IMG/VR virus record: IMGVR_UViG_3300025828_000052 | Span: 1 to 40,954 of that record | Length of the DNA stretch: 40,954 nt | Source of the DNA: a virus | Direction: 5' to 3' (one strand) | In this document: one piece after another, positions 1 through 40,954 of the stretch | How positions within the stretch are numbered: the stretch's first letter is position 1 | Layout of the letters: each line of letters begins with the position of its first letter | Program-made: the position numbers and the translations under genes | Notes under the pieces: model-generated | Database searches by the model: none | What the model was told of the DNA's origin: nothing | The model's input: only the letters and a program-made list of their open reading frames with translations

Positions 1-794
1 TTAATGCTTGTAATAGCTGCAGCATTAACTGAAGTAAGTGCTGAAACATTTGCAACTACAGTATTAATACTGGTAATTGAATCAAGATTTGTCTGTGTTA
101 ATGCTGATACTGCAGCAACATCATTTACTGTTGCAGCAGTAACACCAGAGATAAGCAGATCACCTGTTACTGCAAGAGCAGTACTAACTGAAACTGTACC
201 AAAGTTTTGGTCTGCAGAAACAAGGATTGTACCACTTACAGGTATTGAACTTGATACTGCACCATTAACTGTAATCTTAATACCAGTACCTGCTTCAATA
301 AATTTAACAGTACCACCTGCGGTAGATGGAACATTTGTCAGACCTGCACCATCACCTACAAAGAATGCTGCGCTAACAATACTATTAAATGTAGCAATAG
401 AAGCAGATACTTTAGCAACATTAATTGTTGTATCTTCTAAACTTACAGCAATAGTTGGATTGCCCTCAGTACCATCACCATTAGTGATTGCAATGCCTGC
501 ACCAGCAGTTAAAGTTCTACCGTTTACTTCTCCACCGCTTACAGCAACAAGACCTACAACACCAGTAAGATCAGCTAGATTATTTAGTGTAGATGCATTA
601 GCAGTAAGAGTTACACCATTAAGCTGAAATGTTCCATTAATGTTAACAGTAGAATTACTAAGCTGCAGTCCTGAGTTTGTACCTGATCCGTCTTGAACAG
701 TCTGTACTGTTCCAGTAAGTCCAGTATTATTACTTCCTACTTGGAGAAGCTGCTTATAACTATTTGCAATTGTTGATCCAGTAAGTGTTGCCAT
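1..794 (-). CDS. Fibre-like virion structural protein, N-terminal part (cut by left edge)
   Basis: An uninterrupted minus-strand frame runs from the ATG at 794 to the left edge, at least 264 residues, beginning MATLTGSTIANSYKQLLQVG. The protein is very rich in Thr, Ser, Ala, Val and Asn and low in charge. It contains motifs such as LTAGAGIAITNGDGTEGNPT and FFVGDGAGLTNVP, which are typical of beta-structured phage fibre or appendage proteins. The start overlaps the preceding stop (TAATG), suggesting coupled translation at the end of the structural operon. The C-terminus lies outside the window, so the exact role (tail fibre, head fibre or decoration) cannot be fixed. The plus-strand frame across the same bases is a shadow. 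Confidence 0.75.
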   Translation of the reverse strand, partial: MATLTGSTIANSYKQLLQVGSNNTGLTGTVQTVQDGSGTNSGLQLSNSTVNINGTFQLNGVTLTANASTLNNLADLTGVVGLVAVSGGEVNGRTLTAGAGIAITNGDGTEGNPTIAVSLEDTTINVAKVSASIATFNSIVSAAFFVGDGAGLTNVPSTAGGTVKFIEAGTGIKITVNGAVSSSIPVSGTILVSADQNFGTVSVSTALAVTGDLLISGVTAATVNDVAAVSALTQTNLDSITSINTVVANVSALTSVNAAAITSI

Positions 795-1072
795 TATATC
801 ATATTCCAATCAGTGTCATAATTTTCCCAAGTATTAGTAGCATTATTCCATACTAGATTTCGATCATTATTCAATGGTGGGCGTGGATTACGAATACTCT
901 CGTCATCTCGTACATTAGCAGTCCTATTCTGCGGATGATTCTTTAGATCATATGCTCCATCATAATCTGTAGGGCATACAAGCATACCATAACTATTCAT
1001 CTTCAATACCCTATGAGGATACTGAAAACCACAAGTGTCACATATTGCTAATGCTCGCTTGTTGCTTGCCAT
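794..1072 (-). CDS. Small zinc-ribbon-like structural-operon protein
   Basis: This 92-residue protein has a CxxC pair near the N-terminus (CDTCGFQYP) and a further Cys in the stretch MLVCPTDYD, resembling an incomplete zinc ribbon. The rest is Asn/Asp/Trp-rich and ends NTWENYDTDWNMI. It sits between the gp4-like protein and the fibre-like gene, and its TAA stop shares a base with the next ATG. Small CxxC proteins at this position are common in marine phage structural operons, but no function is known to me. Metal binding is inferred from the cysteines alone. Confidence 0.75.
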   Translation of the reverse strand: MASNKRALAICDTCGFQYPHRVLKMNSYGMLVCPTDYDGAYDLKNHPQNRTANVRDDESIRNPRPPLNNDRNLVWNNATNTWENYDTDWNMI

Positions 1073-1074
1073 AA

Positions 1075-1749
1075 TTATACTTTATTTAATCGTGGTAGAA
1101 AATAGGCACTTGCTCTTTCTCTGTCTTCGTCCATTGCTCTTGAAAGTCTTTCTTCGTATTCCATCTTTAAAAACTGAATACGTGAACCATCTACACCGGG
1201 TCGCTTCATTGACATAAAGTATGATAGACCTGCTGTAAGGCAGGGAAGAAAACGTCTCGATACATCAGCAATTTGTACAGCAGACTTATTAACATCTTGT
1301 GTATACTTTATCTGTTCTAGTTTAAGAGTATCTGTTGTATTTTCTGGTACAGGCCAGAGGTAAAGAGTAGGGTTAGCGCGATCACGGCGAATAGCATACT
1401 GTGTAGGTCTTCCCTTTTGACTCTTTCGAGGTATCTTGAGATACTCTTCCATGCTAATTCTTTCAAGTTGTAAATCAGTATTATCTCTACTTAATACTGC
1501 CTCTGTAATATCTATTGTGCTAGAGGTAAGAGCATAAGCTGTAACGCTAGTAGAAACTGAAACTACTGTAGTACCAGCAGTCCATAGAAGGATTCCTCGA
1601 TTCTGCCAATCCTGTAAAAGAAGATTAATTGAACGACGAGCAGACTTAGGTTCATGTCCTAATGTCTGTTCACCACCAATCATTTCCATTGCTTCTTGAA
1701 TAACTTCATCAATATCCATTGAGAAGTTATATGTGCCGCTGGTACTCAT
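1075..1749 (-). CDS. P22 gp4-like head completion / tail adaptor protein
   Basis: This 224-residue protein begins with a helical segment (DIDEVIQEAMEMIGGE) followed by ARRSINLLLQDWQNRGILLW. This matches the fold pattern of the P22 gp4 (packaged DNA stabilisation / tail accessory) family, as does the later TQYAIRRDRANPTLYLWPVP. Proteins of this family bind below the portal after DNA packaging and close the head, preparing the tail attachment site. It lies in the minus-strand structural operon with another adaptor-like gene at 3099-3755. The family call rests on pattern recognition, not an alignment. Confidence 0.75.
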   Translation of the reverse strand: MSTSGTYNFSMDIDEVIQEAMEMIGGEQTLGHEPKSARRSINLLLQDWQNRGILLWTAGTTVVSVSTSVTAYALTSSTIDITEAVLSRDNTDLQLERISMEEYLKIPRKSQKGRPTQYAIRRDRANPTLYLWPVPENTTDTLKLEQIKYTQDVNKSAVQIADVSRRFLPCLTAGLSYFMSMKRPGVDGSRIQFLKMEYEERLSRAMDEDRERASAYFLPRLNKV

Positions 1750-1760
1750 TAGAGTTATCC

Positions 1761-1949
1761 TTAGTCGTTATACTCTACAATCTTACCCGGTTCATAATCT
1801 ACAACAACATCTTGTTCTGCACCTTTAACCTGTGGACCTTTACGTGCAGCACCAAAACCCTGACCTGTAGGTTTACCAGTCATCTTTAAAACGTCCTCTT
1901 GTGTACGAGGATTTTTAATCCAATTATACGTATACTCTTTTACTGCCAT
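1761..1949 (-). CDS. Small hypothetical structural-operon protein
   Basis: This 62-residue protein starts at ATG 1949, preceded on the minus strand by AGGAG. It contains YTYNWIKNPRTQEDVLKMTG, then a Gly/Lys-rich middle and an acidic C-terminus (VVVDYEPGKIVEYND). It belongs to the run of small, mostly basic genes between the two adaptor-like proteins. I do not recognise the family. Its start lies within the end of the upstream gene (26-base overlap), consistent with coupled translation. Confidence 0.65.
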   Translation of the reverse strand: MAVKEYTYNWIKNPRTQEDVLKMTGKPTGQGFGAARKGPQVKGAEQDVVVDYEPGKIVEYND

Positions 1950-2043
1950 TTTTAATTCTCCTGTTAACTTTACGTTTAGTTTTTCTTTTCTTACTAGGTA
2001 CTTTAGTAATCTGTTGTGGTATACTTGATCTACCTATAGCCAT
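1924..2043 (-). CDS. Tiny Lys/Arg-rich protein
   Basis: A 39-residue frame opens with MAIGRSSIPQQITKVP and continues with a strongly basic tail (SKKRKTKRKVNRRIKNGSKR). The ATG at 2043 directly abuts the TAG stop of the preceding gene (2044-2046), with a GGAAG sequence just upstream. The tight packing and the typical MAIGRSS opening, seen in small phage structural-operon proteins, support a real gene despite its size. The basic tail suggests contact with nucleic acid or an acidic virion surface; that is inference. Confidence 0.55.
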   Translation of the reverse strand: MAIGRSSIPQQITKVPSKKRKTKRKVNRRIKNGSKRVYV

Positions 2044-2349
2044 CTAACACTTCCATCTCTTACGTGCTTGGCGTAATCTTGAATTAGGATTTTTAGCAGC
2101 TTTGGGAAACTGTTTCATTTGTCCTGCACTACGTGCACAGTAACTCTTTCTGCGTGCTGCTCGTTTACCTGTAGGATTAGATTCAGTTACAGCAGTCTGT
2201 AATTTACTACCGGGATTTTCTCTGCGGTACTTAGCTACACCCTTTTCAGTCATGCCTGCTCCTTGTTTGGTAGGACGCTTCTGTCCACCGCCAATAGTAT
2301 GACCCTTCATTCCCTTACCAGTAGACTTACGTTTCTTTTTTACAGCCAT
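2044..2349 (-). CDS. Highly basic small virion-associated-type protein
   Basis: This 101-residue protein is dominated by Lys, Arg, Gly and Ser. It opens [20 protein letters not shown] and has a later segment RAARRKSYCARSAGQMKQFP. The latter matches small phage proteins with an ARSAGQMKxFP element, and the C-terminus is RLRQARKRWKC. The start shares a base with the upstream stop (TAATG). Such proteins accompany head genes in many marine phages and may neutralise packaged DNA, although no function has been assigned to my knowledge. Confidence 0.75.
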   Translation of the reverse strand: MAVKKKRKSTGKGMKGHTIGGGQKRPTKQGAGMTEKGVAKYRRENPGSKLQTAVTESNPTGKRAARRKSYCARSAGQMKQFPKAAKNPNSRLRQARKRWKC

Positions 2350-2774
2350 TACTTTTTCCCACGTGTTTTAGTGCTAGTTTTAAAAGTACGAACCATAGTA
2401 GGCTTACCACCTACACCTTGCTTAACTGCTCGCTTACGTTTTACTGCAGATGATTTCTGCCCTGCTGTCATACTCTTTGCTTTTGCAAGTGGCACACACT
2501 TAGGATATTTACGCTTTGTATTCTTGGTTGACTTTCTTCCACAGGGTTGATACTTTCCGTCCTTCTTTGGTGCACCAATATCAACCCACTTCTCGTCTAC
2601 CCATTTGCGTAAACCACCACCTGCTTTCTTCTTTACAACTTTTTTCTTTTTATTTCCACCCGGCTTTACCTTGCCACTACAAACAGCAGACGCATACATA
2701 TTTGCATAAGCTGATGGATATACATCAAACTTACGCTTTGCTGCAGCTTTACCCTTTGGACATAGTTTAGCCAC
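2349..2774 (-). CDS. Highly basic protein with ARSAGQM-family neighbour, GTG start
   Basis: This 141-residue protein starts with GTG at 2774, reading as [20 protein letters not shown]. It contains [20 protein letters not shown], then Lys-rich linkers, a segment resembling its neighbour's ([20 protein letters not shown]) and a basic C-terminus. The [19 protein letters not shown] pattern recurs in marine phage genomes next to capsid genes, sometimes called DNA-binding-like. Function is unknown. The start overlaps the previous gene by 8 bases, supporting translation from one polycistronic message. Confidence 0.75.
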
Positions 2775-2910
2775 GTTTCCTTTTTTCCTTACTCTTTCCT
2801 GCCTGACTTAATGCAATTGCCACCGCTTGCTTCTGAGGATACTTTTCCTTTTTCAGCTTACGAATGTTTGCACTAACTGTCTTTTGGCTTGAACCTTTTT
2901 TAAGAGGCAT
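2767..2910 (-). CDS. Small basic protein of the PLKKGSS type
   Basis: This 47-residue frame begins [20 protein letters not shown] and continues with [12 protein letters not shown] and a basic end (KSKEKRKRG). The PLKKGSS...NI...[10 protein letters not shown] pattern is a recognisable family of short phage proteins usually found near head genes. The ATG at 2910 shares a base with the upstream TAA (TAATG), and the stop overlaps the next gene by 8 bases. The role is unknown; structural or DNA-associated is inference from context and charge. Confidence 0.7.
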
Positions 2911-3083
2911 TACATGTACAGTCTATTCTGACAACCGCCCTTGCTTTTTTTACTTTTACTCTTTGATGATTTGGATGACTTAGACATTTTACCCATAGCC
3001 ATTTCCTGTTGCTGAGTGATAGCACCGCCATCTTTGTACTTCTTAACTTTACCAACACCCATCATTTTCTTTTTACCATACAT
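2910..3083 (-). CDS. Tiny Lys/Ser-rich protein
   Basis: A 57-residue frame reads [20 protein letters not shown], then a Gln/Met segment and a Ser/Lys-rich tract ending GGCQNRLYM. The ATG at 3083 has a clear upstream AAAGGAAA on the minus strand. The KKYKDGG opening resembles other short phage proteins placed after adaptor genes. Position between the adaptor and the PLKKGSS gene, with end-to-start coupling, supports it being real. Function unknown. Confidence 0.6.
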
Positions 3084-3098
3084 TGTAGTTTTCCTTTC

Positions 3099-3755
3099 TT
3101 AATTAGTATTAGGTATTAAGTTGTTGTCTGCACCTGCAGGACTTGCAGGAGTTTGCATATCATCGCGTCTTGTTCTACGTGCCTGATTGCGCTGTAGTTC
3201 AAGAACTTGACCATACTTCTGTTCATACAACTGAGCAGCAGGCCAATCCTTTTGGAATAACATTGCTTCAATCATTGATGCATTGAACAGTAAATCATAA
3301 CAGTAGTCAGAAAAATAGTTTGTCGGTGTAGCAGAAGTAAGAGTAGTGGGTCTGCTCACATGTACTATCTGTCCACTGTACGTAGAAGCAGGTGTAGGTG
3401 CAATTAATACTGTACTATTGTTACGAGGAGAATAATATCGTGGCTCTGCAGTTGAAGCTGAAACAGGCCAGTAGTCATTTAGATATTCATCTGTTCTTTG
3501 AAGCAGATTAATTTTTGTAGCATTACTTGAAATATTAATATTTTTTATAACACGTGTACCTGTAGGAAGAGTAACAATATTATTACCCAGACTTACAGCA
3601 ACAGAAGTGTACGTTACCAAACCATAGTCATCTAGGTCTTTGGTAAGTCTTTCTTCTGCACGATTGACCATATTAGGTACATAGTTTAAAAACTCTGTAC
3701 CGTCATTCTCACATGCATTAATAATATCATTTACAAGATATGTGTAATTAGCCAT
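3099..3755 (-). CDS. Phage adaptor / gateway protein (head-tail connector)
   Basis: This 218-residue protein opens MANYTYLVNDIINACENDGT, then LNYVPNMVNRAEERLTKDLD, a pattern typical of the adaptor or gateway proteins that ring the bottom of podovirus portals. A beta-rich middle (PRYYSPRNNSTVLIAPTP) is followed by a C-terminal helix (AAQLYEQKYGQVLELQRNQA). Its start overlaps the end of the upstream 101-residue gene by 8 bases. With the gp4-like protein at 1075-1749 it probably completes the head-to-tail junction. The assignment is by family resemblance and context. Confidence 0.7.
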   Translation of the reverse strand: MANYTYLVNDIINACENDGTEFLNYVPNMVNRAEERLTKDLDDYGLVTYTSVAVSLGNNIVTLPTGTRVIKNINISSNATKINLLQRTDEYLNDYWPVSASTAEPRYYSPRNNSTVLIAPTPASTYSGQIVHVSRPTTLTSATPTNYFSDYCYDLLFNASMIEAMLFQKDWPAAQLYEQKYGQVLELQRNQARRTRRDDMQTPASPAGADNNLIPNTN

Positions 3756-4053
3756 AGAATACTGCTACCGTAGAAGCGGAAGTAGGAGCAGAAACTTTTA
3801 TTGGACCATTCATACGAATGCCAAATTCAGGAACATACACTTCATTTACATCATTGTTTGTTGTATTTACAAACTTAATATTGTTGCCCTTGAGTGTTCC
3901 GTGCTCATCTGTAGATGTACCTGTAATTAAAAAAGTACCTACACCTGAAGAATGAATAGCACGAACACGTGTATCAGCAACTGTAACGCTTGAAGCAACA
4001 TCCACAACTGCACCACTGCCTGTTACAAAACCCTGTCGAATGTTGGTTGGCAT
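3748..4053 (-). CDS. Small beta-rich virion-type protein
   Basis: This 101-residue protein begins MPTNIRQGFVTGSGAVVDVA and is rich in Val, Thr, Ser and Gly, with alternating hydrophobic residues that suggest an all-beta fold. It ends KVSAPTSASTVAVFYG. Its position directly after the capsid terminator and before the adaptor suggests a head decoration or tail accessory protein. It is probably the first gene of a new transcription unit, because a TATAAT box lies about 40 bases upstream. Family not recognised. Confidence 0.65.
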   Translation of the reverse strand: MPTNIRQGFVTGSGAVVDVASSVTVADTRVRAIHSSGVGTFLITGTSTDEHGTLKGNNIKFVNTTNNDVNEVYVPEFGIRMNGPIKVSAPTSASTVAVFYG

Positions 4054-4090
4054 TTATTTTTTCCTTTAGACATATAATAAAACTAGGTTT

Positions 4091-4119
4091 ATTATACTTC
4101 ATAAAACCTAAATACAAAA
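4091..4119 (-). promoter_or_regulatory. Putative leftward promoter after the capsid terminator
   Basis: On the minus strand a perfect TATAAT box (4096-4091) lies just downstream of the capsid-gene terminator and about 40 bases before the ATG at 4053. The matching upstream -35 region is weak (TTTTGT at 17-base spacing). Placement between a terminator and a new gene is what makes it credible. Confidence 0.4.
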
Positions 4120-4124
4120 GAAAG

Positions 4125-4166
4125 AAGGGCAGGGAAAAAATAATTTAGTTTTCTTTCCCTACCCTT
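4125..4166 (-). terminator. Rho-independent terminator after the major capsid gene
   Basis: On the minus strand AAGGGTAGGGAAA pairs with TTTCCCTGCCCTT over 13 positions, one being a U-G wobble, followed by CTTTCTTTTG. It lies 28 bases past the capsid stop codon, so it probably ends the abundant head-gene message before the adaptor genes. Confidence 0.7.
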
Positions 4167-4193
4167 TACTTTCTTTAGTTTATTATGGTACTA

Positions 4194-5129
4194 TTAGGAA
4201 GAACCTGAAGCACCATAAAAACCACGCCAGTCGGACCAGCCAAAGCTGTAACGCTCACGTGCCTTGAACCGAAGATTACCTGTATCAAAGTCAGGTTCCA
4301 TCTTGGTCTGTAGTGGTGCGCGAACAAACATCTTTGTACCATTTGGTGCGTCTGTCTTTAAGAACCAAGCATTTGTATCAGTGAAACGATGGTTTACAAA
4401 GAAACCACCGGGAACTAGACCCTGATTACGAATGCTGTTAATGTCATTGACATTAGTAACACCAGTTGTGCTGTTAGTAGCAGTGGTGGTGCTTAATGTG
4501 CTGTTTAGAATCTGATCTGCAGTAAAGGCAAGATCAGGTGGAATGTGAAGAGACTCTGCACGAATACCGATTAGAATACCACGATCATCCTGTGCTTTGG
4601 AGATAGTGATAAGAGCAGATTCGAGAGATGCTTCTGAAAGATCGGTAGCGTCAAGATCATTGTCTTGAACACCACCATCAATGACTGGATGGTTGTCACT
4701 GAATAGTGGCTGACCATCACCACCAAGATAAGCATTGCTAAAGCCGTTATTGAAAACGTCTGCAGCTTTTACCTGCTTGGTGTTTGCCATTGAACGAGCA
4801 AGACCACGTGCACGTAGTTTGGCAAATGTGTCATAGAGGTTGTCTTCCATTGCCTCTTCTGTAATTGAGAAGGCTAGACTGATTGTCTCGTGTGTGTAAC
4901 GAGCAGTGTAGCTTTCTTGTGCGTCATCATACTGGACAGCAGCACCTTCACTCTTAACAGGTGCAGAACCAAATCCAGTAAATAGAACTTCTTCCTCAAA
5001 TGCACGATCTGAATTTTCAATATCGAATAGAGGTGCATGTTCATTATCAACATCACCATACTCAAGACCGAAAACGGCATTTAGACCGGGAAGAAGCTCT
5101 TTAGCAATACTAGCGCGATTAATAGCCAT
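4194..5129 (-). CDS. Major capsid protein (Mu gpT-like family)
   Basis: This 311-residue protein opens MAINRASIAKELLPGLNAVF and contains SDRAFEEEVLFTGFG, then TISLAFSITEEAMEDNLYD and LGGDGQPLFSDNHPV. These are signature stretches of the Mu gpT-like major head subunit family, which adopts the HK97 fold. It would assemble the icosahedral shell. Length fits the family. It is followed at once by a strong terminator and preceded by a decoration-type gene, a scaffold-like gene and a GroES-like gene, the expected head-assembly order. Start at 5129 has a good upstream AAAGGAGT-type site. Confidence 0.9.
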   Translation of the reverse strand: MAINRASIAKELLPGLNAVFGLEYGDVDNEHAPLFDIENSDRAFEEEVLFTGFGSAPVKSEGAAVQYDDAQESYTARYTHETISLAFSITEEAMEDNLYDTFAKLRARGLARSMANTKQVKAADVFNNGFSNAYLGGDGQPLFSDNHPVIDGGVQDNDLDATDLSEASLESALITISKAQDDRGILIGIRAESLHIPPDLAFTADQILNSTLSTTTATNSTTGVTNVNDINSIRNQGLVPGGFFVNHRFTDTNAWFLKTDAPNGTKMFVRAPLQTKMEPDFDTGNLRFKARERYSFGWSDWRGFYGASGSS

Positions 5130-5152
5130 TATTAATTACTCCTTTCCCTTAC

Positions 5153-5737
5153 TTAGTTTACTGAAGCATCAGCAGAGATATATGCATCCACATGCTTCAA
5201 GATACGAACTTCCAGCTTGGGGAAGGCACGCTCTGTATTAACAGCAATGTCGTTACCCGGTACATCAAGAACTGCAATTGGACGAAGCATTGCATTTCCT
5301 GTTGTACGAGTGCTGGCTTTAATTCCAAACCCTGACTTGCCAGTAAAGGTAGAACCTGCACCAAGTGTAACATTAAAGTTTTGTGAATTGATATCTCCAG
5401 CAGAAACTGTTGCGTCTGCCTGAACAATAAATGTTGCCTGTGGATTATCAACAACAGCAGCATATGCTTCTGTTACTGAAGTATTAGCTGGCCAGTAAGT
5501 TGACCAGCTTGGTTCACCATTAGCAACATAACGACAACCCATGAAAACACCCATGGCTTTCTGAGTTGTAGTAGTTAGAACTTCAATATTCCCAGCATTG
5601 TTAACGACGATATCACCAGTAAAAATGTTAGTGTCATAGGCACTCGCAATTGGATAGTCATTTGTGGCTTTGCTGTTTGGTGCACCACCACGAATGCGGG
5701 AAGGAGTAAGTCCATTTAGTGTCTTAGTAGTAGTCAT
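5153..5737 (-). CDS. Head-associated (decoration-like) structural protein
   Basis: This 194-residue protein starts MTTTKTLNGLTPSRIRGGAP and carries a beta-rich body with FTGDIVVNNAGNIEVLTT and VFMGCRYVANGEPSWSTYWP. That last motif recurs in phage proteins encoded next to the major capsid gene. It ends ILKHVDAYISADASVN. Its location immediately upstream of the capsid gene suggests a capsid decoration or stabilising protein. No enzymatic motif is visible. The function is inferred from position and composition. Confidence 0.65.
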   Translation of the reverse strand: MTTTKTLNGLTPSRIRGGAPNSKATNDYPIASAYDTNIFTGDIVVNNAGNIEVLTTTTQKAMGVFMGCRYVANGEPSWSTYWPANTSVTEAYAAVVDNPQATFIVQADATVSAGDINSQNFNVTLGAGSTFTGKSGFGIKASTRTTGNAMLRPIAVLDVPGNDIAVNTERAFPKLEVRILKHVDAYISADASVN

Positions 5738-5787
5738 AACACTATGTTCCTTTCCTTGTTAAATACATTGACAAACAGGAAAACAAA

Positions 5788-6270
5788 CTAATCTTGAAAA
5801 GACGCTCGCCGTCCTGTTGTAATTTTTGATCGACTAGAGTTAGAGATAGGCATACGAGAATCAGAGCTGTTCATTAGCTGCATGTTAACAGCTTGTACTG
5901 CCTCTCTACTCTTGTTTTCATAAAACTCTTGACGAGATTCAGCTAGGTCAGTAGGCATTTTGCCTAAAGCCAAGTCTCCACGACAGACCGCTCCTGCATA
6001 TCGTCCTTCTTCCCTCACGACGGAAGATATAAGCATTTCAGGAACTTCTTCCTGACTGACTAATTCCCAACCTTCGGCTAAACGCTTGCCAATGTTTTGA
6101 ATGTCGTCTTGTCCCTTCAAAGTAATTCGCAGCCAGCGAAGAGACATTCCTTCACTCTTAAAACGGTTGCGAACTGTGTCAGGAATATTTAACCAATTTG
6201 GTTCTTCAAAAACTCTACGAGTTTTATTTTCCCTCATGCTTGATTCTCGTGATGTTGTGTTTCGTGTCAT
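5788..6270 (-). CDS. Conserved head-operon protein of unknown function
   Basis: This 160-residue protein begins with a polar Arg/Ser-rich tail, then EPNWLNIPDTVRNRFKSEGM and SLRWLRITLKGQDDIQNIGK. A segment RLAEGWELVSQEEVPE follows, and the end is Ser/Arg-rich and disordered. Marine phages often carry such a protein between scaffold and decoration genes. It may be a minor head component or assembly factor; I see no catalytic motif. Start at 6270 is preceded by AAGGACAAATACA. Confidence 0.65.
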   Translation of the reverse strand: MTRNTTSRESSMRENKTRRVFEEPNWLNIPDTVRNRFKSEGMSLRWLRITLKGQDDIQNIGKRLAEGWELVSQEEVPEMLISSVVREEGRYAGAVCRGDLALGKMPTDLAESRQEFYENKSREAVQAVNMQLMNSSDSRMPISNSSRSKITTGRRASFQD

Positions 6271-6295
6271 TGTATTTGTCCTTCCTTATCCACGC

Positions 6296-7270
6296 TTAAC
6301 TATAAACACTGGTGTATTCGCCATCAGCCTGTTCGACCTTTAGCTTTTCAGCAGCGTACTTTTCAAGTGGTATACCCCATTTATTTGCCAACCTTACATC
6401 TTCTTGAGTAAGTTTGACTTTATTGCTACTCTGAGAAGTTTTTGGTGTGCGTGACGCACCCGCTACCACTTGAGCAGAACTTGTAGTCGTGTCCTGCAAA
6501 CGAGGTGTTTCAGGTTCAGAGTTAATATCCTGAAACTTGTGAGGATAACGCTGACGTAAACGATTGTCAACTTCCTCGTAAAAATCATCATCTGAAGGAT
6601 CATAACCTTCACCCTTCAGTTCTTGGTCAATAGTAAGAGCAGCGGCAGTCATAATCTGATCCTGACCAAACCATGAATTTTTAGTTGCCCATTCTACTGC
6701 CTTTGGATCGTACTCTTGAGTCTGTTGTTGCTGTTGTGCAACTTGTGCTGCTTGCTGCCCATTTGACTCTAAAGCACGATTGTATTCTTCCCAAGCTGCC
6801 TTCTGCTGTTCAACACGATTTTTTTCTGCATAGGCTTTGCTCATGCTTTCTTGTGCTGTCAGCATTCCGTCAGTATCACCTGATTCAACGGCTTGCTTGT
6901 ATAACTGTTTAGCTGCTTCAATGTTTGACTCTAATTGACTCTCAGTACTGTCAATAGAATTTTTTAAACTTGAAGAAAGCTGTGTATCTCTTTCCTGTAC
7001 AGCCGAACGTAGATTATTAATTTCACTACGTAGCTGTTGTAATTCTTCATCGCGTTCTTTACGCTGACGAATTAACTGTCTAATTCTTTTCTCTGCACCC
7101 TTGGTCTGAATACCATCTAGTTCTTCAGGTTGTTCTTCTTCTTTTTCTTGCTTCTTCTCAACCTTCTTAACTTCTGGTGCAGCTTCTAATTCTTCTTCAA
7201 CTTCAAACTCAACTTTAGGAGTTTTGTCCTCATCTGAATTTACGTTAACTGTTGACCATTCTTCACTCAT
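6296..7270 (-). CDS. Scaffold-like capsid assembly protein
   Basis: This 324-residue protein is highly charged and predicted to be largely helical. An acidic N-terminus (EEELEAAPEVKK) leads into EEEQPEELDGIQTKGAEKRI and heptad-rich coiled coils (RQLIRQRKERDEELQQLRSE). A Gln-rich stretch and a C-terminal domain ending KWGIPLEKYAAEKLKVEQAD follow. This layout and its place between the portal side and the capsid gene are those of phage scaffold proteins, which guide capsid assembly and then leave. The family is inferred from architecture. Confidence 0.7.
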   Translation of the reverse strand: MSEEWSTVNVNSDEDKTPKVEFEVEEELEAAPEVKKVEKKQEKEEEQPEELDGIQTKGAEKRIRQLIRQRKERDEELQQLRSEINNLRSAVQERDTQLSSSLKNSIDSTESQLESNIEAAKQLYKQAVESGDTDGMLTAQESMSKAYAEKNRVEQQKAAWEEYNRALESNGQQAAQVAQQQQQTQEYDPKAVEWATKNSWFGQDQIMTAAALTIDQELKGEGYDPSDDDFYEEVDNRLRQRYPHKFQDINSEPETPRLQDTTTSSAQVVAGASRTPKTSQSSNKVKLTQEDVRLANKWGIPLEKYAAEKLKVEQADGEYTSVYS

Positions 7271-7344
7271 TGATATATTTCCTTTTTCTCTTACCCGTTA
7301 GCAGCGAATCTAACGTATTGGTTTAATCTACCCGCTGTATTAGT

Positions 7345-7373
7345 ATATTACAATAAATTATTATAAGATACAA
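7345..7373 (-). promoter_or_regulatory. Weak putative leftward promoter before the head genes
   Basis: On the minus strand TTGTAT (7373-7368) and TAATAT (7350-7345) are spaced by 17 bases in a very AT-rich gap. It would allow extra transcription of the scaffold and capsid genes. Both boxes are only partial matches, so this is tentative. A small GTTAG/CTAAC hairpin lies further down the leader (7297-7314). Confidence 0.25.
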
Positions 7374-7375
7374 AT

Positions 7376-7798
7376 TTAATTTGAAAGATGATATGTAGGA
7401 TCAAGTAGACTTGGTTTTTCAACTTTCATAATTACTTGATCATCAAAGATAAGAAGTAGCTTCATACCCTTGTACATAAACTTCTGTCCTGAATACTTTG
7501 CGTAACAAATATAGTCACCTACTTCACACCATGCTCCGTTAGGAAACTTGTCTTCGTCTTTGTAAGCTAAGTCACCTTTCTTTAAAACTTTAGCAACGGT
7601 AGTGAGGTAAGCTACATCGTCCTTTACTTTATCAGGTAGAATAATACCACCTTTTGTCTTCTGCTTTACTGCTACTGGAAGAACCAGTAGATGAAAGCCG
7701 GGAATGCTTGGCAAACTTTTAAGGTCTACCTTTACTGCACTCTCGTCTGTTACCCAATCAGCAGCATCAACTGCCTTATCCATTCGTACTGCTTGCAT
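7376..7798 (-). CDS. GroES-like co-chaperonin
   Basis: This 140-residue protein has a GroES-type core. LPSIPGFHLLVLPVAVKQK is followed by the mobile-loop region TKGGIILPDKVKDD, then VAKVLKKGDLAYKD, WCEVGDYICYAKYSGQKF and KLLLIFDDQVIMKVE at the end of the barrel. GroES proteins cap GroEL, and T4 gp31 shows that phages use their own version to fold capsid protein. Placement in the head operon, two genes from the scaffold, supports the same job here. It has an N-terminal extension of about 30 residues relative to GroES. A strong AGGAGG lies upstream of the start. Confidence 0.8.
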   Translation of the reverse strand: MQAVRMDKAVDAADWVTDESAVKVDLKSLPSIPGFHLLVLPVAVKQKTKGGIILPDKVKDDVAYLTTVAKVLKKGDLAYKDEDKFPNGAWCEVGDYICYAKYSGQKFMYKGMKLLLIFDDQVIMKVEKPSLLDPTYHLSN

Positions 7799-7996
7799 CT
7801 AGTCCATATCCTCCTCTTCATAGATACGTTGTTTTACAATGTGCTTGAGGCATTCAGTTGCCCATTCCACACCTTCAATCACACCCACTGCGTGACGATA
7901 TTCATCGTAACTTGAAGCGTTACCATATGCAAGAGAATTTTTTAAGTCTAGTATTTTTTCTTCGTACTTTAAATTCAACTCATCCCAAAAGTTCAA
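7799..7996 (-). CDS. Small helical protein of unknown function
   Basis: This 65-residue protein reads MNFWDELNLKYEEKILDLKN, then a middle with GVIEGVEWATECLKHIVKQR, and has an acidic end (YEEEDMD). It is predicted to be helical. It lies between the portal and the GroES-like gene, and its stop directly precedes the next ATG, so the two are probably translated together. Similar short helical proteins occur beside portal genes in other phages. No function is apparent. Confidence 0.6.
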   Translation of the reverse strand: MNFWDELNLKYEEKILDLKNSLAYGNASSYDEYRHAVGVIEGVEWATECLKHIVKQRIYEEEDMD

Positions 7997-8002
7997 AACC
8001 TA

Positions 8003-10528
8003 TTATCCCCTACGTGCCTGTCCAATAAAGTTAGTTAACATGTCTGCTGCTTTCAGTGCCTTGTCCTTGTCAATGCTTGCTTCTGTCTTGGCAAGATCAA
8101 TAAGAGCATCCAAAGCTGCAATTGCTTTCTTTGCATTACGATCCAGTTCTTTTTCTTCTTTTGCACTAGAAAGGTTAGCACCTTCTTTGAACATATTCAA
8201 CTGAATTTCCATTTCCTTTAGATCAAGTTCACGGTTCTTATTAGCAGCAGTAGCAGCTTCCTTTGCCATCTGTGTTTGAACTTTCTGTTGCTCAACACCC
8301 AGACGCTGCTGTTCAATCTGAACCATCTGTGCTTCAGGTGTAGCTGCCATTTGCATCTGTGCTGCAGCTTGATTTGCCTGTGCCACCTGTTGTGCAGCAG
8401 CGGCAATAACCTGTTCCATAAGACGTGGGTCTTGTACGTCCACACCTGCAGCAGCAGCTTCAGGTCCGTACTGTGCAATCATTTCTTTTGACACACCACT
8501 AATCTGTTCCTGATACTTCATTATCATATGTTCCTGAATGTTTGCTTGCAGTACAGGAACAATACGCTGCATCATAGGATTAGCACCATTCATCGGGTCT
8601 TGAATGTACATGGTCTTTACCTGAATATGTGCGTCATGGTTCTGACCCATGAATGCCTGAATTGGCATACCTTTAACTGCAGCCTGAATATCACTGACAG
8701 GATCAAGAGGCATTGGTGAAGGCTTTTCAGGCATGATCTTGTCCAGATTAGGAATGTTTGCTGCCTGAAGAATTGTCTTGTTAAGTTCTTCCACATTGAA
8801 CATACCGGGAGGTGCTGACTGAGACAACTGCAGTGCAAGCTGTGCCATCATCATACGGTGTGCAGAGGAAGGAATATTAGGATCAGATACAGGAATAATA
8901 TCAATCCTGCCATCAAAGTCATTACGATAGATATTAAGTGTACCGTTTGGAATATCTACCATTGATTCTTCAGGTAGATATTCATAGTTAATTCTACTTA
9001 GTAATTTAAATTCGTCATGTTGTGACTTATGTAGTCGTTTGTGAATTGCACTAAAGAATTTGCTGCTTGCTTCCAACAGTGCCATTGTTGTGCCAACAGG
9101 ACCGTAACTTGCTGCATCTGAAATAACCTGTTCGGTTGTGTCGGCAAACTTCTGTGCAGTAGCAGTAACAAAGTTAAGCATCTGAAACAAAGTCTGTGAA
9201 GGTTCTTTGTATGGCAGATTGATGATCATCTTGGACAGATCATTACCTGTAGCTTCAACTTCTCTAAACTCACCGGGAGCAATAGGATCATTGTCACCTA
9301 CAATACGTAAACCCTTCGCCTTAAAGCCGCCGGGTAGGTTTGCAAACTGACCTGCATCAACCAAGCTACGCATTGCTGCAGTTGCAGTCATGGTAAGATT
9401 ACCAAGGAAATGAATCAATCCTAGACCATAAAAACCAAAACCGGGAACAAAACGATAATGAGTAAAGAAGATTTTCTTTTCTCTGCGCCGATCATCTTTA
9501 TTGTAGTTTCTGCGAATAGACAAAACCTTACGGCTCTGTTCTTCAATGGTAACAATATAGGGAAGAGACAAACCATCATCGTCTGCAAACTTACCGGGCA
9601 GATCAAGATAGCAGTGCTGCTCAAGAAGAACGTACTGTGGATCGTGACTACCAGAAGGAGACAGACCCATAATTGTATCCATCTTCTGACTGATAGGAGC
9701 AAACTCTGGTGTACTTGCTTCAGGTAGGTCTATGTCTGCGTACATTCCTGCTGCCATGTCTCGCTGCATCTCTACTGGTGAGCGATAGATAACATGCGTG
9801 TAGCGATCTGCTCTGCGTAGATCGGTAGCATAATAAGACACATAGAACTGGTCAATAGGAACAAACTCTGATACAGGTCGGTTTAAACTGCTGTCAAAGT
9901 AAATCTTTTTAAATGCTGATCCAATAAGCGGCAGGTGAAAGAGCATACGCTCAAACTCGTCAAAGTACTCAGGCATTTGTTCAGTGATCTGATAGTTCAT
10001 AAAGTCTTTGACTCTATGGCTTTGCTTTTCTTTTTCTTCTGATACTTCACCAATGATCTGGGACTTTACTGGTCCACTGGCAGGAAACAATTCCTGTGTT
10101 GCCTTTGACTGAAACTTAACTGCTGACTCAATAAGGATTGGATGAACTGCAGTACATGCACCTTCAAATGGTTCTGATGCTTCTTCCAGCTTTAGACCTA
10201 ACAGATCAAAGCCACGTTCAAACATACTTTCCCATTCTGCTCGACTGTCCTTGTCTGCAGTAAAGTTGTCATGTACTTGAATGGCAATGTCTTCAAGAGT
10301 TTCTTCGTCCAGATCGTCTACCAAGTTTCTAAAAAACTCTTCGTCCTTTTCTTCGATCTGTTCGTCAGACAAGCCTTCATCTAAATTACTCTTAAACTCT
10401 ACTACAATACCACCATCACTAGGATCGTATTCCATGCTTGCATTTGAATCTTCACTCTCAGTTTGAATCTCTACGACTGAAAGTTCTACTGAAGGAATAG
10501 GATCAAAAGGATTGCGTTCAGTTGCCAT
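8003..10528 (-). CDS. Portal protein (large podovirus type)
   Basis: At 841 residues this is the largest protein in the window. The core has ASEPFEGACTAVHPILIESA, VKFQSKATQELFPASGPVK and a stretch through VPIDQFYVSYYATDLRRADR, all typical of the large podoviral portal family. A Gln/Ala-rich helical C-terminal part (about residues 670-800) forms long coiled coils like the portal barrel. Twelve copies would make the ring through which DNA enters and leaves the head. It is next to the terminase block and upstream of the chaperonin and scaffold genes, as expected for head assembly. Confidence 0.88.
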   Translation of the reverse strand: MATERNPFDPIPSVELSVVEIQTESEDSNASMEYDPSDGGIVVEFKSNLDEGLSDEQIEEKDEEFFRNLVDDLDEETLEDIAIQVHDNFTADKDSRAEWESMFERGFDLLGLKLEEASEPFEGACTAVHPILIESAVKFQSKATQELFPASGPVKSQIIGEVSEEKEKQSHRVKDFMNYQITEQMPEYFDEFERMLFHLPLIGSAFKKIYFDSSLNRPVSEFVPIDQFYVSYYATDLRRADRYTHVIYRSPVEMQRDMAAGMYADIDLPEASTPEFAPISQKMDTIMGLSPSGSHDPQYVLLEQHCYLDLPGKFADDDGLSLPYIVTIEEQSRKVLSIRRNYNKDDRRREKKIFFTHYRFVPGFGFYGLGLIHFLGNLTMTATAAMRSLVDAGQFANLPGGFKAKGLRIVGDNDPIAPGEFREVEATGNDLSKMIINLPYKEPSQTLFQMLNFVTATAQKFADTTEQVISDAASYGPVGTTMALLEASSKFFSAIHKRLHKSQHDEFKLLSRINYEYLPEESMVDIPNGTLNIYRNDFDGRIDIIPVSDPNIPSSAHRMMMAQLALQLSQSAPPGMFNVEELNKTILQAANIPNLDKIMPEKPSPMPLDPVSDIQAAVKGMPIQAFMGQNHDAHIQVKTMYIQDPMNGANPMMQRIVPVLQANIQEHMIMKYQEQISGVSKEMIAQYGPEAAAAGVDVQDPRLMEQVIAAAAQQVAQANQAAAQMQMAATPEAQMVQIEQQRLGVEQQKVQTQMAKEAATAANKNRELDLKEMEIQLNMFKEGANLSSAKEEKELDRNAKKAIAALDALIDLAKTEASIDKDKALKAADMLTNFIGQARRG

Positions 10529-10531
10529 GTT

Positions 10532-11221
10532 CTATATTGCCTTTGCTGTATAGTTGTAAGGATTACGTTCTACCACAGAACCACCTTTCTTATATCCCAT
10601 CCAATTACGCATTTGTTTTAAAGTGGGATTTTTAAAAGTTTTTTGTTCTACCTTGGTTTTTGTTCCGCCTAAAGGGGTATAAGCAATAATCCTATCATCT
10701 TCTACTTTATATGTAAAGTCTTTGTTTTTACTGTCTGCTCGTAATAAACTATAACCATGGTCTTCTAAAAATTGTATTTGTTTTTTAAAATTTAATCTAC
10801 TACTTAGATTAACATCAGGATAATCTCTCGTAGTCTCCTCTTTATTAATACGATTACTTGCCTTACTTGCTTTACTTGCTGCTCTACCTCCCGGTATATT
10901 TTCTGCGCCAACAAGAGCAGTTGCTAAAACTCCTGCAAGCATAGCTTCAGCATCACCTTCTGATACTCCTGTTTGTAAATCTTTTCCTGCAGAAGACAAA
11001 GCAGCAGGTACATCTCGTAAATCAAATAAACTTAAAAGTCCTTCTAAAGGAGCAGCGGCAGGACCAAGAGCAGCACGTGCAGCTTTATCTCCCTTAGAGA
11101 AAACATTTGATAACATTTCTTTAAGACCTTCCAAACCTTCCTTTGGTGCTTGAATCTTTACAGATGGTACATTACTACCACCTATAGGAAGGTTTTTAGG
11201 TGTTTGTCTTTGTTCTGCCAT
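10532..11221 (-). CDS. Hypothetical virion-operon protein
   Basis: This 229-residue protein has a Pro-rich start (MAEQRQTPKNLPIGGSNVP), an Ala/Gly-rich helical middle (AMLAGVLATALVGAENIPGG) that could lie in or on a membrane, and a basic C-terminal part. It ends KKGGSVVERNPYNYTAKAI, and a KKGGSVVERNPY tail is seen in several marine phage proteins encoded between terminase and portal. It may be an internal or ejected virion protein. No domain is recognised with confidence. Confidence 0.6.
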   Translation of the reverse strand: MAEQRQTPKNLPIGGSNVPSVKIQAPKEGLEGLKEMLSNVFSKGDKAARAALGPAAAPLEGLLSLFDLRDVPAALSSAGKDLQTGVSEGDAEAMLAGVLATALVGAENIPGGRAASKASKASNRINKEETTRDYPDVNLSSRLNFKKQIQFLEDHGYSLLRADSKNKDFTYKVEDDRIIAYTPLGGTKTKVEQKTFKNPTLKQMRNWMGYKKGGSVVERNPYNYTAKAI

Positions 11222-11233
11222 TTAATCTATACC

Positions 11234-11887
11234 TTATGTGTGATAAACAAAAATATAATCTGCTACTGTTTTACCTACGCAGTCCATACCCAGATCAGCA
11301 ACAAGGTAGTCTGCTATTTCCTGTTGTGTAGTACCAAATCGTTCACACGTATTTTTAATTTCAATATTGATTACAGGTTTTGTACGTTTGATTGTTTCAC
11401 TTGCTCCCTTGAGAAACTGTAATTCAAAACCTTCAACGTCCACTTTAATGTAATCAATCTTTTCAAAGTCAAAAGAGTCAAGTGTCTTTAGTACTGCCTT
11501 GTACTCTCCCTGTTCTACATTCGTAGTGATTGAAGCAGTACCGCTGTTACCTTCCGCAGCGTACTCCAGTGCAATCTCTACGTCATTCTCTGCTCCCAGT
11601 GCATAAGGTAGTATTTCAAATCTATCACTAGGAAAACCTGACAGATTACGTGTAAGACATTCTCTGTGTATTTCAATTGGTTCAAAACAATAAACCTTAT
11701 TGAACTTGTTACACAAGTCTACTGCCCATGTACCTACATGACTGCCTACATCCAATGCAACATCAAAGTCATCTACAAACTGTAAACTTCTTATTCTGTG
11801 TGGCTTTTGATACTCTTCTCCTGAAAAGTGATCATCGTTGACAGGAAAGTAAAAGTCCTGCCTCTTTTCTAAAACGTGTTCTTGCAT
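11234..11887 (-). CDS. FkbM-family SAM-dependent methyltransferase
   Basis: This 217-residue protein carries the class I methyltransferase motif I as VALDVGSHVGTWAVDLCN (about residues 44-61) and motif II as KVYCFEPIEIHRECL. The diagnostic FkbM element is YIKVDVEGFELQFLKGA (about residue 145). The C-terminal part is INIEIKN and following residues. FkbM enzymes O-methylate sugars and other small molecules. It sits inside the structural operon between a small terminase-side gene and the 229-residue gene, an unusual place. It may methylate a virion or host surface glycan; the substrate is unknown. Confidence 0.85.
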   Translation of the reverse strand: MQEHVLEKRQDFYFPVNDDHFSGEEYQKPHRIRSLQFVDDFDVALDVGSHVGTWAVDLCNKFNKVYCFEPIEIHRECLTRNLSGFPSDRFEILPYALGAENDVEIALEYAAEGNSGTASITTNVEQGEYKAVLKTLDSFDFEKIDYIKVDVEGFELQFLKGASETIKRTKPVINIEIKNTCERFGTTQQEIADYLVADLGMDCVGKTVADYIFVYHT

Positions 11888-11890
11888 ATA

Positions 11891-12193
11891 TTAAAAACCG
11901 CGAAGTGCCGCTCCTGCTCCCTTACCATTAAATCCTTTACGCTTTTTAGCCTTAGCTACCTTACCACCTTTTTTTAAACCACCAGTAGTTTTTGTTGTTG
12001 TGGTGCTAACACCCAAACCTTTTGTTCCTGTCATCTGTTCATCTTCAGCAGTCTTAGGAGCAGGAACTACTTCTTCATTCTTATCGTCATCACCCTCACT
12101 AAGAAGTAAACCTAGTGGACTTAGACCTTTAATTCCTTTTCTTCCTACTACTGCAGGAATTAAACCCATAAAATCTGTAGCTTTTAAGCCCAT
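11891..12193 (-). CDS. Small protein with basic C-terminus
   Basis: This 100-residue protein starts at ATG 12193 (MGLKATDFMGLIPAVVGRKG), chosen over an in-frame TTG at 12217 because AGGGAAAA lies upstream of the ATG. A hydrophobic N-terminal half (SPLGLLLSEG) is followed by an acidic segment, a Thr-rich linker and a basic Gly-rich tail (GLKKGGKVAKAKKRKGFNGK). It lies between the large terminase and the FkbM gene. Function unknown; the tail suggests nucleic-acid contact. Confidence 0.6.
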   Translation of the reverse strand: MGLKATDFMGLIPAVVGRKGIKGLSPLGLLLSEGDDDKNEEVVPAPKTAEDEQMTGTKGLGVSTTTTKTTGGLKKGGKVAKAKKRKGFNGKGAGAALRGF

Positions 12194-12240
12194 TGTCTTA
12201 TTTTCCCTGTAAAGCAAATGTGATAAAAAATACTATAGCA

Positions 12241-13815
12241 TTAAACTCTCCAATATGCAACACGTTTCTGCCTGCGTGGATTAACATCGTCCTCCCAGTC
12301 CGGGTCTTCAGGATGTTCCAAGCGCCAACTGTCCTTGACATAATGTATTGCCATGGTCATTGCGTCCACCTGATCATCATGTCTGCCATAGGGAAACAGT
12401 ATCATTTCCTCGTACAATTCTCTTGCCCATTCTTTTCCCTTTGGTAACCACACTCTTCCTGCTTCCAACAAGGGAGAAGCAGTAAATACTCTTGACACTT
12501 TGTCCTTGTCAGGCATGTACTCCAAGACAGGAAGACCACTTCTTCTCATGTCCTGTATTAGCGACTGTCCACTTGCTTTCTTTTCTACCACACAAATATC
12601 AGGCTTATGCTTTTGATATTCCTGTTGTGCAATACGTCTTAGATCAGGGTATTCAAATCTACCACGTACACTACCCAGTAGCAACAAATTACTTGCTACT
12701 CCCTCTATACCGTCCTCACTATCCTCATGGAAATGAAACACTCCCCACGTCTGTATAACACTGTAGTCTGCTGTTGTCTTTGTACTAAAGGCAGTATCAT
12801 AAGTTTGCATGATAAAGTCACAGCTTGGTGGTTCTTCGTACTCCCACCAGTTGATCCAGTTCTTCTTGATAAGACTACCCTCATCAGGTGTGGGGTTTTG
12901 CATGTACAAGCTTTCCCAATACTTCGATCCATTGGTTGCCTTAATTTCCATCTCGTCTATTCGTAATGTTTCATTGTCTTTCCATTCAGGAAAGTAACTT
13001 GTACCTTCAGGAAGACCCAGCAGCTTACTGGACTTTTCGTCCAACCATGCAGGTATACTTACTACATTCCATCGCATCTTTGTTTCAATGTCAAACTCGT
13101 CCTGCTGCTTTAATAACCAACCACACAGATCATCGTAGTGGTAGCGAGTATTAATAATAATAATTGCACCATTGGGCATAATACGTGTACGAAGACCTGA
13201 AGGCCACCATTCCTTTATGTAACGCCTGCCTGCATCAGAGAATGAATCTTCTTCTGACATAACGTCATCAAGTATGGCAATGTGTGCACCACGCCCTGCA
13301 ATCTGTGATCTTACACCTGCAGCATAGTAACTACCATTGAGGTTTGTCTTCCACTTACCTGCAGCACGAACGTCTGCACGCAGATTAACACCGGGAAACA
13401 TATTTGTAAAATCTTCAGTGTTTACGATATCACGTACTGATCTACCAAAGTCACTGGACAACTGATCAGAGTGACTGACAGTAAGTATCTCGTGGTTAGG
13501 ATTTTTACCTATGTACCACGCAGGAAATAACTTGGAACAGATTACTGACTTGCTGCTACGTGGTGGAAGAAAGACCATCAACCGTTTGATCTTTCCTTCC
13601 ACTACCTGCTGTAACTTATCTGACAGAACTTCAATATGTCTGCCCATGTGCCAGTCAGTAATTAACGTAGGTGCTACCTTACGAACAAAAGTAAGAAAGT
13701 CATCCTTTGCCTGTTGCTGCACCATAACATTCAAAGTATTTCTTATACTCAAAAGAATGTTATAGGTAATCTCCTGATCAGATAAGTCCTGTTTATTCTT
13801 TTCACTAGCTGTCAT
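12241..13815 (-). CDS. terL: Terminase large subunit (DNA packaging ATPase and nuclease)
   Basis: This 524-residue protein has a Walker A-type loop in LMVFLPPRSSKSVICSKLF (about residues 80-98), an arginine-rich segment before it, and Walker B as GAHIAILDDVMSEEDSF. The C-terminal RNase H-like nuclease has its acidic motifs in QTYDTAFSTKTTADYSVI and near the end in PYGRHDDQVDAMTMAIHY. The enzyme translocates DNA through the portal and cuts concatemers. Its partner small subunit is about 26 kb away on the other strand (39964-40413), which is unusual. The start overlaps the Cys-rich gene by 11 bases. Confidence 0.93.
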   Translation of the reverse strand: MTASEKNKQDLSDQEITYNILLSIRNTLNVMVQQQAKDDFLTFVRKVAPTLITDWHMGRHIEVLSDKLQQVVEGKIKRLMVFLPPRSSKSVICSKLFPAWYIGKNPNHEILTVSHSDQLSSDFGRSVRDIVNTEDFTNMFPGVNLRADVRAAGKWKTNLNGSYYAAGVRSQIAGRGAHIAILDDVMSEEDSFSDAGRRYIKEWWPSGLRTRIMPNGAIIIINTRYHYDDLCGWLLKQQDEFDIETKMRWNVVSIPAWLDEKSSKLLGLPEGTSYFPEWKDNETLRIDEMEIKATNGSKYWESLYMQNPTPDEGSLIKKNWINWWEYEEPPSCDFIMQTYDTAFSTKTTADYSVIQTWGVFHFHEDSEDGIEGVASNLLLLGSVRGRFEYPDLRRIAQQEYQKHKPDICVVEKKASGQSLIQDMRRSGLPVLEYMPDKDKVSRVFTASPLLEAGRVWLPKGKEWARELYEEMILFPYGRHDDQVDAMTMAIHYVKDSWRLEHPEDPDWEDDVNPRRQKRVAYWRV

Positions 13816-13954
13816 TGTTTTTTTCTGTTAGACCTGCAACCATAATGTCTTTACAACACTTACACAGACCTTTCTCTCCGTCTGTATTTGGTGAACAGCT
13901 ACAGTCATTACAATTACACTGGTATTTATATTTACAATTAGGATTGTCACACAT
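13805..13954 (-). CDS. Tiny Cys-rich (zinc-binding-type) protein
   Basis: A 49-residue protein begins MCDNPNCKYKYQCNCNDCSC and goes on to GLCKCCKDIMVAG, with ten cysteines. The start at 13954 is preferred over a longer frame because GGAGG lies 9 bases upstream and the Cys block begins there. The cysteine spacing suggests one or two bound zinc ions. It is the first gene of the leftward operon, overlaps terL by 11 bases, and follows a plausible promoter. A regulatory or packaging accessory role is possible but unproven. Confidence 0.65.
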   Translation of the reverse strand: MCDNPNCKYKYQCNCNDCSCSPNTDGEKGLCKCCKDIMVAGLTEKNNDS

Positions 13955-14008
13955 AAGCACCCTCCAATATCTTTCCTTATATCTATATAGAATTAAGTAT
14001 CCAAGTGT

Positions 14009-14038
14009 ATTGTACCACCCTACCCTGTGGGAAGACAA
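14009..14038 (-). promoter_or_regulatory. Putative promoter for the leftward terL/head operon
   Basis: On the minus strand TTGTCT (14038-14033) and TACAAT (14014-14009) are separated by 18 bases. The -10 box matches five of six consensus positions. The predicted start is about 50 bases before the ATG at 13954, and the leader contains one copy of the 19-base repeat. No other good candidate is seen upstream of terL. Confidence 0.45.
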
Positions 14039-14100
14039 GGGAAAGAGTTAAGGATGGTGTGATATTTTTGCAACACTTATAATTTATTTTTCCAATACCG

Positions 14101-14129
14101 TTGTTCTTTACTATTGTATCTGGTATACT
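14101..14129 (+). promoter_or_regulatory. Weak putative rightward promoter in the control region
   Basis: TTGTTC (14101-14106) and TATACT (14124-14129) are spaced by 17 bases on the plus strand. A transcript from here would meet the terminator-like hairpin at 14310-14351, giving a short RNA of about 215 bases without any convincing reading frame. The -35 match is poor, so this is tentative. Confidence 0.25.
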
Positions 14130-14273
14130 ACTCTCTATATAGATTATGTTATAGATTAAAATATAGAAAAAAGTATATAGATTAAAATAAAGACTTACAA
14201 TATCAACTAGGTTAAGACTTTATGATATTGATCTTATTATATCTATATAGAATTATAGCCGGGTAGCGAACCT

Positions 14274-14381
14274 GTTTAACACACCCTAGTATTTTTTTAT
14301 TATTATAGCCACCCCTCTCTTGTAAAATAAAACAAAGGGGGGTGTTTTTTTATTTGTAGTTTAAACTACCCTAGTATTTTT
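14274..14381 (+). repeat. Two copies of a 23-base repeat ending ACCCTAGTATTTTT
   Basis: GTTTAA, three variable bases and ACCCTAGTATTTTT occur at 14274-14296 and 14359-14381, matching at 21 of 23 positions and 85 bases apart. The two copies flank the terminator-like hairpin. Repeats of this length in a divergent control region could be promoters for an unseen phage polymerase or regulator sites. Confidence 0.6.
14310..14351 (+). terminator. Terminator-like hairpin in the control region
   Basis: CACCCC (14310-14315) pairs with GGGGTG (14339-14344), and an inner TTGT pairs with ACAA. A run of seven T follows at once (14345-14351). The tail is on the plus strand only, so it would stop rightward transcripts that begin within the control region. 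Confidence 0.5.
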
Positions 14382-14466
14382 GGTAAATATATGACAGTGG
14401 CATTATCATATGACGTGCGCACGGGGCATATTTTTTCCGTGGGGGTACGGCAAATTAGATGCAGAA

Positions 14467-14628
14467 TTGCATGTATATATACAGTCAATTATATATGTAA
14501 ATTTGCATATACTTTTGCATATACTTTTGCATGTATCTTTGCATGTAAAGTTAGACGCAAAAGCGCAGGAAAATTTATATGCATAATTGCATATATTATT
14601 GCATGCATCTTTGTATGTATCTTTGCAT
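14467..14628 (+). repeat. TTGCAT iteron array on a 12-bp lattice
   Basis: TTGCAT occurs at 14467, 14503, 14515, 14527, 14539, 14587, 14599 and 14623, with the variant TTGTAT at 14611. Every position differs from the others by a multiple of 12. The repeat unit is roughly TTGCATRTAYYT. Regularly phased short repeats in an AT-rich, non-coding region next to early genes are the usual form of replication-origin iterons, so an origin or initiator-binding array is likely. The open frame across it (FAYTFAYTFAC) is a by-product of the 12-base period. Confidence 0.65.
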
Positions 14629-14659
14629 GCATTTATTTATACACTTTCCGAGGTGTGAA

Positions 14660-14812
14660 ATGGCGGATTTTAGCCAATTTGTCGTATCAGCACATGATGA
14701 ATCTGGAACGCTTTTTGCAAAGCAATGTTTATGCCAATACGCGATAATTATTAGACAAAAAGGCAAATCTTTTTTTATTTATTTTTACATTCACCCCTTC
14801 AAAACCCCTTGA
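14660..14812 (+). CDS. Possible 50-residue leader protein
   Basis: A frame from ATG 14660 reads MADFSQFVVSAHDESGTLFA, then KQCLCQYAIIIRQKGKSFFI and an aromatic end. GAGG lies seven bases before the ATG, and the first 30 residues look protein-like. Against it, the last part runs through a T-rich tract and no neighbour coupling is seen. It could be an early gene or chance; I rate it low. Confidence 0.3.
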   Translation: MADFSQFVVSAHDESGTLFAKQCLCQYAIIIRQKGKSFFIYFYIHPFKTP

Positions 14813-14866
14813 AACACCCCATATCCCTAATGCGGGCGATCCGCGTCCGCGCCGGACCTTTTCCGG

Positions 14867-14880
14867 TTTTACTAGTAAAA
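14867..14880. promoter_or_regulatory. TTTTACTAGTAAAA palindrome, copy 1
   Basis: This is a perfect 14-base palindrome whose last base is 13 bases before the ATG of the 205-residue gene. Its final A also builds an ATG that opens a five-codon frame (MRFTR) ending exactly in the ATGA of the gene. It probably acts as an operator, or as an RNA hairpin controlling translation, shared by three consecutive genes. Confidence 0.7.
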
Positions 14881-14893
14881 TGAGGTTTACAAG

Positions 14894-15511
14894 ATGACCA
14901 CAAAAGCAAAGCAAGCAATCGCCGCCCGCAAGAATGTAGAGGAAATGGCCGCACAAGATCGCGCCGCGTTCGCCGCTTTCATGCAAAGCAACAATCCCGA
15001 TAGCGTCCCGGCGCTTCCTGCCGATGTTGCCTCAGCCTTGAATGAAGCAATTGAGAACGAAGCGCGTGCGGGCGAAGCGGCGGCGGAACTACAGTCTGAA
15101 AAAACCCAAGTGGGTCAGCAATACCTCGACGTTATCCAGTCAATGTCCGGCGATGGATATACGATTGACGAAATCGACGTGATCATCTCAAAAGCCTTTG
15201 GTTTTAAGCATAATATCACGTCGGCTGGCGATACTGGCGGAACGAAGGCCAAACCTCGAACGCTCGGCCAAGTGTTTTCGCAAGTAAGAAAGGTCGAACA
15301 AGTTTACGGTTTTATTCCTTCCATTTATTCGGAAAAGAAAAACGATAACACGCTTCGCGCACTATACGCCGCCGCGACTAAGAAAACACCGGACGATACT
15401 TTAAGGGCCGCCTTCCAGTCGTGGCGGAAGGCACAAGAAAAACACGGCAGCGCGATCAGCGTCGAGGACGCGGCTACAATCGCCGCGATATTCGCCAAGC
15501 TGACTAAGTAA
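14894..15511 (+). CDS. First rightward early gene, unknown, compositionally distinct
   Basis: This 205-residue protein begins MTTKAKQAIAARKNVEEMAA and is Ala/Lys/Glu-rich and mostly helical. A central part has YTIDEIDVIISKAFGFKHN and RTLGQVFSQVRKVEQVYGFI, and the C-terminal helix is ISVEDAATIAAIFAKLTK. I do not recognise the family. Codons are rich in GCC, GCG and CGC, unlike the A/T-ending codons of every neighbour, which suggests recent transfer or a different host history. It directly follows the first palindrome. Being first in the rightward operon, a host-takeover or regulatory role is plausible but inferred. Confidence 0.75.
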   Translation: MTTKAKQAIAARKNVEEMAAQDRAAFAAFMQSNNPDSVPALPADVASALNEAIENEARAGEAAAELQSEKTQVGQQYLDVIQSMSGDGYTIDEIDVIISKAFGFKHNITSAGDTGGTKAKPRTLGQVFSQVRKVEQVYGFIPSIYSEKKNDNTLRALYAAATKKTPDDTLRAAFQSWRKAQEKHGSAISVEDAATIAAIFAKLTK

Positions 15512-15595
15512 CCACCATTAACAAGGCAAGCGATAGGGTGCGGCACTTGTTGCCGCGCCTATTCGCATGCCTGCTTTTCTGTTTCTGTTTTTTCA

Positions 15596-15609
15596 TTTTA
15601 CTAGTAAAA
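15596..15609. promoter_or_regulatory. TTTTACTAGTAAAA palindrome, copy 2
   Basis: Identical to copy 1 over all 14 bases. AGGAGGG begins one base after it and the TTG start codon of the next gene lies 12 bases after it, so binding or hairpin formation here would directly affect ribosome access. Confidence 0.7.
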
Positions 15610-15621
15610 CAGGAGGGACGT

Positions 15622-15900
15622 TTGACCTTACAGCTTAGACAAGGTCGGGACGGGACGTTAAAAGTCTTGTTCGACAAGCAAGTCGTGGGACGTGTGACGC
15701 ATACGACTGACGGAAGAGTATGCGTGCACGATATCCGAGACAGCACGCAAGACAAGATATACGCTACGCCAGACCAAGCGTTAGCGCACTTCATGCATTT
15801 TGACTGGCGTTCCGTGTTGGGACGTTCCAGTCTTGTTACGTTGGAAAGTCGAGTCATTCGACGCAATGAACACGTCACAAAACGATGGGCGTTTTACTAG
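15622..15900 (+). CDS. Early protein of unknown function, TTG start
   Basis: I choose the TTG at 15622 because AGGAGGG sits just before it and because the palindrome-RBS-start layout then matches its two neighbours. An in-frame GTG at 15538 would add a hydrophobic stretch encoded through the palindrome and has no good ribosome site. The 92-residue product reads MTLQLRQGRDGTLKVLFDKQ, then HTTDGRVCVHDIRDSTQDKI and ends HVTKRWAFY. It looks like a small beta-rich domain. Its TAG stop lies inside palindrome copy 3. Confidence 0.6.
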   Translation: MTLQLRQGRDGTLKVLFDKQVVGRVTHTTDGRVCVHDIRDSTQDKIYATPDQALAHFMHFDWRSVLGRSSLVTLESRVIRRNEHVTKRWAFY

Positions 15901-15905
15901 TAAAA
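15892..15905. promoter_or_regulatory. TTTTACTAGTAAAA palindrome, copy 3
   Basis: Third identical copy. It contains the stop codon (TAG) of the upstream gene and lies 16 bases before the ATG of the 61-residue gene, with AAGGAG between. As at copy 1 its last base starts an ATG, here of a short frame (MKEMWK) that ends in the ATGA of the real start. Confidence 0.7.
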
Positions 15906-15921
15906 TGAAGGAGATGTGGAA

Positions 15922-16107
15922 ATGAATCAAAGCGAGAGAGAGATACATCTTGCTTGGGACTTGAACGAAGCGCAACAAAACTTTCGTATCTTCAAGAAAG
16001 AGATACGTGAATTACTTAAAGATGCGTTAGACGCTGCTGAGATAGATGCAATACCTACTTGCATCAAACGCATCGAAGCTGTAATTAGAAAAACTGAAGA
16101 CGAATAA
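15922..16107 (+). CDS. Small helical early protein
   Basis: This 61-residue protein starts at ATG 15922 (AAGGAG 8 bases upstream; a GTG at 15916 is too close). It reads MNQSEREIHLAWDLNEAQQN, then FKKEIRELLKDALDAAEIDA and ends IEAVIRKTEDE. It is highly charged and helical, possibly coiled coil. Third in the palindrome-preceded trio, it may be a small host-interacting factor; nothing more can be said. Confidence 0.6.
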   Translation: MNQSEREIHLAWDLNEAQQNFRIFKKEIRELLKDALDAAEIDAIPTCIKRIEAVIRKTEDE

Positions 16108-16121
16108 GAAAGGAAAATACC

Positions 16122-16544
16122 ATGTTCTATTCAATCGAAGTGTCTAGCCTAAACACCGCCATCATCAATGATATTGTGTGCGGAGAGTTTGCTTCGCTTG
16201 CGGACCTTCGCAGTGATGCGTGGTATAGACCGGATGTAATGCGTGAACACGTGGAAACGTGGAACGCGGAAAATCCTTTTTATAAAATAAGTTACACAGT
16301 TGACGCAACGTATGAGGACGTTGCCTCTATCAGTTTAACTACGCCAGCAGGTCGCACTATATCGTTTACTTTTGGTGACGATGGTCTACAATATCCCGGC
16401 GGTGCGGTCGGGACGTTTACGATTGACTTTGGAGAAAAAGGATCGGGGCAGTTGGCCTTGAACATACTCCAGAATTTGGAGTACTATGATTGTCTTGATC
16501 AAATCGATTCGATCAAAACCAGCTTACCGTTTGAGGAGGTATAA
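16122..16544 (+). CDS. Hypothetical early protein
   Basis: This 140-residue acidic protein begins MFYSIEVSSLNTAIINDIVC, with a Trp/Tyr-containing middle (VETWNAENPFYKISYTVDAT) and a beta-rich part (ISLTTPAGRTISFTFGDDG), and ends IKTSLPFEEV. AAGGAAAA lies before the start. It is followed within three bases by a further small gene that has GAGGAGGT inside its 3' end. No family recognised. Confidence 0.6.
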   Translation: MFYSIEVSSLNTAIINDIVCGEFASLADLRSDAWYRPDVMREHVETWNAENPFYKISYTVDATYEDVASISLTTPAGRTISFTFGDDGLQYPGGAVGTFTIDFGEKGSGQLALNILQNLEYYDCLDQIDSIKTSLPFEEV

Positions 16545-16546
16545 TA

Positions 16547-16705
16547 ATGTTCAAGACGAATGCTTCGATACGACGTTTCCTGTATCACCAACGATTGACA
16601 CAACGTGACGCACCGCCTAAGTTGGTGGAGCGTTACGAGTGCTACGTATGGTGCGTAGCAAAGCATGAACACCCTAAGACTTTTAGGGAATGGTTGAACG
16701 ATTGA
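16547..16705 (+). CDS. Small basic early protein
   Basis: This 52-residue protein reads MFKTNASIRRFLYHQRLTQR, then DAPPKLVERYECYVWCVAKH and ends KTFREWLND. GAGGAGGT precedes the ATG by six bases, an excellent site. The start is three bases after the previous stop, so the pair is probably co-translated. Many aromatic and basic residues and two Cys are present; no family is recognised. Confidence 0.6.
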   Translation: MFKTNASIRRFLYHQRLTQRDAPPKLVERYECYVWCVAKHEHPKTFREWLND

Positions 16706-16717
16706 AGGGAAAAGACA

Positions 16718-16906
16718 ATGGAAGAATATGAAAGGCGAATTAATGACGCGGCATGGCATTGGGTGTGCATCTCGCCGCGCTATGAAGTGTCAACAGATGT
16801 TATGGAAGATTGGGCAAGGGATATTGCTGTTTCCTTCGATCTACCATACTTGTCTGTTAAAGAAGACCTGCAGACAGCAATTAACGAATGGATTATAGAG
16901 GATTGA
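16718..16906 (+). CDS. Small acidic early protein
   Basis: This 62-residue protein reads MEEYERRINDAAWHWVCISP, then a helical acidic half (VMEDWARDIAVSFDLPYLSV) and ends INEWIIED. GAAGGGAAAAG lies before the ATG. The strong negative charge would suit a small host-protein inhibitor or DNA mimic, but that is speculation. It precedes the GP88-like gene by four bases. Confidence 0.6.
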   Translation: MEEYERRINDAAWHWVCISPRYEVSTDVMEDWARDIAVSFDLPYLSVKEDLQTAINEWIIED

Positions 16907-16910
16907 TGCA

Positions 16911-17597
16911 ATGAGTAACTACAAATTGATTGGCGTAGGAAACAATGCAAAGACTATCAAGGGTGATGGTAGTGAATATCTCACAGCCATTCTGTATTTA
17001 CTGCCGGATGATTTTCTATGTCCTATGGCAACGATGGCGGGATGCAAACTACCATGCCTGAATACAGCAGGTCGCGGCGCATTCAATAATGTGCAAGCGG
17101 CAAGACACAGAAAGTCTAAGCTGCTGCTACAAGTTCCAGAGGAATTTAATGCCCTCTTGCGTAAAGATTTGGACAAGTTTCAAAAGTATTGTCATCGCAA
17201 GGGTATACAGCCTGTAGTGCGACTGAACGGAACGTCTGACTATAACTGGAAAGATATTATAGTAGACTATCCTTCTATTCAGTTCTATGACTATACAAAA
17301 GTATATAATAGAGTAGCTAAGAACTGGCCTAGTAACTACCACTTAACGCTGTCTTACAGCGAGGCGAACGATGCATATCGAGACAATGTAGTGCGATACG
17401 CCAACGACTACGGTGCTAATATGGCTGTAGTATTCCGTGACAAGAACAGTATCCCTAAGACGTTCTTGGGACGCAAGGTCATAGACGGTGACGCAGATGA
17501 CCTACGTTTTCTTGATCCTAGCAATGTAGTCGTGGCACTATATGCCAAGGGTAAAGCCAAGAAAGATACGACTGGTTTTGTAGTAGATCATGTCTAA
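16911..17597 (+). CDS. GP88-family phage protein
   Basis: This 228-residue protein has the hallmark Cys motif LCPMATMAGCKLPCLNTAGR (about residues 36-55) near its N-terminus, followed by VQAARHRKSKLL. Conserved C-terminal stretches include VVRLNGTSDYNWKDI, YDYTKVYNRV and MAVVFRDK. This is the gene product 88 family first named in mycobacteriophage L5 and now known in many phages. Its function is unknown; the three-Cys motif suggests metal or cluster binding, and a radical-enzyme role is only conjecture. It overlaps the next gene by eight bases. Confidence 0.8.
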   Translation: MSNYKLIGVGNNAKTIKGDGSEYLTAILYLLPDDFLCPMATMAGCKLPCLNTAGRGAFNNVQAARHRKSKLLLQVPEEFNALLRKDLDKFQKYCHRKGIQPVVRLNGTSDYNWKDIIVDYPSIQFYDYTKVYNRVAKNWPSNYHLTLSYSEANDAYRDNVVRYANDYGANMAVVFRDKNSIPKTFLGRKVIDGDADDLRFLDPSNVVVALYAKGKAKKDTTGFVVDHV

Positions 17598-17775
17598 AAA
17601 AGATAGGGAATATGTAAAAGATGATTGCCATGTCTGCAAAGATGTGGCAATCATCATTGAGCAGGACAATCTGTATTGTCCTACATGTTACATGCAACTA
17701 AAGGAATACGAACATGCTAAGTTCATGGGAAGAGACTATCGAGAACGAGATAAAAGAATGGTATCAAAGTATTGA
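17590..17775 (+). CDS. Small zinc-ribbon protein
   Basis: This 61-residue protein has two CxxC pairs (DDCHVCKDVAIIIE and DNLYCPTCYMQLKE, about residues 13-34), the layout of a zinc ribbon, followed by a charged tail (DYRERDKRMVSKY). It is translated from within the end of the GP88-like gene. Short zinc ribbons in early phage operons often bind host RNA polymerase or DNA, but there is no direct evidence here. Confidence 0.7.
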   Translation: MSKKDREYVKDDCHVCKDVAIIIEQDNLYCPTCYMQLKEYEHAKFMGRDYRERDKRMVSKY

Positions 17776-17869
17776 CGATCCATTCTTTCAACATAAACCT
17801 TGGCAACATCTGTTCGATGAGGAAAAACAAATGCTTGCTGAGATGTATTGGGAAGACCAACTCAACTAA
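17714..17869 (+). CDS. Small acidic protein overlapping the zinc-ribbon gene
   Basis: This 51-residue frame reads MLSSWEETIENEIKEWYQSI, then DDPFFQHKPWQHLFDEEKQM and ends MYWEDQLN. AAGGAA lies eight bases before the ATG. The first 62 bases overlap the zinc-ribbon gene in another frame, and the frame then fills the gap before the ParB-like gene. The sequence looks protein-like and strongly acidic with many Trp, so I consider it real. Confidence 0.6.
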   Translation: MLSSWEETIENEIKEWYQSIDDPFFQHKPWQHLFDEEKQMLAEMYWEDQLN

Positions 17870-17879
17870 AGGACCAGTC

Positions 17880-18662
17880 ATGTCAAAGAACATAACGAAG
17901 AATTTGAAAGTAGAGAACAAGATTTACAAAGTAAATCCAATCGATGACTTATACCATACTTTGCAAGGTGTGCATGGTAATCGTGACATAAACTACACTA
18001 ACGTGGACAGATTGAAAAAGTCTGTCGAACGTAACGATGTGTTACGTTTGCGACCAATCGTAGTGCGAGAAGATGGTGAGTCTCTTGTCATTGTCGATGG
18101 ACAACATAGATATGAGGTAGCAAAGATGTTGTCCAAACCTTTCTTCATCATGATTGATCACAGTCACAATGACATGAACCTCATCAACATGAACACACAC
18201 CAACGCAACTGGACACTGGAAGACTTTGCAAACTACTGGTCGCAGCGTCCTGAAACAGCAGACGTATACAATATCTACAAGAGATACAAGTCAGAATACA
18301 CTGTGTCTCATAGTATTCTTATTGCAATCTTTAATAAAACATCCAGCTACAAAAGTGGTAGTTGGAATTTTAAAGAGGGCAAGTTAAGATATGATTCCTT
18401 CAACGAAGAGCATGTCAAAGATAGACTATCCAAGATCAAACGAATGCAGAGGTGTGCAACCAATCCTACCTTTGCACACAATGTTATTGGTAAGCAACAG
18501 TTTCATGGTGCTTTGCTCGAAGCGTTGGAGAATAGCACGTTTGACTTTGAAAAATTCCTTGACAATCTCAAACGGTCGCGTCATAAGTTTAACTACCTCG
18601 CCAATGTGGGTGACTACAAGCGAGAAATCTTCCGTATCGAAAAGAAAAAAGGAAAGGAGTAA
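17880..18662 (+). CDS. ParB/sulfiredoxin-like domain protein
   Basis: The start is set at ATG 17880 because AAAGGA precedes it; the upstream extension overlaps the previous small gene. In the 260-residue protein the N-terminal third carries RLRPIVVREDGESLVIVDGQ followed by HRYEVAKML, the DGQHR core of the ParB/Srx nuclease-like fold. The rest is helical and basic (FNYLANVGDYKREIFRIEKK). ParB-like phage proteins can be DNA-binding, CTP-binding or nucleases. Its function here is not fixed; a role in DNA binding or host-DNA processing is plausible. Confidence 0.7.
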   Translation: MSKNITKNLKVENKIYKVNPIDDLYHTLQGVHGNRDINYTNVDRLKKSVERNDVLRLRPIVVREDGESLVIVDGQHRYEVAKMLSKPFFIMIDHSHNDMNLINMNTHQRNWTLEDFANYWSQRPETADVYNIYKRYKSEYTVSHSILIAIFNKTSSYKSGSWNFKEGKLRYDSFNEEHVKDRLSKIKRMQRCATNPTFAHNVIGKQQFHGALLEALENSTFDFEKFLDNLKRSRHKFNYLANVGDYKREIFRIEKKKGKE

Positions 18663-18666
18663 GACT

Positions 18667-18873
18667 ATGCGAGTAGGACCAACAAATGTTTTCGGTGTGT
18701 CTCAGCTTGTATTGAAGCAGAACACTGTCAAAACTGACAGGGTAAAGGAAAAGTATTTCCACACCGTGAGCGTCGTTGCCATTGATGAGGAAGGCAACGA
18801 GCAAGAGATTGCAACCCTCTACAAAGATGGATACGGAGAGGAGAGTCGTATCCTGTTATCCACAGATGTTTAA
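18667..18873 (+). CDS. Hypothetical small protein
   Basis: This 68-residue protein begins MRVGPTNVFGVSQLVLKQNT and has a likely beta-rich core (EKYFHTVSVVAIDEEGNEQE, IATLYKDGYGEESRI). AAGGAG lies before the ATG. It overlaps the membrane-protein gene by eight bases. No family is recognised. Confidence 0.6.
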   Translation: MRVGPTNVFGVSQLVLKQNTVKTDRVKEKYFHTVSVVAIDEEGNEQEIATLYKDGYGEESRILLSTDV

Positions 18874-19030
18874 GTTTCTGTTGTCTGTTGGTGTAATGTG
18901 TGCTATTGCAGGTTTGCATGGCACATATTACAACGAATCAGTGCAGGAACATTGGCTTTCTGTTATGGTATTGTTATATGGAATCATGCTTGTACTATGT
19001 TCCATATACGTGAGGAGTGTAAGAAAATGA
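18866..19030 (+). CDS. Small membrane protein with two helices
   Basis: This 54-residue protein has two hydrophobic stretches: FKFLLSVGVMCAIAGLHG (residues 2-19) and HWLSVMVLLYGIMLVLCSIY (about residues 29-48), then a basic tail RSVRK. It should sit in the inner membrane as a hairpin. It starts inside the preceding gene and its TGA overlaps the next ATG. A superinfection or host-membrane role is possible; no homology recognised. Confidence 0.6.
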   Translation: MFKFLLSVGVMCAIAGLHGTYYNESVQEHWLSVMVLLYGIMLVLCSIYVRSVRK

Positions 19031-19179
19031 TGACGTTTTCTGAGTGGAGAGAAGAATACGAGAGACGTTATGAGCGTCTGCCTCGCTGGTTCTTTTCGCC
19101 TCTCCGGTGCAAAGCAGAGTACATTGCCTACTGTGAGCGATGGGAAGAAAAGAACGGAAAAGTATATGACCAAGAATGA
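19027..19179 (+). CDS. Small aromatic/charged protein
   Basis: This 50-residue protein reads MMTFSEWREEYERRYERLPR, then WFFSPLRCKAEYIAYCERWE and ends KNGKVYDQE. The ATGA overlap with the upstream stop and a 14-base overlap with the next gene support translation. It is rich in Arg, Glu, Tyr and Trp and probably helical. Function unknown. Confidence 0.55.
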   Translation: MMTFSEWREEYERRYERLPRWFFSPLRCKAEYIAYCERWEEKNGKVYDQE

Positions 19180-19345
19180 GGACAACAACATCGTTCCGGT
19201 CGAAGAGTTTTGGCAGAGAAAGGTAGATAGAATACGTACTCTCTATGACTATAAAGTAATAAGCAAGGATGAATATGCCGAAGGACTTGTTCGTCTTGGC
19301 TTTCAGATGAAAGACATTCTTGAATCTTTAGAGGAGACAGACTGA
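19166..19345 (+). CDS. Small helical protein
   Basis: This 59-residue protein reads MTKNEDNNIVPVEEFWQRKV, then DYKVISKDEYAEGLVRLGFQ and ends LESLEETD. The final helix resembles a short SHOCT-like segment (ISKDEYAEGLVRLG), but the match is too small to rely on. Its stop overlaps the next ATG (TGATG). Confidence 0.55.
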   Translation: MTKNEDNNIVPVEEFWQRKVDRIRTLYDYKVISKDEYAEGLVRLGFQMKDILESLEETD

Positions 19346-19839
19346 TGAATATCTTTTACTTACACAACGACCCGCAAGTTTGTGCAGCATATCATTGCGA
19401 CAAGCATGTTGTCAAGATGATTCTTGAGTATGCACAACTACTATCAACTGCACACCATGAACTTGACGGTGTGCCAGCAATCGAATGTTACAAGTCAACG
19501 CACAAGAACCACCCGTCAGCGGTGTGGGCAAGGCAGAGTATGCACCATTACCGCTGGTTGTATAGACTGCTGTCTCACACCTGCCGTGAGTACACTAAAA
19601 GGTATAATAAAATTCATGCAACAGAACGTAAGGGTATTGTTTGTAATCTAATGCAACTACCATACGAGCTACGCTCAGTAGGATGGGAAGACCCGCCGCA
19701 ATGTATGCCTGACGAATACAAAAGTATCAATGTTATCAGGGCGTACCGCAACTATTACATTGGAGACAAAGGAAGGTTTGCGACATGGAAAAATGGATCA
19801 CCATTCTGGTGGCAGCAACAGTCTTGTCAGGTTGTCTAG
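19345..19839 (+). CDS. Conserved phage protein with NDP...HCDKHVVKM signature
   Basis: This 164-residue protein begins MNIFYLHNDPQVCAAYHCDK, then HVVKMILEYAQLLSTAHHEL, HPSAVWARQSMHHYRWLYRL, MPDEYKS and RAYRNYYIGDKGRFATWKNG. This family is frequent in marine and T4-like phages and is usually annotated hypothetical. The conserved His, Asp, Cys and Trp residues look catalytic or metal-binding, possibly a small DNA-acting enzyme. I do not assign a reaction. A separate lipoprotein gene overlaps its last 55 bases. Confidence 0.65.
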   Translation: MNIFYLHNDPQVCAAYHCDKHVVKMILEYAQLLSTAHHELDGVPAIECYKSTHKNHPSAVWARQSMHHYRWLYRLLSHTCREYTKRYNKIHATERKGIVCNLMQLPYELRSVGWEDPPQCMPDEYKSINVIRAYRNYYIGDKGRFATWKNGSPFWWQQQSCQVV

Positions 19840-19940
19840 CACCTGCTATGTTACTTACTTCTAGTGTACACAGTGTGTTGAATTACACACAACTAGAAGA
19901 TGTAAAGAAAAGACTTGGCAACATAGAGAAGAAAGAATAA
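19785..19940 (+). CDS. Small lipoprotein
   Basis: This 51-residue frame reads MEKWITILVAATVLSGCLAP: a short charged start, a hydrophobic core and a perfect LSGC lipobox with the acylated Cys at residue 17. The mature part is helical and charged (YTQLEDVKKRLGNIEKKE). GGAAGG lies before the ATG. It overlaps the end of the previous gene in another frame. It should be anchored to a membrane by lipid. Its role (superinfection exclusion or lysis) is unknown. Confidence 0.65.
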   Translation: MEKWITILVAATVLSGCLAPAMLLTSSVHSVLNYTQLEDVKKRLGNIEKKE

Positions 19941-19942
19941 CA

Positions 19943-20128
19943 ATGAGTGACAGTTGTTATTCTTATATAGAAAAATTTGACAAAGATAATTACAGAGTTA
20001 TAATTGTCTCTGTCAGTGAAGATGGACGGGAAAGAACTAGGACTAAACTCTTCCGTTCAATTATTGAAGCAACCAAGTACAAGGAGTTATACGATGTTGG
20101 AACATCTTACGACAAAGAACGACCGTGA
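19943..20128 (+). CDS. Hypothetical small protein
   Basis: This 61-residue protein reads MSDSCYSYIEKFDKDNYRVI, then IVSVSEDGRERTRTKLFRSI, and ends ELYDVGTSYDKERP. It appears to be a small beta-strand plus helix domain. It starts two bases after the lipoprotein stop and overlaps the DUF932 gene by 35 bases. No family recognised. Confidence 0.55.
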   Translation: MSDSCYSYIEKFDKDNYRVIIVSVSEDGRERTRTKLFRSIIEATKYKELYDVGTSYDKERP

Positions 20129-20990
20129 AATTTTCTTTCCTGTTTTCGAGCAGGAAGTTGTTGGTATCATCAGTGGTCTTGTGTCACAGAACTACAAGAT
20201 GCTGACCAAGGGTGATGGCTGGACCGATCAAGACACATGTCTGTCTATCGTCAAGTCTAACTACCGTGTCGTTGAGAACGAGGAAGTTCTCATACCTTTG
20301 CAAGAACAGATGGTCAATCACTTCGACCCGTCAGTGTTGGAAGATGTACAGATCAAAGATCATATCACCAAGGGTGGTGCAGTCTGCTATGCAGAGTACA
20401 TTCTACCTAAGATGAAACGCACTGTCGAAACTAGGACAGGTCATACTACAGAGATTGGTCTTAGATATATTATGAAGAATACCTTTGATGGTTCTTCTTC
20501 TGTTGTCTTCTATGGTGGAGTGATTGATTTCTTCTGCACCAATGGACAGATTGGTGGGCAGTTTGATGTAGCACGTAAGCGTCACACCAAGAACTTTCAA
20601 GTCGATGGTTTTATTCAGGCATTCGATGAGAGCATCGAGCGTCACAAACACATCGTCAATCAGTACCAAGAGTGGGCGGACACTCGCATCTTCGACAGCC
20701 GTAAGGTTATGGACCTGTTCCGCACCCTAACCACTGGTACGGTGGACGATCCTAAGAAACGTAATGGTCTGTCGGATCGTCTGTTCGCACAGTACCTTGA
20801 TGAGGTACAGACACGTGGCAAGAATGTCTTCTCAGTTGTGTCGGCAATGACACACTATGCCAGCCACGGTGATGACGGTCGCTTCGACTTGACTAAGGCA
20901 GGTGACAATGGTACACTGTTCAAGCGTCAAGAGCAGGTAAGCAAGTGGCTTGGTAGCAAGGTGTTTGCTGACTATCTTGAAGTAGCATAA
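20094..20990 (+). CDS. DUF932-like phage/plasmid protein
   Basis: This 298-residue protein starts at ATG 20094, preceded by AAGGAG; the longer frame upstream lacks a site. Family stretches include GGAVCYAEYILPKMKRTVET, TTEIGLRYIMKNTFDGSSSV, FFCTNGQIGGQF and a C-terminal helical part ending QVSKWLGSKVFADYLEVA. DUF932 proteins are widespread in phages and plasmids and are of unknown biochemical function. The gene is one of the longer early genes. A 62-residue gene follows and then an RNA hairpin. Confidence 0.75.
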   Translation: MLEHLTTKNDREIFFPVFEQEVVGIISGLVSQNYKMLTKGDGWTDQDTCLSIVKSNYRVVENEEVLIPLQEQMVNHFDPSVLEDVQIKDHITKGGAVCYAEYILPKMKRTVETRTGHTTEIGLRYIMKNTFDGSSSVVFYGGVIDFFCTNGQIGGQFDVARKRHTKNFQVDGFIQAFDESIERHKHIVNQYQEWADTRIFDSRKVMDLFRTLTTGTVDDPKKRNGLSDRLFAQYLDEVQTRGKNVFSVVSAMTHYASHGDDGRFDLTKAGDNGTLFKRQEQVSKWLGSKVFADYLEVA

Positions 20991-21013
20991 CAACAAATAG
21001 AAAGGATACTGTT

Positions 21014-21202
21014 ATGGTTTACAAGTACAAAGATCATCAAGACATTCCAAACTATATGCGTGCATACCTCATGGAGGTTGTAGACGCAGACTATTTGGAA
21101 GAGGTAGACATTGAGGATATCAATAACTTTCTCAACGGTCTTGAAGAATGGGAAGACAACTACGACTTTGAAGTTCCTTCCTACTTAAACCACATCCACT
21201 AA
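21014..21202 (+). CDS. Small acidic protein
   Basis: This 62-residue protein reads MVYKYKDHQDIPNYMRAYLM, then EVVDADYLEEVDIEDINNFL and ends FEVPSYLNHIH. It is very acidic and helical. AAAGGA lies before the ATG. It is the last gene before the long hairpin at 21214-21251. Function unknown. Confidence 0.6.
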   Translation: MVYKYKDHQDIPNYMRAYLMEVVDADYLEEVDIEDINNFLNGLEEWEDNYDFEVPSYLNHIH

Positions 21203-21213
21203 GTTGTTGTAAT

Positions 21214-21251
21214 GGGACAGGTTTACTACACCAGTGTAGTAGACTTGTCCC
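21214..21251 (+). ncRNA. Long RNA hairpin between early gene groups
   Basis: A 17-base arm (21214-21230) pairs completely with 21235-21251 around a four-base CCAG loop; two of the pairs are G-U. A flanking AATG and CATT can extend the stem. No T-run follows, so it is unlike a rho-independent terminator and closer to an RNase III-type processing site or mRNA stabiliser. The G-U pairs show that pairing holds in rightward RNA rather than as a perfect DNA palindrome. Confidence 0.65.
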
Positions 21252-21279
21252 TACATTACCTACCATAGGACTGTTACAT

Positions 21280-21597
21280 ATGAACTTTAATGAATACCAA
21301 AATAAAGCACACTCAACTGCTGTCTATCCAAAAGAGAAAGCATTTGAGTATCTAGCTACTGGCCTTGCATCTGAAGCAGGAGAGGTTGCATCACTTGTAT
21401 CTAAGTGGATCAGAGGTGATGGTAAAGCATTACCAATAACCGACATGAAGAAAGAACTAGGTGATGTACTATGGTTTGTATCAGAGATGTCGTACATGAT
21501 TGGTACAAATCTTTCAGAGGTAGCAGAACTGAACGTCAAGAAATTACAGGACAGACAGAAGCGAAATACTCTAAAGGGTAGTGGCAATAACAGGTAA
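21280..21597 (+). CDS. mazG: MazG-like nucleotide pyrophosphohydrolase
   Basis: This 105-residue protein has the MazG core: ATGLASEAGEVASLVSKWIR (about residues 26-45) with the EAGE metal-binding helix, then KKELGDVLWFVSEMSYMIG with the conserved ELGD, and a C-terminal helix LNVKKLQDRQKR. These enzymes hydrolyse nucleoside triphosphates or, in marine phages, possibly other nucleotides including alarmones. Single-domain phage MazG proteins often accompany RNR and ThyX, as here. It ends next to a group of small conserved genes. Confidence 0.85.
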   Translation: MNFNEYQNKAHSTAVYPKEKAFEYLATGLASEAGEVASLVSKWIRGDGKALPITDMKKELGDVLWFVSEMSYMIGTNLSEVAELNVKKLQDRQKRNTLKGSGNNR

Positions 21598-21619
21598 ACT
21601 ATACCGCAGGAGAGCGAAG

Positions 21620-21862
21620 ATGAAAATATTTGATCTTGAACAAGAGATTATGAAGGCTTGGCATGTCGTAGATGACATCCAACTTCTTAATGAGAATGTC
21701 ATGGAAACAGATATGTCTACTGACGATATTGCTAATGCTCTTCTTGGATTAGAAAAGCTGTACAATATGAGATTTGAAAAGGTTTTTAATACGTTTGAAG
21801 AAGTCTGCAAAGAATATCATGCAATGAGGAAACAAAATGAAAACAATCACGCTACAAGTTGA
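21620..21862 (+). CDS. Conserved phage protein of the MKIFDLEQ type
   Basis: This 80-residue protein starts at ATG 21620, with AGGAGAGCGAAG before it. It reads MKIFDLEQEIMKAWHVVDDI, then MSTDDIANALLGLEKLYNMR and ends MRKQNENNHATS. Similar proteins occur in marine myoviruses and podoviruses and are unnamed. It is helical with an acidic centre. The initiation region is copied at 22450-22471 (see the scar feature). Function unknown. Confidence 0.7.
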   Translation: MKIFDLEQEIMKAWHVVDDIQLLNENVMETDMSTDDIANALLGLEKLYNMRFEKVFNTFEEVCKEYHAMRKQNENNHATS

Positions 21863-22067
21863 AGATGTTGACCAAATTGTTGTTAATGAGTTGAAAGATG
21901 CTTATCTGAGAAATAACAAGTTTGATAGAGTAGACTGTTCTGATACAGTTCTTGAACCAGATTATGAGTTGCTCAAAGCAATTCAGACTGTTCTAGCATA
22001 CTACATGGTACATGAGGATTATGAAGAGTGGGTTAAAATGAATCCAATGGTGAAAGAAAATGACTGA
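21837..22067 (+). CDS. Conserved phage protein of the KTITLQVEDVD type
   Basis: This 76-residue acidic protein reads MKTITLQVEDVDQIVVNELK, then a helical part with LLKAIQTVLAYYMVHEDYEE and ends MNPMVKEND. GAGGAAAC precedes the ATG. Proteins with this pattern sit next to the MKIFDLEQ-type gene in other marine phages, so the pair is a conserved block. The start and stop both overlap neighbouring genes. Function unknown. Confidence 0.7.
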   Translation: MKTITLQVEDVDQIVVNELKDAYLRNNKFDRVDCSDTVLEPDYELLKAIQTVLAYYMVHEDYEEWVKMNPMVKEND

Positions 22068-22302
22068 AGATTACTATGAAGAAGTGCTACTCCTTCGTAA
22101 GAAGCTAGCAAAGTTTGAAAAGTTAGACAGACTGATTAAACATGGAAACCCCGAACACAGTGGTTATTTCTTCATCTGTGGTGAAGCAGGTGAGAAGGAC
22201 AGCATGGGTTTGCCTGAGAAGATTATGGTTTGCCCAGCATACGGACTAGATGGATTTGCATCGTATAAGAAGGACAGAGACTACTCTGCCCCGGGCTGGT
22301 GA
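22060..22302 (+). CDS. Hypothetical phage protein
   Basis: This 80-residue protein has an N-terminal coiled-coil-like helix (YYEEVLLLRKKLAKFEKLDR) and a C-terminal part with GYFFICGEAGEKDSMGLPEK and a final KKDRDYSAPGW. The DYSAPGW end is typical of small phage proteins. It overlaps the previous gene by eight bases. Function unknown. Confidence 0.65.
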   Translation: MTEDYYEEVLLLRKKLAKFEKLDRLIKHGNPEHSGYFFICGEAGEKDSMGLPEKIMVCPAYGLDGFASYKKDRDYSAPGW

Positions 22303-22449
22303 CTATACGTGAATTACCCCCAACGCCTTCTGGCATATGTCGGATTACAATGCCGATCTGTAAGTCCAAGCGCACCATGGCAACTGAATTGACAGTTCAG
22401 CGTCTACTGACGAGTAGAAAAGGGGTTGACTTTTTTATCAAAATAAGTT
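22303..22449 (+). other. Gene-poor stretch with several short hairpins
   Basis: Short inverted repeats are present: GGCAT/ATGCC (22332-22352), AACTG/CAGTT with the overlapping CTGAA/TTCAG (about 22380-22400), and CTAC/GTAG around TGACGA (22404-22417). A TTGACT box at 22428 has no good -10. A 24-codon frame from ATG 22378 lacks a ribosome site. It may be a structured leader RNA or a decayed gene; I cannot decide. Confidence 0.35.
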
Positions 22450-22490
22450 AGAGCGAAGATGAAAATATTTGCAATGGTGAAAGGAAATGA
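22450..22490 (+). pseudogene. Duplication-deletion scar joining the ends of two upstream genes
   Basis: Bases 22450-22471 are identical to 21611-21632, the ribosome site and first codons of the MKIFDLEQ-type gene. Bases 22472-22490 match 22045-22063, the end of the KTITLQVEDVD-type gene, at 18 of 19 positions. The join creates a 14-codon frame (MKIFAMVKGNELES) overlapping the next gene's start. It looks like a tandem copy of the two genes from which the middle has been lost. Confidence 0.65.
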
Positions 22491-22687
22491 ATTGGAAAGT
22501 TAAAATTTATCTATCGAAAGATAAAGAGGACTGGCTTTATTTGGTAGATGAAAACACACTTGAACTAAAAGTGTTCGATGATTGGACAGATGCTCAAGTA
22601 GCAGCACACGTTTGGTCTTATTCGGACATAGAAGAAGAGAGCGAAGATAAAAATGTACACAACTTATCACTTAAAGGAGATAAATAA
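22487..22687 (+). CDS. Small hypothetical protein
   Basis: This 66-residue protein reads MNWKVKIYLSKDKEDWLYLV, then a middle with LELKVFDDWTDAQVAAHVWS and ends VHNLSLKGDK. It starts within the scar described above, which supplies AAAGGAAATG. The sequence looks like a small alpha/beta domain. It stops just before the next gene, providing AAAGGAG in its last codons. Function unknown. Confidence 0.6.
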   Translation: MNWKVKIYLSKDKEDWLYLVDENTLELKVFDDWTDAQVAAHVWSYSDIEEESEDKNVHNLSLKGDK

Positions 22688-22945
22688 ATGAAGATGATCG
22701 TGACAGAAATTGAGAATGAAGGTCTTGAGGCTTTGATGGGTAAACGAGTTACTCTGTTTTGCGGTGTTTATATTTACACCGGAAAGCTGGTAGGTGTGAA
22801 TGACACTTGCGTTAAGTTGGAAGACGCTGGTATTGTTTACGAAACTGGTCCTTTTACTGAAAGTCATTGGAAGGACTGTCAGAAGCTACCTAACGATTGG
22901 TATGTCGCTACTCAGAGTATTGAATCGTTTGGTGTGTTGAAGTAG
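22688..22945 (+). CDS. Conserved small phage protein of the GKRVTLFCGVYIYTG type
   Basis: This 85-residue protein contains LMGKRVTLFCGVYIYTGKLV and VNDTCVKLEDAGIVYETGPF, then LPNDWYVATQSIESFGVLK. I recognise this pattern from hypothetical proteins of marine phages and some bacteria. It is probably a small beta-barrel (SH3- or Sm-like) domain, judged by strand spacing. The ribosome site with its start codon (CTTAAAGGAGATAAATAAAT) is shared with the holin-like gene at 39437. Function unknown. Confidence 0.65.
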   Translation: MKMIVTEIENEGLEALMGKRVTLFCGVYIYTGKLVGVNDTCVKLEDAGIVYETGPFTESHWKDCQKLPNDWYVATQSIESFGVLK

Positions 22946-22957
22946 TCTTGTTATAGC

Positions 22958-23323
22958 TGATGTTCCAAACAAAGAGAATTAAGACTAAGACTAGGTCTGG
23001 GTATAGGGCTTGGTTTGGGTCTGGGTCTAGGTCTAAGTCTGTGTCTTGGTCTGGGTCTGAGTCTTGGTATAGGTCTGGGTCTGGGTCTAGGTCTAAGTCT
23101 GTGTCTTGGTCTGGGTCTGAGTCTTGGTATAGGTCTGGGTCTTGGTCTTGGTCTTGGTATAGGTCTTGGTCTGGGTCTGGGAGTAATTGATGTTCCAAAC
23201 AAAGAGAATTAAGACTAGGTCTGGGTCTTGGTCTAGGTATTGGTCAGGGTCTGGGGATTGTTCTGGGTATTGGTCTTGGTATAGGTCTTGGTCTGGGGCT
23301 TGGTCTGGGTCTAAGTCTAAGGC
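22958..23323 (+). repeat. GGTCTN hexanucleotide repeat tract
   Basis: About 340 bases consist almost only of variants of GGTCTN (GGTCTG, GGTCTA, AGTCTG, GGTATA, GGTCTT). Inside is a 60-base tandem duplication: 23041-23100 and 23101-23160 share their first 40 bases and more. A 30-base block beginning TGATGTTCCAAACAAAGAG occurs at 22958-22987 and 23188-23217, each at the head of a tract. Several frames stay open on both strands only because of the repeat (for example GLGLGLSL, RPRPRPIP), so I treat it as non-coding. The G-rich strand is the transcribed-sense strand. Confidence 0.85.
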
Positions 23324-23335
23324 AGGAGAGTGAAG

Positions 23336-23527
23336 ATGAAACTATACACAACTGACAAAGACTTTGACCTGTTACATCAGGCAGTGGACAAAGCAAGAAA
23401 GAATGCAAGGGAAGTAAAAGTACCTAGACAATCTATTCTAAATGTGTTAATGGATCATGCTAACTTTATCACTGCACTCAAACAACATGGAGAAGACATT
23501 GACTATCCGAATGGAAAAGGCGATTGA
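23336..23527 (+). CDS. Small helical protein after the repeat tract
   Basis: This 63-residue protein starts at ATG 23336 (GGAGAG six bases upstream; the in-frame GTG at 23330 overlaps the ribosome site). It reads MKLYTTDKDFDLLHQAVDKA, then VKVPRQSILNVLMDHANFIT. It may be a helix-turn-helix-like or RNA-binding fold but nothing decisive is visible. It overlaps the deaminase-like gene by 17 bases. Confidence 0.6.
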   Translation: MKLYTTDKDFDLLHQAVDKARKNAREVKVPRQSILNVLMDHANFITALKQHGEDIDYPNGKGD

Positions 23528-23909
23528 TCTACTTGCCAAGGTGGCAGAAGATATCACTGATCCAGTTCGTTGCTATCGTCTTGCGGCAGGTGTATGGTGC
23601 AAGCATAGTCTTGTAGGTCTTGGTGTTAATTCATACAAGACTGATCCGTTTCAAGCTAAGTATGGCAAGCATGAACATGCCATACACCTGCACGCAGAGG
23701 TAGCTGCAATCAAGAACGCAGTACGAACAGTAGGTGATGACCTGTCTAGGTGTACGATGGTTGTTGTACGTGTGAAGAGAGAACATGAACGTACAAACAA
23801 ATTCAAAACAACTCTTGCAAAACCATGCAAGGGATGCTATAGATGCATCGTAGAGTTTGGTCTACGTAAAGTTTATTACACAACAGAGAAAGGACTAGAA
23901 CAGTTATGA
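23511..23909 (+). CDS. Cytidine/deoxycytidylate deaminase-like zinc enzyme
   Basis: This 132-residue protein (start taken at ATG 23511; ATG 23487 is possible) carries the deaminase signature: HLHAEVAAIKNA (His and Glu of the HAE motif) and PCKGCYRCIVEFG with the second and third zinc ligands. An upstream YKTDPFQAKYGKHEHAI matches a phage subgroup of this fold. It would deaminate a cytosine nucleotide or a related compound. With MazG, ThyX and RNR it may feed dUMP to thymidylate synthesis, though the substrate is inferred. Confidence 0.75.
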   Translation: MEKAIDLLAKVAEDITDPVRCYRLAAGVWCKHSLVGLGVNSYKTDPFQAKYGKHEHAIHLHAEVAAIKNAVRTVGDDLSRCTMVVVRVKREHERTNKFKTTLAKPCKGCYRCIVEFGLRKVYYTTEKGLEQL

Positions 23910-24220
23910 TCAAGGGTAGCTTTAAGATTGACGACATTGGTGTGCAACTAGAGATGCACAACGATGGACTGTATGTTGCCTTCTATCTTGATGCAGACCA
24001 TGGTGTAAAACCAGTGAAGAAAATTTCTTTTGATGATCTTGCTCTTGACTATATAGATGATACAGGTCTGATGTTCAGAGAGGAAGACATTGACTATCTG
24101 TGCTTTGAACTTGGATGTACAATACACATGCTAGAAACAAAGAGTAAGTCATTCAAACCAAAACTTAAAAAGTTATTGGAAGAAGAGTATCCTGACTCTG
24201 GCTTTACGGATACCTTCTAA
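23906..24220 (+). CDS. Hypothetical acidic protein
   Basis: This 104-residue protein reads MIKGSFKIDDIGVQLEMHND, then an acidic helical region (FREEDIDYLCFELGCTIHML) and a Lys-rich segment (KSKSFKPKLKKLLEEEYPDS). It appears to be alpha/beta. It overlaps the deaminase-like gene by four bases (ATGA). Function unknown. Confidence 0.65.
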   Translation: MIKGSFKIDDIGVQLEMHNDGLYVAFYLDADHGVKPVKKISFDDLALDYIDDTGLMFREEDIDYLCFELGCTIHMLETKSKSFKPKLKKLLEEEYPDSGFTDTF

Positions 24221-24221
24221 C

Positions 24222-24521
24222 ATGAGAGTGTTGTCACATGATCTTAAAAATTTTGTTGACGATATCTCAAGCGGAGAACTTGTACATCTTGACCCAGTAA
24301 GAGTACGTATCTATATTCAAGGTTTGATAGACAGCGAGGAAAGAAGAATGACAGACTACAAGACAGGCGTTATTCCTAATCTTATCAAAGACTTGAATGA
24401 GTTGCTTGACTTAACGAATGACATAGAACCTTCTAGCAAGCTACAGCATGATGACCTGTTCAAACTTGCAAAGGGTATATCAAATGTGAGAGACAGAATT
24501 GTTAGGGAGTTTCTAGCATGA
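24222..24521 (+). CDS. Hypothetical helical protein
   Basis: This 99-residue protein reads MRVLSHDLKNFVDDISSGEL, then VRIYIQGLIDSEERRMTDYK and LIKDLNELLDLTNDIEPSSK. It is almost entirely helical. Its stop overlaps the ATG of the coiled-coil gene (ATGA). No family recognised. Confidence 0.6.
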   Translation: MRVLSHDLKNFVDDISSGELVHLDPVRVRIYIQGLIDSEERRMTDYKTGVIPNLIKDLNELLDLTNDIEPSSKLQHDDLFKLAKGISNVRDRIVREFLA

Positions 24522-24697
24522 CAACAGAACTATTTCTCTTAAAGAAAGAAGTTAAGATATTAAATGAACAACTGTACGAACAATACAAAAGAACGAAAGA
24601 ACTTAAAGAACAGGTAAATTATTTAAAGGAAAAACTATCAGCAACTGAAGCTAAACTTGAAGAGATATCAGAAAGAAAGTTAAATGAATCCTATTAG
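24518..24697 (+). CDS. Small coiled-coil protein
   Basis: This 59-residue frame reads MTTELFLLKKEVKILNEQLY, then YKRTKELKEQVNYLKEKLSA and ends RKLNESY. Leu and Ile fall at heptad spacing along nearly the whole length, giving a parallel coiled coil. It couples to the upstream gene through ATGA and overlaps the methyltransferase gene by 14 bases. A zipper-type dimerisation or scaffold role is likely; its partner is unknown. Confidence 0.65.
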   Translation: MTTELFLLKKEVKILNEQLYEQYKRTKELKEQVNYLKEKLSATEAKLEEISERKLNESY

Positions 24698-25376
24698 AAT
24701 ATCTACCTATGAACTTTCCAAATCGTTTTGGAATAAAGTATTTGAACAGTCTTCATCTTGGTGTGCAGAAAGGAATGAACTGTTCGACACTATGAGGATG
24801 CTTAATGAACTTGAAAAGAAAGCACAGATACCAACAGGTTCTATTCCACCGTTCAGTTGCTTCGCTTTGTATTGTCTTGCTCGTTACTTTCAGCCAAAAA
24901 ATATACTAGAGATAGGAACTTATATTGGTAAGTCTACTCTGTCCATGGCACAGGGTATTGACAGAGAGGGTGTGGAGATACATACTTGTGACGTTAACAA
25001 TAACATACCATTGCCATCACATACTGCCTGTAAAATTGTACAGTACAACAAACCAAGTGAAGAGATGCTGGACAGACTACTAGATAATAGTCAATTGTCT
25101 TTTGACATGGTGAACATTGATGGACGAGTTAAGAAAAATGATATTGAAAAACTATCTAAGATTCTTAAAGAAGATGCTGTCATATGTCTCGATGACTTTG
25201 AGGGTATTGAGAAGGGCGTAGCTAACTATTCATTGATGCGTTCTTCAAACCTGTTTAACAACTACACTCTAATCTATCCACCACAAGAAAGTCTTATTGC
25301 AAGTATGCAGTTCACCGGCAACTCTACCATTGCAGTAATGATACCCGTGCACCTAATTAGTTTTGTGAGCCAATAA
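24684..25376 (+). CDS. Class I SAM-dependent methyltransferase
   Basis: This 230-residue protein has motif I as PKNILEIGTYIGKSTLSMAQ (about residues 72-91), motif II as EIHTCDVNNNIPL, and a later acidic post-motif region (FDMVNIDGRVKKNDIEKLSK, then VICLDDFEGIEKGV). The EIGTYIGKST form resembles the O-methyltransferase and sugar-methyltransferase group. It directly precedes thyX with a one-base overlap. A glycan or small-molecule substrate is more likely than DNA, because no target-recognition domain is present; this is inference. Confidence 0.75.
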   Translation: MNPIRISTYELSKSFWNKVFEQSSSWCAERNELFDTMRMLNELEKKAQIPTGSIPPFSCFALYCLARYFQPKNILEIGTYIGKSTLSMAQGIDREGVEIHTCDVNNNIPLPSHTACKIVQYNKPSEEMLDRLLDNSQLSFDMVNIDGRVKKNDIEKLSKILKEDAVICLDDFEGIEKGVANYSLMRSSNLFNNYTLIYPPQESLIASMQFTGNSTIAVMIPVHLISFVSQ

Positions 25377-26044
25377 TGAAAGCTGAACTTATAAGTTACC
25401 TTGGTACTGACTTGACCGTAGTCAATGCTGCTCGTGTGTCCTTTGATAAGGAGAGTGAATGGGAAGTAAACCATAGTGTACGTAAGGAACTGTCATCGAA
25501 GGATGCTGCACTGATCCGTTACCTTGCCAAGCATGATCACTTCACACCATTCACACATTGCATGATAACTCTACGTGAAACTGTTCCTATCTTTGTTGCA
25601 AGGCAAAGGTTCAAACATACAATAGGATTTAGTTATAACGAAGTAAGTAGACGATACGTTAATGACACGCCTGAGTTTTACACTCCAGATACGTGGAGAG
25701 GTAAAGCAGACAATGTCAAGCAAGGCAGTAGTGAGAAAACAATTGAAGGAGCGCCAGAATTAGAAGCTAAAGAAGCATATAAAAATGTAATTAAGCACTG
25801 CCAAGAGGAGTACGAATGGTTGATGGCCTTAGGTGTGTGTCCTGAACAAGCAAGGATGGTCTTGCCTCAGTCTATGTATACGAGTTATTATGTTACTGGT
25901 TCTCTCTCTGCCTTTGCCCGTGCATACAAGTTACGTATTGACAAGCACGCACAAAAAGAGATACAAGAACTGGCAGAGAGTTGGAATAACATCATCAAGG
26001 ATTTATTTCCTGTATCATGGAAGGCACTAACAGATGGCAAGTAA
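25376..26044 (+). CDS. thyX: Flavin-dependent thymidylate synthase ThyX
   Basis: This 222-residue protein contains the ThyX signature region RQRFKHTIGFSYNEVSRRY (about residues 76-94; usual form RHRxxSxxxxSxR), a start typical of the family (VVNAARVSFDKE), and later LPQSMYTSYYVTGSLSAFAR. It converts dUMP to dTMP with FAD, NADPH and methylene-tetrahydrofolate. The first positions of the signature are altered (Q for H, H for S), as in several phage versions. It belongs to the nucleotide-supply block with MazG, deaminase and RNR. Confidence 0.9.
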   Translation: MKAELISYLGTDLTVVNAARVSFDKESEWEVNHSVRKELSSKDAALIRYLAKHDHFTPFTHCMITLRETVPIFVARQRFKHTIGFSYNEVSRRYVNDTPEFYTPDTWRGKADNVKQGSSEKTIEGAPELEAKEAYKNVIKHCQEEYEWLMALGVCPEQARMVLPQSMYTSYYVTGSLSAFARAYKLRIDKHAQKEIQELAESWNNIIKDLFPVSWKALTDGK

Positions 26045-26180
26045 GAAAGACATAGGAACTAAGTTGAAGTTAGAACTGAACAAGCACCAACAGACAAGCA
26101 TTGGTCATTCAGCTAACACTAACCCCAAGAATAAACACAAGCGTAAGAACTGGAAGAGATACAGAGGGCAGGGTAAATGA
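26034..26180 (+). CDS. Tiny conserved basic phage protein
   Basis: This 48-residue frame reads MASKKDIGTKLKLELNKHQQ, then SIGHSANTNPKNKHKRKNWK and ends RYRGQGK. The SIGHS...PKNKHKR...YRGQG pattern is a recurring short phage family. It starts inside the end of thyX and stops in the ATGA of the next gene. The strongly basic content suggests nucleic-acid binding; function unknown. Confidence 0.7.
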   Translation: MASKKDIGTKLKLELNKHQQTSIGHSANTNPKNKHKRKNWKRYRGQGK

Positions 26181-26353
26181 AGAACCTCTGGGAAAAGGAC
26201 AGAAAGATTATCTTTCGAGAACTGTTGACAATGTATATGCAAGAAGGGTACAACAGAAAAGAAGCAAAGAAACTAGCATCAATGGAAACAGAGGAGATTA
26301 TGGCAGGTGACATGGCTTTTGTCGATGACTTACTAAACAACCAAGAGGAGTAA
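26177..26353 (+). CDS. Small helical protein
   Basis: This 58-residue protein reads MKNLWEKDRKIIFRELLTMY, then a Lys-rich helix (YNRKEAKKLASMETEEIMAG) and ends DMAFVDDLLNNQEE. It is coupled to the preceding gene by ATGA and ends with a built-in AGAGGAG site for the next. Function unknown. Confidence 0.65.
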   Translation: MKNLWEKDRKIIFRELLTMYMQEGYNRKEAKKLASMETEEIMAGDMAFVDDLLNNQEE

Positions 26354-26358
26354 CCACT

Positions 26359-26517
26359 ATGAAAAAGATAGCCAAACATCGTGATCCTAACTGGCGATGG
26401 ATGCGTGCACTGGGACATAAGGTTGTCAAGGACAAGACACTTTACTCACGTAAACTTAAACACAAGGATAAAAAATATGTACCGTCTGGTGAACAAGACC
26501 AACAACAAGTCTGTTGA
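26359..26517 (+). CDS. Tiny basic phage protein of the HRDPNW type
   Basis: This 52-residue frame reads MKKIAKHRDPNWRWMRALGH, then KVVKDKTLYSRKLKHKDKKY and ends GEQDQQQVC. Phages often carry short proteins with an RDP...HKVV(K/N)DK...Y(S/N)RK(K/L)KHK pattern close to primase genes. AGAGGAG precedes the ATG. The product is very basic. Function unknown. Confidence 0.65.
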   Translation: MKKIAKHRDPNWRWMRALGHKVVKDKTLYSRKLKHKDKKYVPSGEQDQQQVC

Positions 26518-26671
26518 TACAGGCACACTAGACGAGATGCAGGATGTTCTTGAGTCAATAAAGTCCTTGACTACCCATCTCAAGTACGCTAACAAGTTAA
26601 GCCGCAGTCAGCGTAAGCTCACTGTGTATGGCGAAAGAAACGAAACTGTTTACAGGATTGTAAAGCTATGA
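26477..26671 (+). CDS. Small hypothetical protein
   Basis: This 64-residue protein reads MYRLVNKTNNKSVDTGTLDE, then MQDVLESIKSLTTHLKYANK and ends NETVYRIVKL. It has a strand-helix-strand pattern. It starts in the end of the previous gene (AAGGAT upstream) and overlaps the primase-helicase start by four bases. Function unknown. Confidence 0.6.
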   Translation: MYRLVNKTNNKSVDTGTLDEMQDVLESIKSLTTHLKYANKLSRSQRKLTVYGERNETVYRIVKL

Positions 26672-28317
26672 TAAAAACAGAGAGTCACGTAGTAAAGCGC
26701 GGTCCTTGCCCTGAGTGTACATCCAGTGATGCATGTATGACATACAGTGATGGTCATTCTTGGTGTTACAGTTGTTCAACTTACTTTAAATCAAAGGATG
26801 ACAGCATGTCAGAACTTCAACAGCAACACAACACGGTACGACCTATGACCATCAATGGCCAGATCACTAGCATTCCAGACCGTAAGATTTCAGAAGCTAC
26901 CTGTAAGAAGTACAACGTAAGAACAGTAAGAGATAATTCAAACAAGATCATTCAGCACTGGTATCCCTACTATGATAAGGACAACAATCATGTAGGTGAC
27001 AAGGTTCGTAATCTGCCCAAGGAAATTCGAACCACTGGTAATGTAGGACAAGGTATACTCTTTGGACAAAACCTATTCAATCAGGGTGGCAAGTACGTTA
27101 CCATCTGTGAGGGTGAACTTGATGCACTTGCTGCATATGAAATGCTTGGCAGTAAATGGCCTGTCCTTTCCATCAAGGACGGTGCTGCATCAGCACTACG
27201 CAACTGTAAAGCAAACCTAGAATACCTGTCTCAGTACGAGAACATTGTACTTTGCTTTGACAACGACGATGCAGGGCGTAAGGCAGCAAAGCAGGTTGCT
27301 TCTCTCTTTGAACCTAACCAATGCAAGATCGTGCACCTTGAGTACAAGGATGCATGTGAGTACATTCAGAACGGTAAGCGTGAAGAGTTTACTCGTGCAT
27401 GGTGGAACGCTAAGATATATACACCTGCAGGTATTCTCAATCTTGCTGACATGGGTGACGCACTGTATGAGGAAGGTAACTACAAGACCTGTCTCTATCC
27501 TTGGCACGGTATCAACGACAAGCTATATGGTATTCGTACTGGTGAACTGGTTACGTTCACTGCAGGTACAGGTACTGGTAAGTCAAGTGTGATCAGAGAA
27601 CTGATGCACCATGTTCTGAACAACACAGAAGAAAACATTGGTGTTATCTCTTTGGAAGAGAATGTACGTTCAACTATCTTTCATCTCATGTCGGTGGAAG
27701 CTAACGCTCGACTGTACATCAGGGAGATACGAGAACAGTTCAGCCGTGAAGACCTGATTACATGGCAGCAAGCAACAGTAGGTACACGTAGATTCTTTGC
27801 CTTCGATCACTTTGGTAGCATGAAGACTGACGAGATACTTGGACGTATTCGCTACATGATCAAAGCCTTGGACTGCAAGTGGATATTCCTTGATCACCTG
27901 TCCATTCTTGTGTCAGGTCTGGAGGGTGACGATGAGCGTAGAAACATTGACAACCTGATGACCAAGCTACGATCTATCGTGGAAGAGACTAACGTAGCAC
28001 TGCTGCTTGTCTCTCACCTACGCAGAGGCAGTGGTGACAAGGGACATGAAGACGGCAAGGAAGTTAGCCTTGCTCATCTACGTGGATCACAATCTATTGC
28101 ACAGTTGTCTGATGCAGTGGTAGCTATGGAACGTGATCAGCAATCAGATGATCCTAACATTGCCAACACTACTACCATTCGCGTGCTGAAGAACAGGTAC
28201 GCAGGAGATACTGGTGTTGCATGTCATCTGTTCTTTAACAAGGACACAGGACGCTTGACAGAGGTAGACAATCTAGGCGATAATGGGGAGGAAGATAACT
28301 TAGAAGAGGCACTGTAA
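26668..28317 (+). CDS. T7 gp4-like primase-helicase
   Basis: This 549-residue protein has three parts. A zinc ribbon (C14, C17, C33, C36 in GPCPECTSSDACMTY and HSWCYSCSTYF) recognises priming sites. A TOPRIM primase domain follows (ICEGELDALAAYEMLG near residue 148 and VLCFDNDDAGRKAAK near 195). The hexameric RecA-like helicase has Walker A TAGTGTGKSSVIREL (about 297-311), Walker B near LDCKWIFLDHLSIL and a later LLLVSHLRRGSGDKG. It unwinds DNA and lays primers at the replication fork. Its end overlaps the polymerase start by one base, placing both in one replication operon. Confidence 0.92.
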   Translation: MIKTESHVVKRGPCPECTSSDACMTYSDGHSWCYSCSTYFKSKDDSMSELQQQHNTVRPMTINGQITSIPDRKISEATCKKYNVRTVRDNSNKIIQHWYPYYDKDNNHVGDKVRNLPKEIRTTGNVGQGILFGQNLFNQGGKYVTICEGELDALAAYEMLGSKWPVLSIKDGAASALRNCKANLEYLSQYENIVLCFDNDDAGRKAAKQVASLFEPNQCKIVHLEYKDACEYIQNGKREEFTRAWWNAKIYTPAGILNLADMGDALYEEGNYKTCLYPWHGINDKLYGIRTGELVTFTAGTGTGKSSVIRELMHHVLNNTEENIGVISLEENVRSTIFHLMSVEANARLYIREIREQFSREDLITWQQATVGTRRFFAFDHFGSMKTDEILGRIRYMIKALDCKWIFLDHLSILVSGLEGDDERRNIDNLMTKLRSIVEETNVALLLVSHLRRGSGDKGHEDGKEVSLAHLRGSQSIAQLSDAVVAMERDQQSDDPNIANTTTIRVLKNRYAGDTGVACHLFFNKDTGRLTEVDNLGDNGEEDNLEEAL

Positions 28318-30038
28318 TGGATGTAGTACTGGACATTGAAACTGATTCTCTTGACGCTACACTGGTGCACTGTATCGTAGCAAAGGACAGAGAAACAGGT
28401 AAGCATCACGTCTGGAAGGGTGATCAGTGCATTGATACATTTCCACTCTTTGCTAAACGAGTGAACAAGTTTATAATGCACAATGGGATATCGTTTGATG
28501 CACCCACTCTTAACAGACTGTTAGGTACACAGATCAAACTGTCACAGGTAGAGGACACATTGATACTGTCTCAACTAACCGATCCTGTAAGAGATAACGG
28601 TCATTCTCTTGAGGCATGGGGTGAGAAACTTCAGTTCAATAAGATTGACTTTAAAGACTTTAGCCACCTGTCTGAAGAGATGGTCACGTATTGTAAAAGA
28701 GATGTGGACATAACTGAACGGGTTTGGATTAACCTTCAACCAGACATACAAAAGATTGATCGACGTGCTATTGATCTTGAATACAAGATACGGGCGTTGG
28801 TTAGTCAGCAAGAAAGGAATGGGTTTACTCTTGATTTACAGAAAGCAACTAGCCTTATCGCACAACTACAGGACAAGTCATTTGAGTTGGAACGAGAAGT
28901 TCAAACAAGATTTATTCCTATTCCTGTGGCGATTAAAGAAATCACACCTCGTTACAAAAAAGACGGCAGTCTTTCTTCTGTGGGTCTGCGGCATATACAA
29001 GACCCAACAACAGTTGCAGGACCACACACTTCGATTGACTACCAGACATTTAACCTTGCCTCCCGTCAGCAGATCGTTAGTCGATTAGTCAAGTGTGGTT
29101 GGCAACCAGATAAGTTCACTGAAAAAGGACATGCAATCGTAGATGAATCTGTGCTTCGCGGAGTTGATATCCCTGAAGCACAGATGATTGCAGAATATCT
29201 TACATTAAAGAAACGTATTGCTCAGGTTCAGTCATGGGTTGATGCAGTACATGAGGACGGTAAAGTACATGGACAAGTTCTTACACTACGTGCTATCTCT
29301 GGTAGGATGGCACATCATTCTCCTAACATGGCACAAGTTCCTGCGTCTTACTCACCGTATGGTAAGGAGTGTAGGGAATGCTGGACTGTTGGAGATGCAG
29401 CTAATGTTCTTGTTGGTTGCGACGCTTCTTCGCTTGAGCTACGAGCATTAGCTCATTACCTTAACGATCCTTCCTTTACAAAAGAAGTTGTGGAAGGTGA
29501 CATTCATACATCAAATCAAAAGGCAGCAGGACTTGATACACGTGATCAAGCTAAGACATTTATCTATGCCTTTATCTATGGTGCAGGCGCAGCAAAGATA
29601 GGACAGATCGTTGGTGGTACATCACAGGATGGTCAGCGTCTGATAGATACGTTCCTTGGTAACGTCCCTGCTCTAGCTTTGCTAAGAGAAAGGGTTGACA
29701 GGGCAAGTCAAAGAGGTTATCTTAAAGGTCTTGATGGTAGATGGTTGAAGGTTCGTAACCAACATGCAGCAGTCAATCTTCTCATTCAAGGTGCAGGTGC
29801 AGTTATCTGTAAGCAGTGGCTAGTGGAGATAAATACTCTGGTGCGTAAGCATAATGTCAATGCCAAGTTAGTTGCGTCTATTCACGATGAGTATCAGCAT
29901 GAGGTATACAGACCACAGGCTGATAGATTTGGAGAGCTAACTAAACTAGCAATGAAACAAACAGAAAAGGTTTTGAAAATAAAATGTCCACTAGACAGCG
30001 AATACAAGATAGGCCAGAACTGGTCAGAAACACACTGA
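28317..30038 (+). CDS. Family A DNA polymerase (T7-like) with 3'-5' exonuclease
   Basis: This 573-residue protein begins with the exonuclease motif VVLDIETDSLDATL. The polymerase part has SGRMAHHSPNMAQVPASYSP, motif A as GCDASSLELRALAHYL (about residue 368), motif B as AKTFIYAFIYGAGAAKIG (about 413) and motif C as SIHDEYQHEV (about 522). The position equivalent to E. coli Phe762 is Tyr, as in T7 Tyr526, a residue linked in surveys to virulent phages. At 573 residues it is somewhat shorter than T7 gp5 (704). It pairs with the primase-helicase just upstream. Confidence 0.93.
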   Translation: MDVVLDIETDSLDATLVHCIVAKDRETGKHHVWKGDQCIDTFPLFAKRVNKFIMHNGISFDAPTLNRLLGTQIKLSQVEDTLILSQLTDPVRDNGHSLEAWGEKLQFNKIDFKDFSHLSEEMVTYCKRDVDITERVWINLQPDIQKIDRRAIDLEYKIRALVSQQERNGFTLDLQKATSLIAQLQDKSFELEREVQTRFIPIPVAIKEITPRYKKDGSLSSVGLRHIQDPTTVAGPHTSIDYQTFNLASRQQIVSRLVKCGWQPDKFTEKGHAIVDESVLRGVDIPEAQMIAEYLTLKKRIAQVQSWVDAVHEDGKVHGQVLTLRAISGRMAHHSPNMAQVPASYSPYGKECRECWTVGDAANVLVGCDASSLELRALAHYLNDPSFTKEVVEGDIHTSNQKAAGLDTRDQAKTFIYAFIYGAGAAKIGQIVGGTSQDGQRLIDTFLGNVPALALLRERVDRASQRGYLKGLDGRWLKVRNQHAAVNLLIQGAGAVICKQWLVEINTLVRKHNVNAKLVASIHDEYQHEVYRPQADRFGELTKLAMKQTEKVLKIKCPLDSEYKIGQNWSETH

Positions 30039-30574
30039 TATATCTTGAAGATACTGAAATTAAATTGTACACTGATATAGGTCAGGCACGTTACAATAAT
30101 AATAGAAAGAAAAGTGTAAAGGACACTGCTGCTAAACCAGACAAAAGTGATCCTTATAAGTTTGATATCCTTGGTGTTGCTGGAGAGTTAGCACTGTACA
30201 AAATTATTGGTGAGTATCCGAATGGTGTTATGGATATTGGTATACGTTCAATGGAGAGAGGAACTGATAAAGGAGATTTACTTATTGATGGTCTTACTGT
30301 TGACGTTAAGACAACAGATCATGTGAACGGTAGACTACTTGCTGTAAGTAATAAGTGTCTTGGAGTTATTGATCTATTTGCCTTGGTCATAAAGATATCT
30401 GATGATTACTTTATTCTAAGAGGATTTTACCCATGCCATCTGCTCATCAAGGAAGAGAACTTCAATAGAGCAGACGGTAAGCTTGTTAGACCCTGTTACA
30501 ATGTAGGACAAGAGGAGTTGATGGACTATGACGAAGCAGTAAAAAAGTTACAACCACTGAAAAAAAGTGCTTGA
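29984..30574 (+). CDS. PD-(D/E)XK-like nuclease candidate
   Basis: This 196-residue protein overlaps the polymerase end by 55 bases. It contains YKFDILGVAGELALYKIIGE, a conserved Glu helix, and GDLLIDGLTVDVKTTDHVNG, which fits the D...(D/E)xK active-site pattern of restriction-fold nucleases. A later segment is LFALVIKISDDYFILRGFYP. Phages with T7-like replication often place such a nuclease after the polymerase. Activity is inferred from the motif; substrate unknown. Confidence 0.6.
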   Translation: MSTRQRIQDRPELVRNTLIYLEDTEIKLYTDIGQARYNNNRKKSVKDTAAKPDKSDPYKFDILGVAGELALYKIIGEYPNGVMDIGIRSMERGTDKGDLLIDGLTVDVKTTDHVNGRLLAVSNKCLGVIDLFALVIKISDDYFILRGFYPCHLLIKEENFNRADGKLVRPCYNVGQEELMDYDEAVKKLQPLKKSA

Positions 30575-30599
30575 CTCTGTGAATGTGATCAGGCATACT
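30571..30599 (+). promoter_or_regulatory. Putative promoter for the SSB-like gene
   Basis: TTGACT (30571-30576) and CATACT (30594-30599) are separated by 17 bases, right at the end of the nuclease gene. It would give an extra message for the SSB-like protein, which is needed in large amounts. The -35 matches five of six positions, the -10 four of six. Confidence 0.5.
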
Positions 30600-30620
30600 T
30601 CGCAAATCGTTGAATGAAAA

Positions 30621-30635
30621 GCCACATGGTGTGGC
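30621..30635 (+). promoter_or_regulatory. Perfect hairpin in the leader of the SSB-like gene
   Basis: GCCACA pairs with TGTGGC around a three-base loop, 26 bases before the ATG and 22 bases after the -10 box of the putative promoter. It sits near the 5' end of the predicted message and could protect it from decay. Confidence 0.5.
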
Positions 30636-30661
30636 GATTAAACCTAGAAAGGAAAACTAAC

Positions 30662-31132
30662 ATGAGTGATGTACATATTATTTCTGGCAAGGCTTATTGG
30701 GCAAGTGTAATTTCTCCCAATACAACTTACGAACCAGTATACTCTGTCGATGTTTGTTTAGATGAGGATACTAAAAGTTTGATTGAAAGCCTTGGTCTTA
30801 CCGTACAGAATAAGGGCGATGATCGTGGAGACTTTGTAAAGATCAAGCGCAAGGTTTACAAGCGTGATGGTTCAGAACGTCCTTCTCCAATCGTTAAAGA
30901 CTCACAGAATAATAATTGGGACGGTAGTCTTATTGGCAACGGAAGCATGGTCAATGTTAAGTTTGCTACGTATGAGTGGGAGTACAACAAGAAGAAGGGC
31001 GTAGCTTCTGACCTGATGGCTTTACAAGTCGTAGACCTTGTAGAGTACGGTGACAATAAGGATTTCTCTGCAGTAGAGGGTGGTTATACTGTAGGAAATA
31101 ACTTAGATACGGGTGAAGAAATTCCGTTCTAA
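30662..31132 (+). CDS. Single-stranded DNA-binding protein (SSB-like)
   Basis: This 156-residue protein starts at ATG 30662 (AAAGGAAAA upstream). The core looks like an OB-fold (GKAYWASVISPNTTYEPVYS, DFVKIKRKVYKRDGSERPSP, NVKFATYEWEYNKKKG). The C-terminus is NLDTGEEIPF: an acidic tail ending IPF, the same final residues as the E. coli SSB tail (DDDIPF) that docks partner proteins. Position after polymerase, primase and nuclease genes fits. A T7 gp2.5-like family is likely; the exact family is inferred. Confidence 0.75.
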   Translation: MSDVHIISGKAYWASVISPNTTYEPVYSVDVCLDEDTKSLIESLGLTVQNKGDDRGDFVKIKRKVYKRDGSERPSPIVKDSQNNNWDGSLIGNGSMVNVKFATYEWEYNKKKGVASDLMALQVVDLVEYGDNKDFSAVEGGYTVGNNLDTGEEIPF

Positions 31133-31134
31133 CC

Positions 31135-31203
31135 GTCCCTACACACGGGGTTGTCACTTACTTAGGACAACGATTGCTGACAGGTGTGGAGAGGGACTGT
31201 CAG
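31135..31203 (+). promoter_or_regulatory. Structured leader with two exclusive folds
   Basis: In the gap before the HTH gene, GTCCCT (31135-31140) can pair with AGGGAC (31192-31197), aided by CACAC/GTGTG inside, and GTTGTC (31150-31155) with GACAAC (31166-31171). Alternatively CTGACAG (31177-31183) pairs perfectly with CTGTCAG (31197-31203), which cannot form together with the outer stem. No T-run follows. It may be a regulatory leader or processing site. Confidence 0.45.
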
Positions 31204-31236
31204 ATTATATAACTAACTCAACAAAGGAACTAGACT

Positions 31237-31452
31237 ATGACTAATGAAGGTAAACTACTTGGTGCACTACGTAAGCGTATGCGTGTTACACGTAAGACTG
31301 CTATCCAACATGGATGGTCAGAGAACTTAACTGCAGATATCTCACGTCTTCGTAACCGTGGGTATGACATTGCTACTGTCACTGCTAAAACACCATCAGG
31401 TGAACCGTATACTCGCTATCGTTTGGTGGGTGAACCACAAGCAGCAGCGTAA
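31237..31452 (+). CDS. Small helix-turn-helix protein
   Basis: This 71-residue protein reads MTNEGKLLGALRKRMRVTRK, then TAIQHGWSENLTADISRLRN and RGYDIATVTAKTPSGEPYTR. The helix-turn-helix is in the middle and the RGYDI...YRL end resembles the short HTH domains (PF14090-like) of phages. It may be a phage repressor or activator of nearby genes. AAAGGAAC lies before the ATG. The structured leader upstream hints at tuned expression. Confidence 0.7.
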   Translation: MTNEGKLLGALRKRMRVTRKTAIQHGWSENLTADISRLRNRGYDIATVTAKTPSGEPYTRYRLVGEPQAAA

Positions 31453-31457
31453 TTAAA

Positions 31458-32309
31458 ATGACAACAGCACAGAAAACAATTGATACTTTGGTAGAGGACA
31501 TTTACAGTCTATTCACCAGTGATGAACCTACAAAGATTCCTGCTACTGCTCTGCAGGAACTAGCGAAGGATGTTACTGATGCTGTTGTCGATGCTCTTAC
31601 TGAGGAAAGAAAGCCAAGAAATAATTTAAGGCTGTCAATGATTGGTCAACCAGCACGTAAGACATGGTACTCTGTCAGATCAACTGAACAGGAAGAACTG
31701 GCTGGTTCTGACTACATCAAGTTTCTTTATGGAGATATCCTTGAAGCACTTCTTGTCTTTCTTTCTAAAGTATCCGGACATAAAGTTACTGACCAACAGA
31801 AGCAGGTAGTATTGAATGACGTTGTTGGTCATCAGGATGCAGTAGTTGATGGTGTGCTTGTTGACTTTAAGAGTGCATCTTCCTTCTCCTTCAAGAAGTT
31901 TACTGAAGGAAAAATATTTAAGGAAGACCCGTTTGGTTATGTTGCACAGCTATCTGCATATGCTCAAGCAAACAATGTGAGGGAAGCAGGCTGGGTAGTT
32001 ATCGACAAGACAACAGGAGAGATTGCTTACTGTCCTGTTCACCATATGGATATGATAAATGCAGAAGAAAAAATTAACTACTTACGACAAGCTATCGACA
32101 GTGACAAGCCACCTTCTCGCTGCTATGATGCTGTGCCTGATGGCCAGTCTGGGAATATGCGTCTGGATACTGGGTGTAATTATTGCTCTCATAAGTTTGA
32201 TTGCTGGTCTGATGCGAATGGTGGCAAGGGACTACGTTCATTCCAATATGCGACGTATGTCAAACATCTAACACATGTAGAACGTGAACCTAATGTCCCA
32301 GAACTATAG
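31458..32309 (+). CDS. RecB/Cas4-like PD-(D/E)XK exonuclease
   Basis: This 283-residue protein has a central active site in VVGHQDAVVDGVLVDFKSAS (D and DxK pattern, about residues 123-142) with a following SFKKFTEGKIF, then QLSAYAQANNVREAGWVVID. A C-terminal cluster (CNYCSHKFDCW, about residues 240-250) could hold part of an iron-sulfur or zinc site. This arrangement is that of RecB-family phage exonucleases. It probably degrades host DNA or processes ends for recombination. It lies directly before endonuclease I, with an overlap. Confidence 0.75.
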   Translation: MTTAQKTIDTLVEDIYSLFTSDEPTKIPATALQELAKDVTDAVVDALTEERKPRNNLRLSMIGQPARKTWYSVRSTEQEELAGSDYIKFLYGDILEALLVFLSKVSGHKVTDQQKQVVLNDVVGHQDAVVDGVLVDFKSASSFSFKKFTEGKIFKEDPFGYVAQLSAYAQANNVREAGWVVIDKTTGEIAYCPVHHMDMINAEEKINYLRQAIDSDKPPSRCYDAVPDGQSGNMRLDTGCNYCSHKFDCWSDANGGKGLRSFQYATYVKHLTHVEREPNVPEL

Positions 32310-32733
32310 ATTCAGATCACGATCAGAAAGAAGAGCAGCAGACTACCTTATAAATTTAGACATTGACTTTGAGTTTGAACCACACTACATTCCGTACATG
32401 TGGATCGAGTCAAAGAAATATCTTCCTGACTTTATTCTTCCATCTGGTATTATACTAGAGGTGAAGGGTAGGTTCACACTAGAAGACAGAAAGAAACATC
32501 TTTTTCTTAGGCAGTCTAATCCTGACTTGGATGTAAGATTTGTATTCGATAACCCTAACAAGAAATTAAACAAAGGAGCAAAGACTACCTATGCAGACTG
32601 GTGTAACAAGAACGACTTTGTGTTTTGTAAACTCTCTGATGGTATTCCTGACAGTTGGCTAGATGAGAGAGGGAACAGAAAAGTTTCTGGTAGAAGTGGA
32701 AAGTCTCGTAGAAAACAAAACAACAAGTCCTGA
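32293..32733 (+). CDS. T7-type endonuclease I (Holliday junction resolvase)
   Basis: This 146-residue protein is closely similar in pattern to T7 gp3: FRSRSERRAADYLINLDIDF, YLPDFILPSGIILEVKGRF, then EDRKKHLFLRQSNPDLDVRF. The catalytic residues can be matched: E12, D46, E56 and K58, against T7 E20, D55, E65 and K67, with nearly equal spacing. It resolves branched DNA and breaks host DNA. I chose ATG 32293 over an in-frame GTG at 32284. It overlaps both neighbouring genes. Confidence 0.9.
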   Translation: MSQNYRFRSRSERRAADYLINLDIDFEFEPHYIPYMWIESKKYLPDFILPSGIILEVKGRFTLEDRKKHLFLRQSNPDLDVRFVFDNPNKKLNKGAKTTYADWCNKNDFVFCKLSDGIPDSWLDERGNRKVSGRSGKSRRKQNNKS

Positions 32734-33007
32734 ACAGATAATGTTTCTTGGTGTTGTCTTACAGGCAATGCTTGATGCTACCAAACCAGAAAATAATAGA
32801 GAATCAATAGAATCTAAGATAGCACGTGATGCTGCAAAGGCATGGTTCTTTGCCTCTGTAGGTGTTACTGCTGAAGATTTTAGTACTGTCTGTGATATAG
32901 CAGGTGTGGATGCAGACTATGTTCGTAGCTTTGCATTCAAAGTTCTTAAATCTAAGGAGATTAAATATGTTCGTAGGCGTATCAATGCCGTCCTTACCTT
33001 TGACTAG
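32663..33007 (+). CDS. Hypothetical helical protein
   Basis: This 114-residue protein reads MREGTEKFLVEVESLVENKT, then SPEQIMFLGVVLQAMLDATK and ESIESKIARDAAKAWFFASV, with a C-terminal basic helix (KVLKSKEIKYVRRRINAVL). The overlap with endonuclease I is 71 bases; a shorter start at ATG 32741 is possible. Proteins with an IARDAAKAWFF...DF..VC..AG pattern recur in phages near this nuclease, often DNA-binding-like. Function unknown. Confidence 0.65.
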   Translation: MREGTEKFLVEVESLVENKTTSPEQIMFLGVVLQAMLDATKPENNRESIESKIARDAAKAWFFASVGVTAEDFSTVCDIAGVDADYVRSFAFKVLKSKEIKYVRRRINAVLTFD

Positions 33008-33017
33008 GAGAGATACT

Positions 33018-33332
33018 ATGGAAAGAGATGCAGAGATTACTAAGCTATACTCAGAACTTCCTAACTTTAGGTTTGATGAGTCAGAATATATAGACGAGAT
33101 GCATGAATACATTTCGTCTACTTATACAGAACATTATGCCAAGGGTAAATATCAAGCCACTGATATCATCCTTGACAGTGGACATGGCGAGGGTTTTGTC
33201 ATGGGTAACATATTGAAATACTGGAAAAGATATGGTAACAAGGAAGGAAAGAACAGGAAGGACTTGCTAAAGATTATCCACTATGCGATAATCATGCTTT
33301 ATGTCCACGATCAAGTAACCAAGGGAGAATAA
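33018..33332 (+). CDS. DUF3310-like phage protein
   Basis: This 104-residue protein starts at ATG 33018 (AGGAGAG upstream). The C-terminal half has YQATDIILDSGHGEGFVMGN, then ILKYWKRYGNKEGKNRKDLL and KIIHYAIIMLYVH, the pattern of the DUF3310 family (GN..KY..R...K....DL.K..HY). These small phage proteins are encoded beside nucleotide and replication genes and have no settled function. It directly precedes the RNR gene. Confidence 0.75.
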   Translation: MERDAEITKLYSELPNFRFDESEYIDEMHEYISSTYTEHYAKGKYQATDIILDSGHGEGFVMGNILKYWKRYGNKEGKNRKDLLKIIHYAIIMLYVHDQVTKGE

Positions 33333-33337
33333 AGTAT

Positions 33338-35023
33338 ATGCCTACTTTTCGATCTAATGAAAACCCTATGTTCCGTTCCAAGTTTAGTGAAGATATCTTC
33401 AAACATAAGTACGCACACCATGGCTGTGAAACATGGTCAAGTCTAGCTTCAGTTCTTGTTGATGATGTATGCAGTCCTTATCTCAAGGAAGACGAGAAGG
33501 AACAGCTAAAGGAATACATTACTGACTTGAAGTTTATTCCCGGTGGTAGGTACTTATACTACGCTGGCCGACCTAACAAGTTCTTCAACAACTGTTACTT
33601 ACTACGAGCAGAAGAAGATACACGGGAAGACTGGGCAAACCTTTCATGGAAGGCAGAGTCATGTCTGATGACAGGTGGTGGTATTGGCGTAGACTATTCT
33701 GTCTACCGTGAAGAGGGAAGAGTACTGGCAGGTACTGGCGGTCTTTCTTCTGGACCTATTCCAAAGATGTTGATGATCAACGAGATTGGCAGACGGGTTA
33801 TGCAGGGTGGTAGCAGACGATCTGCTATCTATGCCAGTCTTAACTGGAAACATGCTGATGTAGAAAAGTTTCTTACCAGCAAGAACTGGTATGACATGCC
33901 CGTTGGTAACACAGGTTTTACTATCGGTCAGATAAAGGAACAAGATTTTAATTACATAGCTCCGCTGGACATGACAAACATCAGCGTGAACTACGATACT
34001 GAATGGTTAATTAACTACTGGGAGACAGGAGATGTTGGGAATACATTTAAGCAGAATGTTCGTCAAGCACTGCGCACCGCTGAACCGGGATTTTCGTTTA
34101 ACTTTTTCGACAAAGAAAATGAAACACTCCGTAATGCGTGCACTGAAGTTACTTCGGAAGACGATTCGGACGTATGTAACTTAGGATCAATCAACCTTGG
34201 TAGAGTAGACAACCTTCAAGAGTTTAAGGATATCGTTACTCTAGCCACTAAGTTTCTTATGTGCGGTACATTCAAGGCAAAGCTGCCTTACGAAAAGGTA
34301 TACGATGTACGTATTAAAAATCGTAGGCTTGGTCTTGGTTTGATGGGTATGCATGAGTGGTTGATCAAGCGTAGTTACAAGTACGAGGTAACACCTGAAC
34401 TGCATAAGTGGTTGGGTGTATACAAGGGTATTAGTGATGAAGTTTCAAAGAAGACTGCAAGTGAGTTTGATTGCAGCACACCAGTAGCTAACCGTGCTAT
34501 TGCACCAACAGGAAGCATTGGTATTCTTGCAGGTACAAGTACGGGTGTTGAACCTATCTTTGCTGTTGCTTACAAGCGACGGTACTTGAAGGGAGGCACA
34601 CGTTGGCACTATCAGTATGTTGTTGACAGTGCAGCACAGGAACTGATAGACTTGTATGGTGCTAATCCTGATAAGATTGAATCTGCTCTTGATCTTGCTG
34701 AAGACTATCAGAGACGAATCAAGTTTCAGGCAGACGTACAGGACTACGTTGACATGTCTATCTCTTCAACTATTAACTTACCATCATGGGGAAGTAAACT
34801 TAACAATGAAGATACTGTTGACAGCTTTACTGATGTACTTGCTTCTTACGCTCACCGTTTACGGGGCTTTACTGTATACCCTGACGGCTGTCGTGGTGGA
34901 CAGCCACTAACATCAGTACCTTATGCTGAAGCTGTGGATAAATTAGGTGAAGAGTTTGAGGAAGGACTAGAGACACATGACATTTGTGACATTACTGGAC
35001 ATGGAGGGAGTTGCGGAGTTTAA
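33338..35023 (+). CDS. nrdJ: Class II (B12-dependent) ribonucleotide reductase
   Basis: This 561-residue protein shows the reductase barrel: FNNCYLLRAEED (first active Cys), TGGGIGVDYSVYREEGRVLA, the radical-site region SDVCNLGSINLGR (Cys about residue 280), and IAPTGSIGILAGTSTGVEPI. The C-terminal pair of cysteines is in HDICDITGHGGSCGV. No separate radical-generating subunit or glycyl-radical motif is visible in the window. With the length and motif forms this indicates the adenosylcobalamin-using class II, common in marine phages. It makes deoxyribonucleotides for replication and depends on host or environmental B12. Confidence 0.9.
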   Translation: MPTFRSNENPMFRSKFSEDIFKHKYAHHGCETWSSLASVLVDDVCSPYLKEDEKEQLKEYITDLKFIPGGRYLYYAGRPNKFFNNCYLLRAEEDTREDWANLSWKAESCLMTGGGIGVDYSVYREEGRVLAGTGGLSSGPIPKMLMINEIGRRVMQGGSRRSAIYASLNWKHADVEKFLTSKNWYDMPVGNTGFTIGQIKEQDFNYIAPLDMTNISVNYDTEWLINYWETGDVGNTFKQNVRQALRTAEPGFSFNFFDKENETLRNACTEVTSEDDSDVCNLGSINLGRVDNLQEFKDIVTLATKFLMCGTFKAKLPYEKVYDVRIKNRRLGLGLMGMHEWLIKRSYKYEVTPELHKWLGVYKGISDEVSKKTASEFDCSTPVANRAIAPTGSIGILAGTSTGVEPIFAVAYKRRYLKGGTRWHYQYVVDSAAQELIDLYGANPDKIESALDLAEDYQRRIKFQADVQDYVDMSISSTINLPSWGSKLNNEDTVDSFTDVLASYAHRLRGFTVYPDGCRGGQPLTSVPYAEAVDKLGEEFEEGLETHDICDITGHGGSCGV

Positions 35024-35589
35024 TGCTTACGTACCACACGTATAAAGAAGTACTACCAAAAGAACTATGCAATAGTATAGTAGGTATTGCCAAGGAGTTA
35101 GACAGTCAGGAAGCTGATGTATATCAGAATGGCAATAGTGTTTTACTTAAAGAGGTAAGGAATAGCAGACTTACTTGGTTAGAAAATCCTGAACTAACTT
35201 CCATTCTACAACTGTACGCAGAGACAGCTAACAAAGAAGCTGGCTGGGACTTTCACATAAATTGTTTTGAAACTCCACAGATTTCTTTCTATGGCAAGGG
35301 ACAGTTCTACGACTGGCACATGGATACTGGCGTAGAACTGCCCTCTGATCCTTACAGAAGAAAGCTGGCAGTATGCGTCACACTTAACAGTGAGTTTAAG
35401 GGTGGTGATCTACAGGTACAGAAGTGGGTGCATCCACAGAATGGAGATAGGTTTGCTACTCTTAAAGAGATGCGAAAGATTGGTAGCATTGCTGTCTTTC
35501 CTTCCTTTGTATATCATCGTATAACTAAGGTGAAGGAAGGAGAACGATGCTCTCTTGTCTGTTGGTTTAGAGGAGAAAAGTTTACTTAA
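35023..35589 (+). CDS. 2-oxoglutarate/Fe(II)-dependent oxygenase
   Basis: This 188-residue protein starts at ATG 35023, overlapping the RNR stop (TAATG). The iron-binding HxD is in FYGKGQFYDWHMDTGVELPS (H99, D101), the distal His in FPSFVYHRITKVKEGERCSL, followed by the Arg that would bind 2-oxoglutarate. It resembles the PKHD-type prolyl-hydroxylase-like enzymes found in cyanophages and other marine phages. The substrate is unknown; a protein or nucleotide hydroxylation is possible. Confidence 0.85.
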   Translation: MLTYHTYKEVLPKELCNSIVGIAKELDSQEADVYQNGNSVLLKEVRNSRLTWLENPELTSILQLYAETANKEAGWDFHINCFETPQISFYGKGQFYDWHMDTGVELPSDPYRRKLAVCVTLNSEFKGGDLQVQKWVHPQNGDRFATLKEMRKIGSIAVFPSFVYHRITKVKEGERCSLVCWFRGEKFT

Positions 35590-35597
35590 CTTTTTTC

Positions 35598-35626
35598 TTG
35601 ACAACAATTGTATACTGTAGTAGTAT
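35598..35626 (+). promoter_or_regulatory. Strong sigma70-type promoter for hsp20
   Basis: TTGACA (35598-35603), a 17-base spacer and TAGTAT (35621-35626) form the best consensus promoter in the window. It lies in the gap between the oxygenase gene and hsp20, with the start predicted near 35633. Its consensus form suggests use by the host RNA polymerase. Confidence 0.75.
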
Positions 35627-35630
35627 ATGC

Positions 35631-35677
35631 ATGGTACGACCATAGTGGTGTACTTAATTAACTTGCTTAACAAGGAG
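35631..35677 (+). promoter_or_regulatory. Candidate RNA thermometer (ROSE-like) in the hsp20 leader
   Basis: Just before the start codon, TTGCTT (35663-35668) can pair with the ribosome site AAGGAG (35672-35677) with a three-base loop. The pairs are U-G, U-A, an opposed G-G, C-G, U-A and U-A. A UUGCU facing AGGA through a G-G mismatch is the conserved core of ROSE thermometers that control bacterial small heat-shock genes. A second small hairpin, ATGGT/ACCAT, is at 35631-35643. The leader is only about 50 bases, shorter than classical ROSE elements. No test has been done. Confidence 0.45.
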
Positions 35678-35683
35678 ATAACA

Positions 35684-36100
35684 ATGAACTTTATCGACTA
35701 CATTAATAAAAACTCTAAGACACTCCCAGACTATATGTTGGGATTTACTTTTGAAGATTTGTTCAAGCGTGTGCCAAGTAATGTTGGCGCATTTCCTCCA
35801 CATGATCTGGAAAAGAATGGTAATTTTTACAAGCTAACACTTGCTGTTGCTGGTTACTCAAAAGAAAATATCAAGATTGAATTGAAGGATAGTATCCTTA
35901 CTATTGTTGGAGACAGAGAAGGTGACGATAGTAAGAACTATATTGTAACAGGTATTGCGGCACGTAAGTTCCGTAAATCATTCTCTTTGTCTGACACTAT
36001 GGAAGTAAGAGACGCAGGCTTAAAGGATGGTCTTCTTACTGTTACATTGGAAGAAGTTGTTCCTGAAGAAGAACAACCTAAGTTGATCGCAATAAAGTAG
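35684..36100 (+). CDS. Small heat-shock protein (Hsp20 / alpha-crystallin)
   Basis: This 138-residue protein starts at ATG 35684 (AAGGAG upstream). The alpha-crystallin domain is clear: FPPHDLEKNGNFYKLTLAVA, then GYSKENIKIELKDSILTIVG and ARKFRKSFSLSDTMEVRDAG, closing with LKDGLLTVTLEEVVPEEEQP. The A..K.GLL.V.L. end strand is typical (here AGLKDGLLTVTL). Such proteins hold unfolding proteins; T4-like cyanophages also carry them. It forms a single-gene unit with its own promoter and terminator, so its expression is probably independent of the flanking genes. Confidence 0.92.
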   Translation: MNFIDYINKNSKTLPDYMLGFTFEDLFKRVPSNVGAFPPHDLEKNGNFYKLTLAVAGYSKENIKIELKDSILTIVGDREGDDSKNYIVTGIAARKFRKSFSLSDTMEVRDAGLKDGLLTVTLEEVVPEEEQPKLIAIK

Positions 36101-36111
36101 GCATAACAACT

Positions 36112-36159
36112 GGGGATACATCAAGGTGGTGGCGGTATTCGCTGATGTATCCCCTTTTT
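36112..36159 (+). terminator. Rho-independent terminator after hsp20
   Basis: GGGGATACATCA (36112-36123) pairs perfectly with TGATGTATCCCC (36143-36154) and is followed by TTTTT. The 12-base stem and T-run are textbook. It ends the hsp20 message 11 bases after the stop codon. Confidence 0.9.
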
Positions 36160-36172
36160 ACATGGAGTATTA

Positions 36173-36403
36173 ATGAGTTTTCTTGAACCAACTATAAAGG
36201 TAGACCTTACAACAACTACCTGTGATAACATTGTAGTAGAGATTCTAAAGAGTGTTGTCATTGATGATCTTAGTAGTGATCTTATTGAAGATGAACTAAA
36301 GTCTGCTATTCTAACTACACTAGAATACTTTATGATACCTTCAGAGTTTATTACATTCAAAGAACTTACAGAAAAGATTGCAGAGGAAGCTACTAATGAG
36401 TAG
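36173..36403 (+). CDS. Hypothetical acidic protein
   Basis: This 76-residue protein reads MSFLEPTIKVDLTTTTCDNI, then VVEILKSVVIDDLSSDLIED and a final helix FKELTEKIAEEATNE. TGGAGT lies before the ATG. It starts shortly after the hsp20 terminator and overlaps the next gene by eight bases. Function unknown. Confidence 0.6.
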   Translation: MSFLEPTIKVDLTTTTCDNIVVEILKSVVIDDLSSDLIEDELKSAILTTLEYFMIPSEFITFKELTEKIAEEATNE

Positions 36404-37133
36404 TCTTCCTACAATCTACATAGGATATGATCCAAAGGAAAAAACGTACTGTGATGTGCTTGAATACAGCATTAATAAATATACTTCTGGTCCTGTAAAT
36501 ATTGTACGTCTTACTCAGGATAGTGTAAGACGTTCAGGTTTGTATTGGAGAGCAGGTACTATCAAGGAAGGACAGCAGGTAGATACGTTTGACAATAAGC
36601 CTTTCTCTACTGAGTTTAGTTTCACACGTTTTCTTGTACCATTCCTTAATGTGCATCAAGGTCTTGCCCTGTTTGTTGACTGCGACATGTACTTTAGAGA
36701 TGACGTTATGAAACTATTTAATATGTTCTCAGACAGAAACTTTAGTGTTGCCTGCGTCCACCACAACTATGTTCCTAAAGATACATATAAAATGGACAAC
36801 CAGTTACAGCAGTCTTATTACAGAAAGAACTGGTCTAGCTTTATGCTTTGGAACTGTGCAAGTCCAGAATTAAATGAACTTACTGTAGCTGACGTTAATG
36901 TTAAGAATGGTAGCTGGCTACACTCTTTATATTGGGCAGATAAAGTAGCACAACTGGCTGAAGAGTGGAACTGGCTTGACGGTCATTCATCTGAAAGCAT
37001 TGATCCTAAGTGTGTACACTTTACAACAGGAGGACCATTGTTCAGAGGATGGGATGGTAAGAGAGAGATAGACAACCACTATGCAAAAGAGTGGACTGAA
37101 TTATATAAGGAGATGAGTGAACAAAATGGTTAG
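36396..37133 (+). CDS. Glycosyltransferase-like protein
   Basis: This 245-residue protein starts at ATG 36396 (MSSLPTIYIGYDPKEKTYCD), preceded by GAGGAAG. It has the start-strand pattern of GT-A glycosyltransferases and a DxD-type metal motif in LALFVDCDMYFRDDVMKLFN, then SSFMLWNCASPELN and KCVHFTTGGPLFRGWDG. It probably adds a sugar to a host or virion glycan using a nucleotide-sugar. It overlaps the following fusion gene by eight bases and may act with it. Confidence 0.75.
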   Translation: MSSLPTIYIGYDPKEKTYCDVLEYSINKYTSGPVNIVRLTQDSVRRSGLYWRAGTIKEGQQVDTFDNKPFSTEFSFTRFLVPFLNVHQGLALFVDCDMYFRDDVMKLFNMFSDRNFSVACVHHNYVPKDTYKMDNQLQQSYYRKNWSSFMLWNCASPELNELTVADVNVKNGSWLHSLYWADKVAQLAEEWNWLDGHSSESIDPKCVHFTTGGPLFRGWDGKREIDNHYAKEWTELYKEMSEQNG

Positions 37134-39423
37134 ATTTGTAACATCATTTAGTGATAGTGGTTATGTAAGCTATGCTAAGAATATGCTAGAGTCAGTGGCT
37201 AAGTTTTGGAAGAACGATCTGAAGTTGATTGCTTACTACCATGACTGCCCTGAAGAATTAGTAGCTGACTTTCCACAGTCAGAAGTTATTGAGTATCGTA
37301 ATCTAAATGATGTTCAAGACATGCTGAACTATCGAGAAAGAATGAAGGACCACGATGGTACTGAGGGTGGCAAGATGCAGTACAATTGGCGCATGGATGC
37401 TATCAAGTGGTCACACAAAGTATATGCCATGACTGACCTGTCCCTAGAGATTGGTGACAAGGAAGCAAAGGGTGGCTGGATGATCTGGTTGGACGCAGAT
37501 ACAGTAACCACAAAAGCATTCTGTAAAAAGAAACTGATGAAGATTGTTCCAGAGAAGTGTGAATTGGTTTACTTGGGAAGACAGGATACAGACTACAGTG
37601 AAACTTCCTTTGTTGCATTTAACCTTGACTATCAGTCACCACACTATCTGCTTGCTGATCTGAGGGGATGCTATGATATTGGTGAGGTAGTATCGTATCG
37701 TGAATGGCATGATGGATTTATCTTTGAACGTCTTCTAAAAATATACCTTGCTCATGGAATGAAGGCACACAATCTCACACCAAATGTTACTGGATTAGCT
37801 GCCTTTGCCAACTCACCACTGTCACAATACATGGTACACTACAAGGGTAATTTAAAGCAGCAGCTATCTAAGGAAGAAGTTACACCTGATGTTAATCTTC
37901 CTCGCTACCGTCAGCTTGCTGATCTGGTACGTACATATGCTACTGATAGTATCGTTGAGGTAGGTACATGGAATGGTGGACGTGCTATTGAAATGTCCCT
38001 TGCTGCATTTGAGAAGACTGACACACTACACTACACAGGCTTTGATCTATTTGAAGATGCAACAACAGAGACAGACGAGCTAGAGTTTAACGGTAAAGCA
38101 CACAATGCTATGGAAGCTGTGACAAAACGTCTAACAGAATTTGCAGAGAAGATGAAAGAGAAGGACAAGACGTTTACCTTTGACTTATACAAGGGTGACA
38201 GCAAGAAGACACTAAAGAAACACCGCAGTAAGTTAAAGAATGTATCCTTTGCATTCATTGATGGAGGTAACAGCGAGGAAACAAAGAAGGCAGACTATGA
38301 CAACCTTGACCATGTTCCTGTTATTGTCTTTAATAATTTCTTTTCCAAAGATCAGGAAGGAAAGATTGTTGACGAGAAACATCAGACGGTAAACCGTTTT
38401 GTAAAGTCTTTAAACGGTAAACGTATTACAGTTCTTCCTTCACAGGACAGAGTAAAAGAGGGTGGGCATACTCATCTAGCTGTACTACTTAATGGTGATG
38501 ACGTACCTGATTTACCTGTAGAGTTTAGGCGTGTACCTATTGTAGTTCAGCCACGTGACTCTGTACCAAAGGATAACATCGTTGACAATATCAATAAGAA
38601 TGTAGAACTTATTAACAGTTGGGACATGATTCGTAACTGTCATGTGCATGACGAACATGCTATCATTGTATCTGGTGGATCATCCGTTGACTTTAAGAAA
38701 CTAAAGAAGCTACAAAAGAAAACAAATGGACGAATTGTCTGTGTAAAACACAGCTATCCAAAGTTGCTCAAGGCTGGTATAAAACCATGGGCATGTGTTA
38801 TACTAGACCCTCGACCTATTGAAGGTGAAAGTACGCACGGTGTTGTACGATCTACTTTGTTTGAGACAGTTGATCCAAGCACCATGTTCTTTGTTGCGTC
38901 AATGACTGATCCTTCAGTGACAGAGTTGTTGTTATCAAAGACTAATCAGGTGTATGGCTGGCACGCTTACTCACAGGCAGTAGCTAATACAGTTAAGAAT
39001 CAGAAGGGTAAGAGTCTAAAGATAAACGAGAACCTAAATGTACCTGAAGACACTACGTTTGTTAATGGTGGTACTTGTGCAGCAATGAGAGCAATAGGCA
39101 TGATGCATATATTTGGCTTTAGAAACTTTCATCTGTTTGGTTTTGACTGTTCATTCCCTGATGAGACAGCTATTGATCTGAAAGAAAAGTTAGAAGACGG
39201 TAGAAACAAGTACATGAAGGTAGAGACAAACGGTTCAGAGTTTTGGACTACTGGTGAACTTCTTGCTATGGCACAGGATTGCGAAAAGTTATTTGATAAT
39301 GACTCTATTGAAATGAATGTGTTCATGTATGGAGAAAATACTCTTGTCTCTGAGGTATATAAAACCTCAAAGCAGGCAGATAAAGTTTACTACATTGATT
39401 TAATTACAAAGCAAGCAGCTTAA
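37126..39423 (+). CDS. Three-domain protein: glycosyltransferase-like, methyltransferase, DUF115-like
   Basis: This 765-residue protein (start ATG 37126; an in-frame GTG at 37117 is too close to the ribosome site) joins three parts. Residues 1 to about 240 resemble a GT-A glycosyltransferase, with KGGWMIWLDADTVTTKAFCK carrying the DxD. About 265-410 is a class I methyltransferase (DSIVEVGTWNGGRAIEMSLA and VSFAFIDGGNSEETKKADYD). About 490-765 resembles DUF115/MAF-like proteins (AIIVSGGSSVDFKKLKKLQK, KPWACVILDPRPIEGES, GFRNFHLFGFDCSFPDE). DUF115 proteins are linked to surface glycans such as flagellin sugars. Together with the preceding gene it may modify a glycan; the pathway is inferred. Confidence 0.8.
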   Translation: MVRFVTSFSDSGYVSYAKNMLESVAKFWKNDLKLIAYYHDCPEELVADFPQSEVIEYRNLNDVQDMLNYRERMKDHDGTEGGKMQYNWRMDAIKWSHKVYAMTDLSLEIGDKEAKGGWMIWLDADTVTTKAFCKKKLMKIVPEKCELVYLGRQDTDYSETSFVAFNLDYQSPHYLLADLRGCYDIGEVVSYREWHDGFIFERLLKIYLAHGMKAHNLTPNVTGLAAFANSPLSQYMVHYKGNLKQQLSKEEVTPDVNLPRYRQLADLVRTYATDSIVEVGTWNGGRAIEMSLAAFEKTDTLHYTGFDLFEDATTETDELEFNGKAHNAMEAVTKRLTEFAEKMKEKDKTFTFDLYKGDSKKTLKKHRSKLKNVSFAFIDGGNSEETKKADYDNLDHVPVIVFNNFFSKDQEGKIVDEKHQTVNRFVKSLNGKRITVLPSQDRVKEGGHTHLAVLLNGDDVPDLPVEFRRVPIVVQPRDSVPKDNIVDNINKNVELINSWDMIRNCHVHDEHAIIVSGGSSVDFKKLKKLQKKTNGRIVCVKHSYPKLLKAGIKPWACVILDPRPIEGESTHGVVRSTLFETVDPSTMFFVASMTDPSVTELLLSKTNQVYGWHAYSQAVANTVKNQKGKSLKINENLNVPEDTTFVNGGTCAAMRAIGMMHIFGFRNFHLFGFDCSFPDETAIDLKEKLEDGRNKYMKVETNGSEFWTTGELLAMAQDCEKLFDNDSIEMNVFMYGENTLVSEVYKTSKQADKVYYIDLITKQAA

Positions 39424-39436
39424 AGGAGATAAATAA

Positions 39437-39643
39437 ATGATTGAACTTCTTACAAATAACTCAGATGTTATTATCAGTACAGTCACAGGCATTATTACAG
39501 TAGCTAGCCTTATCATTGCAGGAACTAAAACTCCTGATCCTGACACACTTCTAGGCAAGCTATATAAAGTAGTAGAGTTTCTAAGTCTTACTATCGGCAA
39601 GGCTAAGGAAACAGGAAAGCCTGAAGAAGTTAAGGCTGAGTAA
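39437..39643 (+). CDS. Holin-like small membrane protein
   Basis: This 68-residue protein has a short N-terminal tail (MIELLTNNSD), one hydrophobic segment VIISTVTGIITVASLIIAG (about residues 11-29) and a polar C-terminal part with TPDPDTLLGKLYKVVEFLSL. A single-helix protein right before a spanin pair fits a holin or pinholin. A short related phage family with TKTPDP...KLYK is known to me as unassigned. AAAGGAGAT precedes the ATG. No endolysin is seen next to it. Confidence 0.65.
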   Translation: MIELLTNNSDVIISTVTGIITVASLIIAGTKTPDPDTLLGKLYKVVEFLSLTIGKAKETGKPEEVKAE

Positions 39644-39864
39644 TGCTTTCTCTCTTTTCTTCTGTTCTAAATATCTTTACCAAGATACTTCCCTTGATCT
39701 TTGCATTCAAGGCAGGAAGAGATAATGCACAGAAAAAGGAACTAGAGCAGGCAGTAAAGAACACACAGGAAAGAAACAAAATTGAGAACGAAGTTAGTCG
39801 TATGTCTGACGATGTTGTTATTAAGCGGTTGCGCAAGCGTTGGAGGAGAGGCAGCGTACTGTAG
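39643..39864 (+). CDS. Inner-membrane spanin candidate (Rz-like)
   Basis: This 73-residue protein has an N-terminal membrane anchor (LFSSVLNIFTKILPLIFAFK, about residues 4-23) followed by a charged, coiled-coil-forming periplasmic part (KKELEQAVKNTQERNKIENE) with a basic end. This is the layout of an inner spanin. A lipoprotein gene in another frame starts within it, as in lambda Rz/Rz1. The pair would fuse inner and outer membranes at the end of lysis, implying a Gram-negative host. It begins at the last base of the holin-like gene. Confidence 0.7.
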   Translation: MLSLFSSVLNIFTKILPLIFAFKAGRDNAQKKELEQAVKNTQERNKIENEVSRMSDDVVIKRLRKRWRRGSVL

Positions 39865-39967
39865 TTGGTCATCTCCAATTATGATCAGTGATGCTGACTC
39901 TCTTTCTAACGATACTGCTCGTCAGATACTAAGCCATAACCTTACATGGGAAAAGTTTTGTAAATGA
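39782..39967 (+). CDS. Outer-membrane spanin candidate (Rz1-like lipoprotein), TTG start
   Basis: A frame starting with TTG at 39782 encodes 61 residues, MRTKLVVCLTMLLLSGCASV: a basic start, a hydrophobic core and a clear LSGC lipobox with Cys at residue 17. The mature chain is short and polar. AGGAAAG precedes the TTG. The gene begins inside the Rz-like gene in a different frame and ends in the first codons of the small terminase gene. The nested arrangement and lipobox together make the Rz1-like call convincing, though the start codon is unusual. Confidence 0.7.
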   Translation: MRTKLVVCLTMLLLSGCASVGGEAAYCSWSSPIMISDADSLSNDTARQILSHNLTWEKFCK

Positions 39968-40413
39968 AGGAACTTAATCTAAAGCAGGAGAAGTTCTGCC
40001 AAGCCTATGTGATGTACCGTAATGCTACTGAAGCTGCTAAAGCTGCAGGATATTCAGATGTATCTGCACATACACAGGGTCATAGACTAAAGCAACGACC
40101 TGAGATTAATGAGCGTATTGAGGAACTTGAGAAGGAACTTGAGACACGCATTGATGTTATTGCAGAGGTAGAAAATCAATACAATTATGCTAAGAGTGCA
40201 GGACATACCAACAGTGCAATCAAGGCACTAGAGGTACTGTCCCGCATTCGTTCTACAAAAGAAGAAGAAGCTGTTAAATCTATTGCTGAACTAGAACAAG
40301 AGATAGTTAATAGCTTAGAGATATTGGGAGAAGACAGAGCATCTAAGATGTTTCTTAAATGCTCTTGGTTTACTTCTGTGGAGAATGAGGATTACTTTGA
40401 AGATGATTGCTAG
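39964..40413 (+). CDS. terS: Terminase small subunit
   Basis: This 149-residue protein begins MKELNLKQEKFCQAYVMYRN, then ATEAAKAAGYSDVSAHTQGH and RLKQRPEINERIEELEKELE. This is the N-terminal DNA-binding helix-turn-helix of the terminase small subunit family (LT.KQ..F...Y....NAT.AA..AGYS). The centre is a coiled coil for ring formation. It would recognise the packaging site and hand DNA to the large subunit, which here is about 26 kb away on the opposite strand. The final 44 bases overlap the end of a leftward gene. Confidence 0.88.
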   Translation: MKELNLKQEKFCQAYVMYRNATEAAKAAGYSDVSAHTQGHRLKQRPEINERIEELEKELETRIDVIAEVENQYNYAKSAGHTNSAIKALEVLSRIRSTKEEEAVKSIAELEQEIVNSLEILGEDRASKMFLKCSWFTSVENEDYFEDDC

Positions 40414-40756
40414 TTAGTTCATCTATGAAAGGGTGACGACCATTATGCATATGTTGCAAAGTTAGTACATCTTTTTGTAAACTTTTAATTTGCTCTTGAA
40501 TTTCCCCACGTCTTGAATTTTCTTTTGCAAGATTATCTGGGCTGAGAATATCTGATAAAACTTTTATCTGTTGTCTTAACACTGCTACATTATTCTCTGC
40601 TATATCCAGTTCTCTATTAACCTCATCCACAGCACTTTTAATTTCTTCTTGTGTTGCCTTCAGTGTATTAACTTGTGCACGCACCAATGCCCATGCACCA
40701 GACAGTGATGCAACTACTGCTCCAACTTGAAACAGAAACTGCGCATCCATTTCCAT
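40370..40756 (-). CDS. Membrane-anchored coiled-coil protein
   Basis: This 128-residue protein on the minus strand has an N-terminal hydrophobic segment (FLFQVGAVVASLSGAWALVR, about residues 7-26) followed by a long coiled coil (EEIKSAVDEVNRELDIAENN, VAVLRQQIKVLSD, EQIKSLQKDVLTLQ). This layout is shared by lysis-associated proteins and by some tail-tip membrane proteins. It closes the leftward structural operon; its start overlaps the stop of the upstream gene (TAATG) and its end overlaps terS. Function not assigned. Confidence 0.65.
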   Translation of the reverse strand: MEMDAQFLFQVGAVVASLSGAWALVRAQVNTLKATQEEIKSAVDEVNRELDIAENNVAVLRQQIKVLSDILSPDNLAKENSRRGEIQEQIKSLQKDVLTLQHMHNGRHPFIDELTSNHLQSNPHSPQK

Positions 40757-40954
40757 TAGTTAGAAACATTCTTAATATAGATAACAGAAAAGTCAGCAGA
40801 CACAAGATTGTTTGACCCTGAACTAGCTGCTCTCATCTCAAGGTCAGTCTTTTCCTGTACTTCAATTGGATATTTAAGAACAAAGTCTGCTACACCACCA
40901 GCCCCAATAGTTTGTTTTATCATAGTTCTAAATACACCACCAAAATTTCTTTGT
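40756..40954 (-). CDS. C-terminal end of a structural-operon protein (cut by right edge)
   Basis: An open minus-strand frame enters from the right edge and ends at 40756. The visible 65 residues include TIGAGGVADFVLKYPIEVQE, then KTDLEMRAASSGSNNLVSAD and FSVIYIKNVSN at the end. The EVQEKTDLE(M/L)RA...SADFxxIY pattern appears in large phage tail or fibre-associated structural proteins. It shows that leftward structural genes continue beyond this side, so the genome probably circularises or is permuted. The size and identity of the whole protein are unknown. Confidence 0.7.
   Translation of the reverse strand, partial: QRNFGGVFRTMIKQTIGAGGVADFVLKYPIEVQEKTDLEMRAASSGSNNLVSADFSVIYIKNVSN

Follow-up and report, generated by a model that had tools for sequence, protein, structure and literature searches.

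A hexanucleotide repeat tract in an uncultured phage probably encodes tandem low-complexity proteins paired with an Sm-like protein

The Sm-type fold forms the core of cellular RNA-processing rings, and a crystal structure of a phage-type Sm-like protein of putative cyanophage origin exists. Eukaryotic Sm and SR proteins carry low-complexity tails rich in RG or RS. The TRAP protein binds RNA with (G/U)AG repeats, and diversity-generating retroelements employ adenine mutagenesis and a reverse transcriptase to produce hypervariable codon positions in a constant frame. Here we describe several hundred uncultured phages, with no other neighbouring gene in common, that carry a pair of tiny genes, neither of which any of the libraries searched assigns to a family. 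The pair joins an Sm-type fold to an extremely simple protein that keeps its composition through a wholesale turnover of residue order and silent sites. It came from a window of 40,954 nucleotides (the whole of IMG/VR virus record IMGVR_UViG_3300025828_000052), in which a long tract of GGTCTN units probably encodes a low-complexity phage protein twice in tandem. This protein, with a basic head followed by serines alternating with Trp, Arg or Gly, would be made together with the Sm-like protein encoded upstream and most likely acts with it.

The upstream gene (22688-22945, plus strand) encodes an 85 aa protein of a new family, which is the constant partner of the tract. An AlphaFold2 single-chain model reached a pLDDT of 94.2, and the best Foldseek match in the PDB had an E value of 4.8e-4 and a probability of 1.0, all matches listed being Sm/LSm-fold proteins. 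The model predicts an Sm/LSm fold composed of an N-terminal helix and a bent small beta barrel, the same as in archaeal SmAP1 and eukaryotic SmD3 and Lsm1-7 of the Sm/LSm/Hfq superfamily. The phage protein differs from these in sequence: searches of the PDB by phmmer or profile gave no match at E ≤ 10, Pfam gave none above cut-off (sub-threshold DUF6897 only), and the only NCBIfam match, MM0924, was likewise sub-threshold. By eye, a YxGxLxGVN motif looks like the beginning of Sm1, but neither the canonical Asn nor the RG of Sm2 is evident; as canonical Sm RNA-contact residues are not obvious, RNA binding by this protein is not assured. Profile iteration led to a second, divergent Sm-like subfamily for which predicted structure and Foldseek again indicated an Sm fold.

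The repeat tract follows on the same strand. The original prediction of a long GGTCTN tract with a 60-bp duplication and a repeated 30-base header was borne out by Tandem Repeats Finder (TRF) and by exact copies. Of its bounds, 22958-23323, the repeat content stood and the end coordinate did not, since the tract runs to the stop codon of the second open reading frame at 23333. Within the 366 bp to 23323 are 28 of the 63 GGTCT units of the whole window, along with two 30-bp headers and the duplication. TRF placed a period of 6 at 22994-23181 and one of 60, with 92% match, at 23012-23179; at 23218-23312 it reported periods of 30 and 42. The header TGATGTTCCAAACAAAGAGAATTAAGACTA occurs exactly twice. 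Its first copy (22958-22987, plus strand), which is conserved in the related contigs L001 and L002, supplies ORF 1 with its start codon and its basic head MFQTKRIKT; the second (23188-23217, plus strand) holds the stop/start overlap between ORF 1 and ORF 2. The tandem duplication (23016-23142, plus strand) lies within ORF 1, comprises 20 codons in frame and is exact across 67 positions from 23016 at an offset of 60. Near-identical phage contigs from other assemblies show the same header and tract type; the tract is neither a chance occurrence nor an isolated assembly artefact. Many contigs break off within or next to an array of this kind, so a precise array length taken from one assembly calls for caution, and all lengths given here depend on metagenome assembly of uncultured carriers.

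Two adjacent ORFs cover the tract, and we regard it, with the same degree of confidence as the overall reading, as probable coding sequence rather than a non-coding DNA element. ORF 1 (22960-23190, plus strand; 76 aa, MFQTKRIKTKTRSGYRAWFGSGSRSKSVSWSG...) starts 14 bp past the stop of the Sm-like gene, and its frame and head are conserved in relatives. It overlaps with ORF 2 (23190-23333, plus strand; 47 aa, MFQTKRIKTRSGSWSRYWSGSGDCSGYWSWYRSW...KAGE) in the sequence TGATG, which is preceded by GGGAG. Both translations begin with the short basic head MFQTKRIK and continue as (Ser-X)n, in which Trp, Arg or Gly fills most X positions, and the KAGE end of ORF 2 is common to the orthologues in contigs L126, L127 and L128. 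Every tract ORF examined next to an Sm gene had its GGTCT units in a single reading frame, preceded by a start codon and a head. The putative protein recalls the tails of eukaryotic Sm and SR proteins in being Arg/Ser/Gly-rich, disordered-looking and adjoined to an Sm fold, but it is a separate, coupled gene with strict serine alternation and Trp at about a quarter of X positions, and we claim no homology. More extensive arrangements occur elsewhere: contig L008 (minus strand, approximately 5540-8600 of the reverse complement) carries more than 12 tandem Ser-X ORFs with short stop/start junctions between them, and some arrays in L054, L038 and L101 have a second long open neighbouring frame that would read as (Gly-Leu)n.

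The association of both genes was examined in either direction. When 2.9 million viral contigs were scanned for DNA with four GGTCTN units, about one in three of the loci listed had a gene for the Sm-like protein next to the tract; where the tract lay within 1.5 kb of the Sm gene, it was on the Sm strand in 108/108 cases and downstream in 96/108. Scans with the two Sm-like subfamilies matched 226 and 404 loci, from each of which 80 were taken, with possible overlap between these lists and with the earlier loci. Of the Sm-like loci whose downstream sequence sufficed, 98/108 (subfamily 1) and 63/68 (subfamily 2) had a Ser-X ORF no more than 1.2 kb away on the strand of the Sm gene. The misses included two loci with short, sub-threshold arrays (L199, L217) and three Nitrospinota MAG contigs (L225, L228, L229). 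Starting from arrays preceded by 600 bases or more of sequence, an Sm gene was found at 43/58 TCT arrays and 44/48 TCA arrays (named by their serine codon), always on the same strand. Only 6/330 control windows matched, every one at a locus that already had a Ser-X array. AGCNGG made a poor DNA probe, as unrelated sequence makes up most of its matches. The array start overlapped the Sm stop by exactly 4 bases at 92/176 loci and lay between -4 and +3 at 120/176, which suggests translational coupling at many loci; the window pair, with its 14-bp gap, departs from this overlap. The head type of the Ser-X protein also tracks the Sm subfamily. Fusions of both proteins were absent among the Sm-like loci examined, and two candidates (L352, L374) were rejected as out-of-frame ORFs spanning the Sm gene.

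No third conserved gene was found, the largest neighbour cluster comprising 7/174 loci, which indicates that the two genes travel together from one phage to another, unrelated one. The best reading would be a mobile phage module made up of an Sm-like protein and a partner that is disordered and cationic/aromatic, probably a complex that binds nucleic acid. Neither gene gave a model above cut-off in Pfam, PHROGs, NCBIfam or PADLOC. Within an incomplete coverage, literature searches gave nothing relevant on array peptides, on hexanucleotide repeats of phages or on repeats that accompany their Sm-like proteins, so that the pairing appears undescribed in the literature searched.

Comparison of arrays between phages showed that the protein pattern was kept while its DNA spelling changed. 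The dominant serine codon among 227 arrays was TCT in 105, TCG in 71, AGC in 27, TCA in 20, TCC in three and AGT in one, and at loci found through the Sm protein 94% of serines used the codon of their own array. TCN and AGY codons are more than one silent step apart, which argues that serine itself is kept. Trp was present in 217/217 long arrays, and Trp, Arg and Gly were all present in 208. Judged from these sequences, the conserved entity is the protein and not the DNA. Frame, coupling, the two-way co-occurrence with two Sm-like subfamilies and an amino-acid pattern that persists across spellings together form the sequence basis for favouring a Ser-X protein that works with the Sm-like protein.

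Array length and order vary rapidly. Contigs L126, L127 and L128 share about 97% identity with the window downstream of the tract and 99.6-99.7% among themselves. L127 and L128 have flanks identical at 4887/4900 positions, yet their arrays count 93 and 69 codons; the L126 array has at least 62 residues, as the contig begins inside the ORF, and array order also differs among the three, always in frame. Such differences between near-identical phages indicate a hypervariable locus. An internal block duplication (p ≤ 0.01) was present in 23/204 arrays, including that of the window, and the proposal of a slippage-prone variable locus, for which a comparison of tract length among related genomes had been suggested, was thus supported. 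Unit order was near random in most arrays. Within arrays, diversity at the first base of X was 0.65 and at the silent third base of Ser 0.09, a difference of about 7-fold. The Ser codon was common to 85-91% of pairs with at least 80% Sm identity and to only about 30%, near chance, below 80%, which indicates that whole arrays turn over.

The economical reading of these patterns is homogenisation by slippage or exchange combined with selection for the residue mixture, although it accounts for the 7-fold diversity and the random order only if this selection is strong. The uniform silent sites, the excess at the first base of X and the near-random order would also fit a dedicated phage process by which arrays are rebuilt over and over from one hexamer, with randomisation confined to that base. 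Every lineage would then make a different random polymer of W, R and G, set on a lattice of serines, as an expendable partner of an Sm-like ring. We consider such a process unlikely; if real, it would be a protein-diversification mechanism unlike the retroelement-based ones. Ser-X arrays do resemble the targets of diversity-generating retroelements in having hypervariable codon positions inside a constant frame. Diversification by a retroelement was nevertheless rejected, as reverse transcriptase (PF00078) was absent from the 40,954-base record in a search that detected its controls, and arrays spelled with AGC or TCA serines keep their A nearly constant, unlike under adenine mutagenesis. A selfish or neutral expansion, in which a dispensable gene drifts without function beside a functional Sm-like gene, would agree with the hypervariable length and with ORF copies multiplied up to a dozen or more in L008. 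We judge it improbable, given that the same amino-acid pattern recurs under six Ser codons with its frame kept and Trp in every array, and that the pair travels among phages with no other shared neighbour.

Other explanations place the function in the nucleic acid. The repeat might act as RNA, (GGUCUN)n being a multivalent site for the neighbouring Sm-like protein and its translation incidental. Neighbourhood and strand are constant, and TCT arrays are strongly biased, with 95% TCT among Ser codons and 92% GGG among Gly codons against 25% and 11% in background genes. This bias had made a TRAP-like RNA ligand of an Sm ring the early leading idea; in both cases a ring-type protein would be found next to a repeat of regular spacing whose spacer base varies. 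The idea was dropped because loci found from the Sm side used other Ser codons: the phage repeat is translated, and in other phages it is spelled NGGAGC, NGGTCA, NGGTCG or NGGTCC, so that we reject the claim that it works like TRAP. Moreover, L211 carries TCT and AGC arrays with one Sm gene, and L233 and L327 likewise contain differently spelled arrays, which argues against sequence-specific repeat recognition by their Sm proteins. The third base of Gly GGN (diversity 0.069) is about as uniform as that of Ser, and NGG is more variable at its middle G, indicating no extra constraint on GG. An RNA ligand is thus quite improbable in our view. For the structural DNA elements of the original prediction (G-quadruplex, R-loop, or a recombination, packaging or replication site) speak the simple-sequence character of the tract and the GG dinucleotides every 6 nt in most units of the coding strand. 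However, the plus strand of the window tract holds no canonical G3 motif (four GGG runs, loops of 1-7), and 30/217 arrays have one compared to 35.5/217 after shuffling of unit order, so quadruplex or R-loop formation was not supported. Nor was a recombination, packaging or replication element: a conserved protein was found in one of the frames, with the Ser-X frame kept in all arrays, frequent start/stop coupling to the Sm-like gene, tracts always on the Sm strand and a hexamer respelled elsewhere. We hold DNA elements of this kind to be very unlikely. Hardly more credible is a translational control in which runs of NGG codons (AGG, CGG, UGG, GGG) stall or trap ribosomes. About 80% of X codons are NGG with variable N, regardless of residue, and one report describes 5' NGG codons as suppressive via peptidyl-tRNA drop-off (PMC12204400). 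Such control leaves the roughly 20% of X codons that are not NGG, the serine kept across TCN and AGY codons and the Sm-like partner unexplained.

For the favoured Ser-X protein, a head that matches the Sm subfamily, a cationic Trp-rich tail, stop/start coupling and an early DNA-metabolism neighbourhood suggest a nucleic-acid-binding complex or condensate. The Sm-like protein may form a ring onto which the disordered cationic/aromatic partner would dock via its head. Once docked, the partner could bind nucleic acid, and the resulting phage ribonucleoprotein or condensate might serve early replication or recombination. Unequal exchange or slippage would homogenise the codons of each array, and selection would keep the mixture of W, R and G, such that composition matters and order does not. 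The pair thus offers a natural experiment on composition-only selection and concerted evolution of low-complexity proteins, and it may reveal a phage ribonucleoprotein or condensate.

The window itself belongs to a tailed phage, with terminase and capsid genes on the minus strand at the left and rightward-reading genes for primase-helicase, PolA, ThyX, RNR and dCMP deaminase. Directly behind the tract lies a small co-directional gene without family match (23336-23527, plus strand; ATG at 23336 after GGAGAG, the ORF tool having placed a GTG start at 23330). It is followed by the dCMP deaminase-like gene (23457-23909, plus strand; PF00383, E 6.8e-9), which has at least 60 viral relatives and served as their anchor. 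In other carriers, inspected neighbour clusters often hold ERF, YqaJ, AAA_24 ATPase and DUF669 genes. The phage records named no host for the carriers and gave only Manatee Spring metagenome phages. A genome scan yielded MAG contigs from several phyla; those from Nitrospinaceae/Nitrospinota (L225, L228, L229) encode a relative of the Sm-like protein, 55-64% identical to the query, without a nearby Ser-X ORF, in L229 close to a gene for an Mrp-type ATPase. The phage gene may have come from such a cellular source.

Some further features were observed. Another low-complexity ORF (MLGSLAMLRSL... repeats) lies about 0.8-0.9 kb upstream of the Sm gene in L186 (4903-5073) and L222 (3306-3761). In the window, AT-rich 12-bp tandem repeats (e.g. 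TTTGCATATACT) at 14137-14632 coincide with the divergence of gene orientation and the turn of the cumulative GC skew, and may mark a replication or promoter region. Short gene-start regions recur as exact 22-bp repeats (21611-21632 with 22450-22471, and 39419-39440 with 22670-22691), which are possibly shared leader or ribosome-binding segments. A 768-aa protein encoded at 37117-39423 combines Methyltransf_24 and MptE-like (6-hydroxymethylpterin diphosphokinase-like) domains.
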